From Xylanimonas oleitrophica (GTDB taxonomy: Bacteria > Actinomycetota > Actinomycetes > Actinomycetales > Cellulomonadaceae), in assembly GCF_003244315.1 (NCBI RefSeq), contig NZ_QKWH01000001.1, forward strand, positions 62,001-126,000: a stretch of DNA of 64,000 bases, written 5' to 3'. Shown piece after piece: positions 1-64,000 of the stretch (position 1 is the stretch's first letter; every line of letters begins with the position of its first letter). Below the pieces are notes generated by a model that was given only the letters and a program-made list of their open reading frames with translations, was not told the DNA's origin and did not search any database. Both the position numbers and the translations under genes were made by a program.

Positions 1-426
1 CGCCACGTGGGCTACCCGGTGGCTCTGGAGGGTGCTCTCAAGCTCAAGGAGCTGGCCTACATCCACGCCGAGGGCTTCGCGGCGGGCGAGCTCAAGCACG
101 GCCCGATCGCGCTGATCGACGCCGGCCAGCCCGTGTTCGTCGTCGTGCCGTCGCCGAACAGCCGCGAGGGGCTGCACTCGAAGGTCGTCTCCAACATCCA
201 GGAGATCCGCGCCCGCGGTGCGCGCACCCTGGTGATCGCGGAGGACGGCGACGACGCGGTGCGGCAGTTCGCCGACGAGGTGTTCTGGATCCCGAAGGCC
301 CCGAGCCTGCTGCAGCCGCTGCTCGCCGTCGTGCCCCTGCAGATCTTCGCCATGGCGCTCGCCACGGCCAAGGGGCTCGACGTCGACCAGCCGCGCAACC
401 TGGCCAAGTCCGTCACCGTCGAGTGA
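1..426 (+). CDS. glmS: Glucosamine-fructose-6-phosphate aminotransferase, C-terminal part (cut by window start)
   Basis: This is the last 141 residues of GlmS, the cytoplasmic enzyme that makes glucosamine-6-phosphate from fructose-6-phosphate and glutamine for peptidoglycan. Only the end of the second SIS (isomerase) domain is present. The stretch [20 protein letters not shown] followed by [16 protein letters not shown] is the family's sugar-phosphate binding region, and the C-terminal [13 protein letters not shown] is the typical GlmS tail carrying the PRNLAKSVT motif. The reading frame is open from base 1, so the N-terminal glutaminase domain lies outside the window. acpS follows 31 bases downstream on the same strand. 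Confidence 0.95.
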
Positions 427-457
427 CGGGCGGCGGCCGGCCGGGGAGCGGGCGTCC

Positions 458-808
458 ATGATCGTGGGCGTCGGGATCGACGTCGTCGACGTCGCCCGGT
501 TCATGGCGACCCTCGAACGCACGCCCCGCCTGCGCGAGCGTCTTTTCACCCCCGAGGAGCGGGACCTGCCGGACGCGTCCCTCGCTGCGCGGTTCGCGGC
601 GAAGGAGGCGATCGCCAAGGCGCTCGGCGCCCCGGGCGACCTGCGCTGGCACGACGCGACGGTCCACCGGGTGCCCGGTGGACCGCCGCGCGTCGAGGTG
701 CGCGGCACGGTGCGCGAGCGGGCCGAGCTGCTCGGTGTCACCGCGTGGCACCTGTCGATCTCCCACGACGCGGGCATCGCGTCTGCGATGGTGGTGGCCG
801 AGGGCTGA
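458..808 (+). CDS. acpS: Holo-[acyl-carrier-protein] synthase
   Basis: The product transfers the 4'-phosphopantetheine arm of CoA to apo-acyl carrier protein, activating fatty acid synthesis. The 116-residue length is normal for AcpS. The N-terminal [14 protein letters not shown] holds the Mg-binding aspartate, and [14 protein letters not shown] holds the second conserved motif with the catalytic glutamate and lysine. The C-terminal [18 protein letters not shown] is the usual ending. The ATG at 458 lies shortly after a purine-rich GGGGAGCGGG stretch. The position between glmS and nnr is common in actinobacteria, where the cell-wall and carrier-protein genes cluster. Confidence 0.95.
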
Positions 809-861
809 GGGCACGATGGCCCCGGCACACCGTGGCGCACATCTCGGGAGTGGGGTCTCGC

Positions 862-2259
862 ATGGGCACGAAGCGGCGCACGTCGACCGGACGGCTGAGA
901 GCGCTCGGGGCAGCGCTGCTGGCCCTCGCATGGTTGCAGCTCGGGGCGGTGCCAGCACTGGCTGCCACGCCGTCGGTGCAGTACCAGGCGCACTCGCAGA
1001 ACCGGGGCTGGCTCCCGGTCACCAGCGACGGCGGCACCGGCGGCACCGTCGGTCAGGGGCTGCGGCTGGAGGCGTTCGCGGCGTCGGTCTCCGGCGGTGG
1101 CGGCATCGTCTACACGACGCACGTGCAGGACTCCGGCTGGACCCGTGCCACCGGTGACGGGCAGGTCACGGGCACCACCGGCCGGGGCAAGCGCATCGAG
1201 GCGCTGCGGATGCAGCTCACGGGCGGGCTGGCGCGCACCCACGACCTCTACTACCGGGTGCACGTGCAGGAGTCCGGCTGGCTGGGCTGGGCGGCGAACG
1301 GCGCCACGGCGGGCTCGGAGGGCCTCGCGCTGCGCATCGAGGCGATGCAGGTGCGGATCGTGCCCAAGGGTGCCGCCGCCCCCGGCTCGACCGCCCGCCC
1401 GGCCTACTCCGCCGCCGTCGCCTACTCGGCGCACGTCCAGAACGTCGGCTGGCAGGGCGAGGTGCGCGGCGGCGCCGTGGCGGGGACGAGCGGCAGGGGG
1501 CTGCGCGTGGAGGCGCTGCGCCTGCGCCTGCAGGACCAGCCGGTCCCCGGCGGGATCGAGTACTCCACGCACGTCCAGGACGTCGGCTGGCAGCCGTACC
1601 GCAGCGACGGGGCCGTGGCGGGGACGACGGGGCAGGGCCGCAGGGTCGAGGCCGTGCGGGTGCGCCTGACCGGCGAGATGGCAGCCCGGCTCAGCGTGTA
1701 CTACCGGGTGCACGTGCAGAACTACGGCTGGATGGGCTGGACGCGCGACGGCGACCCGTCGGGCACGGCGGGGGCCGGCTACCGGGTCGAGGCGATCCAG
1801 GTGCTGATCCAGGGCAAGGGCAACGGCCCCTGGTACGGCACGGAGTTCACCGAGTACCGCGCCCCGGCCTCCAACGGCAACGTGGTGCCGTCCACCCTGT
1901 GCAACGTCGGTGACGGGTGGCTCCTGCGCTGCGACGCGGCGGCGGCGTTCGGGCGGATGAGCGCCGCGTTCCAGGCCACGTTCGGGCACCCCGTACCGCT
2001 GGAGGGCACCTACCGCGCCTACTACCGGCAGGTCGAGGTGTACCAGCGGTACGGGCCGGGTCGGGCGGCCGTGCCAGGCACGTCCAACCACGGGTGGGGC
2101 ACGGCGATCGACGTGCCCGAGCGCGGCGAGTACGACTACGGGCGGCCCAAGTACGAGTGGCTGCGCACCCACGGCCCCGCCTACGGGTGGGTGAACCCCG
2201 GGTGGGCCCGGCAGGGCGGTGGCCGCGAGGAGCCGTGGCACTTCGAGTACACCGGCTGA
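862..2259 (+). CDS. Secreted VanY-type D-alanyl-D-alanine carboxypeptidase with six ChW repeats
   Basis: This 465-residue secreted protein starts with a signal peptide: basic MGTKRRTSTGRLR, a hydrophobic core, then PALA before the mature start. Residues about 35-330 form six repeats of about 40 residues with the pattern YxxHVQxxGW...G..GxG.R.EA, the clostridial hydrophobic-with-W (ChW) repeat; they fall in two blocks of three joined by an Ala/Pro-rich linker. The C-terminal 125 residues are a VanY peptidase domain: GTSNHGWGTAIDV has the SxHxxGxAxD zinc signature and EPWHFEY supplies the last zinc histidine. It probably trims peptidoglycan stem peptides, with the ChW array binding the wall or surface partners. 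The start at 862 is chosen because it begins the signal peptide; the open frame extends further upstream. Confidence 0.85.
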   Translation: MGTKRRTSTGRLRALGAALLALAWLQLGAVPALAATPSVQYQAHSQNRGWLPVTSDGGTGGTVGQGLRLEAFAASVSGGGGIVYTTHVQDSGWTRATGDGQVTGTTGRGKRIEALRMQLTGGLARTHDLYYRVHVQESGWLGWAANGATAGSEGLALRIEAMQVRIVPKGAAAPGSTARPAYSAAVAYSAHVQNVGWQGEVRGGAVAGTSGRGLRVEALRLRLQDQPVPGGIEYSTHVQDVGWQPYRSDGAVAGTTGQGRRVEAVRVRLTGEMAARLSVYYRVHVQNYGWMGWTRDGDPSGTAGAGYRVEAIQVLIQGKGNGPWYGTEFTEYRAPASNGNVVPSTLCNVGDGWLLRCDAAAAFGRMSAAFQATFGHPVPLEGTYRAYYRQVEVYQRYGPGRAAVPGTSNHGWGTAIDVPERGEYDYGRPKYEWLRTHGPAYGWVNPGWARQGGGREEPWHFEYTG

Positions 2260-2309
2260 CCGAGCGACCCGGGGACCGGGCTCGACGCCCTGAGGCCCCG
2301 CACGCGCGA

Positions 2310-2355
2310 ACGGCCGGAGGCGGGCCACCTGACCAGGTGGCCCGCCTCCGGCCGT
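2310..2355. terminator. 22-bp perfect hairpin, bidirectional terminator
   Basis: Two perfectly complementary 22-base arms (2310-2331 and 2334-2355) are separated by an AC loop. It lies between the convergent VanY gene and the F420-type oxidoreductase gene. There is no T run, as usual in such GC-rich genomes, so termination strength is inferred. Confidence 0.75.
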
Positions 2356-2365
2356 CCGCGGTCGG

Positions 2366-3412
2366 TCAGCCCTGCAGGTTCGGGATGACCTGGCGCTGGA
2401 ACAGCTCGATCTGGTCCCTGTCGCGGGCCGCGTCGGCGAAGTACGTGATGGCGTACTCCAGCCCCAGGCCGCGCAGCTCGGCGAGCTTCTCGCTGATCTG
2501 CTCGGGCGTGCCGACCAGCGGGCCGTTGCGCCAGGAGTCGATCTGGCCGTCGGCGTGCTCCGGAGTGTGCTTGCGGTAGTGCGCCTCGATCCACGCGAGC
2601 TTGTCGTCGACCTCGGCCTGGTTCTCGCCGATGACCACGTTGTAGTTGGCCGATCGCGTGATCTCGCCGAAGTCGCGGCCGACGTCCTTGCAGTGCGCCT
2701 CGAGCACGGACGACTTGTGGGCGAAGCCCTCCGGGTCGCCGGAGAAGTTCGTGTACTGGGCGTACCGCGCGGCGGTGCGCAGCGTCTTCTTCTCGCCGCC
2801 GCCCGCGATCCACAGTGGGACGGAGGGCTTCTCCTCGCCGTCCACGGTGACCTTCTGCAGGGGCTGCGGGTAGCAGAGGGCGCCGTCGACCTGGTAGTGC
2901 TCGCCCTGGAAGGTGCCGGAGGAGCCGGTGCGCCACATGCTCGCCATGATCTGGACGCCCTCGTCGAGCGCCTTGATCCGCTCCCCGGCGCTGGGGAACC
3001 CGTAGCCGTAGGCGCGCCACTCGTGCTCGTACCAGCCGGCGCCGATGCCCATCTCGGTGCGGCCCCCGGAGATCGCGTCGACGGTGGCGGCGACCTTGGC
3101 GAGGTAGGTGGGCTCGCGGTAGGCGATGCAGGTGCACATCTGGCCGAGGCGCACGCGCTGGGACGCGGCGGCGAACGCGGCCATGAGGGTCCACGCCTCG
3201 TGGGTGGCCTCGGTGCTGTGCACGGGCGTGGTGTGGAAGTGGTCGTAGACCCAGACGGACTCCCAGGCGAACTCCCCGCCCGGGACCGCCTCGCCGGCCG
3301 CGGCGTTGTCGGCGTAGTGGAGGAGAGACAGCATCGTCTCCCAGTGGTTCTCGGGCTGGACGTCGGTGAGGTCGAAGCGCCAGCCCTGCGGGATGAAGAG
3401 TCCGAATCGCAT
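2366..3412 (-). CDS. LLM-class F420-dependent (luciferase-like) oxidoreductase
   Basis: The 348-residue protein has the luciferase-like monooxygenase (TIM-barrel) pattern: N-terminal MRFGLFIPQGW, WVYDHFHTTP, then the family's AYREPTYLAKVAATVDAISG and GRTEMGIGAGWYEHEW. Actinobacterial members of this subgroup are usually annotated as coenzyme F420-dependent; whether this one uses F420 or FMN cannot be told from sequence alone, and the substrate is unknown. The start at 3412 is supported by a TACGTT box exactly six bases upstream, implying a leaderless transcript. It is convergent with the VanY gene and divergent from nnr. Confidence 0.85.
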   Translation of the reverse strand: MRFGLFIPQGWRFDLTDVQPENHWETMLSLLHYADNAAAGEAVPGGEFAWESVWVYDHFHTTPVHSTEATHEAWTLMAAFAAASQRVRLGQMCTCIAYREPTYLAKVAATVDAISGGRTEMGIGAGWYEHEWRAYGYGFPSAGERIKALDEGVQIMASMWRTGSSGTFQGEHYQVDGALCYPQPLQKVTVDGEEKPSVPLWIAGGGEKKTLRTAARYAQYTNFSGDPEGFAHKSSVLEAHCKDVGRDFGEITRSANYNVVIGENQAEVDDKLAWIEAHYRKHTPEHADGQIDSWRNGPLVGTPEQISEKLAELRGLGLEYAITYFADAARDRDQIELFQRQVIPNLQG

Positions 3413-3418
3413 GCCGTC

Positions 3419-3424
3419 AACGTA
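3419..3424 (-). promoter_or_regulatory. -10 box TACGTT of the LLM oxidoreductase gene
   Basis: TACGTT on the minus strand ends six bases before the ATG at 3412, so the transcript should start at or next to the start codon. Confidence 0.55.
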
Positions 3425-3534
3425 CTCGCCGGGGGCGGCGGAGGCAGGGCGGGCCCGCCGGCGCTCGGGGCCGGTGCTCGGGTCCGTGCTCGTGACCGGT
3501 GCGCGACCGGTCGGCACCGGGCGCCGGCGGGGGC

Positions 3535-3540
3535 CAAGAT
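3535..3540 (+). promoter_or_regulatory. -10 box CAAGAT of nnr
   Basis: CAAGAT lies six bases before the ATG at 3547, matching the leaderless pattern seen at other first genes in this window. Confidence 0.45.
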
Positions 3541-3546
3541 GGCTGC

Positions 3547-5217
3547 ATGATCGAGGCCTGGCCCGCTGCCGACGTCCGTGCCGCCGAGGAGCCGCTGCTC
3601 GCGGCGGGGGTGCCGTTGATGGAGCGGGCGGCCTTCGCCCTGGCCGCGGTGGTGCGCCGTGACCTGGCCCGGCGCCGGGCGGTGCCGGGGCCGGACGGCG
3701 GGCTCGTGGAGGGGTCGGTGCGCGGCGCGCGGGTGGCGCTCCTGGTGGGGGCGGGCAACAACGGGGGAGACGCCTTGCACGCGGGGGCGTTCCTGGCGCG
3801 GCGCGGCCTGGCGGTGACGGCGTACCTCGCGGACGAGCGGGTGCACGACGGCGGCCTGGCGGCGCTGCGGGGTGCGGGCGGTCGCGTGGTGGTGGTCGAC
3901 GCCGGGGCAGGGGCGGCGCCGTCGGCCGTCGCCACCGAGGTCGCGGGCGGTGCGGGCGGTGCGGGCGGTGCGAGCGCTGCGGGCGCCGGGGGCACTGCCG
4001 GCGCGGGGGCCGACGTCGTGCTGGACGGCCTGGTGGGCATCGGTGCCCGGGGCCCGCTGCGGGGGACGGGTGCCGCCGTCGTCGCCGCGCTCCTGGAGGC
4101 GCTGCCCGAGCCCGGTGATCCGGCGCGGCCGTGGGTGGTGGCGGTCGACGTGCCCTCCGGGGTGGGGGTGGACGACGGCACGGTGCCGGGGCCGGTGCTC
4201 CCGGCGGACCGCACCGTGACGTTCGGCGCGGCCAAGCCCGGCCTGCTCCTGCCCCCGGCCACGCACCTGACCGGGGCGGGCGCGGTGATCGACCTCGGGC
4301 TCGAGCTGGCCGGTACCGGTGCCCAGGCGGCGGCCTCCGCACGCCGCCCTGCCGTGGTGCGCCTGGAGGACACCGACGTCGCCCGCGCCTGGCCCGTGCC
4401 GGGTCCCGCGGACCACAAGTACACCCGTGGCGTGGTGGGGGTGGTGGCCGGCACGGCCACCTACCCGGGTGCCGCCGTGCTGGCGTCCTCGGCCGCGGTG
4501 CGGGCGGGTGCGGGCATGGTGCGCTACCAGGGGCCGGACGCCGTGGGACAGGCCGTGGTGGCCGCCCGTCCCGAGGTGGTCACGGCCGGGGGCCGGGTGC
4601 AGGCGTGGGTGCTCGGCCCCGGCTTCCCCGCCGAGGGCGACGACGACGGCCAGCGTGACCGGGCGCGGGCGGCGCTCGCCGCGGCCTCGGGTCTGCTGCC
4701 GGGCGCGGGGGCTCCCGTGCCGGCGGTCGTCGATGCCGGTGCCCTGGCCCTGCTGGACCACCGCTGCCCGGGATGGGTGGTGCTCACGCCGCACGCGGGC
4801 GAGCTGGCCGCCCTGCTGCGCTCGCGGGGGGACGACGTCGACCGGGCCGCGGTCGAGGCCCACCCGCTGCGCTGGGCCCGCCGGGCGCACGAGCTGACCG
4901 GCGCGACCGTGCTGCTCAAGGGCGGCGCGACCGTCGTCGTCGGGCCTGGGCCCACGGCGTACGCGCAGGCCGACGCCCCGGGCTGGCTCGCCACGGCCGG
5001 AGCGGGCGACGTGCTCGCGGGGCTGCTGGGCACGATGCTCGCCGCCCGCTCCGCCGAGGTGGTCGCGCACCCGGAGCGGGCGGCCGAGATCGCTGCCGCG
5101 GCGGCCCTGGTCCACGGGCGGGCCGCCGAGCGGGCGAACCCGGGCGGACCCGTCGCCGCGCTCGACGTGGCCGGCGCGCTGCCCGGCACGGTCGCCGCGC
5201 TCCTGGCGCTGCGCTGA
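3547..5217 (+). CDS. nnr: Bifunctional ADP-dependent NAD(P)H-hydrate dehydratase/epimerase
   Basis: This 556-residue cytoplasmic repair enzyme restores hydrated NADH and NADPH. The N-terminal YjeF_N epimerase domain (about 1-245) shows LLVGAGNNGGDALH and VAVDVPSGVGVDDG. The C-terminal dehydratase domain (about 275-556), of the ribokinase-like fold, shows VVLTPHAGELAALL, a KGGATVVV segment and TAGAGDVLAGLLGTMLAA with the catalytic aspartate. An Ala/Gly-rich insert (around residues 125-158, GGAGGAGGASAAGAGG) interrupts the first domain and is likely a disordered loop. Placement next to alr and the tsa genes is usual in actinobacteria. The start was chosen from the -10 box six bases upstream. 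Confidence 0.92.
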   Translation: MIEAWPAADVRAAEEPLLAAGVPLMERAAFALAAVVRRDLARRRAVPGPDGGLVEGSVRGARVALLVGAGNNGGDALHAGAFLARRGLAVTAYLADERVHDGGLAALRGAGGRVVVVDAGAGAAPSAVATEVAGGAGGAGGASAAGAGGTAGAGADVVLDGLVGIGARGPLRGTGAAVVAALLEALPEPGDPARPWVVAVDVPSGVGVDDGTVPGPVLPADRTVTFGAAKPGLLLPPATHLTGAGAVIDLGLELAGTGAQAAASARRPAVVRLEDTDVARAWPVPGPADHKYTRGVVGVVAGTATYPGAAVLASSAAVRAGAGMVRYQGPDAVGQAVVAARPEVVTAGGRVQAWVLGPGFPAEGDDDGQRDRARAALAAASGLLPGAGAPVPAVVDAGALALLDHRCPGWVVLTPHAGELAALLRSRGDDVDRAAVEAHPLRWARRAHELTGATVLLKGGATVVVGPGPTAYAQADAPGWLATAGAGDVLAGLLGTMLAARSAEVVAHPERAAEIAAAAALVHGRAAERANPGGPVAALDVAGALPGTVAALLALR

Positions 5218-5218
5218 C

Positions 5219-5259
5219 CGGGCACCGAGGCGCCCGGGCACGGACGAGGCCGGTGCCCG
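5219..5259. terminator. Weak inverted repeat between nnr and the peroxidase gene
   Basis: CGGGCACCG (5219-5227) pairs with CGGTGCCCG (5251-5259) over a 23-base loop between the convergent genes. The long loop makes this a weak terminator candidate. Confidence 0.35.
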
Positions 5260-5266
5260 ACCGCGC

Positions 5267-5752
5267 TCAGCGCGGCAGGTGCGCCTCGATCTCCTCGACG
5301 ATCACCGGGTCGTCGGGCAGGGTGCGCGGCGAGTACCGGCGCACCTCGCCCCCGGGCAGCACCAGGAACTTCTCGAAGTTCCAGCGGATGCGCCCGGAGT
5401 GCCCCTCGGCGTCTGGCGTCTTCTTGAGCGCCTCGAACAGCGGGTGGGTGCGGCGACCGTTGACGCGGATGCGGTCCACGACGGGGAACGTGACGCCGTA
5501 GGTGGTCGAGCAGAACTCGGCGATCGCGGTGTTCGAGCCCAGCTCCTGGAGGAACTGGTTGGAGGGGAACCCGATCACGGTGAACCCGCGGTCGCGGTAC
5601 TTGCCCTGCAGGGTCTCCAGGGTCGCGTACTGCGGGGCGAGGCCGCAGCGCGAGGCCACGTTGACCACGAGCACGACGTCGTCGCGGTGCTCGGCCAGCG
5701 ACGTCGTCGTGCCGTCCATCCGCCGGAAGGGGATCTCGTAGAGGTCGGGCAT
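5267..5752 (-). CDS. Glutathione peroxidase family protein (cysteine type)
   Basis: The 161-residue thioredoxin-fold protein carries the three hallmark segments of the GPx family: NVASRCGLAPQY with the peroxidatic cysteine, GFPSNQF with the catalytic glutamine, and WNFEKFLV with the catalytic tryptophan. It reduces hydrogen peroxide or organic hydroperoxides. Actinobacteria usually lack glutathione, so the reductant is more likely thioredoxin or another thiol; this is inference. No signal peptide is present. A CAGGAT box lies six bases upstream of the ATG. The gene is divergent from the pseudouridine synthase gene, only 37 bases away. Confidence 0.9.
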   Translation of the reverse strand: MPDLYEIPFRRMDGTTTSLAEHRDDVVLVVNVASRCGLAPQYATLETLQGKYRDRGFTVIGFPSNQFLQELGSNTAIAEFCSTTYGVTFPVVDRIRVNGRRTHPLFEALKKTPDAEGHSGRIRWNFEKFLVLPGGEVRRYSPRTLPDDPVIVEEIEAHLPR

Positions 5753-5758
5753 GCCCCC

Positions 5759-5782
5759 ATCCTGCACCCCCGGTGGGACGAT
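5759..5782. promoter_or_regulatory. Divergent -10 boxes of the peroxidase and pseudouridine synthase genes
   Basis: On the minus strand CAGGAT (5759-5764) sits six bases before the peroxidase ATG. On the plus strand GACGAT (5777-5782) sits seven bases before the GTG at 5790. The two promoters face away within 37 bases, so their polymerase footprints must overlap. Confidence 0.45.
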
Positions 5783-5789
5783 GGGGGAC

Positions 5790-6824
5790 GTGCCCTTCCA
5801 CCCCCTGCCGGTGCGTGACGGCCTGAACCCCACGCGCCTGGTGCTGCCGCACGACCCGGCGTCGGTCGCGCGATGGTCCACGGCCCTGGAGTACCTGCTC
5901 GCGCGGTTCCCGGACGACGCCGACCGGCTGCTGGAGAAGGTGGGCGCTGGCGAGGTGGTGACGGGCCGCGGGGAGCCGGTGGACGCGCGCACGCCGTACG
6001 AGCCGCGGGGGTTCCTCTTCCTGTACCGGGACGCGCCGGCCGACGAGCCGCAGGTGCCCGCGCTGACGCAGATCGAGGTGCTGCACCGCGACGAGGACCT
6101 GCTGGTGGTGGACAAGCCGCACCTGGTGGCGACGATGCCGCGCGGCCGGTGGGTGACGCAGACGGTGCTGACGCACCTGCGGCGCACCCTGGACCTGCCG
6201 GAGCTGTCCCCGGCGCACCGCCTGGACCGCCCGACGGCGGGCGTGCTCGTGCTCACGGTCCGCCCGCGCGTGCGGGGCGCCTACCAGGAGCTGTTCGCGC
6301 GGCGGCAGGTGACCAAGGTGTACGAGGCGGTGGCGCCGCTGCCCGCCCCGGGGAGCGAGCCGCCCGGGGGCTTCCCGACGACGGTGCGCAGCCGCATCGT
6401 CAAGCAGCGCGGGGTCGCTGCGGCGCAGGAGGTGCCGGGGGAGCCCAACGCGGAGTCGCGCGTGGACCTGGTGGCGCGGGACGAGGCGCGCGGGGTGGGC
6501 CTGTACCGGCTGGAGCCGCACACCGGCAAGACGCACCAGCTGCGCCTGCACATGGCGTCCCTGGGGCTGCCGATCCTCCACGACCCGTTCTGGCCGGTGC
6601 TGCGGCCCGACGGCGACGAGGACCCGGCGCGACCCCTGCAGCTCCTGGCCCGCTCCCTGACCTTCACCGACCCCCTCTCGGGGGCCGAGCGCCGGTTCGT
6701 CTCGCGCCGCGCGCTGGCCGCGTCCCCGGTGGGAGCGGCCCAGCGGCCGGCACCGCGAGCGGCGCAGGCCGTCCCGGGCGCCCAGCCCGGTGCGGGTACG
6801 GGGACGGCCGCGCCGGCACGGTGA
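5790..6824 (+). CDS. RluA-family RNA pseudouridine synthase
   Basis: The 344-residue protein isomerises uridine to pseudouridine in rRNA or tRNA. The catalytic motif is clear: HRLDRPTAGVLVLTV, with the active-site aspartate in HRLD. Further family motifs are QIEVLHRDEDLLVVDKP and the later HTGKTHQLRLHMASLGLPI. The N-terminal 95 residues do not show an S4 domain. The exact target position is not readable from sequence. The GTG start at 5790 is chosen because PFHPLPVRDGLNPTRL resembles the start of related proteins and a -10 box lies seven bases before it. Confidence 0.88.
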   Translation: MPFHPLPVRDGLNPTRLVLPHDPASVARWSTALEYLLARFPDDADRLLEKVGAGEVVTGRGEPVDARTPYEPRGFLFLYRDAPADEPQVPALTQIEVLHRDEDLLVVDKPHLVATMPRGRWVTQTVLTHLRRTLDLPELSPAHRLDRPTAGVLVLTVRPRVRGAYQELFARRQVTKVYEAVAPLPAPGSEPPGGFPTTVRSRIVKQRGVAAAQEVPGEPNAESRVDLVARDEARGVGLYRLEPHTGKTHQLRLHMASLGLPILHDPFWPVLRPDGDEDPARPLQLLARSLTFTDPLSGAERRFVSRRALAASPVGAAQRPAPRAAQAVPGAQPGAGTGTAAPAR

Positions 6825-6837
6825 GAGGATGACCGGC

Positions 6838-8187
6838 GTGACCACCCCTGAGGTTCCCGCCTTCCCGGCCGGCTACCCGGCGCACGCGGTCGTCGACCTG
6901 GAGGCGATCCGCGACAACGTGCGTGCCCTGCGGGGCCACGCGCCGTCGTCGGCCCTCATGGCGGTGGTCAAGGCCGACGCCTACGGGCACGGGCTGGTGC
7001 CCTCGGCGCGGGCGGCGCTCGCGGGCGGCGCTACCTGGCTGGGTGTCGCCCAGGCGTCGGAGGCGCTCGCCCTGCGCGCAGCGGGGGTCGGCCCGCAGGA
7101 GGCGCGGGTCCTGACCTGGCTGCACGCCCCCGGGGTGGACTTCGAGGCCCTGCTGGCCGCCGACGTCGACGTCTCGGTCGCCGCGCCGTGGGCGCTGGAC
7201 GGCGTGGCCGCCGCCGCGCGCGCGACGGGCCGCACGGCCCGCGTGCACCTCAAGGTGGACACGGGGCTGGGCCGCAACGGCATCGTCCCGGCGGACGTGC
7301 CCGACGCCGCGGCGCGGGCCGCGGCGCTGCAGCGCGAGGGGCTCGTGCAGGTGGTGGGCGTGTGGACGCACCTGGCGTTCGCCGACGAGCCCGGCCACCC
7401 CACGCTCGACCAGCAGCGCGCGGTCTTCGACGACGCCGTGCGCACCGTCGAGGGCGCGGGTGTCGAGGTCGAGCTGCGGCACGCCGCGGCGTCGGCCGCC
7501 ACGCTCACCGCGCCCGGGCTCCACTACGACCTGGTGCGGCCGGGCCTGGCGGTCTTCGGCCTGTCGCCCGTGCCCCAGGCGGGGCCGCCGAGCGCGTACG
7601 GGCTGCGGCCGGCGATGACGCTCCAGGCGCGCCTCGCCACCGTCAAGCGCGTGCCCGCCGGGCACGGCGTCTCCTACGGGCACCTGTACACGACGCCGCA
7701 GGACACGGTGCTGGGCGTGGTGCCGCTCGGCTACGGGGACGGCATCCCGCGGCACGCGTCCGGCGGGAGCGCCGGCCCGGGCGGCCCCGTGCACGTGGGC
7801 GGGCAGGCGTCGGCCGGGATCGGGGCCACGGGGGCCGCCGGGGACGGCGACGCGGACACCGGCCGGGTGGTGCGCGTGGCGGGCCGCGTCTGCATGGACC
7901 AGGTGGTGCTGGACCTCGGTCCGTACGCCACCGAGGGCGCCGGCGACGTCGTCACTCTGTTCGGTTCCTCGGACGGGCTGGCGCACGCCGCCGTCGTGCC
8001 GAGCGCCGAGGACTGGGCCCAGGCTGCGGGCACCATCAGCTATGAGATCGTCACCCGGCTGGGCGCTCGCGTACCACGCGTGCACGTGGGCCAGCACGTG
8101 CTGGGGGATCACAACACCGCTGCTCACGAGGGTCGTGGCAGCCAGTCGACGGCCGGCCTGCCGGCGGAGAGGACCGTGTGGTCGTGA
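6838..8187 (+). CDS. alr: Alanine racemase with low-complexity insert
   Basis: The enzyme interconverts L- and D-alanine for peptidoglycan, using PLP. The PLP lysine lies in MAVVKADAYGHGLVPSARAA; the C-terminal domain shows GHGVSYGHLYTT, GYGDGIPR and RVCMDQVVLDL, the usual active-site regions including the second catalytic tyrosine. At 449 residues it is longer than the usual 370-390. The extra length comes from a Gly/Ala-rich insert (about residues 308-338, just after GYGDGIPRHASG) and a C-terminal tail of about 30 residues overlapping tsaE. An alternative ATG start lies nine bases upstream at 6829. Confidence 0.92.
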   Translation: MTTPEVPAFPAGYPAHAVVDLEAIRDNVRALRGHAPSSALMAVVKADAYGHGLVPSARAALAGGATWLGVAQASEALALRAAGVGPQEARVLTWLHAPGVDFEALLAADVDVSVAAPWALDGVAAAARATGRTARVHLKVDTGLGRNGIVPADVPDAAARAAALQREGLVQVVGVWTHLAFADEPGHPTLDQQRAVFDDAVRTVEGAGVEVELRHAAASAATLTAPGLHYDLVRPGLAVFGLSPVPQAGPPSAYGLRPAMTLQARLATVKRVPAGHGVSYGHLYTTPQDTVLGVVPLGYGDGIPRHASGGSAGPGGPVHVGGQASAGIGATGAAGDGDADTGRVVRVAGRVCMDQVVLDLGPYATEGAGDVVTLFGSSDGLAHAAVVPSAEDWAQAAGTISYEIVTRLGARVPRVHVGQHVLGDHNTAAHEGRGSQSTAGLPAERTVWS

Positions 8188-8771
8188 ACGACGTGACCAC
8201 GGCGAGGGTGGAGCTGCCCGACGCCGCGACGACGAAGGCGCTGGGTGCGGCGCTGGCGCGCGAGCTGCGCGCGGGCGACCTGGTGATCCTCACCGGCGAC
8301 CTCGGTGCGGGCAAGACGACGTTCACCCAGGGGCTCGGCGCCGCGCTCGGCGTGCGCGGCCAGGTCGCGTCCCCCACGTTCATCGTGGCCCGCGAGCACC
8401 CGCCGCTGCCGCGCGAGGACGGCACCACCGGTCCCGGCCTGGTGCACGTGGACGCCTACCGCCTCGGCGGGCTGGACGAGCTCGAGGCGCTCGACCTCGA
8501 CTCCTCCCTCGAGGACTCGGTCACCGTGGTGGAGTGGGGCCGCGGCCTCGCGGAGACGCTGACGGAGGACCGGCTCGAGATCGACCTGGTGCGGCCCCGC
8601 GGCCTGACCGACGAGCAGGGGAGCGACGGCGTGCCCGTGGAGGGCACCGACCAGGACCCGGCCGGGCTCGAAGACGCGGAGACCGGCGTGCGGCACGCGA
8701 CCCTGCGCGGTCTCGGGGCCCGCTGGGCCGGCGTCGACCTCCAGGCCATCGTCGTCGCCGCCCGAACGTAG
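8178..8771 (+). CDS. tsaE: tRNA threonylcarbamoyladenosine biosynthesis ATPase TsaE
   Basis: TsaE is the ATPase partner of TsaB and TsaD in making t6A at position 37 of ANN-decoding tRNAs. The P-loop is GDLGAGKTTFTQG; SPTFIVAREH and LVHVDAYRLGG are further conserved segments, and VVEWG is the typical Trp motif. At 197 residues it has a C-terminal extension beyond the usual 150-160, with no recognised domain. The GTG at 8178 overlaps the end of alr by ten bases and follows AGAGG; GTG at 8184 is an alternative. tsaB follows nine bases downstream but has its own promoter. Confidence 0.9.
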   Translation: MVVNDVTTARVELPDAATTKALGAALARELRAGDLVILTGDLGAGKTTFTQGLGAALGVRGQVASPTFIVAREHPPLPREDGTTGPGLVHVDAYRLGGLDELEALDLDSSLEDSVTVVEWGRGLAETLTEDRLEIDLVRPRGLTDEQGSDGVPVEGTDQDPAGLEDAETGVRHATLRGLGARWAGVDLQAIVVAART

Positions 8772-8774
8772 GCT
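8769..8774 (+). promoter_or_regulatory. -10 box TAGGCT of tsaB
   Basis: TAGGCT is six bases before the GTG at 8781, predicting a leaderless tsaB transcript in addition to read-through from tsaE. Confidence 0.55.
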
Positions 8775-8780
8775 GGACCC

Positions 8781-9524
8781 GTGGCAGTTCTCTCGATCGA
8801 CACCTCCGCAGCCGTCGCCGTCGCTCTCGTGGCCGAGGACGGCACCCTGCTCGCCGCACGCAGCGTGGACGAGCGCCGGCGGCACGCCGAGCAGCTCGCG
8901 CCCATGATCGCCGGGGTGCTCGCCGAGGCCGGGCTCGACCGCGGTGACCTCACCGCCGTCGTCGGGGGCACGGGGCCCGCCCCGTTCACCGGCCTGCGGG
9001 TCGGCCTCGTCACCGCGCGCACGCTCGCGCTGGCGGTCGGCGTCCCCGCGCTCGGGGTGCCCAGCCTCGACGCGCTCGCCGTCCAGGCCGTCACGGACCT
9101 GGCGCTGGCGCCGGACGACGAGGTGCTCGTGGCCACCGACGCCCGCCGCAAGGAGGTCTACTGGGCCCGGTACCGGGTGGTCTCCCAGGGCGGCATCGAC
9201 GGCGTGCCCGTCGTGGAGCCCGTCGCGGGGCCGGACGTCGCCCGCCCGGCCGACCTGGGCGACGCGCTCGCGCCGCCGGCCGCCGGGCGCCTCGTCGTCG
9301 TCGGCGAGGGCGCGACCCTCTACCCGGACGTCCTGACCGTCACCGACGGCGCCCCGGTGCAGCCGGACGCGGCCGCGCTCGCACGGGTCGCGCTGCAGCG
9401 CCGCGACGCCGGGCTCGACCTGCCGACCGAGCCGCTGTACCTGCGCCGCCCGGACGTCCAGGAGCCGGTGGCCAAGCCCCGCGTGGTCCCGGCCACCGGT
9501 GCCGTGGTGGGCGGCGACGCCTGA
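8781..9524 (+). CDS. tsaB: tRNA threonylcarbamoyladenosine biosynthesis protein TsaB
   Basis: TsaB is the inactive ASKHA-fold paralogue that scaffolds TsaD and TsaE for t6A formation. The N-terminal VLSIDTSAAVAVALVAEDG is the family's first strand pair, RRHAEQLAPMI and GTGPAPFTGLRVGL are diagnostic, and TDARRKEVYWARY is the conserved central motif. Length 247 residues is typical. It lies between tsaE and rimI, with tsaD 2.3 kb further on: this arrangement is characteristic of actinobacteria, although here a sulfurtransferase and a nitroreductase are inserted before tsaD. Confidence 0.93.
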   Translation: MAVLSIDTSAAVAVALVAEDGTLLAARSVDERRRHAEQLAPMIAGVLAEAGLDRGDLTAVVGGTGPAPFTGLRVGLVTARTLALAVGVPALGVPSLDALAVQAVTDLALAPDDEVLVATDARRKEVYWARYRVVSQGGIDGVPVVEPVAGPDVARPADLGDALAPPAAGRLVVVGEGATLYPDVLTVTDGAPVQPDAAALARVALQRRDAGLDLPTEPLYLRRPDVQEPVAKPRVVPATGAVVGGDA

Positions 9525-9537
9525 TGCGGGACGTCTG

Positions 9538-10098
9538 ATGGGGACGGTGGCGGGCGGCCCGCGCGCCGACGGTCCGGCGGGCGGCGCCCCCGCTCCCGGT
9601 CACGAGCGCGCCGTGCGCCTGCGCGACCTGCGCCACGACGACTTCGACCGGGTGCTCGAGCTGGAGCGGGCGCTGTTCGGTGCCGGCGCCTGGACGTACG
9701 GGATGCTCGCCGACGAGCTGGCGGCCCTCGGGCGCTGGTACGTCGTCGCCGAGACGGCGCTCCCCGACTGCGGCATCGGCACCGCGCGACGCCCCGTGGT
9801 GGGTTACGCGGGCCTGTGGTTCGACGGCGACGTCACCCAGGTGATGACCGTGGGCGTCGACCCGGCCTGGCAGCGCCGAGGGGTGGGGCGTGCCCTCATG
9901 GAGGCCCTCGTGGCCCGGTCGCGGGAGCTGCGTGCGCAGGCGGTGTTCCTCGAGGTGCGGGTCGACAACGAGCCCGCGATCACCCTGTACGAGAGCCTCG
10001 GCTTCGCGCGTCTCGGTGTGCGCAAGCGCTACTACCAGCCGGAGGACAAGGACGCGTACACCATGCGCCTGCTGCTGACCGGCGAGGAGACCCCGTGA
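9538..10098 (+). CDS. rimI: Ribosomal-protein-alanine N-acetyltransferase RimI
   Basis: This 186-residue GNAT acetyltransferase has the acetyl-CoA binding motif RRGVGRALMEALVARS (Q/RxxGxG/A) and NEPAITLYESLGFARLGVRK with the tyrosine motif of RimI. RimI acetylates the N-terminal alanine of ribosomal protein S18 in enteric bacteria; in actinobacteria the target may be wider. Residues 1-30 are Gly/Ala/Pro-rich and dispensable-looking. The ATG at 9538 is 13 bases after tsaB stops. The 3' end overlaps the sulfurtransferase gene by four bases (GTGA), indicating translational coupling. Confidence 0.88.
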   Translation: MGTVAGGPRADGPAGGAPAPGHERAVRLRDLRHDDFDRVLELERALFGAGAWTYGMLADELAALGRWYVVAETALPDCGIGTARRPVVGYAGLWFDGDVTQVMTVGVDPAWQRRGVGRALMEALVARSRELRAQAVFLEVRVDNEPAITLYESLGFARLGVRKRYYQPEDKDAYTMRLLLTGEETP

Positions 10099-11012
10099 AC
10101 GACGTCGCAGACCTCTCCGCGGGGGCCCGGGCCGACGACCCCCGGGCGGCTGTGCTCGTCACCGCCGACGAGCTCGCCGCCGACCTGCGCCTCGCCGGGC
10201 CCGACCCGGTGGCGGGCGCCCCCGTGCTGCTCGACGTCCGCTGGGCGCTCGGCATGACCGACGGGCACGAGCGCTACCGCGACGGGCACCTGCCCGGCGC
10301 CGTCTACGTGGACCTCGACACCGAGCTCGCCGCGCCGCCCTCGCCGGCCGAGGGGCGCCACCCCCTGCCCAGCACCGCCCAGCTCCAGCAGGCGGCCCGC
10401 CGCTGGGGCGTGCGCGCCGGCTCCCGCGTGGTCGCCTACGACGCCGTGGGCGGCACGTCGGCCGCCCGCGCCTGGTGGCTGCTGCGGTACTTCGGCCTGC
10501 GGGACGTGCGGATCCTCGACGGCGGCCTCGCCGCGTGGGAGCGCACGGGCCGGGATCTCGAGACAGGCGAGGTGGTGCCGGCGCCGGGCGACGTCGTCCT
10601 GAGCCCCGGCCACCTGCCCACGCTCACCGCGGACGAGGCGGCCCGCCTCGCCGACGGCGACGGCGTGCTGCTCGACGCCCGCGCCCCCGAGCGGTACCGC
10701 GGCGAGGCCGAGCCCGTGGACCCGCGCGCCGGCCACGTCCCCGGGGCGCTGTCGGCACCCACCGCTGGCAACCTCGACGACGACGGCACCTTCCGCTCCA
10801 CGGCCGCCCTGCGCGAGCGGTTCTCCGGCCTGGGGATCGGGTCCGACGGCGGCGGCCCGGTGGGCGTCTACTGCGGGTCCGGCGTGACGGCGGCGCACCA
10901 GGTGGCCGCGCTCGCGGCCCTGGGGGTCACCGCGGCGCTCTACCCGGGCTCGTGGTCGCAGTGGTCGAACGACCCGGAGCGGCCGGCGGCGACAGGTCCC
11001 GGGCCGAGGTAG
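10095..11012 (+). CDS. sseA: Two-domain sulfurtransferase (rhodanese, 3-mercaptopyruvate/thiosulfate type)
   Basis: The 305-residue protein has two rhodanese domains. The N-terminal domain (LLDVRWALGMTDGHERYRDG, GAVYVDLDTELA) is structural. The C-terminal domain carries the active-site loop YCGSGVTA with the persulfide-forming cysteine, and LYPGSWSQWSNDP is the usual closing motif. CGSGVTA is the pattern of 3-mercaptopyruvate sulfurtransferases, while thiosulfate enzymes often have CRxGx[R/T]; this supports an SseA-like activity but does not prove it. The GTG start overlaps the rimI stop. Confidence 0.85.
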   Translation: MNDVADLSAGARADDPRAAVLVTADELAADLRLAGPDPVAGAPVLLDVRWALGMTDGHERYRDGHLPGAVYVDLDTELAAPPSPAEGRHPLPSTAQLQQAARRWGVRAGSRVVAYDAVGGTSAARAWWLLRYFGLRDVRILDGGLAAWERTGRDLETGEVVPAPGDVVLSPGHLPTLTADEAARLADGDGVLLDARAPERYRGEAEPVDPRAGHVPGALSAPTAGNLDDDGTFRSTAALRERFSGLGIGSDGGGPVGVYCGSGVTAAHQVAALAALGVTAALYPGSWSQWSNDPERPAATGPGPR

Positions 11013-11077
11013 CACCGCCTCCTGCGCGCCCGGCGGCGTGGCACGGGTACGCGCAGCACGGGGAGGCGGACGCGCGA

Positions 11078-11110
11078 CGCCGGGCCGGTGCGCGGTGCCC
11101 CGGCCCGGCG
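11078..11110. terminator. 11-bp hairpin between convergent sulfurtransferase and nitroreductase genes
   Basis: CGCCGGGCCGG (11078-11088) pairs with CCGGCCCGGCG (11100-11110) over an 11-base loop. Confidence 0.6.
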
Positions 11111-11120
11111 TGCGGCGCGG

Positions 11121-11741
11121 TCAGAGGATCTCGGCGACCTGGTCCAGCGCGAGGCGCGGCAGGCGCGGGAAGGGCGTGCCCTCGCCGTCGGCCACGCCGG
11201 CGTTGACCACGAGGAACGACCGGAAGCCGGAGCCGGAGAAGAACTCGGCGTCGACGCCGTCGAAGTCCATGCCGTTCATGGGGCCGGCGGCCAGGCCCAC
11301 CGCCCGCAGCGCCAGGATCAGGTAGCCGGCCTGCAGCAGCGCGTTGGTGCGAGCCATCTGCTCGCGGACGTCGGCGGCCGGGGCGAGCTGCTCCTTGATG
11401 TCCGGGTAGACCGGGAACAGGGTGGGCAGGTGCTCGTGGAACGCCGGGTCGTGGGCCAGCACGAGGGAGACGGGGGCCGCCTCGACCTTGGGCTTGTTGC
11501 CGTCGGCCATGTGCGCCACCAGGCGGGCCTTCGCCTCGGCCGAGCGCACGACGAGCAGGCGCAGCGGCTGCGTGTTCATCGCGGTGGGGCCGAACTTCGC
11601 CAGGTCCCACGCCTGCTGGATCTGCGCGTCGGTGACCTCGGCGTCCGTCCACCGCATGGTGGTGCGGGCGTTGCGGAAGAGCAGGTCGGCCACGTCGTCG
11701 CCGACGGCGAGCGACGGGGCGGTGTCCAGGGTCTCGGTCAT
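11121..11741 (-). CDS. Nitroreductase family protein (HadB/RutE type)
   Basis: The 206-residue flavoprotein fits the RutE/HadB subgroup: [20 protein letters not shown] near the start, [19 protein letters not shown] in the FMN-binding region, and [20 protein letters not shown] later. RutE reduces malonic semialdehyde in pyrimidine breakdown; no other rut genes lie nearby, so the physiological substrate is unknown. The enzyme is cytoplasmic. The ATG at 11741 is used. The gene is divergent from tsaD, with starts 114 bases apart. Confidence 0.87.
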
Positions 11742-11843
11742 GTCCGTGCGAACCGGTCGCCGGCGCCCGGTGTTTCCGCTGCCGTGCGTGACGTCGGCCA
11801 CAGGGCGGAGGGGAGGTCGGGCCGGCACGCCGGCGGCTGGTGC

Positions 11844-11849
11844 GAGAAT
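11844..11849 (+). promoter_or_regulatory. -10 box GAGAAT of tsaD
   Basis: GAGAAT ends six bases before the ATG at 11856, fitting the leaderless pattern. Confidence 0.5.
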
Positions 11850-11855
11850 GACCGC

Positions 11856-12905
11856 ATGGCTTCCGGTGACCCCCTCGTCCTCGGTATCGAGACGTCCTGC
11901 GACGAGACTGGCGTCGCGCTGGTGCGCGGCGACGAGCTGCTGGTGGACGCGACGGCGAGCTCGATGGACGAGCACGCCCGCTACGGCGGCATCATCCCCG
12001 AGGTCGCCTCGCGCGCCCACCTCGAGGCGATGATCCCCACGATCTCCAAGGCGCTCGGCGAGGCCGACGTCGACCTGTCCGAGGTCGACGCGATCGCCGT
12101 CACCGCCGGCCCCGGTCTCGTGGGGCCGCTGACGATCGGCACCAGCGCCGCCAAGGCGCTGGCGATCGGCCTGAACAAGCCGCTGTACGGGGTCAACCAC
12201 GTCGTCGGGCACGCCGCCGTCGACCAGCTCGTGGACGGCCCGTTCCCCGACCGGGTCATGGCCCTGGTCGTCTCGGGCGGGCACAGCTCGCTCCTGCTCG
12301 TGGACGACATCGCCACCGACGTCACCGAGCTGGGCTCCACGCTCGACGACGCCGCGGGGGAGGCGTTCGACAAGGTGGGCCGCCTGCTGGGGCTGCCCTA
12401 CCCGGGCGGCCCTCACATCGACCGGCTCGCGCGCGAGGGCGACCCGACCGCCATCCGGTTCCCGCGCGGGCTCACCGCGGCCAAGGACCAGGCGAAGCAC
12501 GCCTACGACTTCTCGTTCTCCGGCCTCAAGACGGCCGTGGCCCGCTGGGTCGAGGCGTGCCAGGACTCCGGCCGCGAGGTCCCGGTGGCGGACGTGGCCG
12601 CGTCGTTCGCCGAGGCCGTGGTGGACGTGCTCACCGCGAAGACCATCGCGGCGTGCCGCCTGCACGACGTGGAGACCCTCGTCATCGGCGGAGGGTTCTC
12701 GGCCAACAGCCAGCTGCGCGAGATGGCCGCGAAGCGGTGCGCCGAGGCCGGCATCGACCTGCGCATCCCGCCCATCCGCTACTGCACCGACAACGGTGCG
12801 ATGATCGCGGCCCTGGGCTCCGCCGTCGTGCGCGCGGGGGTCGCGCCGTCGAACCTGGACATCGGCGTCGACTCGTCGATGTCGCTGACGACCGTCACCG
12901 TCTGA
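11856..12905 (+). CDS. tsaD: tRNA N6-adenosine threonylcarbamoyltransferase TsaD
   Basis: TsaD transfers the threonylcarbamoyl group from TC-AMP to A37 of tRNA. The 349-residue protein begins with [16 protein letters not shown], the first ASKHA phosphate motif, has the metal-binding NHVVGHAAV (HxxxH), the second motif [30 protein letters not shown], and the C-terminal metal aspartate in [13 protein letters not shown]. All catalytic positions are present. Its stop codon lies inside the first copy of a 14-bp tandem repeat. Confidence 0.97.
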
Positions 12906-12983
12906 CTGGCACCGTCTGACCGGCACCGTCTGACTGGCACCGTCTGACTGGCACCGTCTGACCGGCACTGCCTGGCCGGCACC
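12900..12983. repeat. Six tandem copies of a 14-bp repeat at the end of tsaD
   Basis: The unit GTCTGACTGGCACC begins at 12900, 12914, 12928, 12942, 12956 and 12970. The first five copies differ only by T/C at position 7 and the last base; the sixth is degenerate. The first copy contains the last tsaD codon and its TGA. The array fills the gap between the convergent tsaD and ligase genes, where a hairpin terminator would be expected and none is seen. Confidence 0.85.
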
Positions 12984-13002
12984 TCTGACGGAGCGAGCCG
13001 GG

Positions 13003-14175
13003 TCACCGCCCGGGCGCGAGCGGGGTGCCAGCCCGCATCTCGGCCACGAGGTGCGCCACGACGGCCTCCAGGCCGTCGTTGCCGCCGTCGGCCCCGTGCG
13101 CCGCTGCCACCGCGCGCTGACGCTGGTACGAGGCCCCGCGCTCCAGGATGTCGAGCACCCCGGCCAGCTCCTGGGTGCAGCCCAGGCGCTGCGCCACCGG
13201 CTCCAGCTCGGCCACCAGGCGCCGCACCGCGTCGGTGACGAGCTCCTCGTTGCCCGCCTCGTCGAGGATGATGATGGCGTCCATGCCGTAGCGCGCGGCT
13301 CGCCACTTGTTCTCCTGCACGAACCACTGCGGCATCGTCGGCACCGGCCGGCCCTCGTCGAGGAGGGTGGACAGGTGCTCCACCAGGCAGTGGGTCAGCG
13401 CGGCGAGGCTGAGCAGCTCGGAGATGTTGGAGACGCCGTCGCACACCCGCACCTCGACGGTGCCGAACTTCGGGGCCGGGCGCACGTCCCACCGCACCTC
13501 GTCGAACCCGTCGATCACCCCGGTGCGCAGCATGTCGTCCACGTACCGCTCGAGCTGTGACCACTCGTCGAACTGGTACGGCAGCCCGGCGGTCGGCAGC
13601 TGCTGGAACAGCAGGGCACGCATGGACGCGTAGCCGGTGTCGCGGCCGTCGAAGAACGGGGACGACGCCGAGAGCGCCTGCAGGTGCGGGTAGTGGACGA
13701 GCAGCCCGCGGACGATGGGCAGCACCTTGGCCCGGTCCTCGATCCCGACGTGCACGTGGACGCCGTAGATCAGCATCTGGCGGCCCCACGTCTGGGCTCG
13801 GTCCACGACCGTCTGGTACCGCGGGCCGTCGCTCACCTTCTGCGTGGACCAGTGGGAGAACGGGTGGGTGCCCGCGCACACCAGCTCGACGCGCATCGGG
13901 TCCGTCACGGCGCGCACCTCGTCGGCCGCGCGCACCAGGTCGGCCCCGGCCTCGCCCACGCTCCGGGACACGCCGCTGACGAGCTCGACGGTGTTGCGCA
14001 TGAACTCCGGCCGCACGTGCGGGTGCGGCGAGCCGTCGTGCGGTGCGAGTGCCGCGACGACGGCGGGGCCGGCCTGGCGCATGTCGCCCGAGTCGGCGTC
14101 CACCAGGGCCAGCTCCCACTCGAGGCCGACGGTCGAGCGCCGCGAAGGGGCGAAGTCCAGCACCATGCGCGTCAT
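13003..14175 (-). CDS. Carboxylate-amine ligase, glutamate-cysteine ligase GCS2 (YbdK) family
   Basis: The protein of about 390 residues belongs to the GCS2 family: STVGLEWELALVDADSGD near the start, THPFSHWSTQKVSDGPRY, IYGVHVHVGIEDRAKVLP with the metal/ATP histidines, and FGTVEVRVCDG. E. coli YbdK has only weak gamma-glutamylcysteine synthase activity, and most actinobacteria use mycothiol rather than glutathione, so a glutathione role should not be assumed. The ATG at 14175 is preferred; GTG at 14196 would add seven residues. It lies between tsaD (convergent) and a methyltransferase gene in the same direction. Confidence 0.85.
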   Translation of the reverse strand: MTRMVLDFAPSRRSTVGLEWELALVDADSGDMRQAGPAVVAALAPHDGSPHPHVRPEFMRNTVELVSGVSRSVGEAGADLVRAADEVRAVTDPMRVELVCAGTHPFSHWSTQKVSDGPRYQTVVDRAQTWGRQMLIYGVHVHVGIEDRAKVLPIVRGLLVHYPHLQALSASSPFFDGRDTGYASMRALLFQQLPTAGLPYQFDEWSQLERYVDDMLRTGVIDGFDEVRWDVRPAPKFGTVEVRVCDGVSNISELLSLAALTHCLVEHLSTLLDEGRPVPTMPQWFVQENKWRAARYGMDAIIILDEAGNEELVTDAVRRLVAELEPVAQRLGCTQELAGVLDILERGASYQRQRAVAAAHGADGGNDGLEAVVAHLVAEMRAGTPLAPGR

Positions 14176-14309
14176 GCTCGCACGGCTGCTGGGCACAGGC
14201 TCCGAGAAGGCGCGTGCGCCACGCCGGGGTGGTCCCCGGCGGGGCGGCGGTGCGTCAGGGGCCCTGGTGACGGTGACCGGTGCGGGCGACGTCGGGTGCC
14301 GTCCGGCTG

Positions 14310-15548
14310 TCAGGCGGCCAGGGGCTCCACGACGAGCACGTGCTGGGCGCCGGCGACCCGGGTCAGCACGAGGGTGGCCTCGGCGTCGCCCTTGAGAGCC
14401 AGCTGGGCGCGCAGCTGCTCCGGGGTGACCGCGGTGCCGCGCTTCTTGATCGTCAGACGGCCCACCCGCCGCTCGCGCAGGTATGCCTTGAGGCGCTTGA
14501 GGTTGAACGGCATGACGTCCAGGACCCGGTAGCCGGTGGCCAGCGGAGCCGCGCCCGTGGTGGGGTCGACGGCGCTGTCGGGAGCCGGCTGGTCGGTGGT
14601 GACGTAGGCGATGGTGCGGTCCAGCAGGCGGCCGCCGAGCTCACGGGCCGCGTGGGCCACGAGCCCGGCGCGGATGATCGCGCCGTCGGGCTCGTACAGG
14701 TAGGCGCCGGGTGCGCCCAGGTCCGGCGCCTCCGCGTCGTCGTCAGGGTCCGAGCGCAGCGTGCGGGTCAGGGTCGAGCCGGCGAACGTGCGCAGGAGCA
14801 GGGCGGAGCGGCCGGGACCGTGGGGGGCGAGCGGGCCGAACCACAGGCCTGCCTCGACCACGTCGCCCTCGACCGACACCCACTGCGTCTCGGCGTCGGC
14901 CGGCAGGCCGTGGTGCGCGATGCCCGGCCCGACCTTGATGCCGACGGCGGCCACGACGTCACGCAGGGCCCAGACCGCGTCGAGCGGGGGAGCGTAGGCG
15001 GCGGGGTCGAAGACCCGCCGGCCGCTGCGCGTGCGGCGGGCGGGGTCGGCGTACACGCCGTCGACGCCCTCGGCCGCGAGGTCCAGCGCCAGCCCGTCGC
15101 CGTGCCGCACCTCCGCCTCGGGGAAGTGCCGCAGGTTCACCGTGGCCACCGCGGCAGTGACCTCGTCGACGTCGGTGGCGAGCACCTGGAGCCCGACGCC
15201 CGCGAACGCGAGCGCGTCGGCGCCGACGCCGCTCGTCAGGTCGGCGACCTTGGTGACCCCGGCCGCGAGGTACCGCCGGGCGTGGAGGGCCGCGACCACC
15301 AGCCGCGTGGCCTGCTCCACGCCGTCGGGCGTGAACAGCATGCCGTCGGCGAAGCTGCCCAGCTTGCCGCGCGTCTTGGCACGCAGCCGGCTCTGGGTCA
15401 GGGCGGCGGCGGCGAGGTCGGGGTCGACGCCGTCGTCCCGCAGGCGCATGGCCAGCGCCATCGCCCGCCTCTCGTCGTACGGGGGGAGCGAGCCGAGCAG
15501 GGCCCATCCTTCGGGGCTCAGCAGCTTGCTCAGGGTCGAGGCGTCCAC
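14310..15548 (-). CDS. Class I SAM-dependent methyltransferase with THUMP-like C-terminal domain
   Basis: The 412-residue protein has a central Rossmann methyltransferase domain: [17 protein letters not shown] (SAM motif I), [13 protein letters not shown] (motif II) and GVYADPARR, with the acidic residue before Pro in the catalytic region. The N-terminus [18 protein letters not shown] and the C-terminal basic segment [20 protein letters not shown], annotated in related proteins as THUMP-like, suggest an RNA substrate. The family is conserved in actinobacteria but the target is unknown. A GTG at 15548 serves as start. Confidence 0.78.
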
Positions 15549-15650
15549 CGACCAATCCTGTCAGACGGCGGCGGCGGGGCTCGCGGGACCCCACAGCAGG
15601 GCCGGCGGGGCCGCCGGGCTGTGCGCCGGGAGCGGAACGGCCGACACTCC

Positions 15651-15692
15651 TTGGCACTCGACTTGTCAGAGTGCTAACGGCGCTCCTAGATT
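15651..15692 (+). promoter_or_regulatory. CIRCE operator and groES promoter
   Basis: TTGGCACTC-N9-GAGTGCTAA (15651-15677) matches the CIRCE consensus for the HrcA repressor with one mismatch. TTGTCA (15663-15668) inside the operator and TAGATT (15687-15692), 18 bases apart, form a plausible housekeeping promoter. Bound HrcA would cover the -35 box, so groES should be heat-inducible by derepression. Confidence 0.9.
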
Positions 15693-15792
15693 GGTCGCAG
15701 CGCACGCGCGCTGTGCCGGCACCCGCGACGACGGCCAGCCTCCGGGCGCGATCTCAGTCCAGCACGCATCACAGCGAAAGAGGAGGTCCGAC

Positions 15793-16086
15793 GTGTCGGT
15801 CCCCATCAAGCCGCTCGAGGACCGGATCGTCGTCAAGGCCATCGAGGCCGAGACCACGACCGCTTCCGGCCTGGTCATCCCGGACACCGCCAAGGAGAAG
15901 CCCCAGGAGGGCGAGGTCCTGGCTGTGGGCGAGGGTCGCTTCGACGACAACGGCAAGCGCATCCCGGTCGACGTCAAGGTCGGTGACAAGGTCATCTACA
16001 GCAAGTACGGCGGCACCGAGGTGAAGTACGGCGGCGAGGAGTACCTGGTGCTCTCCGCGCGCGACATCCTCGCGGTCGTCGTCTGA
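15793..16086 (+). CDS. groES: Co-chaperonin GroES
   Basis: The 97-residue protein forms the heptameric lid of the GroEL folding chamber. [20 protein letters not shown] opens the fold, [18 protein letters not shown] is the mobile loop that docks on GroEL, and [14 protein letters not shown] is the C-terminus. AGGAGG at 15781-15786 fixes the GTG start at 15793. The CIRCE operator lies 115 bases upstream. groEL is not next to it: a strong terminator follows and the next gene is whiB on the other strand. Confidence 0.97.
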
Positions 16087-16120
16087 CGATCCCTCGGCGG
16101 CCGTCCCGGCCGCCGGCCGT

Positions 16121-16160
16121 CACGAGGCCCCCGCACCGACATCGGTGCGGGGGCCTCGTG
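16121..16160. terminator. 19-bp perfect hairpin after groES
   Basis: CACGAGGCCCCCGCACCGA (16121-16139) pairs perfectly with 16142-16160 over a CA loop. Partial copies of the right arm (GCGGGGGCCTCGTG) recur at 16165-16178. Confidence 0.85.
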
Positions 16161-16311
16161 CGTGCGGGGGCCTCGTGCGTGCGGTGGCCGTGCGTGCGGA
16201 CGGGCACGCCCGTGGCGAGCGCGCGTGCCTGGCGAGGTGCCCGCAGACGGGACGTGCCCGGCGGCGCTGCGTCGCGCTGCCGGGCACGGTTCGTGCTGAC
16301 GGGTGGTGGGG

Positions 16312-16602
16312 TCAGCCGGTGAGCTGGGTGTTGCCGGCGAGGATGGCGGCGCGCTCGTCCTCCGAGAGGCCGCCCCAGACGCCGTAGGGCTCGCGCACCC
16401 GCAGCGACTGCTCGCGGCACTGCATCATCACGGGGCACGAGTGGCAGATGGCCTTGGCGGCCTCCGCACGGCGGCGGCGGGTGGAACCGCGCTCGCCCTC
16501 GGGGTGGAAGAACAGAGTGTCGTCCGAGTCGCGGCACGCACCCTGGTACTGCCACTCCCACAGCTCCATCACCGGACCAGGAAGCCTCGAGATCTCCGTC
16601 AT
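16312..16602 (-). CDS. whiB3: WhiB-family iron-sulfur regulator, WhiB3/WhiD-like
   Basis: The 96-residue protein has the WhiB pattern of four Fe-S cysteines (one in WEWQYQGACRDSDD, then ICHSCPVMMQC) and the turn motif EPYGVWGGLSEDER, followed by a basic-poor tail. LPGPVMELWEWQYQG and FFHPEGERG match WhiB3 of mycobacteria and WhiD of Streptomyces better than WhiB1, 2 or 4. These proteins bind a [4Fe-4S] cluster and region 4 of the main sigma factor to tune redox or developmental genes. The start at 16602 is favoured by a TAGGTT box seven bases upstream; an in-frame ATG at 16638 would add 12 residues. Confidence 0.9.
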   Translation of the reverse strand: MTEISRLPGPVMELWEWQYQGACRDSDDTLFFHPEGERGSTRRRRAEAAKAICHSCPVMMQCREQSLRVREPYGVWGGLSEDERAAILAGNTQLTG

Positions 16603-16606
16603 GACG

Positions 16607-16635
16607 AACAACCTACAAGTTGTGCAGAAGTTGTT
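16607..16635. promoter_or_regulatory. whiB3 promoter with AAGTTG-type repeats
   Basis: The minus-strand TAGGTT (16610-16615) is seven bases before the whiB3 ATG. Around it lie the 9-base palindrome ACAAGTTGT (16615-16623) and an AACAAC (16607-16612)/GTTGTT (16630-16635) inverted pair. Related AAGTT/AACTT words recur near 16668-16681. The stretch is much more AT-rich than its surroundings and is a candidate operator. Confidence 0.45.
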
Positions 16636-16791
16636 CAAGCACGAGTTTCGCGACGGTGGCCGGGCAAGTTCTGCTCAACTTCACGGATGAAATCTGGACA
16701 GCCGACCGGTTCACCCCTTGCTGAACCGCGCCACCTGAACAGGAATCGCGTCATTCGACGTGGCGCGCTGGCGGTGTCTGCACACCATCGG

Positions 16792-16797
16792 CACAAT
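16792..16797 (+). promoter_or_regulatory. -10 box CACAAT of the MerR-type gene
   Basis: CACAAT ends six bases before the ATG at 16804. Confidence 0.4.
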
Positions 16798-16803
16798 CGA
16801 GCC

Positions 16804-17946
16804 ATGACTTCCTCCCGGCCTGCCTCCTCCGAGGACGGGTCCCGCACGTCGAGCCCTGGCCTCGCCGTCGCGGCAGTCGCGCGGCGCCTGGGAGTAGCAC
16901 CGGCCACCCTCCGCACGTGGGACCGTCGCTACGGCCTGGGACCGTCCGGACGCACCGCCGGCTCGCACCGCCGCTACACCCCCGAGGACGTGGCGCGCCT
17001 CCTCGTCATGCGCCGCCTCACGCTCGAGGGCGTGGCGCCCGTCGACGCCGCGCGGGCTGCGCTCGAGGCCGAGCTCGACGACGTCGGGGCCGACGACGAC
17101 GCACCCACCGCGCCCGACCGCTCCAGCGAGGGCGGCGCGGAGAGCGAGGGCGACGAGCGGGCGGAGCGCGAGCCCGAGGGCCCCGAGCAGTCCGCGTCCC
17201 GTGCCGCGCGCAGCCACCTGCGGGCGCTGCCCGGCGGCGGTGAGGGCGGCCGGGGTGCCGGCGCCACGTCCCTGCCCGGCGCCGCCCAGAGCACCATCTC
17301 GGCACGCGTCTCGGCCGTCATCGACGCCGCCCTCGCCTACGACCAGGCGGAGTGCGACTCCCTCCTGCGTCTCGGTGTCCAGGGCGACCCTGCGGCCTGG
17401 TGGACCCAGCTCGTCGAGCCGGCGTGGCTGCGCATCGCCCAGCGCACCGTGCTCGGCACCCCCGGCGAGGTGCCCGAGCTCGTGCTGGCGACGGCCGCGC
17501 TGAGAGCGTTGCGCGAGTTCACGCAGGCGTTCGAGCACGCGATGGTCAAGGCGGGCAACCCGCCGGCCAACCACCCGAGCCGCATGCGCAAGATCGTGCT
17601 GATCTTCGCGGCGCCCGACGAGGTGGTGCCGCTCGCGGCCCACGCGCTGGCCGCCGCGCTCGTGGCCAAGGGGGCTACCGCCCGGATCGTCACGGGCCCG
17701 GCCAGCACGCACCGCTCGGTGGAGCTGGTCACCATGGTGCGGCCCGCCGCCGTCGTGCTCGCCACGACCCTGGCCCGCCCCGACCTGGACGTGGTCCACG
17801 CGGTGCACGAGAGCTTCGGGGAGCTGCCCATCTTCGTGGGCCTGCGCCGGGACGACGCGGCCAGCGAGGTGCCTCTGGCGACGAGCGTGCAGCGCGTGCG
17901 CTCGTTCCCGGGCCTGCTCCACGAGGTCCTCGCCGTCGTCGGCTGA
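16804..17946 (+). CDS. MerR-family regulator with B12-binding-like C-terminal domain
   Basis: The 380-residue protein has an N-terminal MerR winged helix (VAAVARRLGVAPATLRTWDR, RTAGSHRRYTPEDV), a long acidic/Ser-rich linker (about 85-150), and a C-terminal region (about 160-380) resembling the CarH/LitR cap plus Rossmann cobalamin-binding domain: VLIFAAPDEVVPLAAHALAA and VVLATTL. The DxHxxG cobalamin-ligand motif of true B12-dependent CarH proteins is not visible, so this member may sense another ligand or be light- and B12-independent. Related genes control carotenoid synthesis or stress genes; the target here is unknown. It is divergent from whiB3 and upstream of guaB. Confidence 0.75.
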   Translation: MTSSRPASSEDGSRTSSPGLAVAAVARRLGVAPATLRTWDRRYGLGPSGRTAGSHRRYTPEDVARLLVMRRLTLEGVAPVDAARAALEAELDDVGADDDAPTAPDRSSEGGAESEGDERAEREPEGPEQSASRAARSHLRALPGGGEGGRGAGATSLPGAAQSTISARVSAVIDAALAYDQAECDSLLRLGVQGDPAAWWTQLVEPAWLRIAQRTVLGTPGEVPELVLATAALRALREFTQAFEHAMVKAGNPPANHPSRMRKIVLIFAAPDEVVPLAAHALAAALVAKGATARIVTGPASTHRSVELVTMVRPAAVVLATTLARPDLDVVHAVHESFGELPIFVGLRRDDAASEVPLATSVQRVRSFPGLLHEVLAVVG

Positions 17947-17955
17947 CCTGGGAGG

Positions 17956-17988
17956 GGGATCGGCACCTGGCGCGCGGTGACCGATCCC
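17956..17988 (+). terminator. 8-bp hairpin after the MerR-type gene
   Basis: GGGATCGG (17956-17963) pairs with CCGATCCC (17981-17988). The loop is 17 bases; it would separate this gene from guaB, which has its own promoter. Confidence 0.4.
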
Positions 17989-18033
17989 ACGGCGCTGCAC
18001 GGACGGGCCGGAATACCGGGGACCCGTGGAACG

Positions 18034-19557
<1,524 letters not shown>

Positions 19558-19564
19558 TCGTCTC

Positions 19565-19581
19565 CTGGCGTTCCGCGCCAG
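19565..19581 (+). terminator. Short hairpin just after guaB
   Basis: A 6-bp stem CTGGCG/CGCCAG with a 5-base loop begins eight bases after the guaB stop codon. Confidence 0.45.
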
Positions 19582-19795
19582 GTCGCAACCCGACACCACG
19601 CGATGTCGTAAGACCGCCAATGCCGCATCCTCGCCACTCAGAACCCTGACAAGGGGCGTCGTCCCTGGTTAGGGTCGGTGTCGACGGGGTGGCGCACTCA
19701 GCGTCACGCGGTCGGTGGCCGGCGGAGCTCCTTGCTCCGGCTCCGCAGGTCTGCTGCTCGCAACGATGAACCGGAGGCGATGCCGGGGAGTCGAG

Positions 19796-19829
19796 CTCGG
19801 TGGCCGTCGCTCAGGCGGCGGCCACCGAG
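19796..19829. terminator. 11-bp hairpin downstream of the exonuclease gene
   Basis: CTCGGTGGCCG (19796-19806) pairs with CGGCCACCGAG (19819-19829) over 12 bases; for the minus-strand exonuclease gene it lies 30 bases after the stop. Confidence 0.6.
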
Positions 19830-19858
19830 AGACCCCCGCGGGAAGACCCTCGCCCCTC

Positions 19859-20611
19859 TCAGAAGACGGGAGCGGGCGCCGGTTCCACCGGCCAGGCCGT
19901 GGACGCCCCTGGACCCTCCAGCCCCTTGCGTGCGCGCCAGTCGTTGAAGCTCGTGGCCCAGTCCCGGTGCGCGCCCACCTGCGCCAGGTGCAGCTGCTCG
20001 AGCGACATGAGGGCCACGTCCTCGTGACGGCGCACGAGGGCGTCGAGCACGTCGAGGGTGGCGAGCACGTCGACGTCGGCCGAGTGCAGGTCGCCCGTGC
20101 CCTGGACGCCGTAGTGCGTCACGAGGTCGCCCAGCCGCCGCTTGCCCGGGCGGTAGCGGTCGAGCCAGCGGTCCAGCACCAGCGGGTCCAGCACGGGGCC
20201 GACGGCCCTGCCGAGACGCTCGGGGAGCGTGGGGAGCCCGTGGCGCGCGAGCTCGGCGTCGAGCAGCGACAGGTCGAACGCCGCGTTGTAGGCCACCACG
20301 GGAACGCCCTCGCGCAGGTGCCCGGCGAGCTCGGCGGCGATCTCCTCGAGGGCCTCGGCGGGGGCCTGCCCGTGCGCGCGGGCGTGCTCGGTGGTCACGC
20401 CGTGGATGGCCGCGGCCTCCGCGGGGATCTCGACGCCCGGGTCCACGAGCCAGGTGCGCACGTGCGTGCTGACGCCCGGCACGCGCAGCACCACGGCCGC
20501 GGTGACGATGCGGTCGCGCGTGACATCGACCCCCGTGGTCTCCGTGTCGAACCCGACCAGCGGGCCCTCGGCCCAGCCGGCGGTGAAGGCCTGGTACGAC
20601 TGCTCGCCCAT
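19859..20611 (-). CDS. DnaQ-like 3'-5' exonuclease
   Basis: The 250-residue protein has the DEDDh exonuclease motifs: LVGFDTETTGVDVTRDRIVT (Exo I, Asp/Glu), AYNAAFDLSLLDAELARHG (Exo II) and HSADVDVLATLDVLDAL (Exo III with histidine). It resembles the epsilon-like proofreading exonuclease family, but stand-alone actinobacterial members of this kind have no settled role. The ATG at 20611 has GGAG upstream; another ATG at 20635 would add eight residues. The gene is divergent from guaB3. Confidence 0.87.
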   Translation of the reverse strand: MGEQSYQAFTAGWAEGPLVGFDTETTGVDVTRDRIVTAAVVLRVPGVSTHVRTWLVDPGVEIPAEAAAIHGVTTEHARAHGQAPAEALEEIAAELAGHLREGVPVVAYNAAFDLSLLDAELARHGLPTLPERLGRAVGPVLDPLVLDRWLDRYRPGKRRLGDLVTHYGVQGTGDLHSADVDVLATLDVLDALVRRHEDVALMSLEQLHLAQVGAHRDWATSFNDWRARKGLEGPGASTAWPVEPAPAPVF

Positions 20612-20700
20612 CCGCTGCTCCTGTCTCGTCGTCATCGTCGTCACCGGTGTCGTCGGCGTCTCCGTGCTGCCGGGAGCGACTGTGCCACCGGGCACCGACA

Positions 20701-20739
20701 GCCCCGGCAGGCGAGCCCCGGCGGCCCGCCTGCCGGGGC
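20701..20739. promoter_or_regulatory. 13-bp inverted repeat upstream of guaB3
   Basis: GCCCCGGCAGGCG (20701-20713) is the exact reverse complement of 20727-20739. It sits in the divergent exonuclease-guaB3 promoter region, ending 7 bases before the guaB3 -10 box, where a -35 element would be. It may be an operator rather than a terminator. Confidence 0.45.
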
Positions 20740-20746
20740 TCGCCGG

Positions 20747-20752
20747 TAGGCT
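20747..20752 (+). promoter_or_regulatory. -10 box TAGGCT of guaB3
   Basis: TAGGCT is six bases before the GTG at 20759; leaderless transcript predicted. Confidence 0.55.
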
Positions 20753-20758
20753 GGTCCG

Positions 20759-21883
20759 GTGAGCAACGAGATCGAGATCGGCCGTGGCAAGCGCGGACGC
20801 CGTGCGTACTCCTTCGACGACATCGCGGTGGTGCCCTCGCGGCGCACCCGCGACCCGAAGGACGTCTCGGTCGGCTGGCAGATCGACGCCTACCACTTCG
20901 AGCTGCCGATCATGGCGGCGCCGATGGACTCGGTGATGAGCCCGGCGACCGCGGTGGAGCTCGGCCGCCTGGGCGGCCTGGGCGTGCTCGACCTCGAGGG
21001 CCTGTGGACGCGCTACGAGTCGCCGGAGCCGCTGCTCGCCGAGATCGCGCAGCTCCCGGCGGACGAGGCGACGCAGCGCATGCAGGACATCTACGCCGAG
21101 CCGATCAAGCCCGAGCTCATCACCCAGCGCCTCAAGGAGGTCCGGGCCTCGGGGGTCACGGTGGCGGGAGCGCTCTCGCCCCAGCGCACGCAGGAGCACT
21201 ACCAGACGGTCGTGGACGCCGGCGTGGACCTGTTCGTCATCCGCGGCACCACCGTCTCCGCCGAGCACGTCTCGGGCAACGCCGAGCCCTTGAACCTCAA
21301 GCGCTTCATCTACGAGCTGGACGTGCCCGTCGTCGTGGGCGGGGCGTCCACGTACACGGCGGCGCTGCACCTGATGCGCACGGGCGCGGCGGGCGTGCTC
21401 GTCGGGTTCGGCGGGGGAGCGGCGCACACCACGCGCGTCTCCCTCGGCATCCACGCGCCGATGGCCACGGCGGTGTCGGACGTCGCGGCGGCGCGCCGCG
21501 ACTACCTGGACGAGTCGGGCGGCCGCTACGTGCACGTCATCGCGGACGGTGGCGTGGGCCGCTCGGGCGACATCGTCAAGGCCGTGGCGTGCGGGGCGGA
21601 CGCCGTGATGCTGGGCGCCGCGCTCGCGCGGGCGTCCGAGGCGCCGGGTGCGGGCTGGCACTGGGGCTCGGAGGCGCACCACGCGGTGCTGCCGCGCGGG
21701 GAGCGGGTCGAGGTCGGGACGGCCGGCACGCTCGAGGAGATCCTGTTCGGGCCCGGCCGCCAGGCGGACGGCACGCTGAACCTGGTGGGAGCGCTCAAGC
21801 GGGCGATGGCCACCACGGGCTACTCGGACCTGAAGGAGTTCCAGCGCGTCGAGGTCGTCGTCTCGCCGTACCAGCCGCGCTGA
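20759..21883 (+). CDS. guaB3: GuaB3-family IMP dehydrogenase-related protein lacking the catalytic cysteine
   Basis: The 374-residue barrel is IMPDH-like (YSFDDIAVVPSRRTRDPKDV, IMAAPMDSVMSPATAVELG, VHVIADGGVGRSGDIVKAVA) but has no CBS domains. The loop aligned with GPGSICTTR of GuaB reads GFGGGAAHTTR here: the nucleophilic cysteine position carries histidine. Actinobacteria widely carry this paralogue (GuaB3 in mycobacteria). Absence of the usual cysteine argues against ordinary IMPDH chemistry, though some GuaB3 proteins elsewhere are reported to act on IMP. The dehydrogenase gene downstream has its own promoter. Confidence 0.88.
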   Translation: MSNEIEIGRGKRGRRAYSFDDIAVVPSRRTRDPKDVSVGWQIDAYHFELPIMAAPMDSVMSPATAVELGRLGGLGVLDLEGLWTRYESPEPLLAEIAQLPADEATQRMQDIYAEPIKPELITQRLKEVRASGVTVAGALSPQRTQEHYQTVVDAGVDLFVIRGTTVSAEHVSGNAEPLNLKRFIYELDVPVVVGGASTYTAALHLMRTGAAGVLVGFGGGAAHTTRVSLGIHAPMATAVSDVAAARRDYLDESGGRYVHVIADGGVGRSGDIVKAVACGADAVMLGAALARASEAPGAGWHWGSEAHHAVLPRGERVEVGTAGTLEEILFGPGRQADGTLNLVGALKRAMATTGYSDLKEFQRVEVVVSPYQPR

Positions 21884-21898
21884 GCCGCCCGCGTCGCG

Positions 21899-21921
21899 CC
21901 TGCTGAGGGTCCCTCAGCAGG
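21899..21921. promoter_or_regulatory. 23-bp palindrome upstream of the semialdehyde dehydrogenase gene
   Basis: CCTGCTGAGGG (21899-21909) and CCCTCAGCAGG (21911-21921) flank a single T. The palindrome ends two bases before the dehydrogenase -10 box, so it could be a repressor operator; it could instead terminate guaB3, which ends at 21883. Confidence 0.6.
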
Positions 21922-21923
21922 CG

Positions 21924-21929
21924 TACGGT
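21924..21929 (+). promoter_or_regulatory. -10 box TACGGT of the semialdehyde dehydrogenase gene
   Basis: TACGGT ends six bases before the ATG at 21936. Confidence 0.5.
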
Positions 21930-21935
21930 GGCGGC

Positions 21936-23555
21936 ATGGCCACCCTGCGTGAGGCCGGCGCCCCGCCCGCCGCCGTCGACCCCGGCGCCCGGGCGGGCGC
22001 CTCCCCGCTGGACCCGGGCGCCGTCGCCCGCCTGGTCGGCCGCGTCGTCACGTCGGGCACCGCGGGCGAGCACGTGGCCACGGCCCCGTTCACCGGCGCG
22101 CCGCTCGTCGCGCTCCCGCTGTCCTCGCCCGACGACGTGGCTCGCGCCGTCGGACGGGCCCGCGCGGCGCAGGCGGCGTGGCGGCGGGTGCCCGTCCGGC
22201 AGCGCGCCCGGGTGCTCGACCGTGTCGGTGAGCTGGTGCTGCGCCGCCAGCGGGAGATCCTCGACCTCGTGCAGCTCGAGTCGGGAAAGGCCCGGCGCAG
22301 CGCTTTCGAGGAGGTCGCCGACGTCGCGCAGACGGCCCGCCACTACGCGGTGCGCGGGCCGCGCTACCTCGCGGAGCGGTCGGAGCCCGGCATGCTCCCG
22401 CTGCTGACCGGGGTGCGGGTGGCTCGCCGTCCGGTCGGCGTGGTCGGGGTGATCGCCCCGTGGAACTATCCGTTGACCCTGGCGCTGTCCGAGGCGCTGC
22501 CGGCGCTGCTGGCGGGCAACGCGGTGGTCGTCAAGCCCGACCCGCAGACGAGCCTGTCCGCGCTGTGGGTCGCGGGGGCGCTGCACGACGCCGGTCTGCC
22601 GGAGGATCTCTTCCTGGTGGTCGCCGGAGGGGTCGAGGTCGGCCGTGCCGTGGCAGGCGAGGCGGACCACGTGGCGTTCACGGGCTCGACGCAGGTGGGC
22701 AGGGAGGTGGCCGCGGCGGCCGGGCGGCGCCTGGTCGGCGCGACCCTCGAGCTCGGCGGCAAGAACGCCCTCTACGTCGCCGCCGACGCCGACGTGGCGG
22801 CGAGCGTCGACGGGATCGTACGGGCCTGCTTCGCGAACGCGGGCCAGCTCTGCATGGCGATCGAGCGCCTGGTGCTGCACGAGGCCGTGGCGGACGCCTT
22901 CCTGGACCGGTTCGTGCCCGCCGTGCGCGCCCTGCGGCTCGGTGCGGGGCTCGACTACTCCGCCGACGTCGGCTCGCTCGTCTCCCCCGCGCAGCTCGAG
23001 CGCGTGCGCAGGCATGTGGAGGACGCCGTCGGCCGGGGTGCTCGCGTCCTGGCCGGCGGTGCGCACCGCCCCGACGTGGGGCCGTTCTTCTACGAGCCCA
23101 CGGTGCTGGACGGTGTGCCGGCGGACGCCCTGTGCGCGCAGGAGGAGACGTTCGGTCCCGTGGTGTCGGTGCGGCGGGTGGCGTGCGACGACGACGCGGT
23201 GACGGTCATGAACGACACCCCGTTCGGGCTCAGCGCCAGCATCTGGTCGCGGGACGTGGCACGGGCCCGCCGCCTGGCGGCCCGTGTGGAGGCGGGCACC
23301 GTGGTGGTCAACGACGGGTACATGTCCGCGTGGGGCTCGACGGCGGCCCCGATGGGTGGGTTCAAGGCGTCCGGCCAGGGCCGTCGGCACGGGCGCGAGG
23401 TGGTCGAGGCCGTGACCGAGGCGCAGACGGTGGTGGCCCAGCGCGGGCAGCGGTTCGGCGTCTCGCTGGACGCCCTCTACGGGCTGGGCGGCGAGGCGCC
23501 GTCGCGTGTCCTGACCGCGGCGATGCACACCCTCCGGGTGCTGCGCCGGCCGTAG
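21936..23555 (+). CDS. gabD: Succinate-semialdehyde dehydrogenase (NADP+) family aldehyde dehydrogenase
   Basis: The 539-residue aldehyde dehydrogenase has the NAD(P)-binding and catalytic elements in order: GVIAPWNYPLTLALSEALPA, FTGSTQVGREVA, the catalytic glutamate in TLELGGKNA and the cysteine in FANAGQLCMAIER, then EETFGPVVSV. Among actinobacteria, proteins with this long N-terminal segment are annotated as succinic semialdehyde dehydrogenase (GabD2-like), which feeds succinate to the TCA cycle. No GABA transaminase gene is nearby, so the substrate is inferred from family. It is convergent with the HD-domain gene. Confidence 0.83.
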   Translation: MATLREAGAPPAAVDPGARAGASPLDPGAVARLVGRVVTSGTAGEHVATAPFTGAPLVALPLSSPDDVARAVGRARAAQAAWRRVPVRQRARVLDRVGELVLRRQREILDLVQLESGKARRSAFEEVADVAQTARHYAVRGPRYLAERSEPGMLPLLTGVRVARRPVGVVGVIAPWNYPLTLALSEALPALLAGNAVVVKPDPQTSLSALWVAGALHDAGLPEDLFLVVAGGVEVGRAVAGEADHVAFTGSTQVGREVAAAAGRRLVGATLELGGKNALYVAADADVAASVDGIVRACFANAGQLCMAIERLVLHEAVADAFLDRFVPAVRALRLGAGLDYSADVGSLVSPAQLERVRRHVEDAVGRGARVLAGGAHRPDVGPFFYEPTVLDGVPADALCAQEETFGPVVSVRRVACDDDAVTVMNDTPFGLSASIWSRDVARARRLAARVEAGTVVVNDGYMSAWGSTAAPMGGFKASGQGRRHGREVVEAVTEAQTVVAQRGQRFGVSLDALYGLGGEAPSRVLTAAMHTLRVLRRP

Positions 23556-23615
23556 CCGGGGCGCAGCGGCCCACGAGCTCGCGCACGCGGTGCTCGGGTG
23601 CCGGTGCTCAGGTGC

Positions 23616-24626
23616 TCAGGCGCGCGTCGCGAGCTCGGCGCGCAGGTTGACCTGCGCCTGCGTGGCCCACCGCGCGTGCCCCGCCGGGGTGCGGAAGAGC
23701 CGGGGGAGCGCCAGGAGCTGCTCGAGGACGGCGGCACGCCCGGTGCGGAACAGGTCGTCGGGCACGTGGCCGTACTCCGCACGGACCTGGTGCACGTAGC
23801 GGGAGTAGCGGGCCGGGGTGCCGCCGAGCACGGCGAGGTCGGCGTCGCTGACCAGCGCTCCCAGCAGGTCGTCCGGGTCGGGCGCGTGGTCGGTGGTGAC
23901 CAGCACCAGGCGGGCCACCTCCTCGACGTCGGTGGCGGTGAGCGCTCCCGTGGCGACGAGCGGGGCCAGCAGGTGGCGGGCCAGGGCTGCCGAGCGCTCC
24001 TCGTCGCTGCCGCCGTCGTTGCCGTCGCCGCTGCCGTCGCCTGAGGGTCGGGTGTCGGTCGGGGCCTGCCCCGGGTCCGCCCGGCCAGCCTCGTGCACCG
24101 CGTCGTGGAACCACACGGCCAGCCGCGCCGTGCGGGCCTGGGCGGCGGGGGTCCCGGTCTCCGCGAGCAGGGTGTCGAGGGCGTCGAGCGCTGCGGCCAG
24201 GTGGAGGCGGCCGTGGTAGACGCGGTGCGGCTCGCTCCAGCGCTCGAGCAGGTCGTCGCCCACAGCGGCGGCCGCAGCCGTGGTGTCCGTCCCGGTGCGA
24301 CCGTCGGCCCACAGTCCCTGCCACAGGGCCTGCCACCGCGTCCGCAGCGCGTCCCGGCGCGCGCCGGCCCGCTCGTGCCCGGGGACGCGCAGGCCCGATG
24401 CCCCCAGCCGGCGCACGAGCGTGCGGCCGTCGACGGGCTCGGCGCCCGCGGCGACCAGCTCGGCGTGGCGGTCGGCGGGGGTGTCGTAGTGGTCCAGGTC
24501 GAAGGCGCGGTCGCCCACGCCCGCGGCCCGCGCGAAGGTGCGCAGCTCGTGCAGCGACGTGTCGGAGACGAGGTGGGACCACAGGGTCCCGTGCGCCGGC
24601 CACGCGGGAGCGTCGAGGAGGATCAC
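23616..24626 (-). CDS. DUF4031-HD fusion protein
   Basis: The 336-residue protein joins two domains. Residues 1-90 are DUF4031: MILLDAPAWPAHGTLWSHLV, SDTSLHELRTFARAAGV and FDLDHYDTPADRHAEL. Residues about 125-336 are an HD-type metal hydrolase: YHGRLHLAAALDALD, VWFHDAVHE with the HD pair, LVTTDHAPD and a later SDADLAVLGG aspartate. A Gly/Asp/Ser-rich loop (about 195-210) interrupts the HD domain. HD hydrolases of this sort act on nucleotides or phosphate esters, but the substrate is unknown. It is divergent from the DeoR gene. Confidence 0.82.
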   Translation of the reverse strand: MILLDAPAWPAHGTLWSHLVSDTSLHELRTFARAAGVGDRAFDLDHYDTPADRHAELVAAGAEPVDGRTLVRRLGASGLRVPGHERAGARRDALRTRWQALWQGLWADGRTGTDTTAAAAAVGDDLLERWSEPHRVYHGRLHLAAALDALDTLLAETGTPAAQARTARLAVWFHDAVHEAGRADPGQAPTDTRPSGDGSGDGNDGGSDEERSAALARHLLAPLVATGALTATDVEEVARLVLVTTDHAPDPDDLLGALVSDADLAVLGGTPARYSRYVHQVRAEYGHVPDDLFRTGRAAVLEQLLALPRLFRTPAGHARWATQAQVNLRAELATRA

Positions 24627-24710
24627 CTGCCGAGCCTACGGCGGTCCGGAGGCCCGCCCGGCTGCGTCCGATCTCACCCGGTCGGCGGGAACCCGGTGGC
24701 GGAGCGGGGC

Positions 24711-24754
24711 TAGACACCGGGCGCAAACGGGCGTAGAAACAGACATACGGACAT
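24711..24754 (+). promoter_or_regulatory. Promoter and operator of the polyol PTS operon
   Basis: TAGACA (24711-24716) and TAGAAA (24734-24739) are 17 bases apart and resemble -35 and -10 boxes. Immediately downstream lie two tandem words ACAGACAT (24739-24746) and ACGGACAT (24747-24754), seven of eight bases identical. They are a likely autoregulatory site for the DeoR-type protein encoded next. The segment is markedly A-rich for this genome. Confidence 0.5.
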
Positions 24755-24799
24755 CGGCAGAGCGACAGCCGGGCATCGCAGCCCGGCACGGGAGGGCAC

Positions 24800-25561
24800 G
24801 TGTACGCACCGGAGCGGCACCAGCAGATCCTCGCCACCGCGCGTGCGCAGGGCCGGGTCGACGTGACCCGCCTCGCGGCCGACCTCGACGTCACGCCCGA
24901 GACGGTGCGCCGCGACCTCACGGTGCTCGAGCGCCACGGCCTGGTCCGCCGGGTCCACGGCGGCGCGATCCCGGTCGAGCGCCTCGGGTTCGAGCCGGCG
25001 GTGGCCGACCGCGAGAGCGTGCTCGCCGCGGAGAAGGAGCGCATCGCCAAGACCGCGCTCGACGAGCTGCCCGACGGGGGCGCCGTCGTCCTCGACGCGG
25101 GCACCACCACGGTGCGGCTCGCGGAGATCCTGCCCCACGACCGCGAGCTGACGGTCGTCACCCACGCGCTGCCCGTGGCCACCGTGCTGGCGGCACGGCC
25201 CAACGTGACCCTCCACCTGGTGGGCGGCACGCTGCGCGGCCGCACGCTCGCCGCCGTCGGCGACTGGGCCGAGCGGGCGCTGCGGGACGTGCGCGTGGAC
25301 GTGGCGTTCCTGGGTACCAACGGGCTCACCGTCGAGGACGGCATCACGACGCCGGACCTCGCCGAGGCGTCCGTCAAGCGCGCGCTGGTCGCGGCAGCCC
25401 GCCGCACCGTCGTCCTCGCGGACCACTCCAAGGTGGGCCGCACCGACCTCGCGATCGTGGCGCCGCTGGCACGCGTCGACACGCTCGTGACCGACACCGG
25501 GCTCGACCCCGAGCTCGCCGACGAGATCGAGGCCGCGGGTCCCCGCGTCGTGCGGGCCTGA
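24800..25561 (+). CDS. DeoR/GlpR-family transcriptional regulator of the PTS operon
   Basis: The 253-residue repressor has an N-terminal winged helix (RHQQILATARAQGRVDVTRL, VTPETVRRDLTVLERHGLVR, RVHGGAIPVE) and the C-terminal sugar-phosphate isomerase-like sensor domain (VVLDAGTTTVRLAE, LVGGTLRGRTL, VFLGTNGL-like VAFLGTNGLTVEDG, LADHSKVGRTDL). DeoR proteins release DNA when a phosphorylated sugar binds this domain; here a polyol- or ketose-phosphate is expected from the neighbours. The GTG start follows GGGAGGG. It is the first gene of a seven-gene operon running to 31766. Confidence 0.92.
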   Translation: MYAPERHQQILATARAQGRVDVTRLAADLDVTPETVRRDLTVLERHGLVRRVHGGAIPVERLGFEPAVADRESVLAAEKERIAKTALDELPDGGAVVLDAGTTTVRLAEILPHDRELTVVTHALPVATVLAARPNVTLHLVGGTLRGRTLAAVGDWAERALRDVRVDVAFLGTNGLTVEDGITTPDLAEASVKRALVAAARRTVVLADHSKVGRTDLAIVAPLARVDTLVTDTGLDPELADEIEAAGPRVVRA

Positions 25562-25588
25562 CCGAGCGGCCACTGCTGAAGGAGAGCG

Positions 25589-26629
25589 ATGAAGGTCTTC
25601 AAGTTCTACGCCCCCGGCGACGTGCGGCTCGAGGACGCCCCCGAGCCCACCCCCGGCCCGGGCGAGATCAAGCTGCGCGTGCGCGCCACCTCCATGTGCG
25701 GCACCGACGTCAAGATCTCGACGTCCGGCCACCAGCGCATGGAGCCCGAGCGCGTCATGGGCCACGAGATCGCCGGCGAGATCGCCGAGCTCGGCGAGGG
25801 CGTGACCGGGTGGGCCGTGGGCGACCGCGTCCAGGTCATCGCCGCGATCCCGTGCGGCAAGTGCGACTGGTGCCAGGCCGGCATCCCCACGATCTGCCCC
25901 AACCAGCTCTCCATGGGCTACCAGTTCGACGGTGGTTTCGCGCCGTACATGATCGTGCCGCCGCAGGTCATGGCCGTGGACGGCCTGAACCGCATCCCCG
26001 ACGGCGTCGGCTTCGCCGAGGCGTCGGTGGCCGAGCCGTTCGCCTGCGCCATCAACGCCCAGGAGCTCATCGACACGCACGACGGCGACACCGTCGTGGT
26101 GGTCGGCTCCGGCCCCATCGGCTGCCTGCACGTGCGCCTGGCGCGCGCCCGCGGTGCCGCCAAGGTGTTCCTCGTCGAGCTGTCGCGCGAGCGCCTCGAC
26201 CTCGCGGCCGACGTCGTCAAGCCCGACGCCGCGATCTGCTCGGCCGAGACGGACCCGGTCGAGGCCGTGCGCGAGCTGACGGGCGGCCGTGGGGCCGACG
26301 TCGTCATCACCGCCGCGGCCTCGGGTGCCGCCCAGGAGCAGGGCCTGCAGATGCTCGCCCCGCGCGGCCGGATCAGCCTGTTCGGCGGCCTGCCCAAGGA
26401 CCGTCCGACGATCACGCTCGACTCCAACCTGGTGCACTACAAGGAGCTGAGCGTGTGGGGCGCGAACGGGTCGAGCCCCGACCACAACAAGAAGGCGCTG
26501 GCGCTCATCGCCGACGGCAGCGTCCCCGTCACCGACCTCATCACCCACCGGCTGCCGCTCGAGCGCGTGGCCGAGGGGCTCGACGTGGTGCGCGGCGGAA
26601 CCGGAATCAAGGTCACGATCGAGCCGTGA
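25589..26629 (+). CDS. Zinc-dependent polyol(-phosphate) dehydrogenase, MDR family
   Basis: The 346-residue medium-chain dehydrogenase has the catalytic zinc site (MCGTD, GHEIAGEIAELGEG), all four structural zinc cysteines in CGKCDWCQAGIPTIC, and the NAD-binding VVVVGSGPIGCLHVRLA. It probably oxidises the PTS product, for example mannitol-1-P or sorbitol-6-P to fructose-6-P, or an arabitol phosphate to xylulose-5-P. MDR enzymes with such roles include GatD and arabitol-phosphate dehydrogenase, whereas the usual mannitol-1-P dehydrogenase (MtlD) is of a different family and absent here. GGAG precedes the ATG. It sits between deoR and the EII gene. Confidence 0.82.
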   Translation: MKVFKFYAPGDVRLEDAPEPTPGPGEIKLRVRATSMCGTDVKISTSGHQRMEPERVMGHEIAGEIAELGEGVTGWAVGDRVQVIAAIPCGKCDWCQAGIPTICPNQLSMGYQFDGGFAPYMIVPPQVMAVDGLNRIPDGVGFAEASVAEPFACAINAQELIDTHDGDTVVVVGSGPIGCLHVRLARARGAAKVFLVELSRERLDLAADVVKPDAAICSAETDPVEAVRELTGGRGADVVITAAASGAAQEQGLQMLAPRGRISLFGGLPKDRPTITLDSNLVHYKELSVWGANGSSPDHNKKALALIADGSVPVTDLITHRLPLERVAEGLDVVRGGTGIKVTIEP

Positions 26630-26666
26630 GGCTCGGCGTCACCAGATCAACGACGATCGACGGAGC

Positions 26667-28298
26667 GTGAACGCAACGATGTCATCCACCACTGCCCCCG
26701 CCGCGGCGGGGGCCTCGATCAGCCGCGGGCGTGCTGCCCAGGTGCGGTTGCAGCGGTTCGGGTCCTTCCTCACCGCGATGATCATGCCGAACCTCCCGGC
26801 CTTCCTGGCCTGGGGGCTGATCACGGCGCTGTTCATCGGCACGGGCTGGCTCCCCAACCCCATCCTGGGCGGTTACGGCGACGCGAGCGTCGTCGGCTGG
26901 GAGGGCGCGGCCACCCAGCTTGCGATGGCCGACGACGGTACGACCTTCTCGCAGTACCTCGGCCTGGTCGGGCCGATGGTCACCTACCTGCTGCCGCTGC
27001 TCATCGCGAACGCGGGCGGCCGCCTGGTGCACGGCGAGCGCGGCGGTGTCGTGGGCACCATCGCGACGGTCGGCATGATCGCCGGCTCGACCGTGCCGAT
27101 GTTCCTGGGCGCCATGATCGTGGGCCCGCTCGCGGCCTGGGTCATGAAGAAGCTCGACGGGCTCTGGGAAGGCAAGATCAAGCCCGGCTTCGAGATGCTC
27201 GTCAACATGTTCTCGGCGGGCATCACGGGTGCCGCGCTGTCGGTGGCGGCGTTCTTCGGCATCGCGCCGGTCGTGACCCAGCTGAGCACGCTGCTCGGCA
27301 ACGTGGTGGCGTGGCTGGCCGACCACAGCCTGCTGCCGGTCATGAGCCTCATCGTCGAGCCGGCCAAGGTGCTGTTCCTCAACAACGCCATCGGCAACGG
27401 CGTGCTGGTGCCGCTCGGCGCGCAGCAGGTCACGGAGGCGGGCCACTCGCTGCTGTTCCTGGTCGAGGCCAACCCCGGCCCGGGCCTGGGCATCCTGCTG
27501 GCCTTCATGGTCTTCGGCGTGGGCGCGGCGCGCAGCACGGCGTCCGGCGCGGCCGTGATCCAGTTCGTGGGCGGCATCCACGAGGTCTACTTCCCGTTCG
27601 TGCTGATGAAGCCGATGCTCATCGTGGCCGCCATCCTCGGCGGGGCGACGGGCGTGGCCACCAACGCGCTGTTCGACAGCGGCCTGCGCGGCCCCGCGTC
27701 GCCCGGCAGCATCCTCGCGGTGCTGGCCGTCACGGCCCGCGGCAGCTATGTCGGCGTGATCCTGTCCGTGGTGCTCAGCTGCCTGGTCTCGTTCCTGGTG
27801 GCCTCGCTGATCCTGCGGGCGTCGCGGCGCCGTGACCTCGCGGCCGGCGAGAGCGGCGACCTCGACGCGGCGATCGCGCAGACCGAGGCGAACAAGGGCA
27901 AGAGCTCGGACGCGCTGGCGGCACTGCGCGGCGGCCCGGCTGCCGAGGCCGCGGGCGAGGCGCAGGCTGTGGTGGGAGGGTCCCGCCCGGTGCGCAGCAT
28001 CGTCTTCGCGTGCGACGCCGGCATGGGGTCGTCCGCGATGGGTGCGAGCGTGCTGCGTGACAAGCTCCGCAAGGCGGGCGTCGAGGGCGTGACCGTGGTC
28101 AACAAGGCGGTCGCGAACCTCGAGGACGACGTCGACCTGGTGATCAGCCAGCGCGAGCTGACCGAGCGCGCTCGGCTGCGCGCGCCCGGCGCCCGGCACC
28201 TGTCGGTCGACAACTTCATGAACAGCCCCGTGTACGACGAGGTCGTGCGCGAGGCCCAGGCGAACCGGCCCGAGGCCGGCCAGGAGGTGACGCAGTGA
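26667..28298 (+). CDS. mtlA: Mannitol-type PTS enzyme IICB
   Basis: The protein of about 540 residues is the membrane permease of a phosphotransferase system. The IIC domain (about 20-385) has eight or so hydrophobic segments, FLTAMIMPNLPAFLAWGLIT and the substrate-channel motif GGIHEVYFPFVLMKPML typical of the mannitol/fructitol family. After a polar linker, the IIB domain shows VFACDAGMGSSAMGASVLRD with the phospho-cysteine. IIA is a separate gene just downstream. GTG at 26667 is immediately after GGAG, which is too close; the ATG at 26679 may be the true start. Substrate is a hexitol or related polyol, not provable as mannitol. Confidence 0.88.
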   Translation: MNATMSSTTAPAAAGASISRGRAAQVRLQRFGSFLTAMIMPNLPAFLAWGLITALFIGTGWLPNPILGGYGDASVVGWEGAATQLAMADDGTTFSQYLGLVGPMVTYLLPLLIANAGGRLVHGERGGVVGTIATVGMIAGSTVPMFLGAMIVGPLAAWVMKKLDGLWEGKIKPGFEMLVNMFSAGITGAALSVAAFFGIAPVVTQLSTLLGNVVAWLADHSLLPVMSLIVEPAKVLFLNNAIGNGVLVPLGAQQVTEAGHSLLFLVEANPGPGLGILLAFMVFGVGAARSTASGAAVIQFVGGIHEVYFPFVLMKPMLIVAAILGGATGVATNALFDSGLRGPASPGSILAVLAVTARGSYVGVILSVVLSCLVSFLVASLILRASRRRDLAAGESGDLDAAIAQTEANKGKSSDALAALRGGPAAEAAGEAQAVVGGSRPVRSIVFACDAGMGSSAMGASVLRDKLRKAGVEGVTVVNKAVANLEDDVDLVISQRELTERARLRAPGARHLSVDNFMNSPVYDEVVREAQANRPEAGQEVTQ

Positions 28299-28729
28299 CC
28301 GAGGTGCTGACCCGCGACCTGGTGGTCGTGCCCGGCGAGGCACGGACGAGGGACGAGGCGATCCGCGAGGCCGGCGAGCTGCTCGTCGGTGCCGGGGCCG
28401 TCACGCCCGCCTACGTCGACGCGATGCTCGAGCGGGAGAGCACGGTGTCCACCTTCATGGGCAACGGGCTCGCGATCCCGCACGGCACCAACGAGGCCAA
28501 GGCGGAGATCTCCCGGTCGGCCGTGTGCCTGGTGCGCTACGACGAGCCGATCGACTGGGGCGGCAGCCCCGTGCGCGTCGTGGTCGGCATCGCCGGCCAG
28601 GGCGACTCCCACCTGGAGATCTTGGGGCGCATCGCCGTCCTGTTCTCCGACGAGGCGGCGGCCCGGAGCGTGCTCGAGGCCCCGGACGCCGACGCCGTCT
28701 ACACGATCCTCGGGCAGGTCAACGCCTGA
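28295..28729 (+). CDS. mtlF: Mannitol-type PTS enzyme IIA
   Basis: The 144-residue cytoplasmic protein passes phosphate from HPr to the IIB domain. The phosphorylated histidine is in MGNGLAIPHGTNEAKAEI, the hallmark of IIA(Mtl/Fru). GGAGGTGACGCA precedes the GTG start, which overlaps the IICB stop (GTGA). The pfkB start overlaps its own TGA by one base, so the four genes from mtlA to ptsH are translationally coupled. Confidence 0.93.
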   Translation: MTEVLTRDLVVVPGEARTRDEAIREAGELLVGAGAVTPAYVDAMLERESTVSTFMGNGLAIPHGTNEAKAEISRSAVCLVRYDEPIDWGGSPVRVVVGIAGQGDSHLEILGRIAVLFSDEAAARSVLEAPDADAVYTILGQVNA

Positions 28730-29748
28730 TGATCGTCACCGTCACCCCGAACCCGAGCCTGGACCGCACCTTCGACGTCGGCGCCCTGCACGTCGGCGAG
28801 GTCAACCGGGCGCTGGACACGCACGTGCACCCCGGAGGGAAAGGGATCAACGTCTCGCGCGCCCTCGCCCGGCACGGGGTCGCCACCCGGGCCGTGCTGC
28901 CCACGGGCGGGGCCGACGGCGTGGAGCTGGCTCACCTCCTGGGTGGGCTCGGGATCGCCTCGCGTGCCGTGCCGGTGCGCGAGGCGACCCGCAGCAACGT
29001 GGCCGTCGTCGACGCGGCGGGCACGACCACGAAGGTGAACGCGGCGGGCCCGGCGCTCGACCCGGCAGAGGCTGCCGCGCTGGTCGCGGCGGTCGAGGCG
29101 GAGCTGGAGGCGGGCGCGGCATGGCTCGTGCTGGCCGGCAGCCTGCCGCGGGCAGGCGGCGACGACCTGTACCTGCGGTTGATCGACGCCGCGGGTGCCC
29201 GTGGGGTGCCCGCGGCGGTCGACGCCTCCGGCGCGGCGCTGCACGCCGTCGCCGACCACGGGGGCGCGGCGCTGCTCAAGCCCAACCTCGAGGAGCTCGA
29301 GGACCTGCTGGGTGCGGCACCGCGCACCGTCGGCGAGATCGTCGACGGTGCGCGGGCCGTGCTCGCCCGGGGGCACGGGCAGGCGCTCGTGTCGCTGGGG
29401 GCCGACGGTGCGCTTCTGGTCACGCCCGACGCGTGCTGGTGGGCGGGCGGCCCGCCGCTCGTGCCGCGCAGCACCGTGGGAGCGGGCGACTGCACCCTCG
29501 CCGGGTTCCTCGCGGCCCACGGTGACGTCCTCGAGCGGCTGCGGACCGCGGTCGCGTGGGGCCGGGCGGCCGTGGCGCTGCCGGGGAGCGCGGCGCCGGG
29601 CCCCGAGGACGTCGACCTGACCGCCGTCCGCGCGGTGGCCGAGCCGCCCGCGCACCTGCACCCCGCCGAGCTCCTGGAGCTCGCCGACCAGGCCCCGGCA
29701 GGCACCGTCTCCCGCCCGGGCACCACCCCGACCCATCCCCGACCGTAG
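28729..29748 (+). CDS. fruK: 1-phosphofructokinase-type PfkB kinase
   Basis: The 339-residue ribokinase-fold enzyme has MIVTVTPNPSLDRTFDVG at its start, HVHPGGKGINVSRALARHG in the substrate site, KPNLEELEDLLG and the catalytic STVGAGDCTLAGFLAAH with the base aspartate. This is the FruK/LacC/PfkB-2 subgroup, which phosphorylates fructose-1-P, tagatose-6-P or fructose-6-P to the bisphosphate. Which one depends on the unknown PTS sugar. The C-terminal 30 residues are a Pro/Thr-rich tail. It lies between EIIA and HPr. Confidence 0.87.
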   Translation: MIVTVTPNPSLDRTFDVGALHVGEVNRALDTHVHPGGKGINVSRALARHGVATRAVLPTGGADGVELAHLLGGLGIASRAVPVREATRSNVAVVDAAGTTTKVNAAGPALDPAEAAALVAAVEAELEAGAAWLVLAGSLPRAGGDDLYLRLIDAAGARGVPAAVDASGAALHAVADHGGAALLKPNLEELEDLLGAAPRTVGEIVDGARAVLARGHGQALVSLGADGALLVTPDACWWAGGPPLVPRSTVGAGDCTLAGFLAAHGDVLERLRTAVAWGRAAVALPGSAAPGPEDVDLTAVRAVAEPPAHLHPAELLELADQAPAGTVSRPGTTPTHPRP

Positions 29749-29757
29749 GAGACACCG

Positions 29758-30069
29758 ATGTCCCAGCGCACCGCCGTCGTCGCGTCGCTGCAGGGCCTGC
29801 ACGCCCGCCCCGCCGCACTGTTCACCCAGGCCGTCGCGGCCACGGGCGTGCCCGTCACGATCGCCAAGGGCGACGGCGCGCCGGTCGACGCCGCCAGCAC
29901 CCTGCTGGTCATGACGCTCGGCGCCCGGCTGGGCGACGAGGTCACCCTCGCCTGCGAGGACGAGGGCGTGCTGGAGGACCTGGCCCGCCTCATCGAGACG
30001 GACCTCGACGCGCCGGACGCGGGCGCCGCGGCCGGCACCGCCGCCCCCGCGCAGGAGGCGACCTCGTGA
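29758..30069 (+). CDS. ptsH: Phosphocarrier protein HPr
   Basis: The 103-residue protein carries phosphate from enzyme I to EIIA. GLHARPAALFTQAVAA contains the active-site histidine (about residue 19). The regulatory serine region is VDAASTLLVMTLGARLGDEV, where the usual serine is in AASTLL; Gram-positive-type HPr kinase control cannot be assumed in actinobacteria. An Ala-rich tail follows the fold. GTAGGAGACACC precedes the ATG. Its stop overlaps the ptsI GTG. Confidence 0.95.
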   Translation: MSQRTAVVASLQGLHARPAALFTQAVAATGVPVTIAKGDGAPVDAASTLLVMTLGARLGDEVTLACEDEGVLEDLARLIETDLDAPDAGAAAGTAAPAQEATS

Positions 30070-31766
30070 CCGTCGACGCCGGTCCGACCACCTTCCAGGG
30101 CGTCGGCGTGGGGCGCGGCATGGTCGTGGGCCCGGTCGCCAAGGCGCACCCGTCCCCGGCCGTGCCGTCCGACGGCGGCCCGGGTGACGCCGAGGCGCTG
30201 CGCGCGGCGTTCGCCGCGGTGGCCGCGACGCTCCAGGAGCGTGCGGGGGCGGCCGAGGGCGCCATCGCCGAGGTGCTCGCCGCGACGGCCCAGATCGCCC
30301 AGGACCCGGCTCTGCTGGCGGACGCCGAGCAGCGCGTGGCCGCGGGGGAGAGCCCCGCCCAGGCCGTGGACCGTGCGGTCGACCGCTTCGCCGAGATGTT
30401 CCGCGCCGCGGGCGGGTACCTGGCCGAACGGGTGACCGACCTGCGCTCGGTGCGCGACCGCGTCCTCGCCCTCCTGCTGGGGCTTCCCGAGCCGGGCGTG
30501 CCTGCGCTGGAGGTGCCCAGCGTCGTCGTCGCCGAGGACCTGTCGCCCGCGGACACCGCGGCGCTCGAGGTGGACAAGGTGCTGGCCATCGTCACCGAGC
30601 ACGGCGGGCCCACCGGGCACACCGCGATCATCGCGGGCCAGCTCGGGCTGCCCTGCGTGGTGCGCACCACCGGGGTCATGGAGGTCGAGGCGGGCCGCGA
30701 GGTGGCGGTCGACGCCGCGACGGGCACCGTCGTCGTCGACCCCGCCGAGGAACTGCGCGCCCAGGCACGCGAGCGCGCCCGCGTGCAGGAGGAGCTGGAG
30801 GGGGACACCGCCCCGGGTTCCACCGCGGACGGGCACGCCGTCGCGCTGCTCGCCAACATCGGCACGGCGGCCGACGCCGGCCGCGCCGCCGCGACCCCGG
30901 CCGAGGGCGTGGGGCTCTTCCGCACGGAGGTGCTGTTCCTGGAGCGGTCCTCGGCCCCCACGCTCGAGGAGCAGACCGCCGTCTACGCCGAGGTGCTCGG
31001 TGCGTTCGCCGGCCGCGGCGGTGGCGACAAGGTGGTGGTGCGCACGCTGGACGCGGGCGCCGACAAGCCGCTCGCGTTCGTCACCCAGCCCGGTGAGGAG
31101 AACCCCGCCCTGGGCGTGCGCGGCTACCGGCTGGTGCGGCGCGAGCCGGAGCTGCTGCGCACCCAGCTCGCCGCGCTGGCGCAGGCGGCGAAGGACACGG
31201 GCACCAGCCCGTGGGTCATGGCTCCGATGATCGCCACCGCCCAGGAGGCCGCCGACTTCGCCGCGCTCGCTCACGAGGTGGGGCTCACCGAGCCGTGCAA
31301 GGTGGGTGTCATGGTGGAGGTGCCGTCGGCGGCGCTGCGGGCCGCGGACCTGCTGCGTCACGTCGACTTCGTGTCGCTCGGCACCAACGACCTGGCCCAG
31401 TACACGATGGCCACCGACCGTCTGCGCGGGTCGCTCGCGGACCTGCTCGACCCGTGGCAGCCCGCGGTGCTCGACCTCGTGGCCGCCACCGCGCGGGCGG
31501 GCGCGGAGCTGGGCAAGCCCGTCGGGGTGTGCGGCGAGTCCGCCGCCGACCCCCTGATGGCACTGGTGCTGGCGGGCCTGGGCATCACCAGCCTGTCCAT
31601 GAGCCCGGGTGCCCTGCCCGCCGTGCGGCACCTGCTGCGGCGTCACGACCTGGACACGTGCCGGGCCGCGGCGGACGCCGCCCTGGCCGCGACGTCGGCG
31701 TCCGAGGCGCGCGAGGCGGTGCGGGCGCTCGTCGACCCGGCCGTGCGCGACGCCCTCGCCCTCTAG
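30066..31766 (+). CDS. ptsI: PTS enzyme I (phosphoenolpyruvate-protein phosphotransferase)
   Basis: The 566-residue enzyme starts all PTS transport by moving phosphate from PEP to HPr. The phospho-histidine is in ITEHGGPTGHTAIIAGQLGL-like VTEHGGPTGHTAIIAG. The PEP-binding barrel shows GVGLFRTEVLFLE, DKPLAFVTQPGEENPALGVR-region residues, MVEVPSAAL, SLGTNDLAQYTMATDR and VCGESAADPL with the catalytic cysteine. Having the general PTS proteins inside a sugar operon suggests that this may be the main PTS of the cell and is induced with its substrate. A 20-bp hairpin follows. Confidence 0.96.
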   Translation: MTVDAGPTTFQGVGVGRGMVVGPVAKAHPSPAVPSDGGPGDAEALRAAFAAVAATLQERAGAAEGAIAEVLAATAQIAQDPALLADAEQRVAAGESPAQAVDRAVDRFAEMFRAAGGYLAERVTDLRSVRDRVLALLLGLPEPGVPALEVPSVVVAEDLSPADTAALEVDKVLAIVTEHGGPTGHTAIIAGQLGLPCVVRTTGVMEVEAGREVAVDAATGTVVVDPAEELRAQARERARVQEELEGDTAPGSTADGHAVALLANIGTAADAGRAAATPAEGVGLFRTEVLFLERSSAPTLEEQTAVYAEVLGAFAGRGGGDKVVVRTLDAGADKPLAFVTQPGEENPALGVRGYRLVRREPELLRTQLAALAQAAKDTGTSPWVMAPMIATAQEAADFAALAHEVGLTEPCKVGVMVEVPSAALRAADLLRHVDFVSLGTNDLAQYTMATDRLRGSLADLLDPWQPAVLDLVAATARAGAELGKPVGVCGESAADPLMALVLAGLGITSLSMSPGALPAVRHLLRRHDLDTCRAAADAALAATSASEAREAVRALVDPAVRDALAL

Positions 31767-31783
31767 ACACACCGTCGCAGGTG

Positions 31784-31825
31784 CAGTCGTGGCCCGGTTC
31801 CGCACGCGGAACCGGGCCACGACTG
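31784..31825. terminator. 20-bp perfect hairpin between ptsI and ackA
   Basis: CAGTCGTGGCCCGGTTCCGC (31784-31803) pairs perfectly with 31806-31825 over an AC loop; it separates two convergent operons. Confidence 0.85.
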
Positions 31826-31839
31826 TCACGGCACAGGGA

Positions 31840-33093
31840 TCAGGTGCGCGCCGTCTCCACCGCCTCGACGCACTGGCGGGCGATCGCCAGCTCCTCCATC
31901 GTGGGCACCACCATCACCAGCGTCTTGGTCCACTCCGGCGAGATGATCCGCGGGTCGTCGCTGCGGGCCTCGTTGCGGTCCTCGTCGATCGCGATGCCGA
32001 ACGGCTCGAGGCCGTCGATCACCGCTGTGCGCGTCAGGGCGTCGTTCTCGCCGATGCCCGCCGTGAACGCGATGACGTCGACCCGGCCCAGCAGCGCCGC
32101 GTACGCACCGATGTACTTCTTGATGCGGTGCACGTACACCGAGAAGGCCAGGTTTGCGTCCGGGTCGCCCTCGTCGACCATGCGGTGCAGCTCGCGCATG
32201 TCGTTCTCGCCCGCCAGGCCCTTGAGCCCCGAGCGCTTGTTCAGCAGGTCGTCGATCTCGTCGATGCTCATGCCCGCGTTGCGCGCCAGGTGGAACACCA
32301 CGGCCGGGTCGACGTCGCCCGAGCGCGTGCCCATCACCAGACCCTCGAGCGGGGTCAGGCCCATCGACGTCTCGATCGGCACGCCGCCCTTGACCGCGGA
32401 GACCGACGCCCCGTTGCCCAGGTGCAGGACGATCGAGTTGAGGTCCTGCACCCGGCGGCCCAGCACCCGGGCGATCTTGCCGGCCACGTACTGGTGGCTG
32501 GTGCCGTGGGCGCCGTAGCGGCGCACCGCGTACCGGTCGGCCACGTCCCGGTCGATCGCGTACGTGTACGCCTCCGGCGGCAGGTCCTGGAAGAACGCCG
32601 TGTCGAACACGGCGACGTGCGGCACGTCGCCCAGCAGCTGCCGGGCGACCCGGATGCCCTGGATGTTGGCCGGGTTGTGCAGCGGTGCCAGCGGCACCAG
32701 CGACTCCATCTTCTCCAGCGCCTCGTCGTCCACGATCACGGGGCCGGAGAACAGCTCGCCGCCCTGCACCACGCGGTGCCCGACGGCGTAGATGCCGGCC
32801 TCCGACAGCCGCGGCCCGATCTCCTCGAACAGGCCGAGGGCGACCTCCAGGGCCGCGCCGTGGTCGGCCACCGGCTGCTCGCGGCGCGTGGTGTTGCCGG
32901 CGAACTTGTGCGTCACGATGCCCGAGGACTCGCCGATCCGCTCGATCGTGCCCTTGGCGATCGCCTCACCGCCCACCGGGTTGACGAGCTGGTACTTGAG
33001 CGACGACGAGCCCGAGTTCAGCACGAGGACGGAGCCGTGGGCGCCGTACGCGCTGTAAGGGTTGGGGCGCTCGGCGTCGGGGATGATGCTCAC
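31840..33093 (-). CDS. ackA: Acetate kinase
   Basis: The 417-residue enzyme converts acetyl phosphate and ADP to acetate and ATP. VLVLNSGSSSLKYQLVN is the first ASKHA phosphate motif, GHRVVQGGELFSGP and FHLARNAGMSIDEID are conserved, and VFDTAFFQDLPPEAYTYAID and HGTSHQYVA form the active site. The C-terminal FTAGIGENDALTR is the second nucleotide motif. A GTG start at 33093 is supported by AGGAG. pta ends 26 bases upstream, so the pair forms an operon. Confidence 0.96.
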   Translation of the reverse strand: MSIIPDAERPNPYSAYGAHGSVLVLNSGSSSLKYQLVNPVGGEAIAKGTIERIGESSGIVTHKFAGNTTRREQPVADHGAALEVALGLFEEIGPRLSEAGIYAVGHRVVQGGELFSGPVIVDDEALEKMESLVPLAPLHNPANIQGIRVARQLLGDVPHVAVFDTAFFQDLPPEAYTYAIDRDVADRYAVRRYGAHGTSHQYVAGKIARVLGRRVQDLNSIVLHLGNGASVSAVKGGVPIETSMGLTPLEGLVMGTRSGDVDPAVVFHLARNAGMSIDEIDDLLNKRSGLKGLAGENDMRELHRMVDEGDPDANLAFSVYVHRIKKYIGAYAALLGRVDVIAFTAGIGENDALTRTAVIDGLEPFGIAIDEDRNEARSDDPRIISPEWTKTLVMVVPTMEELAIARQCVEAVETART

Positions 33094-33119
33094 GAGGTTC
33101 TGCTCCTGTTCCGGGGCGC

Positions 33120-35213
33120 TCAGGCCGGCTGCTGGGCCTGGATGGCCGTGATGGCGACGGTGTTGACGATGTCCTGCACGAGCGCGCCGCGCGACAGGTC
33201 GTTGACGGGCTTGTTCAGGCCCTGCAGCACCGGGCCGACGGCGACCGCTCCCGCCGAGCGCTGCACGGCCTTGTACGTGTTGTTGCCCGTGTTCAGGTCG
33301 GGGAACACGAACACCGTGGCCCGCCCCGCCACCGAGGACTCCGGCAGCTTGGACGCCGCCACCGACGCGTCCACCGCGGCGTCGTACTGGATGGGGCCCT
33401 CCACCGACAGGTCCGGGCGGCGCTCGCGGACCACCGCGGTGGCCGCACGGACCTTGTCCACGCCCGAGCCGGAGCCCGACTCGCCCGTGGAGTAGGACAG
33501 CATGGCGATGCGCGGCTCGACGCCGAACTGCGCGGCGGTGGCCGCCGAGCTGATCGCGACGTCGGCGAGCTGCTCCGTGGTGGGGTCGGGGATGACGGCG
33601 CAGTCGCCGTAGACCAGCACCCGGTCCTCGAGGCACATGAGGAACACCGACGAGACGCTGGAGATGCCGGGCGCCGTCTTGATGATCTCGAACGACGGCC
33701 GGATGGTGTGCGCCGTGGTGTGGGCGGCGCCCGAGACCATCCCGTGGGCCAGGCCCAGGTGCACCATCATCGTGCCGAAGTAGGAGACGTCGGTGACGAT
33801 CTCCCGGGCCCGCTCCACGGTCATGCCCTTGTGGGAGCGGAGCCGCGTGTACTCCTCGGCGAACAGCTCCACGTGCTCCGGGTCGTGCGGGGAGAGCACC
33901 TGGGCGGAAGCGATGTCCAGGCCGAGCTCGGCGGCGCGGGCCCGCACCGACGTCTCGTCGCCGAGGATCGTGAGGTCGGCGATGCCGCGGGCCAGCACCG
34001 TCGAGGCTGCGCGCAGGATGCGGTCGTCGTCGCCCTCGGGCAGCACCACGCGGCGGCGGTCGGCCCGGGCCCGCTCGATGAGCTCGTACTCGAACATCAG
34101 CGGGGTGACGACCTCGGGGCGGGGCACGTCGAGGCGGGCGAGCAGCTCGGCGCCGTCCACGTTCTTCTCGAACAGCGCCCGGGCGACGTCGATCTTGCGG
34201 GTCGAGGTCACGGTGACCTTGCCGCGCGTCTTGGCCGCGGCGCGGGCGGCAGGGTAGGTGTCGCGCTGCGTGGAGATCACGGGCACGTGCGGGTCCAGCG
34301 CGCGGACCAGGTCGCCGAGGGTGCCCTCGGGCGTGTACCCGCCGGTGAGGATGATGCCGGCGAGCGACGGGAAGGTGGGGGCGCTCTGGGCCGCGAGCAG
34401 GCCCAGCAGCACGTCGGTGCGGTCGCCGGGCGTGATGACGACGGCGCCGTCGGACACGTGCTCGAGCAGGTGCGCCAGCGACATGGCGCCGATGAGCACG
34501 TCGAGCGCCTCGCGGCCCATGAGCTGGGGGTCGCCCAGCAGCAGCTCGCCCTCGACGGCCTCCCGCAGCTGCGCCACCGTGGGGGCCTGGAGGAAGCTCT
34601 CCTCGGGGACCACCCACAGCGGCAGCGTGGTGTCGGCGTTGAGCGCCTCCACGGGGGCGGGGAGCTCGCCGTCGTACCTGTTGACGACGACGCCGACCGG
34701 CTGGGCGTGGTTGGCGCGCAGCTCGCCGAGCGACAGGGCGGCCAGCGCCCGCGTCTCCTCCGTGCTGCGGCCCTGCGCGGAGACCACCAGCAGCACGGGT
34801 GCGCCGAGGTTGGCGGCCACCTTGGCGTTGAAGGCGAGCTCGGTGGGGCCGGAGACGTCGGTGTAGTCGGTGCCCAGCACCACCACGGCGTCGCAGCGGT
34901 CCGCGACCTCGTGGTAGCGGGCCACGATGCGGCTCATGGCCGCCTCGGGGTCCGCGTGGATCTCGTCGTAGGTGATGCCCACCGACTCGTCGTACGTCAG
35001 GTCGACGCCGTCGTGGTCCAGCAGCATCTCCAGCACGTGGTCGCGCTGCGTGGCGGCGTCGCCCACGGGCTGGGAGGGCACCCGGGAGACAGGACGGAAC
35101 ACCCCCACCCGCTGGCCCTGGCGTACGAGCAGGTCGATGACGCCCAGGGCGACCGTCGACTTTCCGGAGTCTCCTTCGGGGGAGGCGATGACGATGCTGC
35201 GGGTCGCCGTCAT
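33120..35213 (-). CDS. pta: Phosphate acetyltransferase
   Basis: The 697-residue enzyme interconverts acetyl-CoA and acetyl phosphate. It is the long, three-part form: an N-terminal P-loop domain (SIVIASPEGDSGKSTVALGV), a DRTGG-like regulatory domain (about 215-330) and the C-terminal PTA_PTB catalytic domain (RVVLPEGDDDRILRAA, GMVSGAAHTTAHTIRPSFEI, LNTGNNTYKAVQRSAGAVA). With Xfp, which makes acetyl phosphate, the Pta-AckA pair can yield ATP plus acetate, or acetyl-CoA for biosynthesis. A hairpin separates it from xfp upstream. Confidence 0.95.
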   Translation of the reverse strand: MTATRSIVIASPEGDSGKSTVALGVIDLLVRQGQRVGVFRPVSRVPSQPVGDAATQRDHVLEMLLDHDGVDLTYDESVGITYDEIHADPEAAMSRIVARYHEVADRCDAVVVLGTDYTDVSGPTELAFNAKVAANLGAPVLLVVSAQGRSTEETRALAALSLGELRANHAQPVGVVVNRYDGELPAPVEALNADTTLPLWVVPEESFLQAPTVAQLREAVEGELLLGDPQLMGREALDVLIGAMSLAHLLEHVSDGAVVITPGDRTDVLLGLLAAQSAPTFPSLAGIILTGGYTPEGTLGDLVRALDPHVPVISTQRDTYPAARAAAKTRGKVTVTSTRKIDVARALFEKNVDGAELLARLDVPRPEVVTPLMFEYELIERARADRRRVVLPEGDDDRILRAASTVLARGIADLTILGDETSVRARAAELGLDIASAQVLSPHDPEHVELFAEEYTRLRSHKGMTVERAREIVTDVSYFGTMMVHLGLAHGMVSGAAHTTAHTIRPSFEIIKTAPGISSVSSVFLMCLEDRVLVYGDCAVIPDPTTEQLADVAISSAATAAQFGVEPRIAMLSYSTGESGSGSGVDKVRAATAVVRERRPDLSVEGPIQYDAAVDASVAASKLPESSVAGRATVFVFPDLNTGNNTYKAVQRSAGAVAVGPVLQGLNKPVNDLSRGALVQDIVNTVAITAIQAQQPA

Positions 35214-35274
35214 GGCGTGGTGCTCCTCGGTTCTCTCGGGGTGCCGGGCGCATCGTGGCGCGCCCGGCAGTGGC

Positions 35275-35305
35275 GAGCCCGGCCGGGGGTCCCCCGGCCG
35301 GGCTC
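35275..35305 (-). terminator. 15-bp hairpin between xfp and pta
   Basis: GAGCCCGGCCGGGGG (35275-35289) pairs with 35291-35305 around a single T. It lies downstream of xfp, suggesting attenuation or a separate pta-ackA promoter. Confidence 0.65.
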
Positions 35306-35315
35306 TGGCAGGGCC

Positions 35316-37808
35316 TTACTCGTTGTCCCCGCCGGTGTCCTGTGCGGCGTGGTACTGCGGGCCGCCCTTGCGGGTGCCGGTCTCGCCGACGTCGGGCCAC
35401 ACCCAGTCGCGCACCTCGGGGATGTCCTCCCCGTGCTGGCGGGTCCACGCCCGGGCGCGGATGCGGGCGTCCTGCATGCGCTGGCGCAGGCCGGCGGCGC
35501 GGGAGCCGAGCGAGGGCACGCGGTCGATGACGTCGATGACCAGGTGGTACCGGTCCAGGTCGTTGAGCATCACCATGTCGAACGGCGTCGTGGTGGTGCC
35601 CTCTTCCTTGTAGCCGCGGGCGTGGATGTTGCCGTGCCCGTTGCGGCGGTAGGTCAGGCGGTGGATGAGCCAGGGGTACCCGTGGTACGCGAAGATGATC
35701 GGCTTCGTCGTGGTGAACAGCGTGTCGAACTCCTTGTCCGACAGGCCGTGCGGGTGCTCCTTCTCGTCCTGGAGCCGCATCAGGTCGACGACGTTGATGA
35801 CGCGGACCTTCAGGTCGGGCAGCTCGCGGCGCAGGATGTCGGCCGCGGCGAGCACCTCGACCGTCGGCACGTCGCCGGCGGCGGCGAGCACGACGTCGGG
35901 GTCCTCCCCGGGTGCCTCGGTGCCCGCCCAGTCCCAGATGCCGAGGCCGCGCGTGCAGTGCTCGATCGCCTCGTCCATGGTGAGGAACTGCGGTGCCGGC
36001 TGCTTGCCGCTGACCACCACGTTGACGTACTGCCGGCTGCGCAGGCAGTGGTCGTAGGTGGACAGCAGGGTGTTGGCGTCCGGCGGCAGGTACACCCGGA
36101 CGATCTCGGCCTTCTTGTTGACCACGTGGTCGATGAAGCCCGGGTCCTGGTGGCTGAACCCGTTGTGGTCCTGGCGCCACACGTGGCTGGAGAGCAGGTA
36201 GTTGAGCGACGCGATGGGCCGGCGCCACGGGATGTGGTTGGTGACCTTGAGCCACTTGGCGTGCTGGTTGAACATCGAGTCGACGATGTGGATGAACGCC
36301 TCGTAGCTGGTGAGCAGGCCGTGGCGGCCGGTGAGGAGGTAGCCCTCCAGCCAGCCCTGGACCTGGTGCTCCGAGAGCATCTCCATGACGCGGCCGGCGC
36401 GGGCCAGGTGCTCGTCCACCTCGGCCGACAGGTACTCGGCGTTCCACTGCTTGTCGGTCTCGTCGTAGACGGCCTGCAGGCGGTTGGAGGCGACCTCGTC
36501 GGGGCCGAAGATCCGGAAGTTGTCGGGGTTGCGGCGCACCACCTCGGTCAGGTAGCTGCCCAGCACACGGGGGGCCTCGGCGATGGCCCCTCCGGGGGAG
36601 GGGACGTCGACGGCGTAGGCACGGAAGTCCGGCAGCCGCAGGTCCTTGAGCAGCAGCCCGCCGTTGGTGTGCGGGTTGTCGCTCATGCGCAGGTGGCCGG
36701 GCGGCGTCAGCGAGACGACGTCGTCGAGGACCTTGCCCTCGTCGTCGAACAGCTCCTCGGGGCGGTAGGAGCGCAGCCACGCCTCGAGGTCGGCGAGGTG
36801 CTGGTCGGTGTCGCGGGCGTTGGCGAGCGGCACCTGGTGGGCGCGCCACGACCCGGTGGTCTTCTTGCCGTCGATCGTGGCGGGGCCCGTCCAGCCCTTG
36901 GGGGTGCGGAACACGATCATGGGCCAGGCGGGGCGGGAGAGGTCGCCCCCGGCGGCGCGCTCCTTGATGGCGGCGATCTCGTCGAGCACCTCGTCGAGCA
37001 GCGCGGCGAACCGGCGGTGGATCTCCCGGTGCGACTCGGTGGAGTCGTCGGCCACCTCGAAGAAGTACGGCTTGTGGCCGTAGCCGACCATGAGGTCGCG
37101 CAGCTCCTCCTGGGGGATGCGCGCGAGCACCGTCGGGTTGGCGATCTTGTACCCGTTGAGGTGCAGGATCGGCAGCACGACGCCGTCGGTGGCGGGGTTG
37201 ACGAACTTGTTGGAGTGCCAGCTGGTGGCCAGGGGCCCGGTCTCGGCCTCGCCGTCGCCGACGACGGCCGCGACGAGCAGGTCGGGGTTGTCGAACGCGG
37301 CGCCGTAGGCGTGGGAGAGGGCGTAGCCGAGCTCACCGCCCTCGTGGATCGAGCCGGGGGTCTCGGGGGCGACGTGGGACGGGATGCCGCCGGGGAAGGA
37401 GAACTGCTTGAACAGCCGGCGCACGCCCTCGGCGTCCTGCGTGATGTCCGAGTAGGTCTCGGAGTAGGAGCCGTCGAGGTAGGAGGCCGCGACGAGGCCG
37501 GGGCCGCCGTGACCGGGGCCGGTGACGTAGACGGTGGACTGCTCGCGCTCCTTGATCGCGCGGTTCAGGTGCGCGTAGAGGAACGTGAGGCCGGGGGTGG
37601 TGCCCCAGTGGCCGAGCAGGCGCGGCTTGACGTGGTCACGCTGGAGCGGTTGGCGCAGCAGAGGGTTGTCGAGCAGGTAGATCTGCCCCACGGAGAGGTA
37701 GTTGGCGGCGCGCCACCACCTGTCGATGGTCTCGAGGGCCTCCTCCGAGAGGTCCGCCACCCCCGTGGCTCGCCAGGCGGCCTTCGTGGTGGCTGTCGTC
37801 GTCGTCAT
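35316..37808 (-). CDS. xfp: Xylulose-5-phosphate/fructose-6-phosphate phosphoketolase
   Basis: The 830-residue thiamine-diphosphate enzyme splits xylulose-5-P or fructose-6-P with phosphate to acetyl phosphate plus glyceraldehyde-3-P or erythrose-4-P. Diagnostic segments are [53 protein letters not shown], the ThDP motif [14 protein letters not shown], and [20 protein letters not shown]. Dual specificity is common but not certain. ATG at 37808 with GGGAG upstream is preferred over GTG at 37811. It defines a phosphoketolase route with pta and ackA. Confidence 0.95.
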
Positions 37809-38034
37809 CACACGCTCCCGTCGGTTGGGGACTCGCGGCGTCCGCGCCCTTCATTCCATCGCACAACCTGCGGGTCCGCAGGCGGAGACGGAGCCCACGG
37901 CGGGAGCGGTGCACCACCCTCCCGGTGTGGACTGACCACATCCAATCACAGCAGGTGGCGTCCGCGCCGCCCCGGGGCGAGTGACCCCTGGCACATCCGG
38001 GCCGGCGGCCTCGTCGCGCGGCGCGCGGCCTCGA

Positions 38035-38040
38035 TACGGT
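38035..38040 (+). promoter_or_regulatory. -10 box TACGGT of the SURF1 gene
   Basis: TACGGT ends six bases before the GTG at 38047. Confidence 0.5.
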
Positions 38041-38046
38041 GGGGCC

Positions 38047-38934
38047 GTGCCCCGCCCGTCCACCGCCCGCGCGCTGCTGCGGCTGCCCCTGCTGGGCGCC
38101 CTCGTCGTCGCCGTCCTCGCCGTCGCGCTCTGCGTGCGCCTGGGGATCTGGCAGCTCGACCGCGCCTACGAGCGCGCCGACCTCTCCGAGCAGCACGCCG
38201 CGGCCGAGGTGGGTGCCCAGCCCGTCGGCCTGGGCACCCTGGTCGCCCCGCAGTCCGCCATGTCGGGCGACGTCGTCGGCCGCTCGGTCTGGGTCTCGGG
38301 CACCTACGAGCCGGAGGGGCAGATGCTGGTCGAGGGCCGTGCGCTCGACGGGCGCACCGGCTACCTGGTGCTCACGCCCCTGCGCGTGGACGACGACGGC
38401 ACCGGCGGCGCCTCCTGGGCCGACCTCTCCGGGTCCCCGGTGCTGCCGGTCGTCCGCGGCTGGGTGCCCTCGGCGTCCGACGCGCCGGGCCTCGCGGTGC
38501 CCACGGGACAGGTGCGGATCACCGGGTGGCTCCAGGCGGGCGAGGCGACCTCCGGCAGGCCCGCGCCCGCGCCGGCACCGGGCGGCCCGCCCGTCACCGA
38601 CGCCATCTCCACGGCCTCCCTCGTCAACCTCTGGGGCGGGCCGATCTGGGACGGGTACCTCGTGGTCACCGGCTCGCAGCCTCCGCAGGTCGCTGCCGCC
38701 GACGGCGGCCCTGCCGCGCTTCCCCGGCCCGTCGTCGAGGGCGCGGGCGTGAACCTCCAGAGCCTCTTCTACGCCGTCGAGTGGTGGGTGTTCGGGCTGT
38801 TCGCCCTCGCGTTGTGGGTGCGCCTGGCCCGTGACGAGCTCGCCGCCGCGCGCGCCGGGGCCGAGCAGCCCGGCGGGACGGCGCCCCGCCCGCGCCGCGG
38901 CAAGGACGCAGGGATCGCCGGTCTGCCCGGCTGA
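38047..38934 (+). CDS. SURF1-family cytochrome oxidase assembly protein
   Basis: The 295-residue membrane protein has an N-terminal membrane helix (LPLLGALVVAVLAVALCVRL), the SURF1 motif GIWQLDRAYERADL just after it, an external domain with VWVSGTYEPEGQMLVEGRAL and VVRGWVP, and a second helix near the end (WWVFGLFALALWVRLARDE). SURF1 proteins help insert haem into the aa3 oxidase subunit I. Its presence implies aerobic respiration alongside the fermentative-type acetate genes. The GTG start is fixed by the -10 box. Confidence 0.85.
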   Translation: MPRPSTARALLRLPLLGALVVAVLAVALCVRLGIWQLDRAYERADLSEQHAAAEVGAQPVGLGTLVAPQSAMSGDVVGRSVWVSGTYEPEGQMLVEGRALDGRTGYLVLTPLRVDDDGTGGASWADLSGSPVLPVVRGWVPSASDAPGLAVPTGQVRITGWLQAGEATSGRPAPAPAPGGPPVTDAISTASLVNLWGGPIWDGYLVVTGSQPPQVAAADGGPAALPRPVVEGAGVNLQSLFYAVEWWVFGLFALALWVRLARDELAAARAGAEQPGGTAPRPRRGKDAGIAGLPG

Positions 38935-38948
38935 CCCCGCCCCGACCG

Positions 38949-40121
38949 TCAGCGCGCTGCGAGCGCGTCCGCCATCCGCTCGACGATCTCCGTCAGCACC
39001 GGACGCGGCGTCGCCAGCGTGAGGCGCACGAACCCCTCGCCGGCCCGGCCGCAGTCCGCCCCGTCGGTCAGGGCGACGCCCGCCGCCTCCCGGAAGAACC
39101 TGGCCGGCTGGTCCAGACCCGCCCCCCGGACGTCCAGCCACGCCAGGTAGGTGCCCTCGGGCGGGGTGTACCGGACCCCGGGCAGCAGCTCGTCCACGAG
39201 CGTCCCCAGCAGCCGGCGGTTGCCGTCCAGGTACCGCAGCACGTCCTGCAGCCACGGCTCGCCGTCGTCGTACGCCACCGTGTGCGCCACCACGCCCGGG
39301 GTGGCCACCATGTGCTCGACCCACCGGCCCACGCGGGACCAGCGCCGGGCGTCGGCCTCGTCCGAGAGCACCAGCTGGGCCGCCTTGAGCCCGGGCACGT
39401 TCCACGCCTTCGACGCCGAGGTGGCGGTGATCGTGTGCGCCGCCGTCGCGGCGGAGACCGACGCGTAGGGCACGTGCTGGTGGCCAGGGTGCACCAGCGG
39501 GGCGTGGATCTCGTCGGCGAAGACCCGCCCGCCGTGCCGTTCCACCACCTCGCTGATCGCCAGCATCTCTGCCCGCTCCAGCACGCGGCCGGTGGGGTTG
39601 TGCGGGTTGACGAGCACGAGCAGCTGGGCCCCGGAGGCGAACGCGGCGTCGAGCGCGTCGAGGTCGTAGGCGTACCGCCCGCCGTGGGCCTCGTCCGGCA
39701 CGAGCGGCACCTGCAGCACCTCGCGTCCCAGGTCGGCCGGCAGGGGCAGGAACGGCATGTAGGCCGGCGTCGGGAGGATCACCGGGGAGCCGGGGCGCGT
39801 GAAGTGGGTGAGCACCGCCTCGAACGCCACCAGCACGTCTGGCACGGGCCGCACCCGCTGCGGGTCCACCTCCCAGCCGAACCGGCGGAGCGCGAACGCG
39901 GCATACGCACGCTGCATCCCCACCTCCAGGTGGCCCGGAAGATAGCCGAGCAGGCCGCGGTCGACGGCGTCGTGCAGGGCGCGCGCCACCGGGGGAGCGG
40001 TGCCGAAGTCCATCTCGGCCACGAACGCGCCCAGGGTGTCGGGGAACGCCGTCCACTTGACGCTGCCGGCGGCGCGCAGCGAGTCCACGGTGATGGCGTC
40101 GAGCTCGGTGTCCCGGGGCAT
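38949..40121 (-). CDS. PatB/MalY-type PLP-dependent C-S lyase (cystathionine beta-lyase family)
   Basis: The 390-residue fold-type I aminotransferase-like enzyme has the PLP lysine in TATSASKAWNVPGLKAAQLV, VLVNPHNPTGRVLERAEM and the MalY-type opening VKWTAFPDTLGAFVAEMDF. Proteins of this subgroup cleave C-S bonds of cystathionine or cysteine conjugates, and some are side-activity lyases. It fits the sulfur theme of the window but is 10 kb from the cys operon. Just upstream of its start are four copies of a 15- to 17-bp repeat. Confidence 0.87.
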   Translation of the reverse strand: MPRDTELDAITVDSLRAAGSVKWTAFPDTLGAFVAEMDFGTAPPVARALHDAVDRGLLGYLPGHLEVGMQRAYAAFALRRFGWEVDPQRVRPVPDVLVAFEAVLTHFTRPGSPVILPTPAYMPFLPLPADLGREVLQVPLVPDEAHGGRYAYDLDALDAAFASGAQLLVLVNPHNPTGRVLERAEMLAISEVVERHGGRVFADEIHAPLVHPGHQHVPYASVSAATAAHTITATSASKAWNVPGLKAAQLVLSDEADARRWSRVGRWVEHMVATPGVVAHTVAYDDGEPWLQDVLRYLDGNRRLLGTLVDELLPGVRYTPPEGTYLAWLDVRGAGLDQPARFFREAAGVALTDGADCGRAGEGFVRLTLATPRPVLTEIVERMADALAAR

Positions 40122-40134
40122 GTGCCCAGTCTCC

Positions 40135-40198
40135 CAGTGGAGCCGTGTCGCAGTGGAGCCGTGTCCGGTGGAGCCCTGTCTCAGCGGAGCGGTGTCCC
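40135..40198. repeat. Four tandem degenerate 15- to 17-bp repeats upstream of the C-S lyase gene
   Basis: CAGTGGAGCCGTGTCG-like words occur at 40135, 40151, 40167 and 40182, the last two with more changes and slightly different lengths. They occupy the 5' region of the minus-strand lyase gene (starts at 40121), where its promoter should be. Confidence 0.7.
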
Positions 40199-40276
40199 GG
40201 TGTCGCAGCGTCGTGGTGTGGTGCCCGTCACGAGACTGCCCCCGAGTGAGGGGCTCTCCTCGCGCGGGCAGGCACC

Positions 40277-40282
40277 TACGCT
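40277..40282 (+). promoter_or_regulatory. -10 box TACGCT of the DUF3817 gene
   Basis: TACGCT ends seven bases before the GTG at 40290. Confidence 0.45.
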
Positions 40283-40289
40283 GGTGGGC

Positions 40290-40688
40290 GTGACCGAGGT
40301 TTCCGCCGAACAGGCCGCCACCGCCATCCGCAAGGCCCGGGGAGCGCTCTCCCGCTACCGCACGATGGCCCTCGTCACGGGCGTGATGCTCCTGATCCTG
40401 GTCGTCGAGATGGTGATCAAGTACGCCATCGGCCAGTTCGTCGACGTCGACGGCGTCATGACCTACCTGCGCTGGATCCCCATCGTGCACGGCTGGGTCT
40501 ACGTGGTGTACCTGGTCACCGTGCTGCACCTGTGGTCCGTGATGCGCTGGGGCTGGGGCCGCCTGACGACGATGGTGCTGAGCGGCGTCGTGCCCCTCAT
40601 GTCGTTCGTCGTCGAGCGCCGCGTGCACGCCGACGGCGAGGCCAAGCTCGCCGGGCTCGCCGAGCGCTACGAGGTCGCCGGCGCCTGA
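40290..40688 (+). CDS. DUF3817 family membrane protein
   Basis: This 132-residue protein has three hydrophobic segments (MALVTGVMLLILVVEMVIKY, IVHGWVYVVYLVTVLHLWSV, MVLSGVVPLMSFVVERRV) and the DUF3817 pattern RYRTMALVTG...YLRWIPIVHGW. The function is unknown. As far as I recall, related genes often lie just before guaA in actinobacteria, as here (56 bases). The short N-terminus is charged and predicted cytoplasmic. Confidence 0.85.
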   Translation: MTEVSAEQAATAIRKARGALSRYRTMALVTGVMLLILVVEMVIKYAIGQFVDVDGVMTYLRWIPIVHGWVYVVYLVTVLHLWSVMRWGWGRLTTMVLSGVVPLMSFVVERRVHADGEAKLAGLAERYEVAGA

Positions 40689-40732
40689 GCGTTCGGTGAG
40701 GGACGCCACCGCCCGGCGGTCCCGCGCGCAAC

Positions 40733-40738
40733 TAGACT
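40733..40738 (+). promoter_or_regulatory. -10 box TAGACT of guaA
   Basis: TAGACT ends six bases before the GTG at 40745, favouring that start over the adjacent GTG at 40742. Confidence 0.55.
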
Positions 40739-40744
40739 GGTGTG

Positions 40745-42400
40745 GTGACGACGCCCGCCACCGCCCCTGACAACGCCTCCGGCGCCCCCGCGCCGGCCGA
40801 CGCGCCCACCACCGCGCAGATCGCCGCGGAGGTCGCCGAGCAGCACCGTCCGGTGCTCGTGGTCGACTTCGGTGCGCAGTACTCGCAGCTGATCGCTCGC
40901 CGCGTGCGCGAGGCCAAGGTCTACTCCGAGGTCGTGCCGCACTCGATGCCGGTCGAGCAGATGCTCGCCAAGGACCCGGCGGCGATCATCCTCTCCGGCG
41001 GCCCGGCCTCGGTGTACGCCGACGGCGCCCCCGGCATCGACGCCTCGCTGTTCGAGGCGGGCGTGCCGATCATGGGTATCTGCTACGGCTTCCAGGTCAT
41101 GGCGCAGGCGCTGGGCGGCGAGGTCGCCAGGACTGGCCTGAGCGAGTTCGGCGGCACCCCGGTCGAGGTGTGCTCGGCGGGCGTGCTGCTGGCTGGCACC
41201 CCGGAGAAGCAGGACGCGTGGATGAGCCACGGCGACTCCGTGCACCGGGCGCCCGAGGGCTTCGAGGTGCTCGCCACGACGGCAGGCGCCCCCGTGGCCG
41301 CGTTCGAGGACCGCGAGCGCCGCCTGTTCGGCGTGCAGTGGCACCCGGAGGTCAAGCACTCGGCCCACGGCCAGGCGGTGCTGGAGCGGTTCCTGTACGA
41401 CGGTGCCGGGCTGGCGCCCGACTGGACGCCGGGCAACGTCATCGCCGAGCAGGTCGCCGCCATCCGCGCCCAGGTGGGCGACGCCCGCGTCATCTGCGCG
41501 CTGTCGGGCGGCGTGGACTCCGCGGTGGCCGCGGCGCTCGTGCAGAAGGCCGTCGGCGACCAGCTCACCTGCGTGCACGTCGACCACGGCCTGATGCGTG
41601 AGGGCGAGGTCGAGCAGATCGAGCGCGACTTCGTCGCCGCCACCGGCGTCAACCTCGTGGTGCGGGACGAGAAGAAGCGCTTCCTCGACGCCCTGGCCGG
41701 GGTCAGCGACCCGGAGACCAAGCGCAAGATCATCGGCCGCGAGTTCATCCGCGTCTTCGAGGACGCCCAGCGCGACATCATCGCGGAGGCGGGGGAGCAC
41801 GGCGAGGAGGTCCGGTTCCTCGTCCAGGGCACCCTGTACCCGGACGTCGTGGAGTCGGGCGGCGGCGAGGGCGCTGCCAACATCAAGTCGCACCACAACG
41901 TGGGTGGCCTGCCTGAGGACCTGAAGTTCGAGCTGGTCGAGCCGCTGCGCACCCTGTTCAAGGACGAGGTGCGTGCGGTGGGCCGCGAGCTCGGTGTGCC
42001 GGAGGAGATCGTCTCTCGTCAGCCGTTCCCCGGCCCGGGCCTGGGCATCCGCATCATCGGCGAGGTCACCGCGGAGCGCCTGGACATCCTGCGCAAGGCC
42101 GACGCCATCGCCCGCGAGGAGCTCACCAAGGCGGGCCTCGACGGCGAGATCTGGCAGTGCCCGGTGGTGCTGCTGGCCGACGTGCGCTCGGTCGGCGTGC
42201 AGGGCGACGGCCGCACCTACGGGCACCCCGTGGTGCTGCGGCCGGTGTCGTCCGAGGACGCCATGACGGCCGACTGGACCCGCCTGCCCTACGAGGTGCT
42301 GGCGACGATCTCGACCCGCATCACCAACGAGGTGCGCGAGATCAACCGTGTGGTGCTCGACGTGACGAGCAAGCCGCCGGCCACCATCGAGTGGGAGTGA
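40745..42400 (+). CDS. guaA: GMP synthase (glutamine-hydrolysing)
   Basis: The 551-residue enzyme aminates XMP to GMP. The class I glutamine amidotransferase half has [19 protein letters not shown], the nucleophile in [16 protein letters not shown] and the His-Glu pair in [10 protein letters not shown]. The ATP-pyrophosphatase half has the P-loop [20 protein letters not shown] and [17 protein letters not shown]. The C-terminal dimerisation part ends with [13 protein letters not shown] as expected. About 30 extra N-terminal residues are low complexity. It completes the GTP branch with guaB 21 kb away. Confidence 0.97.
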
Positions 42401-42428
42401 TCCCTCCGGCTCTCGGCCGGGAGTGACC

Positions 42429-42473
42429 GGCGAGCCGTCCCACCGACCTGACCGGGTGGTGGGGCGGCTCGCC
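42429..42473. terminator. 16-bp hairpin after guaA
   Basis: GGCGAGCCGTCCCACC (42429-42444) pairs with GGTGGGGCGGCTCGCC (42458-42473), one G-U pair, 13-base loop. It lies between convergent genes. Confidence 0.75.
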
Positions 42474-42485
42474 GCGTCCCGACGG

Positions 42486-43010
42486 TCACACGGGGCGGAA
42501 GTCCCCGCCGTCGAGGTCGGTGACGTCGACGACCAGCTGCTCCGTCCCGTCCCACGGGTCGGTGAACCGCGCGAGCACGTACTCGGGGCCGAGCGCCACC
42601 CGCCAGACCCGCCCGCCGTCGCGTGCCGCTGCGGCCCGCGCCGCGCGCAGGTCGGTGGTCCAGCCGAGGCCGCGCGGCTCGCGAGCCGCGCGGTACAGGG
42701 TGAGCACGACGTCGTCCATCAGCGGCTCGAGGTCGCTCTCCTTGTCGGCGGGCCGCCCGTCCACCTGGTAGCCGGCCTCGTCGAACAGCTCCGCCCAGGT
42801 CTCGGCGTCGAGCAGGGCCTCCGGGTCGTCCTGGGAGGTCCACGCCTCCCGGACGGCGGAGCGCAGGTCCTTGGGGTGCAGGTCCTCCCAGTGCTCCAGG
42901 AGGACGTCGGGCAGGGTCTGCGGCGGCACGTCGCGGACGTCGGCCCAGCGCGCCCCCTGCGGCGCCGGCGTCAGGCTGTCGGTGCCGAGGAGGTCGTCGA
43001 GGCCCGTCAC
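42486..43010 (-). CDS. Hypothetical protein coupled to a glycosyltransferase gene
   Basis: I do not recognise a family for this 174-residue acidic, soluble protein. It has several tryptophans and charged stretches: LLEHWEDLHPKDLRSAVREA, WAELFDEAGYQVDGRPADKE and a C-terminal FTDPWDGTEQLVVDVTDLDG. There is no signal peptide or membrane helix. The GTG start overlaps the stop of the upstream glycosyltransferase gene by four bases (GTGA), so the two are translated together, and codon use is normal for the genome. Confidence 0.7.
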   Translation of the reverse strand: MTGLDDLLGTDSLTPAPQGARWADVRDVPPQTLPDVLLEHWEDLHPKDLRSAVREAWTSQDDPEALLDAETWAELFDEAGYQVDGRPADKESDLEPLMDDVVLTLYRAAREPRGLGWTTDLRAARAAAARDGGRVWRVALGPEYVLARFTDPWDGTEQLVVDVTDLDGGDFRPV

Positions 43011-44149
43011 CGGGCCAGCTCCGCGGCACGGCGGTACGCCGCGTCGGTGTCCGCGAGCACCTGCGGCCAGGCGGTGGGCGGGGCGGCGGAGCGGTTGTGC
43101 TCCACGACCCGCTCCAGGAGGGCCCGGTCGGTCGCCAGCCGTACGACGGCGTCGGCGAACGCGTCGTCGTCGGCGGCGAGCAGGCCGGACACACCGTCCT
43201 CCAGCAGCTCGGCGGCGCCGGACTGCGACCGGCTCACGACGGCGAGGCCCGCCGCCCAGGCCTCCTGGACCGCCACCGAGAACGCGTCCTGGACGCCCGG
43301 CGCCAGGTAGACGTCGGCGCGGGCGTACAGGTCGTGGAGCGCCTCGGGGCTCAGGCGCCCGGGCAGCTCGACCCAGTCGAGGCGGTGCTGGGCGACGTAC
43401 CGCCGGGCGGCATCGAGCTCCGGCCCCTCGCCCGCGACCGTCGCGCGCAGGGCGCCGGCGGGCAGGCGTCCTGCCGCCGACCGCAGGGCCTCGAGCATCG
43501 GCAGCACCCGTTTGCGAGGGGCGAACCGGTTGGCGGCCACCACGTGCAACGCCTGGGTGGGGCGCTCGCCGGGTGGCACGCGCTCGGCGCGCCACGCGAG
43601 GTCGACGCCGTTGCGCAGCACCGTCACGGGCGTGCCGTGGGCGGCCCGCTCGACGAACCCGGCGGCCAGGTGGCTGACGGCGGTGTAGGCCACGGGCCAG
43701 CGCGACCAGCGGGTGACCCGGTCGAGCGCGGCGAACGCCCGCCACCAGCGGCCCCACACGCTGTGCACCGTCAGCACGGTCGGCAGCCCGCGCCGCGTCA
43801 GGGGGCGCAGCGCGGCCTGTGCCGTGGGCGCGAGCATCCCCATGTGCACGTGGACGACGTCGGGGCGCTCGCCCGCCGCCGCCAGCCGCTCGACCAGCGC
43901 CAGCAGGTGATGGGTGGAGCGGGGGTGCACGGGGAAGCCGCCCGGCACGCGTGCCGCGATGCGGTGGACGCGCACGCCGTCGTCCTGGACGGCGGTGGTG
44001 CAGCCTCGCGCACCGGGCTCCGAGGGCGTCGTCGTGACGACGTCGACCTGGTGGCCCGCGGCGACCTGTCGCCGCGCCAGGTGCGCCACCTGGGTCTCGA
44101 TGCCGCCGAGCAGCGGGAGGTAGGAGTCGCTCAGGTGCAGCACTCGCAC
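43007..44149 (-). CDS. GT4-family glycosyltransferase
   Basis: The 380-residue protein is a GT-B fold glycosyltransferase of family 4. LHLSDSYLPLLGGIETQVAH is the typical N-terminal start with the Gly-rich loop, VTAVSHLAAGF-like YTAVSHLAAGFVERAA and LRNGVDLAWR are shared with the family, VVAANRFAPRKRV contains the basic sugar-nucleotide site, and APGVQDAFSVAVQEAWAAGL carries the E-x7-E motif. The sugar and acceptor are unknown; mannosyl or glucosyl transfer to lipid or polysaccharide is common. AAAGGAG precedes the GTG at 44149. Confidence 0.85.
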   Translation of the reverse strand: MRVLHLSDSYLPLLGGIETQVAHLARRQVAAGHQVDVVTTTPSEPGARGCTTAVQDDGVRVHRIAARVPGGFPVHPRSTHHLLALVERLAAAGERPDVVHVHMGMLAPTAQAALRPLTRRGLPTVLTVHSVWGRWWRAFAALDRVTRWSRWPVAYTAVSHLAAGFVERAAHGTPVTVLRNGVDLAWRAERVPPGERPTQALHVVAANRFAPRKRVLPMLEALRSAAGRLPAGALRATVAGEGPELDAARRYVAQHRLDWVELPGRLSPEALHDLYARADVYLAPGVQDAFSVAVQEAWAAGLAVVSRSQSGAAELLEDGVSGLLAADDDAFADAVVRLATDRALLERVVEHNRSAAPPTAWPQVLADTDAAYRRAAELAR

Positions 44150-44289
44150 GGCCGGCTCCTTTCTGGCGGGGCTCACGGGGCGCCCACCTGGCGTTTCACC
44201 GGGCGGCGAGCGCCCGGTGTCGTTAGCGTGACGTGCGACACAACGACCCGTCACGTCGTCCACCAGGGACTCCGGAGGAGTGGATCGCC

Positions 44290-44853
44290 ATGTCGAGCAC
44301 CGTCACAGTACGTCCCACCGGCGGGGTCCGAGGGATCGGCCTCGTCAGCATCCTCGCCGGGCTGCTCATGATCCTCGCCGGGGTCGGCGTCTGGGTGCTG
44401 GTCGCCTCGCAGCTCGCCGACGAGGACATCACCGTGGCGGAGGACGCCCGGTTCCTCGACGGCCAGCCGGTGCGCGGCCCGCTCACGGCGTACGCGCAGG
44501 CCGACATCATCAACCACCACGCCCTCGCGGAGAGCGGTGGGCGCACGTACGCGGAGCTGGAGCAGGGCGACCCGCTGCGCGAGGTGGTCATGACCGCCTC
44601 GTTCCTGCGGGCCTCGCTGTTCACGTCGGTCGTCGCGTTCGGGCTCTGCGCCCTGGTGGTGGCGCTCGGTGTGCTGTTCGTGCTGCTGGGCACGGCGCTG
44701 CGGCGGCTCGCGGGCCGTCCCGAGGTCTCCGTCAGCGCGCCCGAGCACCCTGTGCCCGCGGCAGGCGGGGTGGCCGGCCGGCACGCCGACCCGGCCTCGG
44801 CGCAGCCGCCGGTCGCCACGCCCCGCCCGAGCGGAGCAGACGGGCCGGGCTGA
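44290..44853 (+). CDS. Hypothetical two-helix membrane protein
   Basis: The 187-residue protein has two membrane segments (IGLVSILAGLLMILAGVGVW at about 16-38 and VVAFGLCALVVALGVLFVLL at about 115-137) flanking an external region of about 75 residues with VAEDARFLDGQPVRGPLTAY, and a Pro/Ala-rich cytoplasmic tail. GGAGGAG 10 bases upstream fixes the ATG at 44290. Similar aromatic-ring hydroxylase-annotated membrane proteins exist in actinobacteria, but I cannot assign function. It is divergent from the glycosyltransferase gene. Confidence 0.75.
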   Translation: MSSTVTVRPTGGVRGIGLVSILAGLLMILAGVGVWVLVASQLADEDITVAEDARFLDGQPVRGPLTAYAQADIINHHALAESGGRTYAELEQGDPLREVVMTASFLRASLFTSVVAFGLCALVVALGVLFVLLGTALRRLAGRPEVSVSAPEHPVPAAGGVAGRHADPASAQPPVATPRPSGADGPG

Positions 44854-44913
44854 CGGGCCGGGCTGACGGGGCAGGGTCCACGTCAGGGCCCGGAAGCCCT
44901 GGGGCCAGGGCGA

Positions 44914-44969
44914 CGCCGACGGGGCGGGGGCCGGACCGTGCGCACGGTCCGGCCCCCGCCCCGTCGGCG
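44914..44969. terminator. 56-bp perfect palindrome (28-bp arms, no loop)
   Basis: Bases 44914-44941 are the exact reverse complement of 44942-44969, centred on GTGC|GCAC. It lies between convergent genes and is probably a bidirectional terminator, but the absence of any unpaired loop base is extreme. Confidence 0.75.
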
Positions 44970-45031
44970 CCTGGCCACCACCTAGCCACCGCCTAGCCGC
45001 CTCGGGCACGGGGGGCTGGTGGGAGACAGGC

Positions 45032-45775
45032 TCAGGCGTCGCCGTCGGCGTGGTTGCGGCGCCGGATGCCGCTGACCACGGACGCCACCACGAGCACGGC
45101 CCCTGCGACCGCCAGCAGCAGGATCGTGGCGAGCCCGACGTCGATGCGGGCGCCCGCCGCCACGGCGAGCACCCCGAGGCCGACGGCGAGGACGATGAAG
45201 CCCCACACGATCGTGCCCGTGCGCGGGGTGGTGCGGACCAGGGGCGCGGGCGGCGTCGCCGCCGGCGCCCAGCCGGTCTGTCCCCGATACCCAGGGCCGT
45301 AGGCTCCCGGGCCGTAGGCGCCGGGGCCGTCGCCCGTACCACCGGGTGCCGCGCCGTAGGGCGTCCCGCTGGAGAAGGGTCCGGGGTGCGGCGACCCGCC
45401 GGGCGAGGGAGTCGCGTGCTGGGGAGCGGCGGCGGACGGCGCGTCGTAGGGCGGTGTCGTCCCGAACGGGGCGGTGCCTGCGGCGGCCACGGTCCGCTCG
45501 TCGTCGGGCACGTCGGGCACGTCGAACACCGAGAGCGGCTCGTCCGGGCGGGCGCTGCGGCCCGTGCCGTCGCCCGTGCCGTCGCCGGCATCGAGGACCT
45601 GGGTGTCCTCGGGGCTGAGCACCTGCGTGTCGTGCGCGTCGGCCCGCGTCTCGTCAGGGCCCAGCAGGCGGGTGCCCCCGGAGGGGAGCACCTGCGTCTG
45701 CGCGGGGTCGTCGGCCGCGGCGTCCTCGGGCGCTGCGGTCTCGGTGGGGTCGTCGTGGTTCGGGTTCTGGCTCAT
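45032..45775 (-). CDS. Hypothetical membrane protein with long disordered N-terminus
   Basis: The first 170 residues are rich in Asp, Thr, Pro, Gly and Ala, including repeats such as DTQVLSPEDTQVL and the doubled GPGAYGPGAYGPGYRG; the end has two membrane helices (TIVWGFIVLAVGLGVLAVAA and ATILLLAVAGAVLVVASVV). Its ATG overlaps the stop of the PspC gene (45775), so it belongs to the same operon and likely to the envelope-stress module. No known domain is visible. Confidence 0.75.
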   Translation of the reverse strand: MSQNPNHDDPTETAAPEDAAADDPAQTQVLPSGGTRLLGPDETRADAHDTQVLSPEDTQVLDAGDGTGDGTGRSARPDEPLSVFDVPDVPDDERTVAAAGTAPFGTTPPYDAPSAAAPQHATPSPGGSPHPGPFSSGTPYGAAPGGTGDGPGAYGPGAYGPGYRGQTGWAPAATPPAPLVRTTPRTGTIVWGFIVLAVGLGVLAVAAGARIDVGLATILLLAVAGAVLVVASVVSGIRRRNHADGDA

Positions 45776-47424
45776 CACTTCTCCTCGATGGTCACGTTGC
45801 CGGCTCCCGCGCCGACCAGGAGCCGCAGACGGGCACCGTCGACGGCCTCGTCCGAGTGCAGGTGGGAGGTGCCGCCCCCGACGCGGCTGACGGAGCGCTC
45901 CTCGCCGTCGAGCCGCCAGACGACCTGGCCCGCCATCAGCCGCACCTCGGCCTCGACGGCCTCGTCGCGCGGCACGATCACGGTGACGTCGCCGGCCGTC
46001 AGCGAGACGGGCACCTCGACGGGCTCGCCCAGCGGGACGTCGGTCAGGTCCAGCTCGGACAGATCGACGGTCGGGTCGCCGAACTGCACGCGGTAGCCCT
46101 CCTGGGCCTCGGCCACCGACCGCGCGGTGATGGTGCCCTCCGTGATCTCGGCAGCGCCGTCGGTGGCGACGCGCAGCGGCTGGCCGTCGACCACCACCAC
46201 GCCGTCCCACAGGGTGACGGGCCGCCCGGAGAGGAAGCCCCACGGAAGGGTCACCACCAGGCCGACGATCGCGAAGAACCCGAGCCACCCGCTCGACCGG
46301 CCCCGCACGCCGCTGACCACGATGCCGGCCCCGACGACGAGGAGGGCGACGCCCAGCCAGGTGAGAGGGGCGTCGTAGGAGCTGCCGAGCCACGGCAGCA
46401 CCACACCTGTGCGCTGCTGGGCCAGGAGCGCCGCCCCGGCGATGAGCACCAGGCCGACGACGGCACCCACCGTGCGCCCGCCGGGGCCGCGCACGATCTC
46501 GCGGCGGCGCGGGGCGGGCGGCGGCACCGGTGGCCCGGCCGGCGGGCGGGGCACGTAGCCCGTCTGCGCACCGGACGGCAGGTACGGGGAGGCGTAGACC
46601 GGCGGCGCACCCGGAGCGGGCGCGGTCTGCACGGGCTCGCGGTCCGTACGGCCGGGCTCCGGGGCCGAGGCTCGCGCTGCCGAGCCGTGCGCGGGCACGG
46701 CGTCGTCGTGCAGCGGGTCGTCGCTGCCGGACGTGCCGGACGTGCCAGACGCGGCGGGGCCGGGCGCGGCAGCTCCGGGCGCGCCGGTCGCCGGGCGCGG
46801 AGCCTCCGGCGCGGGACCGCCCTCGTGCCCCGGGGTGCCGGGTGCGCCGGGGCCGGACGGCGCCGCGCCCCAGGGAGCCGCGCCGTGGGCAGCCGTACCG
46901 TGGGCGGCCTGCTGCCGGTCGCGGTGACGCTCGCGCAGGTACCGGAACAGGAGCCAGGCGACCGTGCCCCACACGGCGAGCCAGAAGATGCCGAAGAACC
47001 AGTCCCAGCCGGTGCTCCACCAGGAGGCGAAACCGTCGCCCCAGGCGAAGCCGGTCAGGAGCACCGCGACCGAGCCGAGCAGTGCGACGTCGAAGTCGCC
47101 GCGCAGCGCCTGCTGCAGGTGGATGCGGCCGTCGCTGCGCTCGGGCAGCAGCGCCCAGCCGATGGCGTAGGCCACCAGGCCGGCCCCGGTGAGGAAGAAG
47201 CTGACGATCAGCAGGCCGCGCACCAGGAGGGGGTCCCACCCGAGGCGCTCGGCCACGCCACCGGCGACGCCGCCGACCCACCGGTCCTCGGAACGGGCGA
47301 TCCCGGACCGGCGTACCGAGTCGAAGAACCGGTCTCCGGCGGGCCCCGTGGGGCGAGGCGGGGGGCCGTATGCGCCGGACGGCCGGGGGCCGGGCTCGTG
47401 CGGCGGGGGGAACGGCGCGCTCAT
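45775..47424 (-). CDS. PspC-domain protein with LiaF-like C-terminal region
   Basis: The 549-residue membrane protein has a Pro-rich N-terminus, a PspC domain (SEDRWVGGVAGGVAERLGWD, LLIVSFFLTGAGLVAYAIGW), two further helices near FFGIFWLAVWGTVAWLLFRY, a long Ala/Pro/Gly-rich linker (about 190-310), three or four helices, and a C-terminal domain rich in beta strands (VSLTAGDVTVIVPRDEAVEA) like the LiaF/toast-rack fold. Such proteins sit with LiaRS or PspABC in cell-envelope stress control. GGAGG precedes the ATG at 47424. The divergent kinase also carries a PspC domain. Confidence 0.82.
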   Translation of the reverse strand: MSAPFPPPHEPGPRPSGAYGPPPRPTGPAGDRFFDSVRRSGIARSEDRWVGGVAGGVAERLGWDPLLVRGLLIVSFFLTGAGLVAYAIGWALLPERSDGRIHLQQALRGDFDVALLGSVAVLLTGFAWGDGFASWWSTGWDWFFGIFWLAVWGTVAWLLFRYLRERHRDRQQAAHGTAAHGAAPWGAAPSGPGAPGTPGHEGGPAPEAPRPATGAPGAAAPGPAASGTSGTSGSDDPLHDDAVPAHGSAARASAPEPGRTDREPVQTAPAPGAPPVYASPYLPSGAQTGYVPRPPAGPPVPPPAPRRREIVRGPGGRTVGAVVGLVLIAGAALLAQQRTGVVLPWLGSSYDAPLTWLGVALLVVGAGIVVSGVRGRSSGWLGFFAIVGLVVTLPWGFLSGRPVTLWDGVVVVDGQPLRVATDGAAEITEGTITARSVAEAQEGYRVQFGDPTVDLSELDLTDVPLGEPVEVPVSLTAGDVTVIVPRDEAVEAEVRLMAGQVVWRLDGEERSVSRVGGGTSHLHSDEAVDGARLRLLVGAGAGNVTIEEK

Positions 47425-47572
47425 CGGGAGCCTCCGGGGACGTCGTGGGCGCTGCGGGGCGAGGTGCCCCGCGTGCTCCGGTGGTGCGATCTCATGCCTC
47501 GATCCTTGCTCGCCCGCCGCTGCCGGGACATGGGGTGCTGCCCTGAGCCGACCCTGAAAGGTGCCCGGAGCG

Positions 47573-47588
47573 AGGGTGCCGGCACCCT
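47573..47588. promoter_or_regulatory. 16-bp palindrome in the divergent PspC/kinase promoter region
   Basis: AGGGTGCCGGCACCCT is a perfect palindrome, 54 bases before the kinase start and 149 bases before the PspC gene start. It is a candidate site for the LuxR-type regulator encoded by this locus. Confidence 0.45.
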
Positions 47589-47629
47589 GGTTCGTGTCCC
47601 GGAGGGGCGTCTTCGTGCTGCGGACGTGC

Positions 47630-47635
47630 CACGAT
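47630..47635 (+). promoter_or_regulatory. -10 box CACGAT of the sensor kinase gene
   Basis: CACGAT ends six bases before the GTG at 47642. Confidence 0.45.
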
Positions 47636-47641
47636 CGGGGC

Positions 47642-49111
47642 GTGAGCACCACGACCGGACGTCCCGAGAGCGGCGCTGCCCGCCTGCCCCTGCGGCGGCC
47701 GCAGCGCGACCGCTGGGTGGCAGGCGTGTGCGCGGGCGTGGCGGCACACACCGGCCTGCCTCTGCCCGTGGTGCGGATCTTGGTCGTGCTGCTGGCGCTG
47801 TCCGGTGGTGCCGGCGTCGCCGTCTACGTCTTCTGGTGGGTGACGGTGCCCACGGGTGACCCGCGTGACGCCGCGGCCGCCCGAGAGCCGGCGGCCATGC
47901 ACCGGCTCGCGCCGCGCCTGCGGCTGTCCGGGCCGGTGGCGCGCATGCAACGCCGGGACATCCTCGTGGGCGCCGTGCTGCTCGTGGGCGCCGCCGTGCT
48001 GGTGGCGGTCCGCGCGGGCTGGGACTGGAGCCAGTCGTGGGTGCTGCCGTCCGTGCTCGCGCTGGGCGGCCTGGCGCTCGCCTGGAGCCAGCTCGACAGC
48101 CTGCAGCGCGGCGGCGCCGGCCCGGACGGCGGCGACCGCGGCCGGGGCCCGGCGCTGACCCGGCTGGCAGGCGGCCTGGTGCTGGTCCTGGCCGGCGTGC
48201 TGCTGTTCGTGGGGCAGGACACCCCGGGCTGGGCGGTGGTGCAGGCGGCGTTCGCCTCGATCGCCGTCCTGACGGGGTTCGCGCTCGTGCTGGCGCCGTG
48301 GTGGCTGCGGCTGGCTCGCGAGCTGGGCGACGAGCGCGCCGCTCGCGCCCGCGAGGCCGAGCGCGCCGACATCGCCGCGCACCTGCACGACTCCGTGCTG
48401 CAGACCCTCGCCCTGATCCGCAACCGTGCCGACGACGCCGACACCGTGGCCCGCATGGCCCGCGCGCAGGAGCGTGAGCTGCGCGAGTGGCTGTACGACG
48501 ACCGGCGCGAGCCGGGCACGTCGCTGGCCGCCGAGCTGCGCTCGCTCGTGGCCGAGGTGGAGGACGGCCGTGTCGGCAAGCCGGCGGCCGACGACGCGGG
48601 TCCTGTCGCCGTCGACGTGGTCGTCGTGGGCGACTGCGTGCCCACCGAGGCCACCACCGCCCTGCTGCAGGCCACGCGCGAGGCCCTGGTCAACGCCGTC
48701 GCCCACGGCCGCCCGCCCGTGACTGTCTACCTCGAGGTCTCCGACGCCGCGGCCGAGGTGTTCGTCCGTGACCGCGGTGACGGGTTCGCGATGGAGGACA
48801 TCGCCTCTGACCGCTTCGGCGTGCGCGAGTCGATCCTGGGGCGCGTGCGCCGTCGCGGCGGCACCGCCGACGTCACCAGCCGGCCGGGCTGGGGCACCGA
48901 GGTGCGCCTGCGCATGCCGCGCGAGCCCGCGCCCGCGACGCCCCACGCGTCGGCCTCTGCGCAGGGCCCCGACCAGGCGGCGGCGCGCCCCGACCAGGCG
49001 GCAGCGCGCGACGGCGGCCCCGCCGCCCCGGGTACCGTGCCCCCGACCGTCCCGGGCGCACCGGCTCCCGCCGCAGCGCCCACCCGCCCCGACGAAGGAG
49101 CCCGCCCGTGA
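47642..49111 (+). CDS. PspC-domain sensor histidine kinase
   Basis: The 489-residue kinase starts with a PspC domain (RDRWVAGVCAGVAAHTGLPL, helix VAVYVFWWVTVP), followed by four more membrane segments (about 105-245), then a HisKA_3 dimerisation helix (ERADIAAHLHDSVLQTLALI) with the phospho-histidine in HLHD and a HATPase domain (ATREALVNAVAHG, VRDRGDGFAMEDI, GWGTEVRLRMP). The sensor is membrane-embedded with almost no external loop, as in intramembrane-sensing kinases of the LiaS/NarL group. A long Ala/Pro tail follows. The stop overlaps the regulator's GTG. Confidence 0.9.
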   Translation: MSTTTGRPESGAARLPLRRPQRDRWVAGVCAGVAAHTGLPLPVVRILVVLLALSGGAGVAVYVFWWVTVPTGDPRDAAAAREPAAMHRLAPRLRLSGPVARMQRRDILVGAVLLVGAAVLVAVRAGWDWSQSWVLPSVLALGGLALAWSQLDSLQRGGAGPDGGDRGRGPALTRLAGGLVLVLAGVLLFVGQDTPGWAVVQAAFASIAVLTGFALVLAPWWLRLARELGDERAARAREAERADIAAHLHDSVLQTLALIRNRADDADTVARMARAQERELREWLYDDRREPGTSLAAELRSLVAEVEDGRVGKPAADDAGPVAVDVVVVGDCVPTEATTALLQATREALVNAVAHGRPPVTVYLEVSDAAAEVFVRDRGDGFAMEDIASDRFGVRESILGRVRRRGGTADVTSRPGWGTEVRLRMPREPAPATPHASASAQGPDQAAARPDQAAARDGGPAAPGTVPPTVPGAPAPAAAPTRPDEGARP

Positions 49112-49779
49112 ACGCCCCCGACGTGGCCCTGCCCGTCCCCGTGGTCCTCGTGGACGACCACCACATGTTCCGCACCGGGGTGCGCGCCTCCCTCGACGAG
49201 CGCGTCACCGTGGTGGGCGAGGCTGCCGACGTGGACCAGGCGATCGCCGTGGTGCGCGAGAAGCGCCCGCCCGTGGTGCTCCTCGACGTCCACCTGCCCG
49301 GCGGTACCGGCGGTGGCGGCGCGGAGGTGGTGCGCCAGTGCGCCGACCTCCTCGGCGGCACCCGGTTCCTCGCCCTGAGCGTGTCCGACGCCGCCGAGGA
49401 CGTCGTCGCCGTCATCCGTGCCGGCGCTCGCGGCTACGTCACCAAGAACATCTCGGCGTCCGACCTCTCGGCGGCCGTGGTGCAGGTGGCGGGCGGCGAC
49501 GCCGTGTTCTCCCCGCGCCTGGCCGGGTTCGTGCTGGACGCGTTCGGCACCGCCGCCGGCGAGGTGTCGGTGGCGGACGACGAGCTCGACCGGCTCTCCA
49601 AGCGCGAGCAGGAGGTCATGCGCCTGATCGCCCGCGGCTACTCCTACCGGGAGGTGGCCGGCGAGCTGTTCATCTCGATCAAGACGGTCGAGACCCACGT
49701 CTCGGCGGTGCTGCGCAAGCTGCAGCTCTCCAGCCGCTACGAGCTGACGCGCTGGGCGGCGGCGCGCCACATCCTCTGA
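49108..49779 (+). CDS. LuxR/NarL-family response regulator
   Basis: The 223-residue regulator has a receiver domain (VVLVDDHHMFRTGVRASL with the acidic pair, VVLLDVHLPG with the phospho-aspartate, and a conserved lysine in YVTKN) and a C-terminal LuxR helix-turn-helix (LSKREQEVMRLIARGYSYRE, ISIKTVETHVSAVLRKLQLS). It is co-translated with the upstream kinase (GTGA overlap). The likely target is the divergent PspC operon, with possible autoregulation. Confidence 0.93.
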   Translation: MNAPDVALPVPVVLVDDHHMFRTGVRASLDERVTVVGEAADVDQAIAVVREKRPPVVLLDVHLPGGTGGGGAEVVRQCADLLGGTRFLALSVSDAAEDVVAVIRAGARGYVTKNISASDLSAAVVQVAGGDAVFSPRLAGFVLDAFGTAAGEVSVADDELDRLSKREQEVMRLIARGYSYREVAGELFISIKTVETHVSAVLRKLQLSSRYELTRWAAARHIL

Positions 49780-49838
49780 CGCCTGGGCCGCGTGGGGCGC
49801 AGCCCGGGCGCGCCCGGGGACGGACAAGCGCCCAGCCC

Positions 49839-49857
49839 GGGCGGCCCCGAGCCGCCC
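49839..49857. terminator. 7-bp hairpin between the regulator and siroheme genes
   Basis: GGGCGGC (49839-49845) pairs with GCCGCCC (49851-49857) over five bases, between convergent operons; CGGGCGCGCCCG at 49806-49817 is a second small palindrome. Confidence 0.5.
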
Positions 49858-49900
49858 TCGGCGCCCCTCAGCGCGCCCTTGGTGCGTCGGTGGCCTCCGT

Positions 49901-51502
49901 TCAGCCGTGGAACCTCTCGACGACCAGGTCGACCAGCCGCGGGTCGGGGGCGCCGCCGGTGAGCAGCGGCGCGGCCGTGACGTCGGCGCCGGCCTTGGCC
50001 GCCAGGTCGACGAAGAACCCGGGGGCGAGCAGGTAGGGCAGCGCGACGACGCGCGCCGCGGGACGCTCGGCGCGGGCCGCGGCGACGGCGTCGGCCGCCC
50101 GGGGACGGGCCGCGCTGAGGTAGGCGAGGCGCACCCGTGACCGTGGCCGGCCGAGGCGTGCGGCGAGCCGTGACGCCGTCTCCTCGCAGCCGTGGAGCGC
50201 GCGGGCGTCGCTGGACCCGGCGGCGACGAGCACCAGCTCGTCGTCCGGCCCCAGCCCGGCCTCGGCCGCCCGGTCGGCCAGCACGTCCACGAGGCGGTCG
50301 TCGGGCCCCAGGGCCGGGGCGAGGGATGCGCCGCCCCGCGCCGCGACGGCCTGGGTGGCGTCGACGTGCACGTGATACCCGGCCGAGAGCAGCAGCGGCA
50401 CGACGACGGCCTCCCGGTCCGGCGGCACCGCGGCGAGCGCCGCCGGCAGGTCCGGCTGCTGCACGTCCACGAACGCCGGGCGCACGTCCGCCTCGTCGCC
50501 GAGGCGTGCCGCGACGGCGTCGACGAGCGCGGAGACGGCGCGGGCGCCGTCGTCGGACGACGTGCCGTGCGACGTCGCGAGCAGCACCCGCACCGCGGAC
50601 CGCCCGTGCTCGCCCCGCCCGGACGGCCTGCCCTGCTCCGCCGGACGGTCCGCCTGCGCCGGCCTCCCGGCCGGCCGTGCCTCGTCCTGCGCCGTGTCGT
50701 GCGGCTCGTGCGCTCGTCGCGCCCCCTGTGCCCCCTGTGCCCCCTGTGCCTGCCAGGCCGGGGAGAGCGTGACGACGTCGCCCACCACGACGACGGCGGG
50801 GGAGCGCACCCCGGCCGCGGCGGCGCGGGCACCGGCGGTTCCCAGCGTGGCCACGGTGGTGCGCTGGCGTGGCCCGTAGCCGTCCTCCACGATCGCCACG
50901 GGCGTCTGCGGGGAGCGCCCGCCCGCCACCAGGGCGGCGGCGGTGCCTGCCAGGCCGGAGACGGCCATGAGCAGCACCACCGTGTGCTCGGGGCCGCCGG
51001 GCACGCCGTCGAGCAGGGGCGCGACGTCGTCGTGCCCGGAGAGCACGGTGAACCCCCGCGCCACGCCGCGGTGGGTCAGCGGGATGCCCGCGAGGGCCGG
51101 TACGGACACGGCGCTGGTGACCCCGGGCACCACCTCGACGGGCACGCCCGCGGCGACGCACGCCTCGACCTCCTCCCCGCCGCGGCCCAGCACGTACGGG
51201 TCGCCGCCCTTGAGACGCACGACGTCGCGGCCGGCCAGGGCGTGCTCGACCAGCAGCTCGTTGATCTGAGACTGGCGCACCGGGTGGTGGCCGGGGTCCT
51301 TGCCGACGTCGACCACCTGCGTGCGCCCGGCGCGCACGCGCGGCAGGTCGTCGAGCAGGGCGCGGGGCGCCAGGCGGTCGACCACGACGACGTCGGCCCG
51401 CTCGAGCAGGCGCAGCCCGCGCACCGTGATGAGGTCCGGGTCGCCGGGGCCGCCGCCCACGAGCCACACCCGGCCGGTGGTCCGGCGGGTCGCCGCGGTC
51501 AT
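49901..51502 (-). CDS. cobA: Fused uroporphyrinogen-III C-methyltransferase / sirohydrochlorin chelatase
   Basis: The 533-residue protein joins two siroheme enzymes. Residues about 10-260 are the SUMT domain (VWLVGGGPGDPDLITVRGLR, VVVDRLA, LKGGDPYVLGRGGEE, EVVPGVTSAVSVPALAGIPL), which makes precorrin-2. An Ala/Gly/Pro-rich linker (about 260-310) leads to a CbiX/SirB-like chelatase domain (LLATSHGTSSDDGARAV, LLLSAGYHVHVDATQAV, VLVAAGSSDARAL) for iron insertion. The NAD-dependent precorrin-2 dehydrogenase step is not in this protein or window. It is the last gene of the sulfur operon and overlaps ssuC by four bases; it would supply siroheme to the sulfite reductase. Confidence 0.88.
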   Translation of the reverse strand: MTAATRRTTGRVWLVGGGPGDPDLITVRGLRLLERADVVVVDRLAPRALLDDLPRVRAGRTQVVDVGKDPGHHPVRQSQINELLVEHALAGRDVVRLKGGDPYVLGRGGEEVEACVAAGVPVEVVPGVTSAVSVPALAGIPLTHRGVARGFTVLSGHDDVAPLLDGVPGGPEHTVVLLMAVSGLAGTAAALVAGGRSPQTPVAIVEDGYGPRQRTTVATLGTAGARAAAAGVRSPAVVVVGDVVTLSPAWQAQGAQGAQGARRAHEPHDTAQDEARPAGRPAQADRPAEQGRPSGRGEHGRSAVRVLLATSHGTSSDDGARAVSALVDAVAARLGDEADVRPAFVDVQQPDLPAALAAVPPDREAVVVPLLLSAGYHVHVDATQAVAARGGASLAPALGPDDRLVDVLADRAAEAGLGPDDELVLVAAGSSDARALHGCEETASRLAARLGRPRSRVRLAYLSAARPRAADAVAAARAERPAARVVALPYLLAPGFFVDLAAKAGADVTAAPLLTGGAPDPRLVDLVVERFHG

Positions 51503-52431
51503 GACGCCGTCTCCGCCTGCAGGCCCCGGCGGCGCAGCACGGCGCGCTCGAGCGGGGCGAACACGAGCAGCTCGACGGCGATGCCGACGGCCAGGATGAG
51601 CAGGATCGCGGTGAGCACCAGCGACATGTCGGCCAGCTCTCGGCCCTGCTGGAGGAACGCGCCCAGCCCGAACCCGATCGAGCCGCCGACGGCGATGATC
51701 TCGGCCGCCATGAGCGACCGCCACGAGAACGCCCAGCCCTGCTTGAGCCCGGCGAGGTAGCCGGGCAGGGCTGCGGGGAGGACCACCTCGGTGACCATGG
51801 CGACCCGGCCGGCACCGAGCACCTGGCCGACGCGGCGCAGCAGCGGCGGCACCTGGTCCACGCCCGCGACGATGCCGTTGACGATGGAGGGCACGGCCCC
51901 CATGAGGATGACGAAGTACACGGTGGCGTCCGAGAGCCCGAACCAGATGATGCCGGCCGGCACCCAGGCCACCGAGGGCAGCACCTGGAGTCCGGTGACG
52001 ATCGGCCCGAACGTGACGCGGACCCAGCGCACTCGCGCCACGACCACGCCGAGCGGGGTGCCGATCGCCACGGCGGCGAGGAAGCCGAGCACGCCCCGCT
52101 CGAGCGAGGTGCTCAGCGCCTCCCAGAGGGTGCCGTCCGCGGCGGCGCTGGTCACGGCGTCGGCCACCTGGCGGGGGCCGGGCAGGTTCCACAGGGGCTG
52201 CACGCCCGACCACACCACGGCCTGCCACACGACGAGCAGCACCGTGGCGGCCAGCACGGGCGGCCAGAGGCGGGAGAGGGCGGCCCTGCCGCGGCGGGCG
52301 GGTGCCGGCTGCGTCTGCAGGGCGTCCAGCCCGGCCTCGACGCCCGCGAGGTCGGGGGAGCGGGGCACACGGCCCTGCGCGCTGGTGCCGGGGTCCGGCG
52401 GAGCGTCGGGGGCGGTGGTGTCAGCGGGCAT
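51499..52431 (-). CDS. ssuC: ABC transporter permease, sulfonate/nitrate/taurine type
   Basis: The 310-residue permease has about six membrane helices (PPVLAATVLLVVWQAVVWSG, ERGVLGFLAAVAIGTPLGVV, TVYFVILMGAVPSIVNGIVA) and the cytoplasmic loop KQGWAFSWRSLMAAEIIAVG that contacts the ATPase, typical of the BPD_transp_1/SsuC family. A disordered Pro/Asp-rich segment of about 40 residues precedes the first helix. It overlaps ssuB by 11 bases and cobA by four. Confidence 0.9.
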   Translation of the reverse strand: MPADTTAPDAPPDPGTSAQGRVPRSPDLAGVEAGLDALQTQPAPARRGRAALSRLWPPVLAATVLLVVWQAVVWSGVQPLWNLPGPRQVADAVTSAAADGTLWEALSTSLERGVLGFLAAVAIGTPLGVVVARVRWVRVTFGPIVTGLQVLPSVAWVPAGIIWFGLSDATVYFVILMGAVPSIVNGIVAGVDQVPPLLRRVGQVLGAGRVAMVTEVVLPAALPGYLAGLKQGWAFSWRSLMAAEIIAVGGSIGFGLGAFLQQGRELADMSLVLTAILLILAVGIAVELLVFAPLERAVLRRRGLQAETAS

Positions 52432-53209
52432 GGCGGCTGATCTCCTCGCGCAGGTGGTCGGTGATCTGCCCCGGCAGGCGCTCGGCGTCCTCGTCGGCGA
52501 CGCGCCACTCGCGCACCACGCGCCCGGGCCGGGACGACAGCAGCACCACGCGCTGCCCGAGCCGCACGGCCTCGCGCACGTTGTGGGTCACGAACAGCAC
52601 GGTGCGGCCGGTGGTGCGCCAGATGCGCTCCAGCTCGTCGTGGAGCAGGTCGCGGGTGATGGCGTCGAGCGCGGCGAACGGCTCGTCCATGAGGAGCACG
52701 TCGCGCTCCTGCGCCAGCGCCCGGGCGAGGGCCACCCGCTGGCGCATGCCGCCGGACAGCTCGTGCGCTCGCTTGTCCGCGGCGCCGTCCAGGCGCACCA
52801 GCGAGAGCAGCTCCCGAGCTCGCTCGCGCCGTTCGGACCGGGGGACCCCGCGCAGCCGCAGCGCCAGCTCCACGTTGCGCCCGGCCGTCAGCCACGGGAA
52901 GAGCGCGGCCTCCTGGAACATCAGCGCGGCGGGCCGTGACTCGACGCTGCCGGCCGTAGCCCGCTCGAGCCCGGCGACGACGTTGAGCAGCGTTGACTTG
53001 CCGCAGCCCGAGGCGCCCAGGAGGCAGACCAGCTCGCCGGGGGCGATGTCCAGGTCGACGCCGTCGAGCACGGGGGCGCCGGGGACGAACTCCTTGGCGA
53101 CGCCACGCAGGCGCACGGCGGGCCGCCGCGCAGGCGTGGCCACCGGCGCGGGGGCGGTCGTCGTGCCGGTCGTGCCGGTCGTGGTCGTGCCGGCCGGGGC
53201 GCTGGTCAT
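52421..53209 (-). CDS. ssuB: ABC transporter ATPase, sulfonate/nitrate/taurine type
   Basis: The 262-residue ATPase has Walker A GASGCGKSTLLNVVAGLE, the Q-loop in ALMFQEAALFPWLTA, the signature LSGGMRQRVALARALA, Walker B VLLMDEPFAALD and the H-loop in VTHNVREAVRL. It energises import of the ligand bound by the adjacent lipoprotein. ATG at 53209 is used, four bases after the ssuA stop; the first 35 residues are a Thr/Ala-rich extension. Confidence 0.92.
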   Translation of the reverse strand: MTSAPAGTTTTGTTGTTTAPAPVATPARRPAVRLRGVAKEFVPGAPVLDGVDLDIAPGELVCLLGASGCGKSTLLNVVAGLERATAGSVESRPAALMFQEAALFPWLTAGRNVELALRLRGVPRSERRERARELLSLVRLDGAADKRAHELSGGMRQRVALARALAQERDVLLMDEPFAALDAITRDLLHDELERIWRTTGRTVLFVTHNVREAVRLGQRVVLLSSRPGRVVREWRVADEDAERLPGQITDHLREEISRHAR

Positions 53210-53213
53210 GGCC

Positions 53214-54299
53214 TCACTCCTCGCCGAGCCCGGCGGCCGGCACCGGGTCGCGGCCCGTCGCCCGGAGCACACCGTTGAGCAGCCGCAGGTCGTAGATGCC
53301 GGTCAGGTCGGCGTCGGTGGTCGTGCCGGCCGTGACGCCGTCGGCCAGGAGCGTCGGCAGCGTCGCGGCGAGCGGGTCGGCCGTGAACTCGATGTTCGCG
53401 AACGCCCGGTCCAGCACCTCGTCCGGCAGGGGCCGGCCCGCGGCCGCCGCGATCTGCTCGTTGACGAGCACCTTGGTGCCGTCCGGGTCCTGGACCAGCG
53501 CGTCGATCGCCGCGAGCTCGCCCCGCAGCAGCGCCTCCACGGTCTCCGGGTGCCGCTCCAGGAAGTCGGTGCGCACGATCAGGTGGGTGGTCAGGAACCG
53601 GCCGTCCGGCCACAGGTCCTTCTCGTCGACCAGCACGTGCGCGCCCGCCTCGAGCACCAGGCGCGAGGCCCACGGCTCGGGCAGCCACCCGCCGTCGAGC
53701 TGGCCGTTCTGGAAGAGGGTCAGCGTCTGCGCGTTCTCCGTGGGAGTCACCGACACGTCGCCGCCGCCCCGGATGTCGTTCGCCAGCCCCTGCTCGGTCA
53801 GCCACGCGCGCAGCGCCACGTCCTGCGTGCCGCCCAGCTGCGGGGTCGCCAGGTGGGTGCCGCGCAGGTCCTCGGCCGACTCGATGCCCTCGCGGACCAC
53901 GAGCTGGGCGCCGCCCGACGTCGCGCCGGCCACGATGCGCACCGACTGCCCGCCCGACTTCACGAACGCGTTGATCGCCGGGTTGGGGCCGATGAAGGTC
54001 GCGTCCACGGCGCCGGCGTTGAGGGCCTCGATCGCCGCGGGCCCGGCGTTGAACACCTCGGTGGAGAGCGCGGTGCCGCCCAGCTCCTCCTCGAAGTACC
54101 CGCCCGCCACACCGACGAGCGCCGGGGCGTGGGTCACGTTCGCGAAGTAGCCGAGCCGCAGCTCGTCGGCAGGACCCGTGCCCGGCTCCGCCCCGTCGGC
54201 CGAGGACGGGCCGGCGCAGGCTGCGAGCCCCAGGGCCGCCGCGGGCGCGAGCAGGGCGGCCAGGGCGCGGGCCGTCAGGCGGGAGGGGGAGGTCGTCAC
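53214..54299 (-). CDS. ssuA: ABC transporter substrate-binding lipoprotein, sulfonate/nitrate/taurine type
   Basis: The 361-residue protein has a lipoprotein signal with lipobox LAAC at about residue 28, then an NMT1/SsuA-type binding fold: LRLGYFANVTHAPALVGVAG, AGAVDATFIGPNPAINAFVK, TPQLGGTQDVALRAWL, and DGGWLPEPWASRLV. In sulfur operons such proteins take up sulfonates, taurine or other organosulfur; the exact ligand is not readable. The GTG start overlaps the cysN stop. The transporter sits inside the assimilatory operon, so sulfonate or sulfate-ester sulfur may enter the same sulfite pool. Confidence 0.9.
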   Translation of the reverse strand: MTTSPSRLTARALAALLAPAAALGLAACAGPSSADGAEPGTGPADELRLGYFANVTHAPALVGVAGGYFEEELGGTALSTEVFNAGPAAIEALNAGAVDATFIGPNPAINAFVKSGGQSVRIVAGATSGGAQLVVREGIESAEDLRGTHLATPQLGGTQDVALRAWLTEQGLANDIRGGGDVSVTPTENAQTLTLFQNGQLDGGWLPEPWASRLVLEAGAHVLVDEKDLWPDGRFLTTHLIVRTDFLERHPETVEALLRGELAAIDALVQDPDGTKVLVNEQIAAAAGRPLPDEVLDRAFANIEFTADPLAATLPTLLADGVTAGTTTDADLTGIYDLRLLNGVLRATGRDPVPAAGLGEE

Positions 54300-55660
54300 G
54301 GGTTCTTCCCTTCGTCGTCGACCATCCCGGCGGCGAGCGTGCCGCCGTCGTCGGGGTCGATCAGCAGGAACGCGCCGGTGCGGCGTGCACGGGCGTAGGG
54401 CTCGGCGGGCACGGGCGCCGCCAGGCGCAGGCGCACGCGGCCGAGGTCGTTGAGCACCAGGTGGTCCGACGGCGTCAGCGCGCCGAGGTCGAGGGTGTCG
54501 AGGTCGAGCCGGCCGAGGACGCCCTCGACCACGGCCCGCACCGTGCTGGTGCCGTGCTTGAGCAGGACCCGCCGCCCCGCGGGCAGCGGGGTGGCGGCGA
54601 GCCAGGCGAGCGTCGCGGTCAGGTGCTGGGTGGGCTGCGGGGCGCCGTCGGCCGCGGCGAGGAGGTCACCGCGGGCGACGTCGACGTCGTCGGCCAGGCG
54701 CACCGTGACCGACTGCGGAGCGAAGGCTTCGGGCAGGGTGGCGAGACCAGCGGCCAGGGAGTCGGCCGTGTCGATGCCCGCCACCGTGGTGCGCAGGCCC
54801 GAGGGAAGCACCACCACCTCGTCCCCGGGCCGCACCACGCCCGCGGCCACCTGGCCGGCGTACCCGCGGTAGTCCCGGTAGGCGTCGTCGGTGCCCTGGG
54901 GGCGGATCACGTGCTGCACCGCCAGGCGGAACGGCTCGCCCGCCGGCGCGTCAGCGGCCGGCAGGTCCTCCAGCAGCCCCAGCAGGCTCGGCCCCTCGTA
55001 CCAGGGGGTCCGGTCGGACCGCTCGACGACGTTGTCGCCCAGCAGCGCCGAGACCGGCACCGCGTGCACCTGCTCGACCCCCAGCGCCGCCGCGGCCCGC
55101 CGCAGCTGCGCCACAACCTCCTCGAAGCGCTCGGGCGACCAGCCCACCAGGTCGATCTTGTTGACCGCCACCACCACGTGCGGCACCCGCAGCAGCGCCG
55201 CCACCGCCAGGTGCCGCCGGGTCTGCTCCAGCAGCCCCTTGCGGGCGTCCACCAGCAGCACCACCGCGTCCGCGGTCGACGCCCCCGTCACCGTGTTGCG
55301 CGTGTACTGCACGTGGCCCGGGCAGTCGGCCAGGACGAACGAGCGTGTCGCCGTGGCGAAGTAGCGGTAGGCGACGTCGATCGTGATGCCCTGCTCGCGC
55401 TCCGCCCGCAGCCCGTCGGTCAGCAGCGCCAGGTCGGCGTGCTCCAGGCCGCGGTCGCGCGAGACGCGCTCGACGGCGTCCAGCTGGTCGCTCAGCACCG
55501 CCTTCGAGTCGAACAGCAGCCGGCCCACCAGCGTGGACTTGCCGTCGTCGACCGACCCGGCCGTCGCGATGCGCAGCAGCGTGGCCGGCCCGTCCAGGGC
55601 GCCCGCCGGCGTGGGACGGTGCGAGGTCGGTGCGGTCGTGGTCCCGGTGGCAGCAGCCAT
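54296..55660 (-). CDS. cysN: Sulfate adenylyltransferase subunit 1 (GTPase)
   Basis: The 454-residue translation-factor-like GTPase drives APS formation by CysD. ATAGSVDDGKSTLVGRLLF is the P-loop, VLADCPGHVQYTRN switch II and VAVNKIDLVG the NKxD motif; a second beta-barrel domain (about 240-450) follows, as in elongation factor Tu. There is no fused CysC APS kinase, consistent with direct APS reduction by the Fe-S CysH below. Its ATG overlaps the cysD stop (TGATG). The open frame continues upstream but the start at 55660 begins the real protein. Confidence 0.96.
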   Translation of the reverse strand: MAAATGTTTAPTSHRPTPAGALDGPATLLRIATAGSVDDGKSTLVGRLLFDSKAVLSDQLDAVERVSRDRGLEHADLALLTDGLRAEREQGITIDVAYRYFATATRSFVLADCPGHVQYTRNTVTGASTADAVVLLVDARKGLLEQTRRHLAVAALLRVPHVVVAVNKIDLVGWSPERFEEVVAQLRRAAAALGVEQVHAVPVSALLGDNVVERSDRTPWYEGPSLLGLLEDLPAADAPAGEPFRLAVQHVIRPQGTDDAYRDYRGYAGQVAAGVVRPGDEVVVLPSGLRTTVAGIDTADSLAAGLATLPEAFAPQSVTVRLADDVDVARGDLLAAADGAPQPTQHLTATLAWLAATPLPAGRRVLLKHGTSTVRAVVEGVLGRLDLDTLDLGALTPSDHLVLNDLGRVRLRLAAPVPAEPYARARRTGAFLLIDPDDGGTLAAGMVDDEGKNP

Positions 55661-56601
55661 CAGAAGTAGCCCTCCTTCTTGCGGTCCTCCATGGCGGCCT
55701 CCGAGAGGCGGTCGTCGGCGCGGGTGGCACCACGCTCCGTCACACGGGTGGCGGCCACCTCGGCCAGGACGTCGTCGACGCTCGCGGCGCCGGAGAGCAC
55801 CGCACCGGTGCACGACATGTCGCCCACGGTGCGGTAGCGCACCGTCTCGGTACGCAGCGTCGCCGCCTCGGCCGGTGTGCGCGGCGCCGACCACGGGCCC
55901 GGCGCGAGCAGCATCCCGTCGCGCTCGAACACCTCGCGCTCGTGCGCGTAGTACAGGCCCGGCAGCTCCACCCCCTCCCGGGCCACGTACCGCCACACGT
56001 CCAGCTCGGTCCAGTTCGACAGCGGGAACACGCGCACGTGCTCGCCCGGACGGTGCCGGCCGTTGTACAGGTTCCACAGCTCCGGCCGCTGGTTGCGCGG
56101 GTCCCACTGACCGAACTCGTCGCGCAGCGAGAAGATCCGCTCCTTGGCGCGCGCCTTCTCCTCGTCGCGCCGGCCCCCGCCGAACACCGCGTCGAACCGG
56201 TGCGTGGCGATCGCGTCCAGCAGAGGCCGGGTCTGCAGCGGGTTGCGGGTGCCGTCCGGGCGCTCCCGCAGCCGGCCGTCGTCGATCCAGTCCTGCACGC
56301 TCGCCACCTCCAGCCGCAGCCGCAGGCGCTCCACCACCCGGTCCCGGAACGCCAGGACCTCCGGGAAGTTGTGGCCCGTGTCCACGTGCAGCACGGGGAA
56401 AGGCACCGGCGCGGGCGCGAACGCCTTCACCGCCAGGTGCAGCATCACCATGGAGTCCTTGCCGCCGCTGAACAGCAGCACCGGGCGCTCCAGCTCGGCC
56501 ACCACCTCACGGATGACGTGGACGGCCTCGCTCTCCAGGGCGTCGAGCAGGGGCAGGGTGCCGGTCGTGGTCGCCGGCCGCGCGGTCGTCGTGATGGTCA
56601 T
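55660..56601 (-). CDS. cysD: Sulfate adenylyltransferase subunit 2
   Basis: The 313-residue ATP-pyrophosphatase-type enzyme makes adenosine 5'-phosphosulfate from ATP and sulfate, with CysN. VLLFSGGKDSMVMLHLAVKA contains the PP-loop SGGKDS; HVDTGHNFPEVLAFRD, VFGGGRRDEEKARAKERIFS and VFPLSNWTELDVWRY are the usual motifs. Length is standard. GAGAGGG precedes the ATG, nine bases after cysH stops. Confidence 0.97.
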   Translation of the reverse strand: MTITTTARPATTTGTLPLLDALESEAVHVIREVVAELERPVLLFSGGKDSMVMLHLAVKAFAPAPVPFPVLHVDTGHNFPEVLAFRDRVVERLRLRLEVASVQDWIDDGRLRERPDGTRNPLQTRPLLDAIATHRFDAVFGGGRRDEEKARAKERIFSLRDEFGQWDPRNQRPELWNLYNGRHRPGEHVRVFPLSNWTELDVWRYVAREGVELPGLYYAHEREVFERDGMLLAPGPWSAPRTPAEAATLRTETVRYRTVGDMSCTGAVLSGAASVDDVLAEVAATRVTERGATRADDRLSEAAMEDRKKEGYF

Positions 56602-56610
56602 CGGTCCCTC

Positions 56611-57519
56611 TCAGGTGTGCAGCCCGCACTCGGTCTTGTCGAAACCCGCCCAGCGCCCCGAGCGCGGGTCCGCCCCGCGCTCGACCCGCTGCGTGCACGG
56701 CGCGCACCCGATCGACGGGTAGCCGTCCTCCAGCAGCGGGTTGAGCACCACCCCGTGGCGGGCGGCGTACCCGTACAGGTCGTCGCCGGTCCAGGCGGCC
56801 AGGGGGTTCACCTTCACCAGGCCGTTCTTCTCGTCGAACGTCACCAGCGGGGTCGCCGCGCGCGTCGGCGCCTCCTCGCGGCGCACCCCCGTGAACCACA
56901 CCTCGTAGCCCGCCAGCGTGCGGGCCAGCGGCTCCACCTTGCGCATCGCGCAGCAGGCCGCCGGATCGTGGGCGAACAGGTCCCGGCCGTGCACCGCGTC
57001 CTGCTCCGGGACCGACAGCGACGGGCGCACGTCCACCACGTGCACGTCCAGCGTGGCCGCCACCGCGTCACGCGTCCCCACCGTCTCCACGAAGTGGTAG
57101 CCCGTGTCCAGGAACAGCACGTCCACCCACGGCAGCTCCCGAGCCACCACGTGCGGCAGCACCGCGTCGGCCATCGAGCACGCCACCGCCGCACGGTCCC
57201 CGCCCAGCTCGCGCGCCACCCACGCCACCACCTGCGCGGCCGACGCCTCGTCACCGGCCCCCACGCCCGAGCCGCCCAGCTCCGCCGCACCCCGTGCCGC
57301 GACCTCCCGCAGCCAGGCGACGTCGCGGCGCTCGCGGGCGTCGCGGCGGGCCTCGCGCGCCGCCAGGTGCTCGGCGTGGGCACGCTCGCGCGCCTCGTAC
57401 GCCGCCTTCCGGGACGCCGTCGAGCCGCCGGTCAGGGAGGTCGCGGCGGCGCTCTGCGCGCCGGTGTCCGGCACGACCCCGGGGAGCCGCGTCGTCGGGT
57501 CCGTGCCGTGCGCCGTCAT
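56611..57519 (-). CDS. cysH: Iron-sulfur APS reductase (CysH family)
   Basis: The 302-residue reductase turns APS into sulfite and AMP with thioredoxin. The PP-loop-like region reads VACSMADAVLPHVV, followed by VLFLDTGYHFVETV. CCAMRKVEPLARTL and the later GCAPCTQRV supply the two cysteine pairs for a [4Fe-4S] cluster, and the catalytic cysteine is in FDKTECGLHT at the C-terminus. The cluster cysteines mark an APS rather than PAPS reductase. About 70 N-terminal residues, Glu/Ala/Arg-rich, are extra to the family core. The ATG overlaps the sulfite reductase TGA (ATGA). Confidence 0.93.
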   Translation of the reverse strand: MTAHGTDPTTRLPGVVPDTGAQSAAATSLTGGSTASRKAAYEARERAHAEHLAAREARRDARERRDVAWLREVAARGAAELGGSGVGAGDEASAAQVVAWVARELGGDRAAVACSMADAVLPHVVARELPWVDVLFLDTGYHFVETVGTRDAVAATLDVHVVDVRPSLSVPEQDAVHGRDLFAHDPAACCAMRKVEPLARTLAGYEVWFTGVRREEAPTRAATPLVTFDEKNGLVKVNPLAAWTGDDLYGYAARHGVVLNPLLEDGYPSIGCAPCTQRVERGADPRSGRWAGFDKTECGLHT

Positions 57520-59237
57520 CGCAGGGCCTCCTCGTCGGCGCGGTGGGCCCACTGGCCGAACGTCTCGCCCTCGGCGCGATCGGCGTCGTACCGCCGCACC
57601 ACCCGCTCGACGTAGTCGGCCAGCCCGTCCGCGGTGACCTTCAGGCCGCGCACCGTGCGGCCCAGGCCGGCCTCGTCGCGGTCCTGGGAGGCCAGCCCGC
57701 CGCCCAGGTGCACCTGGAAGCCCGGCACCTGGTCGCCGTCGTCGTCCTGCACGATCTGGCCCTTGAGGCCGATGTCCGCGGTCTGGATGCGGGCGCAGGA
57801 GTTCGGGCACCCGTTGACGTGCAGCGACAGGGGCGTCAGGTGCGCCAGGTCGCCCAGGCGCTCCTCGAGCGTCGTGATCGCACGGGACGCCGTGGCCTTG
57901 GTCTCGACGATGGCGAGCTTGCAGTACTCGATCCCCGTGCAGGCGATGGCCCGACGGCGGAACGGCCCCGGCCGGGCGGTGAGCCCGATGCCCTCCAGGG
58001 CCTCGACCAGGGGGTCCACCCGCTCCGGAGGCACGTCCAGCACCACGAGCTTCTGGTGCGGGGTCAGGCGCACCCTGCCCGACCCGTGGGCCTCGACGAG
58101 GTCGGCGACCTGCCGCAGCTGCGGCCCCGACACCCGGCCCACGACGGGGGAGACACCCACGTACCGCAGGCCGTCCTTCTGCGCGTGCACGCCCACGTGG
58201 TCCCCGGGCTGGTCCGGCACCGGGGCGGCGGGGCCGTCCGGCAGCGGGTGGCCGAGGTACTCGCGCTCCAGCACCTGCCGGAACCGCTCGGCACCCCAGT
58301 CGGCCAGCAGAAACTTGAGCCGGGCCTTGTTGCGCAGGCGGCGGTAGCCGTAGTCGCGGAACACCCGCACCACGCCGTGCCACACGTCCGGGGCCTGCTC
58401 GGGGGCGACGAACACGCCCAGCCGCTCGGCCAGCCGCGGGGCGGTCGACAGGCCCCCGCCCACCCACAGGTCGTACCCGGCGCCGAGCGTCGGGTGCTCG
58501 ACCCCGACGAACGCGACGTCGTTGATCTCGTGCACCACGTCCTGGCTGGGGTGGCCCGTGATCGCGGACTTGAACTTCCGCGGCAGGTTCGCCAGCGACG
58601 GGTCCCCGACGAACCGGCGCTGGATCTCCTCGATCACCGGCGTCGGGTCCACCAGCTCGTCGCGGGCGATCCCTGCCACGGGGCTGCCCAGGATCACGCG
58701 GGGCACGTCGCCGCACGCCTCGGTCGTGGACAGGCCCACCGCCTCCAGCCGCCGCCAGATCTCCGGCACCGACTCCACCTCGACCCAGTGGAGCTGGACG
58801 TTCTGCCGGTCGGTCAGGTCGGCGGTGCCGCGCGCGAAGTCCTCGCTGATCCCGGCGACGGTGCGCAGCTGCTCGGTGGTCAGGGCGCCGCCGTCGATCC
58901 GCACGCGCAGCATGAAGTACCGGTCCTCGAGCTCGTGCGGCTCCAGGGTGGCGGTGCGGCCGCCGTCGATGCCCGGGCGCCGCTGCGTGTACAGCCCCCA
59001 CCACCGGAACCGGCCGTGCAGGTCGTCGTCCGGGATGGAGTCGAAGCCCTGCAGGGCGTACACGGACTCGATGCGCTCGCGCACGGCCAGCGGGTCGGAC
59101 TCCTGCTTGAACGCCTCGTTGTGGTTGAGCGGTGTGGTGCCGTCGACCTTCCACTGGCCGTTCGGTCGTCCCGAGGGGCGCGGCGGGCGGGCGGTGGCGC
59201 CGGCGGTGGGCGGCGAGGTGCGTGCAGGGGAGGTCAT
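57516..59237 (-). CDS. sir: Ferredoxin-type siroheme sulfite reductase
   Basis: The 573-residue enzyme is a siroheme/[4Fe-4S] reductase of the NirA/Sir family. The cluster and siroheme ligands are in IACTGIEYCKLAIVETK (C-x5-C) and NGCPNSCARIQTADIGLKG (C-x3-C). Two ferredoxin-like half-domains and two siroheme domains are repeated as usual (ILGSPVAGIARDELVDPTPV, FLLADWGAERFRQVLE). Sequence alone does not separate nitrite from sulfite reductases, but the operon (cysH, cysD, cysN) argues for sulfite to sulfide. ATG at 59237 follows GAAGGAACC. First gene of the operon after the leader ORF. Confidence 0.93.
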   Translation of the reverse strand: MTSPARTSPPTAGATARPPRPSGRPNGQWKVDGTTPLNHNEAFKQESDPLAVRERIESVYALQGFDSIPDDDLHGRFRWWGLYTQRRPGIDGGRTATLEPHELEDRYFMLRVRIDGGALTTEQLRTVAGISEDFARGTADLTDRQNVQLHWVEVESVPEIWRRLEAVGLSTTEACGDVPRVILGSPVAGIARDELVDPTPVIEEIQRRFVGDPSLANLPRKFKSAITGHPSQDVVHEINDVAFVGVEHPTLGAGYDLWVGGGLSTAPRLAERLGVFVAPEQAPDVWHGVVRVFRDYGYRRLRNKARLKFLLADWGAERFRQVLEREYLGHPLPDGPAAPVPDQPGDHVGVHAQKDGLRYVGVSPVVGRVSGPQLRQVADLVEAHGSGRVRLTPHQKLVVLDVPPERVDPLVEALEGIGLTARPGPFRRRAIACTGIEYCKLAIVETKATASRAITTLEERLGDLAHLTPLSLHVNGCPNSCARIQTADIGLKGQIVQDDDGDQVPGFQVHLGGGLASQDRDEAGLGRTVRGLKVTADGLADYVERVVRRYDADRAEGETFGQWAHRADEEALR

Positions 59238-59323
59238 GGGTTCCTTCGCGGTCGGAGTTCCGTGCGCGGGCCGGTCGGAGGCGGACGGCCGGGCCTCCCG
59301 AGGAAGGACGCGCGGGCCGCCGC

Positions 59324-59374
59324 CTAGCGACACCCGCCGCAACGGCGGGGGACAGGGAGCGTGGTCGGCTGCAT
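59324..59374 (-). CDS. Putative cysteine-rich leader peptide of the sulfur operon
   Basis: A 16-codon ORF (MQPTTLPVPRRCGGCR) starts at 59374 and stops 86 bases before sir. Its two cysteine codons fall near the 3' end, and the first lies in the loop and start of a hairpin: CCCGCCG pairs with CGGCGGG (59333-59349) over a three-base loop. Cysteine-codon leader ORFs that attenuate sulfur genes are known in mycobacteria. The peptide has no other evident function. It is too short for certainty; no Shine-Dalgarno is seen, but it would be leaderless from the promoter at 59383-59411. Confidence 0.5.
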   Translation of the reverse strand: MQPTTLPVPRRCGGCR

Positions 59375-59382
59375 GGCGCGTG

Positions 59383-59411
59383 ATGGTGCGTGCCGCGGCC
59401 GGATCCGACAA
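59383..59411 (-). promoter_or_regulatory. Predicted promoter of the sulfur operon
   Basis: On the minus strand TTGTCG (59406-59411) and CACCAT (59383-59388) are 17 bases apart. Transcription would begin close to the leader ORF start at 59374. TTCCGCGGAA, a 10-base palindrome at 59416-59425, lies just upstream of the -35 box and could bind a regulator. Confidence 0.4.
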
Positions 59412-59960
59412 GAGGTTCCGCGGAATGCCCGCATTTTGAGACGTGGGTTGTCCATGGGGTTCGCTGCGTCTTGACCGTGCTGCTGCACATCACGTTCGCG
59501 CCCGGCGCTCCGTGGTGGTCGGCGCTCTGGCCAGGAGTCGACGCGCAGCGTGCGCGTGGACTGCCTTCGTTCGCCCGGGCTCATCGCGACGTCTCCCGGT
59601 ACGCAGCCCGGCTCATCGAGTGTGGCGGCGAAGGTGTGCTGCAGGAGTGGTTTCGCGAGTGATCCGGTATCCACCGTCGCCCTGTTGAGCCCGTCACAGT
59701 GCTTGGTGACTGCTTCGCCAGCACTGGTACCCTCCGCGAAAGCGGCATTAGGGACAAAAAGCCTCGCCGGTCGGCGGTTCTGTGGTGACATGGCGCTGGA
59801 TGGGGTTTTTCACCCGCTTTGGGAGCGCTGAAGTGTGACCTAGCGCATACCTTCGGGCTACCAGCGCGATCCGCGTTCGGCGGCCTCGCGCTGGGGCGGG
59901 CTCCGTCTGGAGATCGGTTCACGACACGCAGAGGTGCAGAACTGGAATCGGACGGCAAGC
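59412..59960. other. Intergenic region before the peptide gene, possibly degenerate
   Basis: About 550 bases without a convincing gene. Third-position GC bias is lost in every frame and A/T runs appear (GACAAAAAG near 59755, GGGTTTTTCACCC near 59801). A plus-strand frame ending at 59662 and a minus-strand frame across 59450-59690 read like decayed coding sequence, but neither shows a known domain. A promoter for the downstream peptide gene should lie here; TACCCT at 59728-59733 is a possible -10 box. Confidence 0.45.
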
Positions 59961-60178
59961 ATGAAGAAGCCAATGTCGAAGGTCGGATGGGTGGCAGGGC
60001 TGACCACCGCGATGATGTTGGCGTTCGCGCCGCTGGCGAGCGCAGGGGCAACTGCCAGAGCCAGGTCGACCGGAACGGCCCGGCGCAGTACGTGACCGCG
60101 GGGACCTCCACGACCGGTGTCTCGCCGGGTGTGTGCACGTTCAAGGTCACCGGGGTGATCGCGTACTTCCTCGGATGA
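59961..60178 (+). pseudogene. Small secreted two-cysteine peptide gene, interrupted by a one-base frameshift
   Basis: ATG at 59961 opens a clean signal peptide: basic MKKPMSKVGW, hydrophobic VAGLTTAMMLAFAPLASA, with an AxA cleavage site. In that frame the ORF ends at 60095 after 44 residues and loses codon bias near residue 29. The frame one base back is then strongly coding (nearly every third base G or C) from about 60046 to the TGA at 60176-60178, reading GNCQSQVDRNGPAQYVTAG onward and ending GVIAYFLG. One extra G in the run at 60045-60048 would join them into a 72-residue precursor with a mature peptide of about 44 residues and cysteines at mature positions 4 and 31. I do not recognise the family. 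Whether this is a real mutation, a base-call error or frameshifting is open. Confidence 0.7.
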
Positions 60179-60184
60179 GCATGG

Positions 60185-60217
60185 GGGCTGGTGCGCACCG
60201 CGGGTGCGCACCAGCCC
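60185..60217 (+). terminator. 15-bp hairpin between peptide gene and ABC operon
   Basis: GGGCTGGTGCGCACC (60185-60199) pairs perfectly with GGTGCGCACCAGCCC (60203-60217) over a GCG loop, followed by TTCTT. It begins six bases after the peptide stop codon. Position suggests partial termination, giving more peptide mRNA than transporter mRNA. Confidence 0.8.
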
Positions 60218-60252
60218 TTCTTGGTGTCGAGCAGCGAGCGAGAGAAGAGTCG

Positions 60253-60996
60253 GTGGAAGTCCAGGTTCGAGAGATGGTCCAGGGATACGGCCGTCGCCGG
60301 ATCCTTGACGGCGTGACGTTCACCCTCGACGAGGGCATCACGGCGCTGTTGGGTCCGAACGGTGCTGGGAAGTCCACGCTCATGAGGACGCTCGTCACTG
60401 ACCTGGCGCCGCGGGGTGGTGAGGTCCTGATCGACGGGCGGCCGGTGGACACCAGGTCCGGTCGGCACGCGGCACGGGAACGGATCGGTTACCTTCCGCA
60501 GAACTTCGGCTTTGATGCCAGGTTCCGGGTCGTGGAGTACGTGGAGTACCTCGCGTGGCTGCGCGGGATTCCCGCCTCGCAGCGGCCAGCTGCTGCCGAC
60601 GCTGCGATCGCCGCGGTCGGGTTGTCGAACCAGAGCAGGATGACGATGGGAAGCCTCTCAGGAGGGATGCGTCAGCGAGCCGGGATCGCCGGTGCGATCG
60701 TCGGATCGCCGCAACTGCTCGTGCTCGACGAGCCGACTGTGGGCCTCGACCCGTCACAGCGTGCCGAGTTCCGCCGGGTCCTCACTTCGTTGCCGACCTC
60801 CAGGATCCTGTTGAGCACTCACCTGACCGACGACGTGGAGGCGGTAGCACAGCACGTGATTGTGCTCGCGCAGGGCCAGATCGCCCATCAGGGGCCCACC
60901 GCCGAGCTGATCGACACCTACGGTTCGGTCGACGCCGGTTACCTCGCCCTTGTAGACGTCGGCGACCCTGCCGGGCAGGGCGTGGTGACCCCGTGA
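60253..60996 (+). CDS. ABC transporter ATP-binding protein of the peptide-linked operon
   Basis: The 247-residue ATPase has Walker A ITALLGPNGAGKSTLMRTLV, the Q-loop in IGYLPQNFGFDARF, the signature SLSGGMRQRAGIAGAIV, Walker B LLVLDEPTVGLDPSQR and the H-loop STHLTDDVEAV. It is of the CcmA/BcrA-like (drug and peptide export) type. The GTG at 60253 is chosen because residues before it (encoding the hairpin) do not look coding and AGAGAAGAG lies just upstream. Codon use is less GC-extreme than in neighbouring housekeeping genes. Its stop overlaps the permease GTG. Confidence 0.9.
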   Translation: MEVQVREMVQGYGRRRILDGVTFTLDEGITALLGPNGAGKSTLMRTLVTDLAPRGGEVLIDGRPVDTRSGRHAARERIGYLPQNFGFDARFRVVEYVEYLAWLRGIPASQRPAAADAAIAAVGLSNQSRMTMGSLSGGMRQRAGIAGAIVGSPQLLVLDEPTVGLDPSQRAEFRRVLTSLPTSRILLSTHLTDDVEAVAQHVIVLAQGQIAHQGPTAELIDTYGSVDAGYLALVDVGDPAGQGVVTP

Positions 60997-62258
60997 GGAT
61001 CCTGCGCACCGAGCTGCTGCGTTCGAGCCTGCTCTGGGTGACGCTTCCCGTGGCCGCGGCCTGGATCTGGCTGACGTTCAGCCGTTCGAACATGTGGCTG
61101 GGCTCGTGGCCTGCCGCATCGACGAACGTGACCGCACCGGCCGCCTACGCTGCCATCGTCTTGGGTGCGCTGGTCGGACTCGATGCTGCGCGCCGGCGAC
61201 TCGGTCAGCCGACGGCCGCCTTGCGCATGAGCCGTCGTGGCTGGATGGGGCCAGCCGCGCAGCTCGCGGCCGGAGTGCTGCTGGCGCTGGTGCCGATGGT
61301 CATCGCGATGGCGGCGGTCACGATCTGGAACGCGCGCACTGCACCCCCGGGCCATCTGTGGGTCTCCTACGTGCTGTTCGCCGCCGCCGTGCTCGTCACT
61401 GCGCTGTGTGCATCTCACCTGATCGGCTACGCCGCGCCCTCGGTCGCGATCGCTGCACTGGCAGGAGCCGCGACGGGCTTCATCGCGACCGCTTACGCCG
61501 AGGTCCCGCTGTACGGTCCCCCCCATCTGGAGGTCAGTCCGGCGCGACTGGTGCTCGCGTGCGTCCTGGCCGTCGTCGCGCTGTTCGCCGCCGTGCTGGT
61601 GCCTGCCAGGGCTGCGGCTTCGACAAGGGCCCCAGGCGGAACGCGGTGGCGGGCGACGTCAGCGGGAGCAGCAGCTGCACTCGCCGCGGCGGTGATCGCT
61701 GTCCCGATGTTCTCCTCGTCGGTCCAGGTGCCACGGCCCGCACCCGCCGTCGCCTCCTGTACGGAGGGCAGCCCAGCAGTGTGCGTGTGGCCGGAGCACG
61801 CCGCCTATCTGCCCGACCTGGAGCCCCTCGCCTCCCGCGTTGCCGAGACGGCCGACGGCCTCTTGCCCCTGCCGGATCGATTCGTCGAGCAAGGTGTGGC
61901 CGAACCGCCCGCGGTCGTCAGCACCTTCGACTGGATCGCACCTGGGGCCGGCCTCTGGCATGTGACGGAGGGCATGGTCAACGTGGTGCTCAACACGGCG
62001 AGCGTGCAACGCGCCTGCCTGCCCACGACCGATGCCGGCTGGGAGCATCGGCGAGCGCTGACCGGCCAGCTCCAGTACTGGATGACGGCCAAGGCCTACG
62101 GCGACCAACGGCCGAACGCCTACCACGGACAGTTCGACGACTTCTCCCAGGCGCAGGACGCGCTGACACTGGACGAGGAGTCCCAGCGAGCATGGGCCGC
62201 GAACATCATCGCGCAGATGGACGACATCCCCTGCGCAGCGGAAGAACCGGTGTCGTGA
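60993..62258 (+). CDS. ABC-2-like permease with large external C-terminal domain
   Basis: The 421-residue protein has six to seven membrane helices in residues 1-245 (SLLWVTLPVAAAWIWLTFSR, AAQLAAGVLLALVPMVIAMA, YVLFAAAVLVTALCASHLIG, LVLACVLAVVALFAAVLVPA) and then about 175 residues outside the membrane, starting near VPRPAPAVASC. The external part has four cysteines (CTEGSPAVCVWPEH close to the membrane, VQRACLPTT, and DDIPCAAEEP near the end) and is rich in Trp and acidic residues. The topology is unusual for a simple exporter and suggests substrate or partner binding outside the cell. No family could be assigned with certainty. Confidence 0.75.
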   Translation: MRILRTELLRSSLLWVTLPVAAAWIWLTFSRSNMWLGSWPAASTNVTAPAAYAAIVLGALVGLDAARRRLGQPTAALRMSRRGWMGPAAQLAAGVLLALVPMVIAMAAVTIWNARTAPPGHLWVSYVLFAAAVLVTALCASHLIGYAAPSVAIAALAGAATGFIATAYAEVPLYGPPHLEVSPARLVLACVLAVVALFAAVLVPARAAASTRAPGGTRWRATSAGAAAALAAAVIAVPMFSSSVQVPRPAPAVASCTEGSPAVCVWPEHAAYLPDLEPLASRVAETADGLLPLPDRFVEQGVAEPPAVVSTFDWIAPGAGLWHVTEGMVNVVLNTASVQRACLPTTDAGWEHRRALTGQLQYWMTAKAYGDQRPNAYHGQFDDFSQAQDALTLDEESQRAWAANIIAQMDDIPCAAEEPVS

Positions 62259-62860
62259 CGCGTCCGGCAGCGAACGCACTGGCTCTCTACGCACGGACCC
62301 ACCACCTTCTGGTCTATGCCTTCAGCGCCGGGGTCCTCGGTGTGCTACTCGTGCCGGCCATGCGGGGAACGAGGGGGATCTCCAGCTGGGACGGCACCGC
62401 GACCACCCCGATCGCCGTCGCCATCGGTGCCGGCCTGGGCGTCGCCGCCGCGACGACCTGGACAGCACGCGGCGGGGCGCATGAGGACACGATGGTCACC
62501 CGGATCCCCGCGCTCGTGCGCGTCCTCCATCCCATCGTCGTGGGCGCTGCTTCAACCGCGGTCGCGGCGCTCTCTGCAGCGCTGGTGTACGGGAACGCCG
62601 GCCGCGTCGTGGTCTCCGTGCGAGCCGTGCTGCTGTGGAGCGCGCTGGCCTTCATCGGCGCGGCTCTCGGACGAGCGCAGCTCGCATGGGTCGGGCCAGC
62701 GGTCTACTTCCTGTTCCTGGGCACCGTGGGCTACCACTCCGACGGCACGCCTCTCTGGTGGAACGTCCCGATGCTGCCTCCGGCCGACATCGGCGCCTGG
62801 GCGCTCACTCTCGGGGTTGTCACCATGGCTGCTGTGGCTATCAGGGTGCGAACGGGCTAA
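62255..62860 (+). CDS. Six-helix membrane protein, second membrane partner of the ABC ATPase
   Basis: The 201-residue protein consists almost entirely of six hydrophobic segments (LLVYAFSAGVLGVLLVPAM, TPIAVAIGAGLGVAAATTW, PIVVGAASTAVAALSAALVY, VRAVLLWSALAFIGAALG, WVGPAVYFLFLGTVGY, GAWALTLGVVTMAAVAIRV). It is probably the second permease or an accessory/immunity subunit. The GTG overlaps the preceding gene's stop (GTGA), so the three genes are translated together. No known domain is seen. Its TAA overlaps the stop of a minus-strand ORF fragment. Confidence 0.75.
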   Translation: MTRPAANALALYARTHHLLVYAFSAGVLGVLLVPAMRGTRGISSWDGTATTPIAVAIGAGLGVAAATTWTARGGAHEDTMVTRIPALVRVLHPIVVGAASTAVAALSAALVYGNAGRVVVSVRAVLLWSALAFIGAALGRAQLAWVGPAVYFLFLGTVGYHSDGTPLWWNVPMLPPADIGAWALTLGVVTMAAVAIRVRTG

Positions 62861-63003
62861 CGCTTGGAGAGTCCCGCCGTCTCACCGTTGACCGGGTCGC
62901 GGTCGTATCCGGTTCCGGTGGGCGTGACCTTGCGCAGCGCCCCGGTGTACGCGGTGCTGTTGTAGCCACCGACGGAGGTGCCGACCCCGCGGCAGCAGAG
63001 CAC
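62857..63003 (-). pseudogene. Coding-like 3' gene fragment, minus strand
   Basis: A minus-strand frame ending with TAG at 62857-62859 has strong GC third-position bias for about 48 codons and reads CCRGVGTSVGGYNSTAYTG, then KVTPTGTGYDRDPVNGETAG and LSKR. A GTG at 63003 could begin it, but no ribosome site is seen, and the coding signal fades towards the divergent gene at 63101. It looks like the end of a gene whose 5' part was lost, possibly when the ABC island was inserted. A complete tiny gene is the alternative. Confidence 0.5.
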
Positions 63004-63088
63004 GACGCCGGTCTCCGCGGCATGTGCCGGGTTGGGTGGCGTGCCGCGGGTCACGCTCCCTGACCAGGTGCTCCGCGCGCCGCCTGGG

Positions 63089-63094
63089 TACCCT
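63089..63094 (+). promoter_or_regulatory. -10 box TACCCT of the membrane protein gene at 63101
   Basis: TACCCT ends six bases before the GTG at 63101. Confidence 0.5.
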
Positions 63095-63100
63095 GCACAC

Positions 63101-63466
63101 GTGAACGTGCTCTTCGACGTCTTCCTGTTCCTGCACTTCGTGGGCTGGGCCATCGTGCTCGGCGGCTACCTCGCGTCGATGCGCACCCCGGGCCTGTACC
63201 GCGGCGTGTTCCACGGCGCCGCCACCGCGCTGGTGGCCGGTGTCGTGATGTTCGGCATCATCGAGTCCCAGGGGTGGGGCTTCGACCGGGCGGCGCTCAC
63301 CGTCAAGCTTCTCCTCGCCCTGGTGATCACCGTGCTCGCGTTCCTCGCCAAGCGTCAGGGCGCCAAGGGTGACAACGGCACGGGCGCCGTGGCCCCGGGC
63401 CTCAAGCACGCCATCGGGGGCCTGACCCTCGTCAACATGGTCGTCGCCGTCTTCTGGCTGGGCTGA
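63101..63466 (+). CDS. Small integral membrane protein
   Basis: The 121-residue protein has four hydrophobic segments: VLFDVFLFLHFVGWAIVLGG, GVFHGAATALVAGVVMFGII, ALTVKLLLALVITVLAFLAK and GLTLVNMVVAVFWLG. The pattern LHFVGWA...KLLLALV is shared by a family of uncharacterised actinobacterial membrane proteins. Its function is unknown. The GTG start is set by the -10 box. The DUF456 gene follows seven bases downstream and is likely co-transcribed. Codon use returns to the extreme GC bias of the main genome here. Confidence 0.8.
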   Translation: MNVLFDVFLFLHFVGWAIVLGGYLASMRTPGLYRGVFHGAATALVAGVVMFGIIESQGWGFDRAALTVKLLLALVITVLAFLAKRQGAKGDNGTGAVAPGLKHAIGGLTLVNMVVAVFWLG

Positions 63467-63473
63467 GCGGCTC

Positions 63474-63953
63474 GTGAGCGGCCTCGGCGAGGTCCTGGTC
63501 GGGCTGGCGATCCTCGTCGGCCTGATCGGCATCGTCGTCCAGGTGCTCCCCGGCAACGTGCTGGTGCTGGGCGCGATCCTCGTGTGGTCGTGGACGACCG
63601 GTGGCGGGGCCTGGTGGGTGTTCGTCGCGGCCGCCGTCGTGATCGCCGTCGCCGAGCTGGGGCAGTGGCTCCTGGCCGGCCGGCACATGCGCAGGGCGGA
63701 CGTCCCCTGGTCCACGCTCGCCTGGGGCGGGCTGGCAGGGGTGGTCGGGTTCTTCGTGATCCCGGTGGTGGGGCTGCTCATCTTCTTCGTCGGGGGCGTC
63801 TTCGTCGCCGAGCTGCTGCGCCGGCGCGACCGGCGGGCGGCGTGGCGGGCCACGGTCGCGGCGGTCCAGGCCACGGGGATCACGATCCTCGTGCAGCTCG
63901 CGGGCGGCCTCCTGGCCACCCTGGCCTGGGGCGTCGGGCTGTTCCTGACCTGA
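63474..63953 (+). CDS. DUF456 family membrane protein
   Basis: The 159-residue protein matches the DUF456 pattern: LVGLAILVGLIGIVVQVLPG at the start, AWWVFVAAAVVIAVAELGQW, and GGLAGVVGFFVIPVVGLLIF, with a basic loop LLRRRDRRAAWRA before the last helix. Five membrane segments are likely. The function is unknown. It follows the preceding small membrane-protein gene by seven bases. The last 47 bases of the window hold no recognisable feature. Confidence 0.82.
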   Translation: MSGLGEVLVGLAILVGLIGIVVQVLPGNVLVLGAILVWSWTTGGGAWWVFVAAAVVIAVAELGQWLLAGRHMRRADVPWSTLAWGGLAGVVGFFVIPVVGLLIFFVGGVFVAELLRRRDRRAAWRATVAAVQATGITILVQLAGGLLATLAWGVGLFLT

Positions 63954-64000
63954 GCCGGCACGGGTCGCGGCCGGCAGAGCGTGGCTCGCCCCGCGCGTGA

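Follow-up and report, generated by a model that had tools for sequence, protein, structure and literature searches.

Why do a signal peptide and a two-cysteine tail lie in different reading frames directly upstream of an ABC transporter gene in Xylanimonas oleitrophica? Here, we argue that the gene is very probably a pseudogene that once encoded a Sec-secreted bacteriocin-like peptide with four cysteines and from which a module of about 103 bases has been deleted, beside ABC genes that are intact and most likely protective. The analyzed stretch (the window; 64,000 nucleotides, positions 62,001-126,000 of the forward strand of NZ_QKWH01000001.1) is part of assembly GCF_003244315.1, a draft genome of 28 contigs. 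The signal-peptide frame (MKKPMSKVGWVAGLTTAMMLAFAPLASAG...) begins with the ATG at 59961 on the plus strand and meets a stop at 60093, while the tail frame (GNCQSQVDRNGPAQYVTAGTSTTGVSPGVCTFKVTGVIAYFLG), which contributes two cysteines, spans 60047-60175 and is closed by a TGA at 60176-60178. The open reading frame coordinates and the profile matches described below thus bear out the sequence-only reading on this point, i.e., that the two parts are encoded in different frames. That reading further placed the cause in one missing G in the run GGGG at 60045-60048, which it took for a base-call error, a recent inactivation, or a phase-variable switch. However, the tail frame is open since 59789 and the signal-peptide frame until 60093, so that a +1 shift at any point within 59961-60092 would join them, and the GGGG run is one among 540 runs of exactly four G or C in the window. 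An open reading frame of the tail that starts farther upstream (TTG 59819) lacks a signal peptide and was discarded.

For sensitive searches the tail is too short, and a search of 99 relatives with the tail alone returned nothing below an E value of 0.02 except the window itself. Searches were instead anchored on the operon's 421-aa membrane protein, which gave one close match (51% identity) in 221 genomes of the family, namely in Cellulomonas bogoriensis 69B4; this match was also the only one when 84,980 species genomes were scanned. The C. bogoriensis operon (NZ_AXCZ01000082.1) encodes a peptide, an ABC ATPase, a 420-aa membrane protein, and a 209-aa membrane protein. Its peptide is intact, with 108 aa in a single frame that comprises a signal peptide, GVGNTVNGCTAQWFSTAFSLNCRDVSSAGYYQSK, and then a part that is 51% identical to the window tail. 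The tail is thus conserved and the gene of the close relative is not split. The two operons share the gene order, the signal peptide, the C-terminal module (51% identity), the ATPase (66%), the permease (50%), and a hairpin 3' of the peptide gene, but an N-terminal module (GVGNTVNGC...QSK) retained in C. bogoriensis is gone from the window. The anchors APMA/APLA and GNC are separated by 111 bases in C. bogoriensis and by 8 bases in the window, a difference of 103 bases or 34 codons plus one base, which does not agree with the loss of one G.

Profiles grown stepwise yielded 31 strong relatives from several actinobacterial families, and the window was excluded from their profile. This profile matched the signal-peptide frame (E about 3e-6) and the tail frame (E about 1e-4), with no other significant match in the 1 kb around the peptide gene; profile A3, likewise built without the window, detected the tail at an E value of 3.8e-5. 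Judged by these matches, both halves are real coding remnants. The first cysteine (C1) and the second (C2) are present in all 31 relatives, C3 in 28 and C4 in 27, and an ABC ATPase is encoded less than 300 bases from the peptide stop in 26 of the 31. The window gene shares with the family a profile-matching signal peptide, a C-terminal module with C3 and C4, and an ABC ATPase directly downstream, but not the N-terminal module with the invariant C1 and C2. In C. bogoriensis this module, of about 35 residues, stands between signal peptide and tail. It (profile positions about 34-65) was absent from all six frames of the window, and a search of the whole genome revealed neither a trace nor a second copy. 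As the module is present in 31 of 31 relatives and absent here, the lesion is best described as a deletion of about 103 bases, a length that is not a multiple of three and hence shifts the frame as well. By sequence comparison, the window gene is therefore a broken descendant of the four-cysteine family and not a working member. The coordinates of the remnants and of the neighboring genes are compiled in Table 1.

Table 1. Peptide gene remnants, hairpin, and transporter genes in the window.
Feature	Position	Strand	Evidence
Signal-peptide remnant	59961..60046	+	46% identity to C. bogoriensis signal peptide; profile positions 2-33
Deletion junction, including GGGG 60045-60048	60039..60049	+	Anchors 111 vs 8 bases apart; alignments; absent profile positions
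C-terminal module (tail) with C3 and C4, shifted frame	60047..60178	+	51% identity to C. bogoriensis; profile A3
Strong hairpin, 17-bp stem	60183..60219	+	z about -4; just 3' of the peptide stop
ABC transporter ATP-binding protein, intact	60253..60996	+	Pfam ABC_tran, E 4.5e-30; 66% identity to C. bogoriensis
421-aa membrane protein, putative permease with C-terminal domain	60993..62258	+	50-51% identity to C. bogoriensis
201-aa second membrane protein	62255..62860	+	Open reading frame; similar counterpart (209-aa frame) at the same place in C. bogoriensis

Inactivation, as one of the earlier suggestions had it, is thus supported, with a deletion of about 103 bases and not a one-base loss as its cause. 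We infer that this lineage lost the module by deletion and that the assembly is not at fault. The loss appears to be recent, because the tail carries no further lesion. With a single close relative in the collections, the direction of the change and its date are assigned by parsimony. The dN/dS ratio of the tail (0.43/0.74) lies above that of the operon neighbors, which fits relaxed constraint, yet a fast-evolving peptide would give the same picture. The best start in the window scored -5.7 kcal/mol for ribosome-site strength compared to a median of -8.8 kcal/mol among the relatives; this is at the weak end but within their range, and is therefore not taken as proof of decay. As a separate observation, third codon positions in 60047-60175 are 60% identical to C. 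bogoriensis as compared to 35-44% in the adjacent genes, an identity reached in only one of 573 equal-sized windows, the sample being small.

One miscalled or misassembled base in a two-cysteine peptide gene that is otherwise intact would also account for the frame split; the assembly is a draft, and one base added in the overlap of the open frames does join signal peptide and tail. The joined product, however, would still be without the C1/C2 module that is found in all 31 relatives, an absence for which a base-call error cannot account, and among these relatives there is no intact two-cysteine form without C1 and C2. Joining by one base would hence not restore a peptide of the C. bogoriensis type and would yield a two-cysteine product that resembles no intact relative; we regard such an error as highly improbable. 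An error of larger scale, in which the organism carries the N-terminal module and the assembly dropped it, is very unlikely too: although the assembly is a draft of 28 contigs, the junction is internal to a 797-kb contig, and the genome has no further copy of the module and thus no repeat available for an assembly collapse. The position of the G run at the junction could also suggest that phase-variable slippage in GGGG, or programmed ribosomal frameshifting, governs peptide production. Phase-variable tracts are usually far longer than four G, and the abundance of such short runs in the window speaks against a special role of this one. Moreover, the 31 relatives encode the peptide in one frame, with the exception of one broken copy, and a switched-on product would miss half of the mature peptide. 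We thus do not consider the four-G run a phase-variation tract and hold a switch of this kind to be extremely improbable.

Other genomes show comparable states of the peptide gene. In one complete genome (G050, locus L041), similarity to the intact sibling G252 starts abruptly at the C-terminal module; the front of the gene is gone, no comparable signal peptide is left nearby, and the ATPase frame is open. In a second complete genome (G038, L042), the later part alone is readable in one frame and the ATPase gene is open; a signal peptide was looked for in G038 and not found. In G1305 (L092), the C-module lies in another frame and the downstream ATPase frame is shortened, which could reflect decay or assembly quality, and in G442 the peptide gene is cut by a contig end. 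That N-truncated copies elsewhere likewise keep the C-module beside transporter genes, and that both hairpin and C-module are retained in the window, could mean that the shortened gene still works, with signal-peptide or tail pieces kept, e.g., to set transporter expression via translation and the hairpin at 60183-60219. The lack of a comparable signal peptide near the truncated copy in G050 argues against this, and since the C-module adjoins the transporter anyway, its retention may reflect recency only. A working remnant is thus again very unlikely.

The hairpin at 60183-60219 in the window is likely an attenuator or terminator between the peptide and the transporter genes; one in the corresponding position, with a z score of -2 or lower, is found in 21 of the 31 relatives, with differing sequences. 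No useful Pfam or NCBIfam match was obtained for the membrane proteins of the operon. In the structural model of the permease (pLDDT 51), only the C-terminal domain was fairly confident, and fold searches returned generic helical matches only, which are uninformative either way. Upstream, the minus strand at 54296-59411 carries assimilatory sulfate reduction-like genes, including sulfate adenylyltransferase subunits, a PAPS reductase-like protein, and sulfite reductase.

The proposal that the peptide gene is a pseudogene beside protective transporter genes implies the following course of events. Through a deletion of about 103 bases, the gene would have lost the N-terminal cysteine module that linked the signal cleavage site to the C-terminal module, and the two remnants would have come to lie in different frames. 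The ABC ATPase and the two membrane proteins would have stayed intact, protecting the cell against the peptide, and the window strain would have lost the peptide and retained the protection. As a signal peptide of its own would let the intact peptide be exported without the ABC genes, the latter are probably protective, and by analogy they most likely confer immunity and not export. A comparable system is lactococcin 972, whose operon on plasmid pBL1 consists of lcn972, orf2, and orf3 and whose ABC genes were proposed as protective (PMC4055356). As in the window, the structural gene is followed by ABC genes; the immunity role is transferred by this analogy only. Unlike lactococcin 972, the peptides described here were matched by no NCBIfam or Pfam bacteriocin model, and most have four conserved cysteines. 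To our knowledge, lactococcin 972 does not have these four cysteines. Since no curated bacteriocin model was matched, the peptides may at most function like lactococcin 972 and are not assigned to its family. It is in this sense that we infer a bacteriocin role of the peptide.

The family as a whole was matched by no Pfam or NCBIfam model, and bacteriocin models gave no match for five intact relatives (E up to 1) or for the pieces in the window (E up to 0.1). A PDB sequence-profile search and a search of viral contigs found nothing; the structure predicted for the mature part of an intact peptide was poor (pLDDT 48) and consisted mostly of strands. We did not find a description of this peptide family in the literature, and the literature found reports no antibacterial activity for any member. 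A cluster on a plasmid of Kitasatospora sp. NBC_00039 (L102; NZ_CP108290.1, 429308-443535) resembles the window in that a peptide, an ATP-binding protein, a permease, and a hypothetical protein of similar size follow in one run, but it is intact and only distantly related (29% identity), and it is bracketed by two inverted copies of one transposase pair, an arrangement resembling a composite mobile element. Beyond this cluster lies a second peptide-like place (439594-439815) that is unannotated in the gene table. Three other genomes, G1358 (L081/L099), G1268 (L083/L100), and G1576 (L089/L101), each encode two different family peptides, on opposite strands and separated by about 3 kb, which apparently mark both ends of a single transporter locus.

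It is a possible, if rather doubtful, extension that these peptides are Sec-secreted actinobacterial bacteriocins of a class not yet described, that the N-module was lost several times while the transporter was kept, giving rise to immune non-producers, and that C-module and hairpin might tune transporter expression. It emerges from the analysis that four-cysteine secreted peptides encoded together with an ABC transporter form a widespread family in Actinomycetota, one that lies outside all Pfam and NCBIfam models. It also corrects a tempting one-base story, as the X. oleitrophica gene is not one G short of working. Together with two similar cases in complete genomes, it provides a concrete example of a probable toxin gene that was lost while the probable immunity genes remained.
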